Below, piece after piece: positions 1 through 20,102 of a DNA stretch of 20,102 nt. The stretch lies in the IMG/VR virus record IMGVR_UViG_3300023179_000633, positions 1 through 20,102 of that record; one strand, given 5' to 3'. Below the pieces are notes generated by a model. That model did not search any database. It was not told the DNA's origin and saw only the letters and a program-made list of their open reading frames with translations. The translations under genes and the position numbers were made by a program. The stretch's first letter is position 1. Each line of letters opens with the position of its first letter. Origin of the DNA: a virus.

Positions 1-36
1 ATTGCTCCGCCTAGTGAAAAGGTAGAGGGTGAATAA
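1..36 (+). CDS. 3' end of an upstream gene (tail sheath expected by synteny)
   Basis: Frame 1 is open from the window edge and reads eleven codons (IAPPSEKVEGE) to a TAA at 34-36. The other two plus frames stop earlier. In T4 and its relatives the tail sheath gene (gp18) lies directly upstream of the tail tube gene, so a sheath C-terminus is the natural guess. Eleven residues are too few to show homology, so the identity rests on gene order alone. Confidence 0.4.
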   Translation: MAPPSEKVEGE

Positions 37-51
37 TTAACGATAAAGAAA

Positions 52-59
52 AATAAATA
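52..59 (+). promoter_or_regulatory. Late-promoter-like octamer AATAAATA
   Basis: AATAAATA ends 20 bases before the tail tube ATG. It fits the late -10 element of T4 (TATAAATA) and the NATAAATA variant known from T4-like cyanophages. The same octamer, or one differing only in the first base, occurs upstream of other structural genes in this window. The leader has no Shine-Dalgarno sequence. In A/T-rich phage DNA such a match can arise by chance, so this is a candidate only. Confidence 0.4.
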
Positions 60-79
60 ACTAAAATAATCTAAATAAA

Positions 80-655
80 ATGGCAGGTTTACCCTATTGG
101 ACAAACTCGGTAGCCGCGGTCAATTATTACGAGCCGCTCTACCAAAACCAATTTGAAGTGATTCTTACTCCGCCAGCAGCGATAGGAGGACCGAATGTTG
201 CTCTGCTAGTTGAGCACGTGACTAAAATAACCGGTATTCCTGAAATAAGTCCAATGGGTACGATAGTTGAACAGGCATACAAGTTTGCGACCAGAAGCTA
301 CGCTGGTTCCAAACCGGACAAGACGACTGCCGACCTTGACATAACGTTCACCGTCAACCTGAACGAAGAAAACGATGCGTACGTTTATAACATACTAAGA
401 GCGTGGAACGACATTCAGTACAACCCACAGACTGGTGCCCAGGGACTAAAGAGAAACTATGTTGGGGAGCTAGCTGTCGTGATCTTTAACAAGGCCGGAG
501 AAATATATCGAGAATTTAAGTTTCCTTCGATAATTCCTAACGGAGCGCTTACTGCGTTTGCCCCAGACTACGGATCGACAACGGTCTATGAGGTGACTGC
601 CAAATATCGATCCGACTATTGGATCGAGACCAGAATCGGACAAATAAACGTATAA
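80..655 (+). CDS. Tail tube protein, T4 gp19-like
   Basis: This 191-residue protein has the layout of T4 gp19 (163 residues), which stacks as hexameric rings to form the inner tube of the contractile tail through which DNA passes. The visible order is an N-terminal NQFEVIL strand (about residues 23-29), a VTKITGIPEI turn (about 47-56), a strand ending TFTVNLNEENDAYVYNILRAW (about 90-110) that parallels gp19's segment around DWTVTVMNDEAHDARQKFVDW, and a final VYEVTAKYRSDYW strand matching gp19's FEVTLALDYW end. The ATG lies behind an A-rich leader without a Shine-Dalgarno sequence. The next gene starts four bases after the stop, so the two are probably cotranscribed. A second protein with the same fold order is encoded at 12953-13501. 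Confidence 0.85.
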   Translation: MAGLPYWTNSVAAVNYYEPLYQNQFEVILTPPAAIGGPNVALLVEHVTKITGIPEISPMGTIVEQAYKFATRSYAGSKPDKTTADLDITFTVNLNEENDAYVYNILRAWNDIQYNPQTGAQGLKRNYVGELAVVIFNKAGEIYREFKFPSIIPNGALTAFAPDYGSTTVYEVTAKYRSDYWIETRIGQINV

Positions 656-659
656 CGGT

Positions 660-1355
660 ATGGAAATGTTCAACGTACACAGAAGGGACCTGCTAGGTTT
701 TGAAGATTACATGGACCTAAAGAAGCCGGGCTTTGGCGGACCTCTCTCTGCAATTCCATCGAGAGACGCCAAGGGTAAGTTACTGAACAAAAAGCCGAAG
801 CTTTCTCAATATCGCAGAGTCGTTGAGCGGGACCCTGCGTTTTCTCACAAGGTTTGGGACCCTACGTACAAGGCAATGACTCATGACTTGGTATACAGGC
901 AAGAGGGCAAAAAGCCATTTACCTATCCTGACCCATACCTGACTGCATATCCTACCGTTGAGATCGGAGAGGTTGATGAAAACACCAAAGTTGTTTCTTT
1001 TAATCGATTTGTGAATGAAGACTTGGACCCAAGAGACGAGGACTACGGGAAAGAAGTAGAGTATCAAGATACGGGCTACGACTTTAAAGACTATGACCTT
1101 GATTCAGAGGAAGATGGCGGATATGCGAAGGGAGAGAGCAGTTTTAAAGACGAGAAAACCGCTTACCGCCAGACGGGCGGTCGAAGCACTACTTCGCCTG
1201 AAATCAAGAGGCTGGAAGACAAATTAAGAAGCTACGAAACAAGCAGAAGAAGAGACGAATGGGACGAGTATGGACTAAATCCAGAAGAAGAGAACAATCC
1301 TTTAGGTCTGAGCAAGGAGGAAATGGATAAATTTTTAAACGATCTTAAATCTTAG
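660..1355 (+). CDS. Acidic phage protein with internal capsid-targeting-like motif
   Basis: A 231-residue protein that I cannot assign to a named family. The N-terminal half is basic and proline-rich. The second half is strongly acidic (clusters of D, E, Y and G at about 116-155) and ends in a charged helical stretch (about 180-231). At residues 113-120 it carries SFNRFVNE, close to the (S/T)(F/Y)x(Q/E)(F/Y)(L/I)xE pattern of T4 capsid-targeting sequences and of three small proteins on the minus strand of this window. That makes a prohead-core or head-associated role possible. T4 order after gp19 would give the portal (gp20), but nothing portal-like is visible here. It starts four bases after the tail tube stop, and its own stop overlaps the opposing gene's stop by four bases. 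Confidence 0.75.
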   Translation: MEMFNVHRRDLLGFEDYMDLKKPGFGGPLSAIPSRDAKGKLLNKKPKLSQYRRVVERDPAFSHKVWDPTYKAMTHDLVYRQEGKKPFTYPDPYLTAYPTVEIGEVDENTKVVSFNRFVNEDLDPRDEDYGKEVEYQDTGYDFKDYDLDSEEDGGYAKGESSFKDEKTAYRQTGGRSTTSPEIKRLEDKLRSYETSRRRDEWDEYGLNPEEENNPLGLSKEEMDKFLNDLKS

Positions 1356-1765
1356 CTTCTCTGTTGAAAGTCTACAATAGCTAAGTTAGGGTAATCGATA
1401 ACTGCTTCCTCTTCTTCAGGGTCCTTTGTTGGAATCCACAAGTAATTAAACTCTATGTCTAAATACTCGTCGTTGATAAAGTCTATTGAATTAAGTATGG
1501 TGCTTATCGAAAGGTTCGTATTCAAGTAAACTATTCGACTGTATTTTTTGTTTTTTACCTTTATGGCTTTGTCTAAAAGCTTCTTTACCTCATAGTTAAG
1601 TAGAAAAGACTGTACCTTGTTCGGAACGATGAACCTAGTGTTGAACTTATCCTTGATTATTTTAGTCACGTTAAGAATGTAATCCGTCTTGCTCTTTTTG
1701 GAAAAGGCGCCTATGAAGCCCTTGTATTCCCTAACAAAAACTACTTCTATTTTTCTTTTTTCCAT
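1352..1765 (-). CDS. Hypothetical protein, end of the nucleotide-metabolism operon
   Basis: A 137-residue Lys/Ile-rich protein with no family I recognise. Predicted character is alternating alpha/beta: a hydrophobic strand near the start (about residues 6-11), a basic helical middle (about 45-75), strands near RIVYLNTN and FNYLWIP (about 77-112), and an acidic PEEEEAV patch before the C-terminus. Its ATG follows the dCMP deaminase stop by one base (TGA-T-ATG), which implies translational coupling and a link to the dNTP-enzyme operon. The TAA stop overlaps the stop of the convergent plus-strand gene. Nothing in the sequence gives a catalytic motif, so function is unknown. Confidence 0.75.
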   Translation of the reverse strand: MEKRKIEVVFVREYKGFIGAFSKKSKTDYILNVTKIIKDKFNTRFIVPNKVQSFLLNYEVKKLLDKAIKVKNKKYSRIVYLNTNLSISTILNSIDFINDEYLDIEFNYLWIPTKDPEEEEAVIDYPNLAIVDFQQRS

Positions 1766-1766
1766 A

Positions 1767-2186
1767 TCACATATCGAGGTGGATGACGTCTATGCCAGCC
1801 TCTCTGAGTATTTTTACACCGGCAAGGTCCCTATATTCTTCACGATAGGCGACCCTCTTTATCCCAGCTTGAATTATGAGCTTAGAACAGTCTTTACATG
1901 GAGAATAGGTGACATAAAGAGTCGAACCTTCTGTGTTTTGGGTCGACTTTGCAACCTTCAGTATTGCGTTTGCCTCTGCGTGCAAGACGTACCAGTGAGT
2001 TTCGCCGTTCGAGTCTTCGCAATCGTTTGAAAAGCCCCTAGGGGTGCCGTTGAATCCGTCCGATATGATGGTCCCGTCCTTTACGATAAGCGCGCCCACT
2101 TTCTTGCGTCTACAGCAAGAAAGGGCGGACCATTCGGTTGCCATCTTAAGGTAGGTCAAGTGGTACTTTAGATCCTTTTGAGTCAT
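1767..2186 (-). CDS. dCMP deaminase
   Basis: A 139-residue zinc-dependent deaminase that converts dCMP to dUMP, feeding dTTP synthesis. The catalytic signature is complete: HAE at 69-71 (His ligand plus the proton-shuttling Glu) and PCKDC at 96-100 with the two Cys ligands. The region from EGSTLYVT to the C-terminus follows T4 dCMP deaminase closely. It is shorter than the T4 enzyme (193 residues) because the insertion before HAE is reduced. Cys24/25, Cys56 and His64 could form the second, structural zinc site known in T4, but that is inference. The start at 2186 overlaps the upstream membrane-protein gene by 41 bases. A later ATG at 2144, one base after that gene's stop, would remove most of the first helix of the fold, so the upstream start is preferred. 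Confidence 0.93.
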   Translation of the reverse strand: MTQKDLKYHLTYLKMATEWSALSCCRRKKVGALIVKDGTIISDGFNGTPRGFSNDCEDSNGETHWYVLHAEANAILKVAKSTQNTEGSTLYVTYSPCKDCSKLIIQAGIKRVAYREEYRDLAGVKILREAGIDVIHLDM

Positions 2187-2373
2187 TCTTTTCTCTGTTC
2201 GTTTTGATTATCGGTCCGACCAGCAATAGATTTACGATAAATTCAATTGCGAGCCATTGTGGGTAGGTTGGGTCTGCTCCAAATATGCTTTCAAGGTCCG
2301 TCCAGGCGTAAACATAGTCACACAACAGAGCAACTAAAAAGAAGGAGAGCACACTGATTATGAGCTGTTTCAT
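2146..2373 (-). CDS. Small two-helix membrane protein
   Basis: A 75-residue protein with a hydrophobic N-terminal segment (about residues 3-24, possibly a signal anchor), a short polar loop rich in D, P and W, a second hydrophobic segment (about 41-56) and a hydrophilic, mostly basic tail. Its ATG overlaps the upstream gene's TGA as ATGA (2370-2373), a classic coupling arrangement that argues it is a real gene. Its 3' end overlaps the dCMP deaminase start by 41 bases. Function is unknown. A membrane protein between two soluble dNTP enzymes is unexpected, and a holin-like topology is possible but unsupported. Confidence 0.65.
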   Translation of the reverse strand: MKQLIISVLSFFLVALLCDYVYAWTDLESIFGADPTYPQWLAIEFIVNLLLVGPIIKTNREKNDSKGSKVPLDLP

Positions 2374-3248
2374 TTGTTTAAATTATTTTTTATCCAAGTC
2401 ATCAATTCGTCATCGATCGTTTCAAGAACATTAGATTGCGTTGAGAAAAGATTATTGAGCAGTAAAGAGGGCTCACCCTTGACGGAAATAAGCTCTTCTT
2501 TTACCCTAGGTATCTGCTTTGGAACAAAGTCGTCAGTCAACATTCTTTTTACTAGTTCAAAGTGTCTTTCGTATAGGTGGAACGAATTTGCTATGTGAGT
2601 GTAGGTGCCTAAAGTCAAGTCGCTAAATTTTTCTCCACCGTGGGTAGCTAGGTGAAGCAGCATCTGTGACTGTAGAGTAGAAAAAAAGGCAACATCGGTC
2701 GGTAGTCCTAATATGACGTCATTGCTCCTCATACTAACAGTTAGGTTGAGTCTATTGTCTCTTATTTGAAATATTCCATACATTGTGCACACAAAATCCT
2801 TGTTTCCTTCGCTCTGATGAGTGGGTAGGTTAAAGTGTAAGATTGCTTGACGGGTGTCTTTGTCTTTTATTAGAGATTCAAAGGCCCAATGATATTGAGT
2901 AAACCCATGTTCATTTGGAAGGTTGAACAAGAGGTGACCGTACGCTGAGTTTAAGGTTCCATCACTGTTTTGAATGGACTCCCAAAACTTTGCATATTTT
3001 GAAATATAACTCGCATCGTTTCTTCCCATAAAATACCAAAGAAGCTCAGCCGCGATGTACCTGTATTGAGAAGAGCGCTGAGCGTTTTCATAAAGACAGG
3101 AAAGAGGATTCGTTATTACTAAAGAAACGTTACAATTTTCCTTTATTGACATTTCTCGAGGAGAGATTATGTGCTCTGGAAAAGCAAAAAGATCGAATAG
3201 GCTTTTCCGGTATGCCTCAGCAAAGGTGTTAGACCTGTAAATTAACAT
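2370..3248 (-). CDS. Thymidylate-synthase-fold enzyme, probable dCMP hydroxymethylase (T4 gp42-like)
   Basis: A 292-residue enzyme of the thymidylate synthase/pyrimidine hydroxymethylase family, which adds a one-carbon unit from methylene-tetrahydrofolate to C5 of a pyrimidine nucleotide. Visible features are AELLWYFMG with Glu68, LNSAYG (99-104), DTRQAI with phosphate-binding Arg133, catalytic Cys154 in DFVCT, MRSNDVILGLPTD (173-185) and NSFHLYERHF (221-230). Three points favour dCMP over dUMP. The Cys context is FVCT, as in T4 gp42 (FMCT), not the PCH of ThyA. The MRSNDV string is identical to gp42. The residue aligned without gaps to E. coli ThyA Asn177 is Asp185, as in gp42, and that position selects uracil or cytosine. 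A dCMP methylase is the main alternative. It is the first gene of the operon with dCMP deaminase, as these activities coexist in T4. Confidence 0.8.
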   Translation of the reverse strand: MLIYRSNTFAEAYRKSLFDLFAFPEHIISPREMSIKENCNVSLVITNPLSCLYENAQRSSQYRYIAAELLWYFMGRNDASYISKYAKFWESIQNSDGTLNSAYGHLLFNLPNEHGFTQYHWAFESLIKDKDTRQAILHFNLPTHQSEGNKDFVCTMYGIFQIRDNRLNLTVSMRSNDVILGLPTDVAFFSTLQSQMLLHLATHGGEKFSDLTLGTYTHIANSFHLYERHFELVKRMLTDDFVPKQIPRVKEELISVKGEPSLLLNNLFSTQSNVLETIDDELMTWIKNNLNK

Positions 3249-3254
3249 ATACTT

Positions 3255-3260
3255 ATTATA
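3255..3260 (-). promoter_or_regulatory. TATAAT box upstream of the nucleotide operon
   Basis: On the minus strand a perfect TATAAT lies six bases before the ATG of the hydroxymethylase-like gene. No good -35 box is visible at the usual spacing. If used, the transcript would be essentially leaderless. It differs from the octamers in front of the structural genes, as expected if this operon is expressed early or mid-infection, but a single A/T-rich hexamer is weak evidence. Confidence 0.25.
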
Positions 3261-3291
3261 TCATGCGCGATTAGAAAGGTTTTGATATTAG

Positions 3292-3299
3292 GATAAATA
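3292..3299 (+). promoter_or_regulatory. Late-promoter-like octamer GATAAATA
   Basis: GATAAATA sits in the 68-base divergent gap and ends 17 bases before the ATG of the Gly-X-Y fibre gene. It matches NATAAATA and differs from T4 TATAAATA only in the first base. This is consistent with a late sigma-factor (gp55-type) promoter driving the fibre module. The gap carries no Shine-Dalgarno sequence. Confidence 0.45.
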
Positions 3300-3316
3300 T
3301 AATAAAGTCGTTTTGT

Positions 3317-5980
3317 ATGGGCGTCAGCCAGCTTTATCCCATAATTGATTTTACGCAGATAAGTTTTACGAATATTCCATCAGGTGCATACCTTTTAGGC
3401 TTTGACTCTAGCAATGGAATGAAGCTTTGTAAAATAGACAACACTGGCACCATAACTATCATCGAAGGAGTCGTAGGAGGTGGTGGTACTTCGGGCACCA
3501 GCGGTACTTCCGGCACTAGGGGCACTTCTGGTACTTCTGGAGCAAACGGTACTTCTGGTACTTCTGGAGCAAACGGTACTTCTGGTACTTCTGGAGCAAA
3601 CGGTACTTCTGGTACATCCGGCTCCTTAGGTACTGACGGTACTTCGGGTTCAAGCGGTACTTCTGGTACTAGGGGTACTTCAGGTTCAAGCGGATCGTCA
3701 GGAAGTTCAGGAACGGGCGGAAGCTCAGGTTCAAGCGGCACAAGCGGTTCTTCAGGAACATCAGGTAGTAGTGGTTCTTCGGGAACTAGTGGAAGCTCAG
3801 GTTCAAGCGGCACAAGCGGTTCTTCAGGAACATCAGGTAGTAGTGGTTCTTCGGGAACTTCTGGCTCTTCGGGTACAAGTGGAACCAACGGCAGCCCAGG
3901 TACATCTGGTTCTTCAGGAACTAATGGTAGCTCAGGCACAAGTGGAACATCGGGGAGTTCAGGTACACCCGGATCGTCAGGAACTTCCGGTAGCTCAGGT
4001 ACAAGCGGTAGCTCGGGTACAAGCGGTAGCTCGGGTACAAGCGGTAGCTCGGGTACAAGCGGTAGTTCTGGCACTAGTGGAACGTCTGGCTCAAGCGGAA
4101 CCAGTGGAACGTCTGGCTCAAGTGGAACATCGGGAACCTCTGGCTCAAGCGGAACAAGCGGTACATCGGGTAGCTCTGGAACATCAGGTAGCTCTGGAAC
4201 CAGTGGAACGTCAGGTAGCTCAGGAACGTCGGGTAGTAGCGGAACTAGTGGTACTTCAGGAACAGATGGTACTTCAGGATCTAGTGGAACAGATGGCACT
4301 AGTGGAACAGATGGAACTTCGGGAACAGATGGCACTAGTGGAACAGATGGTACTTCAGGATCTAGTGGAACAGATGGCACTAGTGGAACAGATGGAACTT
4401 CGGGAACAGATGGCACTAGTGGAACAGATGGTACTTCGGGAACAGATGGTACTTCAGGATCTAGTGGAACAGATGGCACTAGTGGAACAGATGGAACTTC
4501 GGGAACAGATGGAACTTCAGGGACAAGTGGAACAGATGGAAGTTCTGGAACAAGCGGCACCGATGGTACTAGCGGCACCGATGGTACTAGCGGCACCGAT
4601 GGAACTAGCGGCACTAGCGGCACCGATGGTACTAGCGGCACCGATGGTACTAGCGGCACCGATGGTACTAGCGGCTCTAGCGGCACCGATGGTACTAGCG
4701 GCTCTAGCGGCACCGATGGTACTAGCGGCTCTTCAGGGTCTTCAGGATCCAGTGGAACAGACGGCACTTCGGGAACAGATGGCACTTCAGGATCTTCGGG
4801 AACAAATGGCACTTCAGGATCTAGTGGAACTAGTGGAATTAATGGTATCTCGGGTGGTGCAATTTACTATTTTAATGAGTCGGTGACACAAACACCGTAT
4901 AAAGAATTTTCCACAATACCAACCGCCGCTGCGCAACAAACAGTTACAGTAACAATTGGAGTAGGAGCAACTTCAACTATAGGATCATATCTAACACCTA
5001 CATCGGTTCCAAATGTAACTGCTATTCCTGCAGGAATCTGGTCCTTTTATTTGCATGCATATAAACAAAACGCCAATGCAAGTTTCGATATATTCTGTGA
5101 AGTCTATTCACGTACTTCTGGAGGAACAGAAACGTTACTTTTTTCAACAGACCCTGCGCCAGTAACAACAAATTCACCAAATCCATCAATGTCAATATCT
5201 GATGGATTTCAGCCAGGATACACAATTAACACTACTGATAGAATACTGGTTAAAGTAAGAGCAACGAACACCTCTAACCAGCCGCATAATATTACCTTTG
5301 TAACTGAAGGTACCGTGCATTACTCATTTGCACAAACAACATTAGGATCCGTATCTAGTACATCAGGAACCAGTGGGACTTCTGGCAGTAGCGGAAGCTC
5401 GGGAACTTCTGGCTCTTCGGGTACAAGTGGAACCAGCGGCAGCTCAGGTTCATCTGGTTCTTCAGGAACTAATGGTAGCTCAGGCACAAGTGGAACATCG
5501 GGGAGTTCAGGTTCATCCGGATCTTCAGGAACTAGTGGATCTTCGGGAACATCGGGATCTAGTGGAACTAGTGGTACTTCAGGAACAAGCGGTACTAGCG
5601 GAACTATACCTGCCTCTCTCTCCTCAAATTGCTTTGGGATCACTATAGATGGGGGCGGTTTCGCTATTACTACTGGAGTAAAGGGCTATGTACAAATACC
5701 ATACAACTGCACCATCACAGGATGGACAGTTCTTCTCGACCAAACCGGTAGTATAGTGGTGGATGTGTGGAAAGACACTTTTGCCAACTACCCACCAGTA
5801 GTAGGCGACAGTATTGCTGGCACTGAAAAACCCACAGTCTCAGGAGGCGTTTCCGCACAAGATCTCAATCTTACTACCTGGACTACGAGTGTGAGTGCTG
5901 GGGATGTAGTTGCCTTTAATGTTGACTCAGCAAGTGTAGTTACCCGGGCAACCGTTCAAGTACTTATTACACGGGTGTAA
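3317..5980 (+). CDS. Giant tail fibre with two Gly-X-Y (collagen-like) arrays
   Basis: An 887-residue fibre protein. Residues 1-56 form a short globular N-terminus that may attach to the virion. Residues 57-512 are about 152 uninterrupted Gly-X-Y triplets (mostly GTS, GSS, GTD), with only two prolines. Residues about 513-683 are a beta-rich domain (from AIYYFNESV) of a type common in phage fibres. Residues 684-761 are a second array of 26 triplets. The C-terminal domain (about 762-887; GYVQIPYNCTITGW, then VVDVWKD) is another beta-sandwich common at phage fibre tips and a likely receptor-binding or trimerisation element. Without proline the rods may be unlike classical collagen; a polyglycine-II-like bundle is an alternative. 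Ser and Thr fill nearly every X and Y position, making the rod a plausible target for O-glycosylation by the neighbouring enzyme. Virion location and receptor are inferred. Confidence 0.85.
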   Translation: MGVSQLYPIIDFTQISFTNIPSGAYLLGFDSSNGMKLCKIDNTGTITIIEGVVGGGGTSGTSGTSGTRGTSGTSGANGTSGTSGANGTSGTSGANGTSGTSGSLGTDGTSGSSGTSGTRGTSGSSGSSGSSGTGGSSGSSGTSGSSGTSGSSGSSGTSGSSGSSGTSGSSGTSGSSGSSGTSGSSGTSGTNGSPGTSGSSGTNGSSGTSGTSGSSGTPGSSGTSGSSGTSGSSGTSGSSGTSGSSGTSGSSGTSGTSGSSGTSGTSGSSGTSGTSGSSGTSGTSGSSGTSGSSGTSGTSGSSGTSGSSGTSGTSGTDGTSGSSGTDGTSGTDGTSGTDGTSGTDGTSGSSGTDGTSGTDGTSGTDGTSGTDGTSGTDGTSGSSGTDGTSGTDGTSGTDGTSGTSGTDGSSGTSGTDGTSGTDGTSGTDGTSGTSGTDGTSGTDGTSGTDGTSGSSGTDGTSGSSGTDGTSGSSGSSGSSGTDGTSGTDGTSGSSGTNGTSGSSGTSGINGISGGAIYYFNESVTQTPYKEFSTIPTAAAQQTVTVTIGVGATSTIGSYLTPTSVPNVTAIPAGIWSFYLHAYKQNANASFDIFCEVYSRTSGGTETLLFSTDPAPVTTNSPNPSMSISDGFQPGYTINTTDRILVKVRATNTSNQPHNITFVTEGTVHYSFAQTTLGSVSSTSGTSGTSGSSGSSGTSGSSGTSGTSGSSGSSGSSGTNGSSGTSGTSGSSGSSGSSGTSGSSGTSGSSGTSGTSGTSGTSGTIPASLSSNCFGITIDGGGFAITTGVKGYVQIPYNCTITGWTVLLDQTGSIVVDVWKDTFANYPPVVGDSIAGTEKPTVSGGVSAQDLNLTTWTTSVSAGDVVAFNVDSASVVTRATVQVLITRV
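3485..4852 (+). repeat. Long in-frame Gly-X-Y coding array (about 152 triplets)
   Basis: A 1368-base array of 9-base-periodic DNA with nested higher-order repeats. These include a 27-base unit (ending in a GAN triplet) three times in a row at 3521-3601; a 72-base unit repeated at 3719 and 3791; an 18-base GSSGTS unit about four times at about 3989-4062; an 81-99-base unit of GTD/GTS/GSS at about 4270, 4351 and 4450; and an 18-base GTDGTS unit repeated across about 4552-4730. Local blocks share synonymous codon choices, which points to expansion by recombination or slippage at the DNA level. Confidence 0.9.
5366..5599 (+). repeat. Short second Gly-X-Y coding array (26 triplets)
   Basis: Twenty-six Gly-X-Y triplets (GTS and GSS with one GTN) link the middle and C-terminal domains of the same fibre. 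Bases 5401-5531 are nearly identical to 3853-3983 in the first array, with about six differences by eye in 131 bases. The two arrays therefore exchanged or copied sequence recently rather than converging at the protein level. Confidence 0.9.
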
Positions 5981-6001
5981 ATCAAAATTATTTAATTAAA
6001 T

Positions 6002-6223
6002 ATGATAGTACAACTCTATAACAAAAGAATCATAGGAGACTCTGCACATTACGATGCAGCCTTTTTCTATGAAACCCAGGAAGGTCCACTCCAAAGCGAA
6101 ACTATGCTGGGTGGAATCATTTTTCATCGTGATGTAACTCACGGTGAATTAGAGGCTTGGGCACAGCACACGGTAGAGAGTCTCTATCCGGAAGAACAGC
6201 TAACACAAACAAATATCATCTAA
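6002..6223 (+). CDS. Small hypothetical protein between the two fibre genes
   Basis: A 73-residue, mildly acidic soluble protein that I do not recognise. It has a possible beta-hairpin start (MIVQLYNKRIIG), an aromatic patch (DAAFFYETQ) and a helical C-terminal half (about residues 47-65). It starts 21 bases after the collagen-like fibre stop, behind an A/T-rich leader without a Shine-Dalgarno sequence. Its TAA overlaps the ATG of the next fibre gene (TAATG, 6221-6225), so translation of the two is coupled. The position suggests a fibre-associated protein or fibre chaperone, which is inference from context only. Confidence 0.6.
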   Translation: MIVQLYNKRIIGDSAHYDAAFFYETQEGPLQSETMLGGIIFHRDVTHGELEAWAQHTVESLYPEEQLTQTNII

Positions 6224-8916
6224 TGGCAACACTCTTATCAGCAGCAGACGGAAATTTCACAACCACCAGCACCTGGAAAGCGGTAAACGCAACATCATTT
6301 CTAGATAGCCGGTTTGGAGGCACCTCTACTGGTCCAGCAGCAAATTCATCTGCATTTATACCGGGTGCAATCACTGTTGAAGGCGTGGCAATTCAGATAA
6401 TTACACGCAGTTCTTCACTGGGCGGGACGCTTACGGTTTCTCTCTGGAATGTAACAGCCGGATCACAAGTATCTGGAACAGCAGTCACAATCGATGTCAA
6501 CGACTTACCAGATGTTTATGGACTGAGTAATTCTGCCGGGATTGGCTGGGTGTATTTCAAATTTGCTGCTCCAGTAACTCTATTGGCGGCTACTAATTAT
6601 GCAGTCCGAGTAGCCTCTTCTGTTACCCTTTCGGTTACCGTTTATCGTGATTCGACGGGTGGTAACTGGAGTCGGGCCCTGGTAACCTCTACCACCGCGG
6701 CTCCAGCTTCCAGCGACGTACTTATCATTACTGGAGAGTATACTGGCCAGGGAGCTTCCGCTAGTCGCACCGTGACAATGAATAACACGGCTACCACTTC
6801 ATTTGGACAAACCTACGTCAGCACAAAAGGCTCACTCACTTACGGTAATTCAGCGTCTACTGCCTATGTTTTACGTTTAGCGGGTAATCTATTTGTTACT
6901 GGTGGAGGAACGCTAACGATTGGAACTTCGGTGTCACCCATTGTTTCTACTTCTACCGCAGTTTTGGAATTTGACATACTTTCCAATGGGCAGTATGGGC
7001 TTACCGTTGCTGGCGGCAACTTTTATGCCTACGGACAGTCTAAGACTAAATATCTTCGTCTTGCCGCTGATGCATCAGCAAGTGCAACTACACTTACTCT
7101 TAGTGCTACACCAACTGGTTGGCTTTCCGGAAATACAATTGGAATTACCGGAACAACCACTACTGCTACCCAGGCTGAAGTGGGAACTTTAGCATCTAAT
7201 GTAACCGGGACCTCTGCTACAATAACAATTGGTTTATCCAGTGCTCACGGAGGAAACTCCACTACCTTGGTCCAAGCACACGTCACTAATCTTACCCGAA
7301 ACGTGAGTATACGCTCAACCAGTACCACGCTTCCTTCCTACTCATCCTACTCTGGAACCAACACTACTGTTGAAATTTCTAATGTTATTTTTTCCATGAT
7401 GGGTTCCACAACAGCCAGCACCGCCGCAATTTCATTATTCAATACTGGCGTGACAAGAAACTCTTCATTTACCATGGATAACAGCGTGGTCTATCAATCA
7501 ATACCCGCTTCAGGGTCTTACGGGTTTTCACAAGGCAACACATCACTCACCTCACCGGTTTCTTATACATTTACAAATAACATTATTTGGAATTTGCAAA
7601 CTATAGGCATGGCTAATATAAATTCCTCTGCACTCACCACTAAAAACCTAAGTGGAAATTTAATAGTAAGATCCGGAACAGTGATTCCGAATGACCTGAC
7701 CGCTAATATGGACAATATGATAGTGGCAAACTCGGCATCAGGTACAAATGCGGTTCAGTTAACTCTTAATACTAACAGTGCACCTTATCCAACAGGGTCA
7801 ATTAACGTCTTTACCAACCTTGAGACCTATGGAAGTGGAGTTCAAGGCTTTTGTATATCGACGCAAACACCGTCCTCAGCAACCGGAAAGGTCGTCATCA
7901 ATGCCAATAACATTACCTCTTGGAGAAACGCAAACGGCTTTTCATTAGGATTTTCTGGTAACGCAATTGATTACATCAACCCACTGAGCAGCTTTGTTTT
8001 AGACAACGCAAGAAGCTTTGGAAATTCCAATTCAGCGGTTTTAATCAACTCCGTCAGTAACACATCCGTCATCTTTAAGAACTCTACTTTTTGGGCAGGG
8101 TCTAGCAGCATCACGCCAAACGGTATTACTGGTTTGGTTACCTCTCCTTCAAACCCGGTAGAGACGGTGCTGTTCAAAGACTGTACTTTTGGAAAAGATC
8201 ACCTGGGTAATACTTCGTCATTCACCACATCAGTAATAACCTTGGCAAACTTTAGAGGCGCAGCTAACCTACAATTATACAATCCCACCACAACCGGGAC
8301 TCTTGTTTCAAGAAATACGGCCTTGAGTAACTCTGGCGGATATTCACCGGGCATAGTCATACAAAAACTTAATGGAACGACTGGGAGCGATTTTATCTAC
8401 AGTAACACCTCCACTATATCATTGGACTCTACTATTTACAAAACATCAACTCCTTCAACAAGAATAGCTCCAGTCACTCTTGGTGTTTTAACTCCTTCCA
8501 GCACAGTACGAATTCCAGTTAAAAGCGGGCAAACCTCAACGGTGAGTGTCTGGGTCCGCAAGTCCTCCTTGGGTGATGGAGCAGCCTACAATGGAGGTCA
8601 GCCTACGCTGGTTATGCGCCCTAACCTGCCAATGAACAACCTGGACAACACAACGGTTGCAACAATGACGGCCTCGGTAGGGACATGGGAACAGCTCTCC
8701 TACACCACAGGTACTGCTCCGTATGATACTATTCTGGAGTTTATGGTAGTCTGTGACGGTAGCACTGGGTGGGTCAACATTGATGAGTGGGATACCACTT
8801 CAAGTAACGACACGCGGGATAACTTTATTGCCATAGGCGTAGTCGGTCAGTATGTAGAGCCCGACTACTCTCCGATCGTTACTGGAGGGGGAGGCTCGTT
8901 TACCTTTATATCATAG
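6223..8916 (+). CDS. Tail fibre/tailspike with G8-like domain and beta-helix
   Basis: An 897-residue protein. The start at 6223 is chosen because its ATG overlaps the preceding TAA and the mature-looking MATLLSAADG begins there; in-frame upstream codons from 6157 lie inside the previous gene. Residues about 1-170 form a beta-sandwich (LTVSLWNVTAG, YAVRVASS). Residues about 220-365 follow the G8 domain pattern of CEMIP/PKHD1-type proteins: GGTLTIG, then GQYGLTVAGG, ATTLTLSATPTGWLSG, and ending LTRNVSIRS. Residues about 366-750 have the short hydrophobic/Asn/Ser strand rhythm of a right-handed beta-helix. Residues about 750-897 resemble a carbohydrate-binding beta-sandwich (VSVWVRK, GWVNIDEW). 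G8 plus beta-helix proteins often bind or cleave polysaccharides, so this may be a glycan-binding or depolymerising spike. No catalytic residues can be assigned. Arginine codon use changes sharply between its domains. Confidence 0.8.
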   Translation: MATLLSAADGNFTTTSTWKAVNATSFLDSRFGGTSTGPAANSSAFIPGAITVEGVAIQIITRSSSLGGTLTVSLWNVTAGSQVSGTAVTIDVNDLPDVYGLSNSAGIGWVYFKFAAPVTLLAATNYAVRVASSVTLSVTVYRDSTGGNWSRALVTSTTAAPASSDVLIITGEYTGQGASASRTVTMNNTATTSFGQTYVSTKGSLTYGNSASTAYVLRLAGNLFVTGGGTLTIGTSVSPIVSTSTAVLEFDILSNGQYGLTVAGGNFYAYGQSKTKYLRLAADASASATTLTLSATPTGWLSGNTIGITGTTTTATQAEVGTLASNVTGTSATITIGLSSAHGGNSTTLVQAHVTNLTRNVSIRSTSTTLPSYSSYSGTNTTVEISNVIFSMMGSTTASTAAISLFNTGVTRNSSFTMDNSVVYQSIPASGSYGFSQGNTSLTSPVSYTFTNNIIWNLQTIGMANINSSALTTKNLSGNLIVRSGTVIPNDLTANMDNMIVANSASGTNAVQLTLNTNSAPYPTGSINVFTNLETYGSGVQGFCISTQTPSSATGKVVINANNITSWRNANGFSLGFSGNAIDYINPLSSFVLDNARSFGNSNSAVLINSVSNTSVIFKNSTFWAGSSSITPNGITGLVTSPSNPVETVLFKDCTFGKDHLGNTSSFTTSVITLANFRGAANLQLYNPTTTGTLVSRNTALSNSGGYSPGIVIQKLNGTTGSDFIYSNTSTISLDSTIYKTSTPSTRIAPVTLGVLTPSSTVRIPVKSGQTSTVSVWVRKSSLGDGAAYNGGQPTLVMRPNLPMNNLDNTTVATMTASVGTWEQLSYTTGTAPYDTILEFMVVCDGSTGWVNIDEWDTTSSNDTRDNFIAIGVVGQYVEPDYSPIVTGGGGSFTFIS

Positions 8917-9028
8917 CGAAGGGGCGAACTTTTCTTAAATTACCCTTAGGGATTAGCGCTACAGTCAACGATCGGCCTTAGCTGAGGGATAAAAAATGAG
9001 CAATCTAGAACTTGGATCAAGCATTTTG

Positions 9029-9042
9029 TATAAAATATAAAA
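9029..9042 (+). promoter_or_regulatory. TATA-rich element upstream of the glycosyltransferase
   Basis: The 134-base gap 8917-9050 holds no coding sequence I can support. It contains TATAAAATATAAAA, which ends eight bases before the preferred ATG at 9051. It resembles the late-promoter octamers elsewhere in the window but is not an exact NATAAATA. A short imperfect palindrome (CCTTAGCTGAGG, about 8978-8990) lacks a following T-run, so I do not call a terminator. Confidence 0.25.
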
Positions 9043-9050
9043 CTTCTTCT

Positions 9051-12000
9051 ATGATTAAAGTAAGAGCCCACACCTGTTATCTAGGCAAAACGGGCTACGC
9101 CGCCCATGCAAGGGCATTCTTTAGGGAATTATCAAAGCACGTAGAGCTAAGAGTAAGAAACTTTACTTGGGACGACGCTCCAGACTATCTAAACGAGATA
9201 GACCTTTCAGTATTAGACAAGATAACTCTAATAAACAGAGAAAACAAATACTCTGATTATCCCATGTCCTATTCTTTTCCAGACAAGGACTGGAAACATC
9301 GGGAGATTGATGGGTTTGAAGCAGAGGTCGACATAGTCTTGATGGACGCAGACCACCATTACTTTTATGAGGAGTATTCGGCTAAAACGAGGATCGCATA
9401 CACGGTTTGGGAAAGCACAGAGATTGAGGAAAATTTCTTCAATCGGTTGCTAGCGTTCGACTATCTTTGGGTAGTCACCGAGTGGCACAAGCAGGTGGCA
9501 ACGGACCAGGGATATCCAGAAAATAGGATTTTTGTGGTAAACGAAGGAGTAAATGAAGAATTTTTTGAGGACTCAAGCTTTCCTAAAAACAGTCCATTTA
9601 GATTTATGTTTTTTGGCAGGTGGGATTACAGAAAAGCTGTGCCAGAGATAATAGGATCTTTTCTGGAGGCCTTTCCAGATGAAAAGGTTGAACTAATCCT
9701 GAGCGCAGACAATCCTTTCTCGGTAGACGGGTTTAACTCTACTGAAGAACGTCTGACGCACTATGGATTCACAGACTCTCGTATAAAAGTAGAGCATTTT
9801 TTAAGTAGGGAAGAGTACGTGAACTACATTAAATCCGGAGATGTGTTGATTACTTGCGCTCGTAGCGAAGGCTGGAACATACCGCTAATAGAGGCGATGG
9901 CGGCAGGCACGCCAGTCACCTATTCGGACTGGGGAGCACAGCTAGAATTCGCAAGAGGCAAGGGCACCCCGATAAAGATATTAGAGGAGCGACCGGCAAG
10001 GATAGGTTTTGATTTGGGATTTGCCGGAAGCGCGCCTGGAAACTATGCTGAGCCTGACTTTGGAGACCTGGTAGAAAAACTGAGGGACTGTTATCTAAAC
10101 TTTGAATCTAAAAAGAGGGAGGCGGTCGGCTTTGCTAAAGAAATAAGGGAACGGTTTAGCTGGGAAAAGGTCGGAACCGATGCTTTCCAGGTATTGAAAG
10201 AGCTGACTGCACTCTCCAGAAAAGAGAAAAAGTCGGGAGAGCTAGCGATCGTGCTGTCCCATGCAGACACCGAAGAAAAAAGGCAGCTGCTAAGAAGGAG
10301 TGTAGCTTCTCTAAAGAGCCAAGGTCTTACTGTCCTGGTCTCAACTCACATAAAGATTGACGAAGAAACTGAAAGCTTGATCGATATCGTGGTTCACGAT
10401 AAGGACAACCCGATTCTTTATCAAGAGGAATACGAGAGGCTTTCAAACACGATTCCAATCTTTTCAATGAGTTACCCAACGTTTAAACTAACGTATCCCT
10501 TCGATTATAACCACGGGTTCGCTGCCCTCAAGCTAATAAAGAACGGGCTGGCGGTTGCCTTTGCTGGCGGCTACCACACCTCGCACGTAATAAACTATGA
10601 CTATGTGATAGCTAACGAAGAAACCCTACAAAGACACAGCCTTGGGCTTGAAAATCATGAGGTGGTCGCCTATGCTTGGGACTCTGGAGAATCCATGAAT
10701 TCAGCCCTTTTTTCGGTAAGGAGCAAGGAGATGCACGATGCGCTGTCTGGGTTTTATTCTAAGGAGAGTTATTTTAGCTTTGATGAAAAGGTGATACTTG
10801 AAGACGTGCTCTATGAAATCTGTAGGGCAACCGGACTTAAGGTCTTGACTCTAGACATCGAAGAGGCAAAGCTGGGCAACGAGATAAACTGTGTGATACT
10901 TAAGACCTTTCCCTATATAGACACGGACAGGGGAAGAACCTATCTCTATCTGACCAAAGACGAAATGGATCAAAGGCATGTGATGTTGATGGGGGCAGAC
11001 TATTTGGATCCGCTCACGCTAGTTATTTCTCATGGAACAGAGGTTTCAAGGTTTACGGTGAAGGGCGGAGGAGTAAAGTTCGTTGAGATTCCAGACGAGC
11101 TACTGAGCGAGGGAATAACCCTAGAGATACCGGAACTAGGAGTAGACGTCAGGTTTGACGATTCTACCAAAGCTGCAGACTGTTTAATATTCGATCCCCA
11201 GATAGTAGAGAGACTGGATCAAGCTTATGTAGAGCCGACGATTAACATCCATTATGTAAATGGACCAGTCGTTGAGATACTAGGAAAGGGCTCGGGCAGC
11301 TACTTGGTAGAATTCATAGACTCTGAAACAGACAAAAAGATTTTTGAGTCAAGAATCAGGGTAAATCACTGGGCAAGGTGTAATCGCAAGTACTTAGTGA
11401 ACTGGTTGATTCGGGTGACCCACTCGATTACCGGTAGGGTTTGGGAGGAAAAGTTTGATCCAAGAGGAAAGAGGGTGTTTGTTTCCATCGATTCTTCAGC
11501 CCTAGGTGACACTCTGGCCTGGTTTCCACACATCTATGAATTTAAAAAGAGGCACGATTGCACGGTGATCGTGTCTACTTTCAAGAACCACCTTTATAAG
11601 GAAACCTATCCAGAGTTAGAATTTGTAGAACCGGGCAAGTCTGTGCCTGGAATATACGCGGCATATCAGATAGGCTGGTACTATGGAGGAGACAACGAAC
11701 CCAATCCAGACCATCACCCTAGGGACTTTAGAAAGGCGCCAATGCAGGCAACGGTCACGGACATATTGGGGTTAGAATACTCGAGCTTGCGACCGCGATT
11801 AGCCATACCTGATGGGCCCTCTCCATACGACACGCCGTATGTGTGTTTTGGAATACACGCGACAGCTCAGGCAAAGTACTGGAACAACCCAGAAGGCTGG
11901 CAGCAGGTGACCGACTATTTTATAAAGAGGGGAAGAAAGGTGGTGGTCTTGAGTCGAGAAGGGGATGGATACATGGGAAATAACTATCCGATAGGAGTAA

Positions 12001-12956
12001 CCCAAAAGGTAGGAGACCATTCATTAGAGAACGCGATGCTGCACCTAAAGCACTGTGAGATGTTTGTGGGTGTTAGCTCTGGACTAAGCTGGCTCTCCTG
12101 GGCAGTAGGCGCACCCACCACGATAGTAGGAGGATTTAGCTGGCCGATCACTGAGATGGAGGGAGAGTCGGTGATAAGAATATTTAAGGACGGCGTCTGC
12201 AACGGGTGCTTTAACTGGAGTAGGCTTGACCCTGGGGACTGGAACTGGTGTCCTACTCACAAGGGCACGGCTAGGCAGTTCGAATGCACAAGATCGATCT
12301 CTGCAAAAGAAGTGATAGACGAGATAGAAGTCTACTTTAATTTAGGAAGGGCGATCAAGACCGTGGAAGTGATAGTGCACGAATCTTATCAGTTGGGCAT
12401 GGTACAGAACCATCGAGAAATAGTCGATGCCGCGAAATTCGTTCGCTCCCTTGGAATCAAGAACTTTATGGAGATCGGTACCGACCAGGGAGGAACCTTT
12501 GCGATATGGAGCAAGGTCGCAAGCGAGGATGGGCTTAAGATATCTTTGGACCTGCCCCATGGAAACTTTGGAAGGAGCAGCTATGACGTTGTAAAAAGGG
12601 ACGATTACCTTAAGTCGTTGGGTTCAAATGTTCACATGATCCACGGAGACTCCCATTCGCTAGAGGCTAAGCAGAGGATCGCTGAGATACTGGGTGATCA
12701 AAAATTAGACTTCTTATTCATCGATGGAGACCACACCTACGAGGGAGTAAAGGACGACTTTGAACACTACAAGAGATACGTCAGGCCTGGAGGATGGGTA
12801 GGCTTTCATGACATAAAGGACACAGAGTTCCACCGAAGCGTAAACTGCAGGGTAGACCAGCTCTGGGCAGAACTGGAGGGAGAAAAGATAGAATACTTAG
12901 AGACGCGGCCAAACTTTGGAGCTCACTATGGAGGAATCGGCTTTATTCGGGTCTAG
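9051..12956 (+). CDS. Multi-domain glycosyltransferase: GT4 + TibC-like O-heptosyltransferase + methyltransferase
   Basis: A 1301-residue cytosolic enzyme of at least three catalytic-looking units. Residues 1-390 form a GT4-type glycosyltransferase with the signature ARSEGWNIPLIEAMAAGTP (about 270-288). Residues about 395-645 (starting ELAIVLSHADTEEK) look like a second transferase-type alpha/beta region without a name I can give. Residues about 725-1105 match autotransporter O-heptosyltransferases (TibC/Aah family, GT9-like): INIHYVNGP, NHWARCNRKY, SIDSSALGDTLAWFPHI (about 811-827), GVSSGLSWLSWAVGAPT, then Cys1050, 1053, 1067 and 1079, resembling TibC's four-Cys iron site. Residues about 1130-1301 are a class I SAM methyltransferase (MEIGTDQGG at 1140-1148, DFLFIDGDHTYEG at about 1220-1232). 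A TTG at 9012 would add 13 residues, but the ATG at 9051 fits the family better. Likely role: glycan assembly and methylation on a virion protein. DNA or host-glycan modification cannot be excluded. Confidence 0.88.
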   Translation: MIKVRAHTCYLGKTGYAAHARAFFRELSKHVELRVRNFTWDDAPDYLNEIDLSVLDKITLINRENKYSDYPMSYSFPDKDWKHREIDGFEAEVDIVLMDADHHYFYEEYSAKTRIAYTVWESTEIEENFFNRLLAFDYLWVVTEWHKQVATDQGYPENRIFVVNEGVNEEFFEDSSFPKNSPFRFMFFGRWDYRKAVPEIIGSFLEAFPDEKVELILSADNPFSVDGFNSTEERLTHYGFTDSRIKVEHFLSREEYVNYIKSGDVLITCARSEGWNIPLIEAMAAGTPVTYSDWGAQLEFARGKGTPIKILEERPARIGFDLGFAGSAPGNYAEPDFGDLVEKLRDCYLNFESKKREAVGFAKEIRERFSWEKVGTDAFQVLKELTALSRKEKKSGELAIVLSHADTEEKRQLLRRSVASLKSQGLTVLVSTHIKIDEETESLIDIVVHDKDNPILYQEEYERLSNTIPIFSMSYPTFKLTYPFDYNHGFAALKLIKNGLAVAFAGGYHTSHVINYDYVIANEETLQRHSLGLENHEVVAYAWDSGESMNSALFSVRSKEMHDALSGFYSKESYFSFDEKVILEDVLYEICRATGLKVLTLDIEEAKLGNEINCVILKTFPYIDTDRGRTYLYLTKDEMDQRHVMLMGADYLDPLTLVISHGTEVSRFTVKGGGVKFVEIPDELLSEGITLEIPELGVDVRFDDSTKAADCLIFDPQIVERLDQAYVEPTINIHYVNGPVVEILGKGSGSYLVEFIDSETDKKIFESRIRVNHWARCNRKYLVNWLIRVTHSITGRVWEEKFDPRGKRVFVSIDSSALGDTLAWFPHIYEFKKRHDCTVIVSTFKNHLYKETYPELEFVEPGKSVPGIYAAYQIGWYYGGDNEPNPDHHPRDFRKAPMQATVTDILGLEYSSLRPRLAIPDGPSPYDTPYVCFGIHATAQAKYWNNPEGWQQVTDYFIKRGRKVVVLSREGDGYMGNNYPIGVTQKVGDHSLENAMLHLKHCEMFVGVSSGLSWLSWAVGAPTTIVGGFSWPITEMEGESVIRIFKDGVCNGCFNWSRLDPGDWNWCPTHKGTARQFECTRSISAKEVIDEIEVYFNLGRAIKTVEVIVHESYQLGMVQNHREIVDAAKFVRSLGIKNFMEIGTDQGGTFAIWSKVASEDGLKISLDLPHGNFGRSSYDVVKRDDYLKSLGSNVHMIHGDSHSLEAKQRIAEILGDQKLDFLFIDGDHTYEGVKDDFEHYKRYVRPGGWVGFHDIKDTEFHRSVNCRVDQLWAELEGEKIEYLETRPNFGAHYGGIGFIRV

Positions 12957-13501
12957 TCGAAATCCAGCTCTATGTCAAAGTCATAATAAGAAAACTTTGC
13001 GGTAAAGGTCTTAAAGTCTGGAGAGTTTGTACTGTAGGAGAGATTAAAGCCGTCTTGCGAAATCAAAATAGGATTCTTGAATATGATAGAAGAGACCAAG
13101 TAGCCTTCGTTGTCCAGCAGAGAAAGCCGCATCGGTGAAAACGTCCTCGCCTTTGTCTCAAAATCCAAATACTTGAGGCTGTTTTCTAAAAATATAAAGT
13201 AGTTGAGGTATGCATCGGTCATCTTAAAGGTCAAGGTAAACTCCCTAGCAAACTGGTCTACCACCTGCTTGGAACTCTTGTATTCTTGCTGTTTGCCTAA
13301 CAGCCTGGTCTGAGCAACGGTCTGCATCGTCCATCCAGGCCAACCGATTGACTGGACGGTAGAGGACATAAAGTCATCGACCGTGTCATAGGGTAGGATC
13401 AGGCTCTGAAAATACTTCTTGTATTTTTCTTTGATCTCGGGCGCAAAGAAATCAGGCGGAAATGAAAATATAAACCCGTTTTGTCTTACGTTTAATAACA
13501 T
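12953..13501 (-). CDS. Second tail-tube-fold protein (baseplate/tail structural)
   Basis: A 182-residue protein whose element order parallels the gp19-like tube protein at 80-655: an N-terminal GFIFSFPPDFF strand, a kinked SIGWPGWTM turn (about residues 52-60), a long strand-helix AREFTLTFKMTDAYLNYF (about 85-102), then MRLSLLDNEGYLVSSI and a closing FTAKFSYYDFDIEL strand. T4 gp48 and gp54, which start the tube on the baseplate, share the gp19 fold but are larger, so this could be a tube-initiator or tail-end component. Assignment is by fold pattern only. The start follows the upstream stop by four bases. Its TAG overlaps the opposing glycosyltransferase stop in the palindrome CTAG. Confidence 0.65.
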   Translation of the reverse strand: MLLNVRQNGFIFSFPPDFFAPEIKEKYKKYFQSLILPYDTVDDFMSSTVQSIGWPGWTMQTVAQTRLLGKQQEYKSSKQVVDQFAREFTLTFKMTDAYLNYFIFLENSLKYLDFETKARTFSPMRLSLLDNEGYLVSSIIFKNPILISQDGFNLSYSTNSPDFKTFTAKFSYYDFDIELDFD

Positions 13502-13505
13502 CTGT

Positions 13506-13973
13506 CTACTTCTTTACTTTTTTAACGTTTGCCCAAGACTTGCTTGGGCTAGCAGCATTTACCCTGGCCATTGCCCACTGGTGGGCAGTCATTCCCGGCC
13601 TAGAACCCGAAGAATAGTATGCTCCCAGCCCCTTTATGTATTCTCTCTTTAGGTCAGCAAAGGAATAGCCTTTTTTAGTGGCAACCTTTCTTATCTTGGC
13701 CAGGGTCTCTTTGCTTAGCGTCCTGGATGAATTTGCCTCGTTGACCTTTGAGTCTTTTCTGGGCACGTTCTTCCAGCCTTTGCGGTTTCTCTCATGCTCT
13801 TCCATCTCGTCCCTAAGAGCATAGGCGGCTTCCTTGTTGCCCGACTTGAGCAGCTCCCTTGCCTTATCTAGCTTTTTGTCTCTGACGCTACCTTCGGGAG
13901 CTCTGTACTGTCTAGGGTTAGCCTTCTTTTTCTTGCTCTCAAGCAAACAATATTGATAGAACGAAAGAATCAT
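13506..13973 (-). CDS. Basic capsid-targeted internal protein candidate
   Basis: A 155-residue, strongly basic protein. It opens with MILSFYQYCLLES, which resembles the T4 capsid-targeting leader MKTYQEFIAE; the prohead protease gp21 cleaves after the final Glu of (L/I)xE. Here LLE ends at residue 12, with one extra residue relative to T4. The middle (about 25-70) is charged and helical. The C-terminal part contains LSKETLAKIRKVATKKGYSF and SRPGMTAHQWAMARVN (about 125-140), a motif I associate with small phage proteins of the DUF5824 type, though I cannot confirm the family. Basic charge and leader fit a DNA-associated internal head protein that may be injected. Its ATG overlaps the upstream stop (TAATG at 13973). 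Confidence 0.75.
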   Translation of the reverse strand: MILSFYQYCLLESKKKKANPRQYRAPEGSVRDKKLDKARELLKSGNKEAAYALRDEMEEHERNRKGWKNVPRKDSKVNEANSSRTLSKETLAKIRKVATKKGYSFADLKREYIKGLGAYYSSGSRPGMTAHQWAMARVNAASPSKSWANVKKVKK

Positions 13974-14431
13974 TAATTTTTATTTTTTTTATTAAGCTGT
14001 CTCTTTACCTCTTCCCTAACTCTTTCCATCTTCCTGGCATAGGAAGGATTGTTGTTACGATTGAAAACTATCTGCTGGTTGAGGCTACCGGTTATCTTAC
14101 GCATGTCTCCTCCCCTAGTCCTAATCAGCCAAGAGGCAAGGGCTCTTATGCCAAGGGTTTTAAACTTGCCATTAGCGTCAGGCTCATCGGAATCGTGCCA
14201 GTCTGGAGAGCTTGCAACCTTACGCTTCTCCTCTATTTTAATGGATTCCTTCAAGAACTGAGAAAAACTCATGACTCTAGATTCATTTGCAGCAGAAGCC
14301 TCTATCGCGCGTAACTGCTTGACTGCTTTTTCCTTGGTGGGGTGGGTGCCCAGCAGCTTTCGTCGACCGTTTATTTTCTTTTTAGAATAGACTTTCCAAA
14401 GCCTGCCCACGTGCTCTATCATTTCATTCAT
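13973..14431 (-). CDS. Two-part basic protein with internal capsid-targeting motif
   Basis: A 152-residue protein with two units joined by a capsid-targeting-like motif. Residues 1-50 (WKVYSKKKINGRRKLLGTH, then EKAVKQLRAIEAS) form a small basic module common in phage genomes. Residues 55-62 read SFSQFLKE, an exact fit to (S/T)(F/Y)x(Q/E)(F/Y)(L/I)xE, and are immediately preceded by Met54. The C-terminal unit (about 88-150; LASWLIRTRGGDMRKI, SLNQQIVFNRNN) is basic and helical. An internal start at 14272 would give a 99-residue product with a perfect N-terminal leader. The ATG at 14431 overlaps the upstream gene by eight bases; an ATG at 14422 just after that stop is an alternative. Likely head-associated, function unknown. 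Confidence 0.75.
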   Translation of the reverse strand: MNEMIEHVGRLWKVYSKKKINGRRKLLGTHPTKEKAVKQLRAIEASAANESRVMSFSQFLKESIKIEEKRKVASSPDWHDSDEPDANGKFKTLGIRALASWLIRTRGGDMRKITGSLNQQIVFNRNNNPSYARKMERVREEVKRQLNKKNKN

Positions 14432-14687
14432 AACTTTTAACTATTTTTAGAGTAAGGGAGCCAGTTCCCTTTATTAACCTGTGCCACTCTCCCCTAGCTA
14501 TAAAGGCCGGGGTCTCTAGGCTAGACGGTAGACGGTTTTCTAACTGTATCTTCCAGTCAGTCAATCCGACCGCCACGACCGCTCGGTCTTCGTCGTCCCG
14601 ATGCCACTTTAATTCAGTGGGATCGATAGATTCACTGAAGGTTCGAACTATCGTGTCTTTTTCTATTTCGTGGTCCCTGTAGATCAT
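14424..14687 (-). CDS. Small cupin-like phage protein
   Basis: An 87-residue protein of a type often seen in head-gene clusters of large phages. Key stretches are TFSESIDPTELKWHRDDEDR (about residues 15-34), VVAVGLTDWKIQLENRLP and ARGEWHRLIKGTGSLTLKI. The His/Asp pattern and short strands suggest a single-domain cupin-like beta-barrel, and family members are small and uncharacterised. The start at 14687 is chosen because its ATG overlaps the preceding TGA as TGATG; an in-frame ATG at 14720 would intrude 34 bases into the upstream gene. It has no clear capsid-targeting motif, unlike its neighbours. Function is unknown. Confidence 0.75.
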   Translation of the reverse strand: MIYRDHEIEKDTIVRTFSESIDPTELKWHRDDEDRAVVAVGLTDWKIQLENRLPSSLETPAFIARGEWHRLIKGTGSLTLKIVKSYE

Positions 14688-15262
14688 CACCAGTACCCAG
14701 GATAAGTTTTTCCTCCCCAAAGGTGAGCATACCGGTTAATCCTACAGGCCCAATAGCCGGCTTTAGTCTTGTCCTTCTTCTCAGCACAGTTGTGACGAGC
14801 GGCAAAGCTCTTTCTTGCCTTGGGATTAGAGACCTTGGCAGTAAGCCCGCCATGCACGTCTCCGAAGGCTATCTTCATGACCCTACCTGTCTTGGGATTT
14901 CTGACGTAAACGTGATACTTTTTTGCCCCGCCCCTCTCTGGATAGTTTAGACGAGGTTTTTTCTCCTCGTTTATTTCTAGTTCTTCTAGAGGAAAATCCA
15001 GTATCACCTTTCTTCCCATATAGAAACCCACTAGGCCAAGATCGGTCTCAGAAAGAAGTCTATGATCGACTCCGCTAAACCTCATTTTTCCAGAGTCAAA
15101 GGCATGACGTGCCTCAACCAGGATGTCTAGGTGGGCATCGCTACCTGGCCGATAGATCGATTCAAGTATAGAAAGATTGTTTGAGACGTGATACCTGATT
15201 GATTCAGAAAACATCTCTTTTTCGACTAAGTATTCCGTAAAGCTGGCTATCCTGGTTTCCAT
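14687..15262 (-). CDS. Capsid-targeted internal protein candidate with Cys/His C-terminal domain
   Basis: A 191-residue protein beginning METRIASFTEYLVEKE. SFTEYLVE at residues 7-14 is an exact match to the T4-style capsid-targeting/gp21-cleavage pattern, predicting cleavage after Glu14. Residues about 20-75 are helical and polar. The C-terminal domain (about 112-191) is basic and includes KKYHVYVRNPKTGRVMKIAF, ARKSFAARHNCAEKKDKTKA and YWACRINRYAHLW; this RHxC...YWxCR arrangement recurs in proteins of large phages and might bind metal or nucleic acid. No enzymatic function is known to me. The ATG comes nine bases after the gp15-like stop, and the gene is coupled downstream by TGATG. Confidence 0.78.
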   Translation of the reverse strand: METRIASFTEYLVEKEMFSESIRYHVSNNLSILESIYRPGSDAHLDILVEARHAFDSGKMRFSGVDHRLLSETDLGLVGFYMGRKVILDFPLEELEINEEKKPRLNYPERGGAKKYHVYVRNPKTGRVMKIAFGDVHGGLTAKVSNPKARKSFAARHNCAEKKDKTKAGYWACRINRYAHLWGGKTYPGYW

Positions 15263-15268
15263 ATATTT

Positions 15269-15276
15269 TATTTATT
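15269..15276 (-). promoter_or_regulatory. AATAAATA octamer at the gp15-like/internal-protein junction
   Basis: On the minus strand AATAAATA ends only six bases before the ATG at 15262 and overlaps the stop of the upstream gene. Twelve bases around it (AATAAATAAAAT) are identical to those before 18207. A promoter here would yield an almost leaderless mRNA. An A-rich translation-enhancing leader, as used when Shine-Dalgarno sequences are absent, is an equally good explanation. Confidence 0.3.
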
Positions 15277-16057
15277 CGCTCGGTGGAAAATCTATGTCTA
15301 TCCAAGAATCTGAAATGGTAGAGCCGGTCTGGGTCTGCCCCTGTCTAAGGTTGAACTGGTCTATCTTGTTTCCTTTGTAGAAGGTAGAATAATCGTCAAA
15401 GCTGGGGAAGTAGGTCTCAACAGAAAGAGAAAAAGTGGTGGTGACCATATTTTGATCCGAGTAGACAAAGCTATAGCTCTTTTGAAACTGGGCGTTCTCC
15501 GGAAAAGTTATCTGCATTGGAATCCTGATCCCTCTAAACTGGAAGTATCTTACTTGATTCTTATAGTAAAAATCAAAGACCCTTTCGATTATCTTAAAGG
15601 TCTTATTGATGTTATCGCTCTCTATCTTTAGAGAATAGGTCAAGCTCATCGGAAGAACGAAAAGCCTTGAAGAATAGGCCTTGATCTGTTTCTGTTCGTT
15701 TTCGTTACGGGTTTCCTGATTAAAACTACCCCTAACGAACTTGTTAGTAAGGTCTCCGGTCTTTATTTGAAAGGAGTCTAGGGTGACGATTCCCCTGGGC
15801 ATCTGTTCATAGTTGCCTTCAGCAAAGTTAGGGTAATTACAGTCAGTCGGAAGCTCCAAGAAAAAATCTTTCATAAAACCCTCGTCTCCTCCAAAGTTGT
15901 AGAAGATGGGAACCGTGTGTTCTTCCACGGAATCGCCCCTTTTCAAGTATATCACTATTTCCCGATTTAGAAGGTCCAATAAGGAAAGGGTGGCGTTTCT
16001 TAAAAAGACGTCTTGAACGTTTTGATTTCTTATGTTTTCGTTGTCTGTTCTCTTCAT
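15272..16057 (-). CDS. Tail terminator/sheath stabiliser, T4 gp15-like
   Basis: A 261-residue protein, close to T4 gp15 (272 residues), the hexameric ring that caps the finished tail and docks to the head. The order of features follows gp15: an N-terminal helix (FLRNATLSLLDLLNREIVIY, about residues 18-37), VPIFYNFGGDEGFMKDFF (about 49-66; gp15 has VPITYASKEHFMMKL), PRGIVTLDSFQI (about 87-98), LPMSLTYSLKI (about 134-144) before a helix, IRIPMQITFP and a TTFSLSVETYFPSFD strand (gp15: WSLTFEVNGWMYPP). Overall identity appears low, so the call rests on the matching segment order and length. It follows the large structural gene by five bases and leads into the small head-protein genes. Confidence 0.72.
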   Translation of the reverse strand: MKRTDNENIRNQNVQDVFLRNATLSLLDLLNREIVIYLKRGDSVEEHTVPIFYNFGGDEGFMKDFFLELPTDCNYPNFAEGNYEQMPRGIVTLDSFQIKTGDLTNKFVRGSFNQETRNENEQKQIKAYSSRLFVLPMSLTYSLKIESDNINKTFKIIERVFDFYYKNQVRYFQFRGIRIPMQITFPENAQFQKSYSFVYSDQNMVTTTFSLSVETYFPSFDDYSTFYKGNKIDQFNLRQGQTQTGSTISDSWIDIDFPPSE

Positions 16058-16062
16058 TCTCG

Positions 16063-18207
16063 TTATCTGTTTTTAGCGATGTATGGCAGACTCGTCTGAA
16101 CTCTACAGTTATCGATCAACACTAGCATAGATTCGTCCTTAAGGAACTGCTGACTTAATATAAAATCGTGCTCTTCCTCTTTCAACATCGTATTAAATAC
16201 TCTGATATTGGTTATCAGCAAGTTTGAATTAGGCAGGACGTAGTTCTGGTCGATGTCGAACTGGGTGAGAGCAAAGGAAGAAGTTCCCTGTAGGATAGGA
16301 ACAAAGTCGTTGTGGTTTATGATGTCGCTGGGGTCCTCAGCGATTCGATAGACGTAGGTAGCACACTGTAAAAACTCGTTAGATATCGAGACCACCATTG
16401 CGTGCCACTGGTCGCTCACAAAATTTGCAATCGAATAGTTCTTGAACTGTGAATTTACTCTTACTGTTAGGTTTAAAAGGCCTTCAGGTTCAGTGCTGAT
16501 GTGTCTAGCGAAGCTACCAGTTATCCTTAGTCCAGACTGACTGTCGCTGTCGAAGCCGTCGATAAAGTTGACGGGTCCTCCAGAGCCGGGCACGTTAAAT
16601 AGGCAGGTAAAGCTTAGGTTTCTATCGGTGTTGTTGTTAAACTTTGGCCTGGCTTGGTAAACGATTGCGGGCTCTCTTACCTTGAACGTAGCGATAGTTT
16701 TACCCGAGACAGTATCGGTAAGGATGTCTCGCTGGTCTTTAAAGCTAAGGTCGCGATATGCTTCTATTCGGATAAATCGGCCGGTTTCAGAGGTTCCTTG
16801 ATGGTTTGGGATGCTGTCGAATGGACCCCTGACTCGACAGTACCTAAAACTGGCGCCCTTAACGTTTTTGTCGTTTGTCAAGAGGCCGTTGTTTCTCCAA
16901 GTAATATAGAGTTGGCTACCCTCATAAGCGATTATCACGTCGTTCGGAGGAGCGGAGCGGCTGTCCAAGTTTGGCAGGGTCTCCAAGGCCTGGGTAGTGG
17001 AGAGGACGGGTGAGGTAGAGAGCAGCTCTGCAACTATATCGCTGGCTGGAACTCCGCCTAAATCATAATAGGTTTCGATCAAAGGCGCAAAATTAAAGGT
17101 GTACTTAAGGGGTCTCTGTATCACGTCTGGATGGATTGCTTTTCTTGAGGAATCAAAGGTGGTGGTTATCTTTTGGTATTGTTCTGGCATGGTACCGTCT
17201 TTGATGTCCCTTTCAACCTCTGCCCCAAATAGCTGCTCTGCATTCACTATCACGTTGTCTAAAAAGCTTCGACTTGAATCGGCAAGCAGCATATCGATGT
17301 TTGGGCTGAACTTTTTGAGCTGAACCTTCCAAAATATGGGCTCCATCATAAACCCTCTGCTCAAGTAGGATCCCTGGATCTCGTACATACGGTTCACTAG
17401 TGGAAAGTAGAGAAAGTCTCTCTTTCTTGGTTCCGAACAGGCCCCAAAGACCGACTGAAAATACTTATGATCGATGTGGATCTCAAAAGGTACTTGAAAG
17501 TCTAGGCCAAACTCGGTGAACTTTGGAGTGTTTTCAGGAAAAGCGTTGTTTGGAACCACTACCTTAACGCACTTACGATCCACGTTCCGGTATAACGTCC
17601 ATTCCTTAAAAACATAATCTCCGCTGTCAGAATCAGGTAGGGTTCTAAAATAGACTACCTGGTGTCCGTATATCTGGTTAGTAAAAAAAGAAAGGTCTTT
17701 GAACATGCTGATTGCGCTGTCCACTTCGTATGGCCTAAAGCTAGGATCGCGGTTTGCTATGATTGAGGTATAGGTCTCGTTAGAGCACTTTACCCCAGGA
17801 GAAAAAAGATTCACCGATCCTGGCGAGGCCTTGAACCTGAGCTTTATCTCGTTTACCTGGATAGTGGTGGGAAGGGCAGCGGTCGTGCCGTCGTCGTATT
17901 CATACTTTATCTCGAAATAAAAAGCGTCCTTTGCATCCAGGATCATGTTTGCAGCATCGCCCACGTTTCCTGGCTCGACTTCATACCAAAGAGACCAATC
18001 CAGCCTGTTCCTAGAATATCTTATCTTTCTAAGGAGGTAGCTTAGGTCTATTGCTCCTGGAGACTCGATAATCAAGTCTTCAATAAACTCAGTAAACTCA
18101 ATTATTCCCTTAACTGGGTCATTGGTAGAAAATATCCTAAAGTTTTTACTAAAGGTGATGGAATTGTTGTTAGGATCTATTTGGAGCTTTACGGTAGTCT
18201 GTACCAT
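16063..18207 (-). CDS. Large virion structural protein with C-terminal LamG-like lectin domain
   Basis: A 714-residue protein that is first in a seven-gene minus-strand operon. The N-terminal part (about residues 1-130) looks like beta-sandwich modules (DWSLWYEV, FYFEIKYEYDDG). The middle (about 130-430) is a long mixed region without a family I recognise. The C-terminal part (about 535-700) has the concanavalin A/laminin-G strand pattern: LSFTCLFNV, LLNLTVRVN, SDQWHAMVVSISN and LLITNIRVFNTMLKEEEHDF, the last being the usual closing strand and helix of LamG domains. Such domains in virion proteins commonly bind glycans or decorate the particle surface. The genomic position beside tail and head genes supports a tail, neck or baseplate role, but which one is open. 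Confidence 0.75.
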   Translation of the reverse strand: MVQTTVKLQIDPNNNSITFSKNFRIFSTNDPVKGIIEFTEFIEDLIIESPGAIDLSYLLRKIRYSRNRLDWSLWYEVEPGNVGDAANMILDAKDAFYFEIKYEYDDGTTAALPTTIQVNEIKLRFKASPGSVNLFSPGVKCSNETYTSIIANRDPSFRPYEVDSAISMFKDLSFFTNQIYGHQVVYFRTLPDSDSGDYVFKEWTLYRNVDRKCVKVVVPNNAFPENTPKFTEFGLDFQVPFEIHIDHKYFQSVFGACSEPRKRDFLYFPLVNRMYEIQGSYLSRGFMMEPIFWKVQLKKFSPNIDMLLADSSRSFLDNVIVNAEQLFGAEVERDIKDGTMPEQYQKITTTFDSSRKAIHPDVIQRPLKYTFNFAPLIETYYDLGGVPASDIVAELLSTSPVLSTTQALETLPNLDSRSAPPNDVIIAYEGSQLYITWRNNGLLTNDKNVKGASFRYCRVRGPFDSIPNHQGTSETGRFIRIEAYRDLSFKDQRDILTDTVSGKTIATFKVREPAIVYQARPKFNNNTDRNLSFTCLFNVPGSGGPVNFIDGFDSDSQSGLRITGSFARHISTEPEGLLNLTVRVNSQFKNYSIANFVSDQWHAMVVSISNEFLQCATYVYRIAEDPSDIINHNDFVPILQGTSSFALTQFDIDQNYVLPNSNLLITNIRVFNTMLKEEEHDFILSQQFLKDESMLVLIDNCRVQTSLPYIAKNR

Positions 18208-18228
18208 TTTAGCAGTAGAGCTTTATTT

Positions 18229-18236
18229 TATTTATT
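18229..18236 (-). promoter_or_regulatory. Late-promoter-like octamer AATAAATA (minus strand)
   Basis: AATAAATA on the minus strand ends 21 bases before the ATG of the LamG structural gene, within the 87-base divergent gap 18208-18294. It is positioned to drive the whole 18207-12953 operon, which has no other promoter-sized gap. Confidence 0.42.
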
Positions 18237-18276
18237 TTAGAAAGCAGGGATAAACTGAGGCGGCTTTATTAGTACA

Positions 18277-18284
18277 AATAAATA
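18277..18284 (+). promoter_or_regulatory. Late-promoter-like octamer AATAAATA (plus strand)
   Basis: AATAAATA ends ten bases before the ATG at 18295 in the same divergent gap that carries a minus-strand copy. The two copies point outward, as expected for a divergent pair of late promoters. No Shine-Dalgarno sequence follows. Confidence 0.4.
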
Positions 18285-18294
18285 ACAAAGTAGT

Positions 18295-19098
18295 ATGAAA
18301 AGAAAAAAAGAGATATTAGGATCCCTATGGATTCTTAAAGGAGAGCACATAGACGCTGAGTATTTTAGCTATGTGCTGCTAGCGGCTGCTCAAAAATACA
18401 GAAAAGACCTGGAAGAGGGCTCTCTTTCTTACTTTTACGAATTGCTGTTCCATAGCTTAAACTTAAATACCCTAGCAATAGACGGAAACCTGTTTGACTT
18501 TAAAATGAACCCTGTCTGGAAGGAAGATAGGATCTTAAAGATAAAGGAGGATCTAAAAAAGATTTACGAAGACGGAGCATCAGAAACGGTCGAGACGTTT
18601 AGAAACGCAAACTTTGTGTTTTTAAGCATTCTTATAGAGTATATGGAGGCCCAAAGCTTTTTCTTAGAAAACATGGAGATGTTTTTTGTGAATCCTAAGA
18701 TTCACCAACAGAAAGAGCTATTCATAATAGTAAACTGTAAAGGCACAAACCGGTATTCTATCTGGAAGCTAACCGACGATCGTAAAAAGGACTTTGGTCA
18801 CACCTTTAAGAAGATAAAGACGCTGAGGCTAAGCTCTTTAGAAAATGCCACTCTTAAGTCTGAACTTGCCAAACAGGACATCTCTGCTCTCTCTACTATC
18901 AGGGAAAAGGAAAACGTGATTTTTTCAATTTTGACACACAAGGAAGAGACTCCTGCAGCACACGTGATAAAGGACTTGGTTCTCATGAACAGGGCAATCT
19001 CTAAAGAAAACCCACTGGATCCAAACTTGATATCCGAGCTTCAGGGGATCCTGATCTCTGAAAGGGTGATGCCTTTTAACTTAAACCAGTGGATTTAA
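18295..19098 (+). CDS. Hypothetical phage protein, lone plus-strand gene
   Basis: A 267-residue protein of unknown function. It is Lys/Glu/Leu-rich and mostly helical by composition (AEYFSYVLLAAAQKYRKDL near the start; SYFYELLFHSLNL at about 45-57; VFLSILIEYMEAQSFFLENM at about 107-126), with a strand-rich patch (ELFIIVNCKGTNRYSIWKL, about 141-159) and a helical C-terminus. There is no signal peptide, no clear membrane segment and no recognisable catalytic motif. It is the only plus-strand gene between two minus-strand virion operons, starts behind its own AATAAATA octamer, and ends in a four-base TTAA stop overlap with the opposing gene. The flanking promoter-like site suggests late expression, perhaps an assembly factor, but that is inference. 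Confidence 0.75.
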   Translation: MKRKKEILGSLWILKGEHIDAEYFSYVLLAAAQKYRKDLEEGSLSYFYELLFHSLNLNTLAIDGNLFDFKMNPVWKEDRILKIKEDLKKIYEDGASETVETFRNANFVFLSILIEYMEAQSFFLENMEMFFVNPKIHQQKELFIIVNCKGTNRYSIWKLTDDRKKDFGHTFKKIKTLRLSSLENATLKSELAKQDISALSTIREKENVIFSILTHKEETPAAHVIKDLVLMNRAISKENPLDPNLISELQGILISERVMPFNLNQWI

Positions 19099-19403
19099 GG
19101 TTTTGGATACTTTTCTTTTACTGCCAAGCACTGATCGATATAATCTTGGATCTGTGCTTGGTCCCCCTTGACGATTCCATCTAGGTAGTATTCTATGGGT
19201 GGATACTCCTTACGCCGATTCACCCCATAATCGGAATAGTGTGAGGCAAACTCGTTAAAGACCTGCTGCAGTTCCTCTTCGCTTGGAGAGTCTCCCAGCT
19301 TTTCATGGTTCCACTTTACGACCACAAAGGTCGTTTGTCTTTTTTCTAATATCACATCCTGTAAAGGAATGGCGTCTGGGTTTAGTCTTCTGTAAATGTC
19401 CAT
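19095..19403 (-). CDS. Small tail-associated protein (fibre-assembly/XkdW-like)
   Basis: A 102-residue protein whose C-terminal half carries RKEYPPIEYYLDGIVKGD (about residues 64-81) and ends AVKEKYPKP. The YPxIxxxLD...I...KxKYPKP pattern is typical of small proteins encoded beside phage tail fibre genes, where they are annotated as XkdW-like or tail assembly proteins. The N-terminal half (about 1-60) includes TTFVVVKWNHEK and an acidic helix, EEELQQVFNEFA. It starts three bases after the stop of the C1q-like fibre gene, which supports a role in assembling or capping that fibre. The TAA overlaps the convergent gene's stop. Confidence 0.7.
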   Translation of the reverse strand: MDIYRRLNPDAIPLQDVILEKRQTTFVVVKWNHEKLGDSPSEEELQQVFNEFASHYSDYGVNRRKEYPPIEYYLDGIVKGDQAQIQDYIDQCLAVKEKYPKP

Positions 19404-19406
19404 GTT

Positions 19407-20102
19407 TTATCCTATTCTGTTTATTGTTAGCTCGGAAGAGTATATGCTTAGGTCGATAGCAACGCCAGAGCCGTCTTGCGCATAGCACTGAATTTTAACT
19501 TGCACATAGTCACCGGCGCTAAGATTTATCGTTTTGCTACCAGCTATCGTGTATACGTCCAGCCTATTCAAGTAGACGGATGGGCTGGTGGGCGCAGTTG
19601 CCAACACTCCAATCGTGTAGAGATCGTAATTGTTTGCATTAGAGTCGGTCAACTTAATGTTGGAAAGCAAATACCTATGTTCTTGTAAGCTGTTTGAGTG
19701 TCTTAATATCGCCCTAAAATCAAAGCTATAATAGCCGTCGTAGGTTGCAGTAAATCGATCGTTACTGAGTGTGAATTCGCTTAAAGTATCGTATTCGGTC
19801 GTATCGAAGTTAACGGTATAATAGGTAAGAATATTTGAAGTTAGGGTTTGTGAAGAGGACATTTTTACCCAAGCCCTAGAAAATTGAGAAAAACTAATGT
19901 TTCCGCTTAGCAACTCAACTGCGCCTAATATCTTAGTGGGGCCATCCACGGCTAGACCGACTCCCTGGTCTATGTAAACCCCTCCGCTGCCCACGTTTAC
20001 CGAGTTTCCAACGTCCAGCTTTTCACCGACGTAGAGGTTGTTTGAGATCTTTGCTTCGTTTGACTTGAGCGTGCTCAAGTCTGCGGTAGGGGAAACTATC
20101 CC
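19407..20102 (-). CDS. 3' part of a tail fibre with C1q-like domain (5' end beyond window)
   Basis: The frame is open from the window edge (reading GIVSPTADL first) to the TAA at 19407, so at least 231 residues are present and the start lies outside. A TTG at 20078 could be read as a start, but continuous in-frame coding upstream makes a truncated gene far more likely. The N-terminal visible part (NLYVGEKLDVGNSVNVGSGG) has the short-repeat rhythm of a fibre shaft. The C-terminal part follows the C1q/TNF-like jelly-roll pattern: YYTVNFDTTEYDT, then FTATYDGYYSFDFRAIL, and a TINLSAGDYVQVKI strand near the end. Such domains trimerise at fibre tips and bind surface ligands. It pairs with the small gene at 19095-19403. 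Confidence 0.78.
   Translation of the reverse strand, partial: GIVSPTADLSTLKSNEAKISNNLYVGEKLDVGNSVNVGSGGVYIDQGVGLAVDGPTKILGAVELLSGNISFSQFSRAWVKMSSSQTLTSNILTYYTVNFDTTEYDTLSEFTLSNDRFTATYDGYYSFDFRAILRHSNSLQEHRYLLSNIKLTDSNANNYDLYTIGVLATAPTSPSVYLNRLDVYTIAGSKTINLSAGDYVQVKIQCYAQDGSGVAIDLSIYSSELTINRIG

What the first reader, a model, noticed from the sequence alone, without database searches (positions are those of the whole stretch)
3317..12956. Candidate self-glycosylating fibre module: Ser/Thr-rich Gly-X-Y fibre beside a fused GT4/TibC-like/methyltransferase enzyme
The enzyme at 9051-12956 carries an autotransporter-type O-heptosyltransferase domain (NHWARCNRKY, SSALGDTLAWFPHI, four late cysteines). 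Known members (TibC, Aah) put heptose on Ser of repetitive surface proteins. On the same strand, 3.1 kb upstream, lies a fibre with about 178 Gly-X-Y triplets in which nearly every X and Y is Ser or Thr. A polymerising GT4, a protein O-glycosyltransferase and a methyltransferase in one chain could start, extend and cap a glycan on that rod. The link between enzyme and substrate is inference from proximity and composition.
Basis: partly seen in the sequence, partly recalled or inferred. Interest (0 to 1): 0.8.

Follow-up and report, generated by a model that had tools for sequence, protein, structure and literature searches.

The report
Phage sugar-coats its own collagen-like fibre
A T4-like environmental phage carries a proline-free, serine/threonine-rich collagen-like fibre beside a large sugar-transfer enzyme, and surveys of other phages and of some bacteria show that this kind of fibre and this kind of enzyme travel together, so the virus probably coats its own fibre with sugar.

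Summary
The fibre gene (3317-5980) encodes 182 Gly-X-Y triplets, 86% Ser/Thr, almost proline-free. TibC's catalytic Asp, Thr/Lys/Trp donor site and four iron-finger Cys are kept; the adenine-contacting Arg286 is Ala.

The link rested on proximity; it now has comparative support. Contigs chosen for Ser/Thr-rich GXY arrays hold a TibC-like gene in 19/50 (10/13 of those >=80 kb), against 0/95 chosen for other GXY arrays. TibC contigs hold such arrays in 16/29, TibC-less ones in 1/50. Methanotroph chromosomes carry bare two-gene pairs (secreted GTS-repeat protein plus TibC-like enzyme). At the window's own locus, phages lacking the enzyme have no fibre, an array-free fibre, or a Pro-rich Gly-Pro-Thr fibre.

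Best reading: a phage protein O-glycosyltransferase acting on Pro-free collagen-like rods, a new branch of the TibC family. Donor sugar, order of steps and function are inferred. Heptose is plausible: some relatives encode an HldE-like pair beside the enzyme. No biochemistry was available.

The parts
3317..5980 (+). collagen-like fibre gene, 887 aa; likely acceptor
   Evidence: ORF; Pfam Collagen 241 bits; PHROG tail fibre / virion structural matches
3467..4861 (+). Gly-X-Y array 1, 155 triplets, mostly GTS, GSS, GTD
5366..5608 (+). Gly-X-Y array 2, 27 triplets
9051..12956 (+). multi-domain enzyme gene, 1301 aa
9051..10235 (+). GT4-type glycosyltransferase domain (residues 1-395)
   Evidence: Pfam and PHROG matches; homologues fused or next to TibC-like genes
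10236..10910 (+).
   Evidence: AlphaFold model pLDDT 88.7; VIA Z 15.4, 2.9 A over 172 residues to 2y4m; second Asp of the family motif is Ala in the window
11196..12380 (+). TibC-like glycosyltransferase domain (residues 716-1110)
   Evidence: TIGR04414 288 bits; 4RAP phmmer 3e-57; VIA Z 38.5, 2.4 A over 360 residues; active site conserved
12198..12287 (+). iron-finger cysteines C1050, C1053, C1067, C1079
   Evidence: aligned to TibC C339, C342, C358, C370
12411..12953 (+). class I methyltransferase domain (Methyltransf_24, residues 1121-1301)
   Evidence: Pfam 66.8 bits, cutoff 26.3, residues 1141-1255
6226..8916 (+). repetitive Ser/Thr-rich protein between fibre and enzyme (weak G8 match); considered and disfavoured as the acceptor
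   Evidence: no homologue in any fetched locus

Best explanation
The enzyme is a phage-encoded protein O-glycosyltransferase of the TibC fold whose acceptor is the phage's own Pro-free Gly-(Ser/Thr)-(Ser/Thr) fibre. Proposed working: in the infected cell the TibC-like domain transfers a sugar from a nucleotide donor to Ser (perhaps Thr) side chains along the newly made array; the GT4 and GT-A domains of the same chain add further sugars, and the methyltransferase domain methylates the glycan. The likely result is a rod held in shape or protected by its glycan, where other collagens use proline. Shown: domains, active-site residues, fold, and specific co-occurrence of enzyme and array in phages and bacteria. 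Inferred: acceptor, donor, order of steps, function.
For: TibC fold and invariant catalytic and iron-finger residues. Array-first contigs: 19/50 hold TIGR04414 against 0/50 and 0/45 for other GXY arrays (Fisher 5e-7, 7e-7); >=80 kb 10/13 against 0/16. TibC contigs: 16/29 hold a Ser/Thr array against 1/50 TibC-less contigs. Within 10 kb in 12 of 19. Same order in the isolated phage Mel-JY01. Chromosomal two-gene pairs in methanotrophs and another gammaproteobacterium, none at 37 classical BAHT rows. Sister phages at the same locus without the enzyme have no fibre, an array-free fibre or a Pro-rich fibre. TibC and AAH are proven protein O-glycosyltransferases acting on Ser (PMC4358343).
Against: No direct proof of modification. 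Arg286, needed by TibC, is Ala here. 31 of 50 array contigs lack a detected TibC-like gene and 13 of 29 TibC contigs lack the array (fragments in part). Some TibC-like genes lie near Pro-rich or mixed GXY arrays (L527, L530, L007). In several contigs fibre and enzyme lie on opposite strands. Control arrays may come from other phage groups, so lineage is not fully controlled.
Confidence: 0.75

Rival explanations
1. Both genes simply sit in the hypervariable host-recognition island; the enzyme modifies host LPS or capsule (for example to block superinfection) and has nothing to do with the fibre.
For: In pelagimyophages glycosyltransferases cluster with tail fibres in the host recognition cluster and were read as LPS modifiers (PMC7029224). 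GT4 domains are generic.
Against: Association depends on array composition: 19/50 for Ser/Thr arrays, 0/95 for other GXY arrays, which are presumably fibres too. Bacterial chromosomal pairs have no phage island. The TibC family is known for protein acceptors (PMC4358343).
Confidence: 0.13
2. The acceptor is the repetitive Ser/Thr-rich protein at 6226-8916, which lies directly upstream of the enzyme; the known acceptors of TibC are beta-helical autotransporters.
For: It is the nearest gene, same strand, Ser/Thr-rich, with a weak G8 match. TibA is a beta-helix (PMC4358343).
Against: No homologue in any fetched locus, including L003, which shares the fibre N-terminus, the array and the enzyme; in L003 the enzyme follows the fibre directly.
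Confidence: 0.05
3. The enzyme glycosylates hydroxymethylated cytosine in phage DNA.
For: The thymidylate-synthase-like gene next to the fibre (2370-3248) matches T4 dCMP hydroxymethylase best (1.7e-19, against 3e-12 for thymidylate synthase) and has Asp in GLPTDVAFF; a dCMP deaminase lies beside it.
Against: That gene is kept in relatives without the enzyme (L105, L111, L113-L116, L120); the same enzyme family pairs with secreted GTS-repeat proteins in bacteria; the TibC fold is matched far above any other.
Confidence: 0.04

Closest known systems
TibC / AAH bacterial autotransporter heptosyltransferases (BAHT, TIGR04414; PDB 4RAP; PMC4358343)
   Same: Fold, catalytic Asp, Thr/Lys/Trp donor site, four-Cys iron finger, repetitive Ser-rich acceptor encoded next door
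   Different: Adenine-contact Arg286 lost; acceptor is a collagen-like rod, not a beta-helical autotransporter; fused to GT4, GT-A and methyltransferase domains; encoded mostly by phages; separate side of the family tree
BclA of Bacillus and Clostridioides spores and its glycosyltransferases (PMC8968730, PMC7157674)
   Same: Bacterial collagen-like protein that is glycosylated; sugar proposed to help the triple helix
   Different: BclA has GPT-type Pro-containing triplets (own knowledge); the enzymes known for it are not reported as TibC-like; spore, not virion
Mimivirus collagen hydroxylation and glycosylation (Luther et al. 2011, cited in PMC8968730)
   Same: A virus that modifies its own collagen with sugar
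   Different: Eukaryotic virus; sugar on hydroxylysine; unrelated enzyme type (own knowledge)
E. coli prophage collagen-like fibres EPclA/EPclB (PMC3368898)
   Same: Collagen-like phage tail fibre proteins
   Different: Pro in about half of X positions, stable, and not glycosylated as recombinant proteins

Membership tests
BAHT / TIGR04414 autotransporter O-heptosyltransferase | Profile match above the curated cutoff | tested here: met
   288.4 bits, cutoff 200
BAHT / TIGR04414 autotransporter O-heptosyltransferase | TibC fold including the N-terminal beta-barrel | tested here: met
   Model residues 333-705 align to chain residues 21-391, Z 38.5, 2.4 A over 360
BAHT / TIGR04414 autotransporter O-heptosyltransferase | Catalytic base Asp110 and donor-site Thr226, Lys230, Trp305 | tested here: met
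   D820, T938, K942, W1014; invariant in 83 phage homologues
BAHT / TIGR04414 autotransporter O-heptosyltransferase | Four-cysteine iron finger | tested here: met
   C1050, C1053, C1067, C1079 at the residue level; iron itself not testable
BAHT / TIGR04414 autotransporter O-heptosyltransferase | Arg286 contacting adenine of ADP-heptose | tested here: not met
   Ala995 in the window; non-Arg in 81 of 83 phage homologues; Arg in 29 of 39 bacterial relatives
BAHT / TIGR04414 autotransporter O-heptosyltransferase | Autotransporter acceptor gene next to it | tested here: not met
   No autotransporter match among the neighbours scanned; a collagen-like fibre instead
BAHT / TIGR04414 autotransporter O-heptosyltransferase | ADP-heptose donor, dodecamer, transfer to Ser | not testable with these tools
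   Needs biochemistry; an HldE-like pair next to some relatives is indirect support
Collagen-like phage tail fibre | Long uninterrupted Gly-X-Y run | tested here: met
   155 and 27 triplets; Pfam PF01391 241 bits
Collagen-like phage tail fibre | Proline-rich X position, as in most bacterial collagens | tested here: not met
   2 Pro in 182 triplets, none in X; bacterial collagens average 19-31% Pro in X (PMC8968730)
Collagen-like phage tail fibre | Triple helix, presence in the virion | not testable with these tools
   Needs circular dichroism, cryo-EM or virion proteomics

The most novel reading that the evidence does not exclude
Many phages and some bacteria build proline-free collagen-like rods whose triple helix or extended rod form depends on O-glycosylation by a dedicated TibC-like enzyme: sugar takes the structural role that proline and hydroxyproline have in other collagens, and enzyme and rod move between genomes as one cassette.
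Probability: 0.35. Interest if true: 0.9.

Novelty: new variant of a known kind. Interest (0 to 1): 0.77.

Why it matters
If true, it names the substrate of a widespread class of multi-domain phage glycosyltransferases that are usually read as DNA or LPS modifiers, and extends TibC-type protein glycosylation from E. coli adhesins to phage fibres. It also offers a simple test case of glycan-dependent collagen: one gene pair from an isolated phage or a methanotroph can be expressed and melted with and without the enzyme. Sugar-coated fibres could affect adsorption, host range and stability of phages in water.

Tried and rejected
Non-heptose donor as the main reading: suggested by the lost Arg286, but relatives sitting next to an HldE-like nucleotidyltransferase/kinase pair have Val there too (L028, L030, L033), so the loss does not settle the donor. 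gmhA: 2 of 40 records match, none above cutoff. Mel-JY01 'cytidylyltransferase like' protein: no NCBIfam match. Protein at 6226-8916 as acceptor: no homologue in any fetched locus. T4 late promoter TATAAATA: none in the window. tRNA and Rfam scans: nothing. Literature: no paper in the held library was found that reports TibC-like enzymes in phages or names TIGR04414; absence from this open-access library is weak evidence. The exact positions of all arrays in whole contigs were not obtained, so the distance test rests on an assumed 30-40 kb footprint.

Full report
What is there. The window is a 20.1-kb viral record with T4-like tail genes: a T4-gp15-type tail sheath stabiliser (15272-16057) and a weak neck-protein match (16063-18207); the protein at 80-655 resembles a tail tube (own reading). 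The fibre gene at 3317-5980 holds 155 + 27 in-phase Gly-X-Y triplets, 86% Ser/Thr at X and Y, with 2 prolines; in residue shuffles the longest run was 8. The enzyme at 9051-12956 has 1301 residues. Pfam, PHROG and NCBIfam place a GT4 domain, a TibC-like domain (TIGR04414, 288 bits, cutoff 200) and a Methyltransf_24 domain. The chain therefore has three glycosyltransferase-fold domains and one methyltransferase. Whether the GT-A domain is active is open: one Asp of the family's motif is Ala in the window.

Is the TibC domain intact? Sequence (3e-57) and fold (Z 38.5, 2.4 A over 360 residues) both match TibC. Mapping the residues studied in PMC4358343: the catalytic base D110 is D820; T226, K230 and W305 are T938, K942 and W1014; the iron-finger cysteines are C1050, C1053, C1067 and C1079. 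All are invariant in 83 phage homologues. Pro300, which restricts TibC to D,D-heptose, is Ser as in AAH. Arg286, which contacts adenine and whose mutation cripples TibC, is Ala here and non-Arg in 81 of 83 phage proteins, while 29 of 39 bacterial relatives keep it. On its own this argues for a changed donor site. But in L028, L030, L033 and L517 the TibC-like gene is followed at once by a nucleotidyltransferase and a kinase whose best NCBIfam matches are the two halves of HldE, although below the curated cutoffs (L028 by sequence identity with L030), so an ADP-heptose-like donor stays plausible; L028, L030 and L033 have Val at position 286.

Does the enzyme go with this kind of fibre? In IMG/VR I took contigs of at least 20 kb found by a Ser/Thr-rich GXY pattern: 19 of 50 hold TIGR04414 above cutoff. 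Contigs found by Gly-X-Pro arrays: 0 of 50. Contigs found by GXY arrays whose X and Y codons have A or T as second base: 0 of 45. Among contigs of at least 80 kb, 10 of 13 against 0 of 16. The other way round, 16 of 29 TibC-bearing contigs above 40 kb hold a Ser/Thr-rich array against 1 of 50 TibC-less contigs, most of which were chosen for having some other GXY array. Fisher p values are 5e-7, 7e-7 and 4e-8. In 12 of the 19 the two lie within 10 kb; with an assumed 30-40 kb footprint about 4-5 of the 13 contigs of at least 60 kb would do so by chance, and 10 do. Limits: pattern scans stop at 120 stretches, contigs are fragments, related contigs are not independent, and control arrays may come from other phage groups.

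Phylogeny. A tree of 116 dereplicated domains (quick search, SH-aLRT only, root not inferred) splits at a branch with support 96. One side holds 37 bacterial enzymes including TibC, none with a Ser/Thr array within 10 kb, plus one phage row. The other side holds 66 phage and 12 bacterial rows; 56 of these 78 have a Ser/Thr array within 10 kb, including 11 of the 12 bacterial rows. Some phage rows were fetched by their array, and cluster representatives were picked by array length; among phage representatives fetched by enzyme, 27 of 50 have arrays with at least 60% Ser/Thr, and over the 32 with any array the median proline content is zero and Y is mostly Ser (median 0.76).

Bacterial pairs. 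In Methylobacter luteus the gene directly upstream of the TibC-like gene encodes a 287-aa protein with what reads as a signal peptide and GTA/GTS repeats; the flanks read as mfd, glycolate-oxidase-type genes and miaB, with no phage genes (gene names are my reading). Methylomicrobium sp. RS1 has a secreted-looking protein with 17 GTS triplets beside the enzyme, another methanotroph a GTS/GTT protein, and a gammaproteobacterial MAG has lipoprotein-like proteins with GTS and GSS arrays on either side of it. The methanotroph enzymes form one supported clade. Other bacterial rows (L532, L534, L539, L586) may be phage contigs binned into MAGs.

A comparison at the window's own locus. In relatives sharing the tail tube, dCMP deaminase and thymidylate-synthase-like genes, the site after the last of these varies. 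L105, L111 and L112 have neither fibre nor enzyme there: the next gene follows directly. L115 and L116 have a fibre with the same N-terminus but no collagen array, and no enzyme. L120 has the same N-terminus with Gly-Pro-Thr / Gly-Asp-Thr arrays, and no TIGR04414 match on its 56-kb contig. The window and L003 have Ser/Thr arrays and the enzyme. L109 has a Ser/Thr array but its contig ends there. So at one locus the enzyme goes with the Pro-free array and not with the fibre as such. This is a handful of lineages, so it is suggestive, not a statistical test.

Architectures. Around the TibC-like core I find it alone; with GT4 (L069, L083); with the GT-A-type domain; with an N-terminal methyltransferase plus GT-A type (L011, L019, L060); with GT4 plus GT-A type (L081, Mel-JY01); and all four (window, L003, L086, L089). 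The glycan made by different phages therefore probably differs, and methylation is a recurrent option.

Mechanism. Most likely the TibC-like domain glycosylates Ser (possibly Thr) along the array, and the linked domains extend and methylate the glycan. For function I favour a structural role: other bacterial collagens carry much proline in X (PMC8968730), E. coli prophage collagens are Pro-rich and stable without sugar (PMC3368898), glycosylation of threonine is a named way to stabilise collagen (Bann et al. 2000, cited there), and glycosylation influences the conformation of TibA (PMC3835316). Protection from proteases or a change in host binding are alternatives. None of this was measured.

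Rivals. A shared host-recognition island (PMC7029224) does not explain the dependence on array composition or the bacterial pairs. The repetitive protein at 6226-8916 has no homologue in any fetched locus. DNA glycosylation deserves mention because the thymidylate-synthase-like neighbour looks like a dCMP hydroxymethylase, but that gene is kept in relatives without the enzyme.

Verdict. Observation confirmed; interpretation partly supported, with the central link much strengthened and the sugar, the order of steps and the function open. By the lost Arg286 and the missing autotransporter it is not filed as an autotransporter heptosyltransferase: it belongs to a homologous branch that most likely works like one on a different acceptor.

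Noticed in passing
window 2370-3248 (-): The thymidylate-synthase-like gene matches T4 dCMP hydroxymethylase best and has Asp in the motif GLPTDVAFF, so this phage lineage may carry hydroxymethylcytosine DNA.
   Followed up: partly
L082 1-2600 (Microcystis phage Mel-JY01, PP395634.1): The GXY fibre reads on the + strand (2-2599), but the deposited annotation calls a minus-strand gene at 739-2298 over it; the fibre gene of this isolated phage appears to be missed.
   Followed up: partly
L030 11110-12232, L033 11104-12220, L517 16418-17520: Split HldE-like nucleotidyltransferase and kinase genes directly downstream of TibC-like genes: possible phage-encoded supply of an ADP-heptose-like donor.
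   Followed up: partly
L069 4-5025, L091 2-7147, L520 11655-19403 (-): Very long uninterrupted Ser/Thr-rich GXY arrays of 558, 794 and 861 triplets.
   Followed up: no
L527 1181-2620, L530 19270-19992 (-), L007, L018, L024: TibC-like genes whose nearby GXY arrays are Pro-rich or mixed instead of Ser/Thr-rich: exceptions to the pairing that would be worth testing.
   Followed up: no
window 3334-4812 (-): The array also leaves a long open frame on the opposite strand (492 aa of Pro/Val/Glu repeats), the kind of frame that automatic annotation can mistake for a gene.
   Followed up: no

Follow-up and report, generated by a model that had tools for sequence, protein, structure and literature searches.

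Why do several of the small genes next to the neck genes of this phage share a short peptide resembling a capsid-targeting sequence of T4? In T4, the internal proteins IPI, IPII and IPIII carry the capsid-targeting sequence MKTYQEFIAE, with gp21 as the protease. Injected phage proteins act earliest in infection and include anti-restriction factors such as T4 IPI; to our knowledge, they are hard to recognise outside T4, P1 and phiKZ-type phages. The window, the whole stretch of 20,102 bases that was analysed, is a viral contig fragment (IMG/VR record IMGVR_UViG_3300023179_000633) with the following features.

16063..18207, minus strand: gp14-like head closure/neck protein (phrog_679, E = 2.3e-5)
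15272..16057, minus strand: gp15-type tail sheath stabiliser (PF16724, E = 3.8e-6)
14687-15262, minus strand: ORF A, 191 aa; leader, N-terminal domain and conserved C-terminal domain matching phrog_7595, a family with no assigned function
15221..15244, minus strand: SFTEYLVE leader at residues 7-14 of A; F8/Y11 is predicted to be the targeting core, with a predicted cut after E14
15203..15211, minus strand: FSE at residues 18-20 of A, where many orthologs have (L/I)SE as the alternative site downstream; P3 is F in this copy
14424-14687, minus strand: ORF B, ~87 aa, ATG start, TGATG-coupled to A, without a leader
13973-14431, minus strand: ORF C (152 aa), made up of a small module at the N-terminus (KVYSKKK..GTHPTKEKA..QLRAI), an internal leader and a basic body
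14246..14269, minus strand: leader SFSQFLKE of C (residues 55-62), internal
13506-13973, minus strand: ORF D, 155 aa, DUF5824 domain, strongly basic
13938..13964, minus strand: leader SFYQYCLLE of D (residues 4-12), T4 spacing plus one residue
660..1355, plus strand: ORF of 231 aa with an acidic C-terminal part, carrying an internal leader
996..1019, plus strand: internal leader SFNRFVNE (residues 113-120 of the 231-aa ORF), conserved in relatives

ORFs A-D are genuine, all lie on the minus strand, and their junctions are tight: A and B overlap in TGATG, B and C by a few bases, and C and D in TAATG. The initial annotation described the products as mostly basic and free of a named enzymatic function, and both descriptions hold. 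The pI values were 9.5 for A, 10.5 for C and 10.2 for D, B being acidic (5.6), and enzyme families were absent among the profile matches of A-D. D matched DUF5824 (PF19141, E = 2.9e-9, 37.6 bits, above the curated cut-off of 25). B is a motif-free, conserved partner of A and stands outside the tagged set. Homology to the mature parts of T4 IPI-IPIII was absent among the Pfam and PHROG matches of A-D. Searching the PDB with the predicted folds (pLDDT 80 for A, 68 for D) gave no match at E < 0.001. A profile search for cargo function returned nothing for A and, for D, a single match too weak to convince; weak rows for Cren7 and for sigma factors were not taken as cargo clues. A search of bacterial genomes for A yielded a single distant relative. 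The C-terminal domain of A also occurs within far larger proteins (~400-800 aa) of phage contigs L067-L080. Elsewhere, the window encodes a long collagen-like GTSGSS repeat protein (3317-5980, 887 aa) and a 1314-aa ORF (9012-12956) that by eye resembles fused glycosyltransferase and methyltransferase parts.

The motifs of A, C and D lie precisely at the residues given in the initial annotation, and all three end as it said in LxE, of the (L/I)-x-E type (LVE, LKE and LLE, respectively). The aromatic pair occupies the positions used for targeting in T4 (T4 residues 4 and 7), as F8/Y11 in A, F56/F59 in C and F5/Y8 in D, and is retained among the leader-bearing orthologs. The description as T4-style leaders fits A and D, where the motif is at the extreme N-terminus; the copy of C is internal, starting at residue 55, unlike in the T4 internal proteins. 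A fourth copy, overlooked by the initial annotation, is the likewise internal SFNRFVNE, with the ortholog forms SFTRFINE, KFSQFVNE and SFRKFVNE. An in-frame ATG (14270-14272) immediately precedes the C leader, and three relatives have TTG there; an internal restart is possible in these cases, and we rejected it as the general cause of the internal position because the relative L015 has TTA. Of 20,000 shuffles that kept the composition of the four proteins, none gave a match in three of them and two gave a match in at least two. The pattern and the region were picked after the sequence had been seen, so the independent evidence is that of the relatives. Viral contigs supplied the relatives of A, C and D and those of a NUDIX protein that bears the tag, and large contigs were read whole.

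We consider it probable, at roughly 0.8, that the leaders are T4-type capsid-targeting propeptides, acting like those of the T4 internal proteins. Through the aromatic pair, the newly made protein would dock on the scaffold core of the prohead. Cutting after the Glu of (L/I)xE would fall to an S77 protease of the gp21 type, and the cut cargo would remain in the head with the DNA, to be ejected into the next host cell. The basic cargo of A, C and D may bind packaged DNA or act right after entry. Partial support for this reading, which the initial annotation had proposed, comes from the modular leader and from the S77 protease and capsid site of related genomes.

In the initial annotation, the proposal depended on the genome encoding a gp21-type protease. 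Head protease genes are absent from the window, a 20-kb fragment; carried over to the relatives, the proposal withstood the search, with S77 in all six large ones. PF03420 (gp21-type S77) scored above the cut-off in 20 of the 36 relatives' records, including G001, G004, G005, G018, G020 and G029, and Gp23 was matched in nine. The S77-less records that were also checked for Gp23 lacked it too, and may therefore be fragments or diverged; a peptidase S78 search of four records without S77 found no alternative protease. The jumbo contig G030 (348 kb) had zero S77 or Gp23 matches despite its leader excess (26 N-terminal matches vs 5.3 after shuffling), perhaps because of strongly diverged head genes. 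Among close relatives, the S77 domain is part of a protein of 650-720 aa (649-677 aa in the six large ones), and of 1207 aa in Chryseobacterium phage MA9V-2. Its fusion partner is long, acidic and scaffold-like, with many (L/I)xE sites (e.g. G001:C1:55509-57485), and the one protease of close relatives scanned against PHROGs matched head maturation protease. Moreover, the capsid proteins of six relatives carry (L/I)xE at about residue 54 (TPIFE, TPLFE, GAINE, GSINE, GSLNE).

The A family provided 30 distinct leaders, in which the aromatic pair is always present since it defines the set. The leader Glu is missing in 12 of them (D, K, H, N, G, T or S stands in its place), all of which have (L/I)SE a few residues downstream. 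The 10 leaders without downstream (L/I)SE all retain the leader Glu, eight carry both sites and none lacks both (Fisher p = 0.0016, a post hoc test that ignores shared ancestry). On the tree, judged by eye, there were ~10 losses of one site and ~5 of the other. The A orthologs of G005 and G018 lack the entire leader and start with MSPNLQYH. Passages of PMC9026906 assign residues 4 and 7 of T4 IPIII to targeting and residues 8 and 10 to processing, Asp10 blocking processing and leaving targeting intact. Judged by the A sequences, targeting and cleavage seem separable; if the tag works as that of T4 does, the two would be evolving separately, and a split known from the T4 Asp10 mutants would here perhaps occur in nature. 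We must also note what counts against capsid targeting: the 12 leaders without Glu and the leaderless orthologs of A, the internal leader of C, the excess in G030 without S77 or Gp23, the lack of clear enrichment in Lak-B1 (98 kb sampled) and MaF61, and the protease-free window.

A family that often drops the Glu and keeps the aromatic pair would also suit an amphipathic N-terminal helix, serving another use such as docking on a phage organelle, on the host membrane or on degradation machinery, with the Glu incidental; so would G030, leader-rich with undetectable S77. However, every A leader has some cut-like site, Glu is retained in nearly all C-family leaders and in 18 of 18 NUDIX orthologs that have a leader, and in MA9V-2 the same leader is found on the capsid protein. 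We regard such a helix as unlikely.

The leader could instead be a virion-assembly tag for the neck or tail rather than the head core, as A-D follow the gp14 and gp15 homologs and D stands directly after C in 62 overlapping locus records. The tagged genes of the relatives are scattered over their genomes, however, with one beside the capsid gene in G005 and G018; the tagged capsid protein of MA9V-2 also speaks against a neck or tail destination, and the consensus terminates in a head-protease site. We regard the neck or tail as an unlikely destination. The protein adjoining the capsid gene (G018:C1:154089-154442 and G005:C1:7989-8342, leader SYTEFLTE) is small, repetitive and strongly basic.

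The leaders switch between unrelated bodies. The body of C follows MKNLLKYNQFLILE, MNKVLSYSEFITE, MSSIKTFTAWINE, MKHVKLFEEFLNE and others, and is leaderless in other contigs (MAKKRPEWKDSDAPD...). The body of D was found with at least five leader forms (SFDQYCLLE, TFSQFVNE, TFNQWLNE, PFSEYVSLLE, SFNEYTLNE). Since it takes ordinary leaders elsewhere, SFYQYCLLE is an equivalent form; the initial annotation had called it a less exact match, which is true of its extra residue and not of its standing. The module KVYSKKK..GTHPTKEKA with its leader is joined to the body of C here, and to that of D or to other bodies elsewhere. In the NUDIX family the spacer varies around the Glu-containing core, and leaderless homologs exist. 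Such switching is also what a mobile 5' segment would do, in which case the 5' ends would be alike through a common nucleotide element, such as a promoter, a ribosome-binding site or a recombination site, and the peptide would be a by-product. Across 46 leader genes, however, synonymous codons are mixed (TTT/TTC, eleven I/L/V codons, GAA/GAG); because they vary freely, the constraint acts on the peptide, and we rejected the nucleotide element as very improbable. The comparisons support the leader as a genuine signal that acts at the level of protein, moves as a module and recurs on many proteins of unrelated sequence.

How far the class extends was assessed with a core pattern, aromatic-x-x-aromatic-(L/I/V/M/C)-x-E at positions 2-30, counted against the mean of shuffled sequences. 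The observed and shuffled counts were 13 and 0.93 in G001, 4 and 0.77 in G004, 8 and 0.72 in G005, 14 and 1.40 in G018, 11 and 1.15 in G020, and 11 and 1.25 in G029. Rates from protein interiors predict 1.2-3.8 matches per genome, compared with the 4-14 observed in these six large relatives, and reversed N-termini gave zero matches for the main pattern. T4 as positive control had 4 matches vs 1.48, a weak excess with this pattern; as IPII and IPIII are included, the pattern recovers the known case. A 148-kb sample of the huge phage LR756504 had 11 matches vs 1.11. Clear enrichment was absent from the 98-kb sample of Lak-B1 (1 vs 0.55) and from MaF61 (2 vs 0.79), and the more distant T4-like contigs G002 and G003 showed no excess (1 and 2 matches). 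De novo pairwise clustering of N-termini was too noisy to use. The pattern is short and some matches are due to chance, such as EYAVYVVE of a topoisomerase subunit, but chance as the origin of the leader class has a negligible probability and was rejected, given the shuffle excess in six genomes, the interior rates, the reversed control, ortholog conservation and body swapping.

The consensus in the relatives is (S/T)F..F(I/L)NE, present on ~10 proteins per genome with unrelated bodies. The mature tagged proteins have pI values from 4.4 to 10.3, and basic DNA binding therefore does not unite the set; the DNA-binding role suggested by the initial annotation fits the charge of A, C and D and does not carry over to the relatives' set. 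In kind, the initial comparison with T4 is probably correct, and it reaches further than first thought. We lean towards a broader statement, with somewhat better than even odds, that Bacteroidota-type T4-like phages (~170 kb to >600 kb) mark their head cargo with a modular tag of clade-specific consensus, placed on at least 10 proteins per phage, among them enzymes such as a NUDIX hydrolase, so that the injected set of uncultured phages could be read from sequence. If the tag acts as in T4, hundreds of uncultured phages could be screened for candidate injected proteins by an N-terminal scan combined with a protease check. The mechanism itself is already known from T4, and the finding is a variant of it, with no new mechanism; its reach among Bacteroidota-type phages, a consensus specific to the clade and the placement inside proteins seem to be new. 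Searches of open-access text found no prior description of the tag in these phages.

Among named phages, the capsid matches were mostly to Bacteroidota phages (of Flavobacterium, Chryseobacterium, Tenacibaculum and Prevotella) and to PAU, whose host has been reassigned to Sphingobacterium (PMC3738902). We infer the host of the window phage from its relatives together with start regions that are rich in A and lack a clear Shine-Dalgarno sequence. MA9V-2 has five core matches vs 1.02 expected, each of them FINE or FVNE. They fall on the capsid protein (RWSEFINE near the N-terminus), on an ORF of 82 aa that lies between portal and protease, and on three further proteins. In the MA9V-1 paper, virion proteins were analysed by SDS-PAGE, without mass spectrometry. 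In PAU, 14 of the 76 proteins encoded in a 50-kb stretch carry the leader MK(T/S)(L/I)..L(Y/F)E, among them those that the depositors label as scaffolding and internal capsid protein.

Compared with the T4 capsid-targeting sequence, the leaders share the short N-terminal form, the aromatic pair three residues apart followed by a hydrophobic residue and Glu, the (L/I)xE-type end, the unrelated small cargo and, going by the genomes of the relatives, an S77 protease together with a gp23-type capsid. They differ in their consensus and in the ~10 proteins per genome, in being sometimes internal (C and ORF 660-1355) or one to two residues longer (SFYQYCLLE), in a cleavage Glu that can shift downstream, and in a protease fused to a scaffold-like part. 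In P1, an N-terminal peptide, the Dar/DarB packaging signal, likewise directs anti-restriction proteins to the head, but the Dar proteins have no N-terminal consensus (PMC9024508), unlike the leaders here. phiKZ and SPN3US (prohead protease gp175/gp245) resemble our phages in cutting many head propeptides after Glu, with redundant sites; the phiKZ motif S/A-x-E differs from (L/I)xE, and the relevant passages of PMC9026906 describe no shared aromatic leader. PAU is similar in having a shared L-x-E leader on many proteins around portal, protease and scaffold, and different in that MKT(L/I)..LYE is unlike (S/T)F..F(I/L)NE.

Several further leaders were seen in the contigs. SFTQFVNE begins a protein (G020:C1:45617-46234) that by eye is HAD-type phosphatase-like. 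In L139-L142 (immuto) and G002:C1:20069-24203, four proteins each have the leader FDLKK(F/Y)LVEN with an L-x-E end, where shuffling expects none. A MENWRKF-like leader starts four proteins of G003 (C1:98382-104117 and 169337-170818) and is possibly a further clade-specific form.
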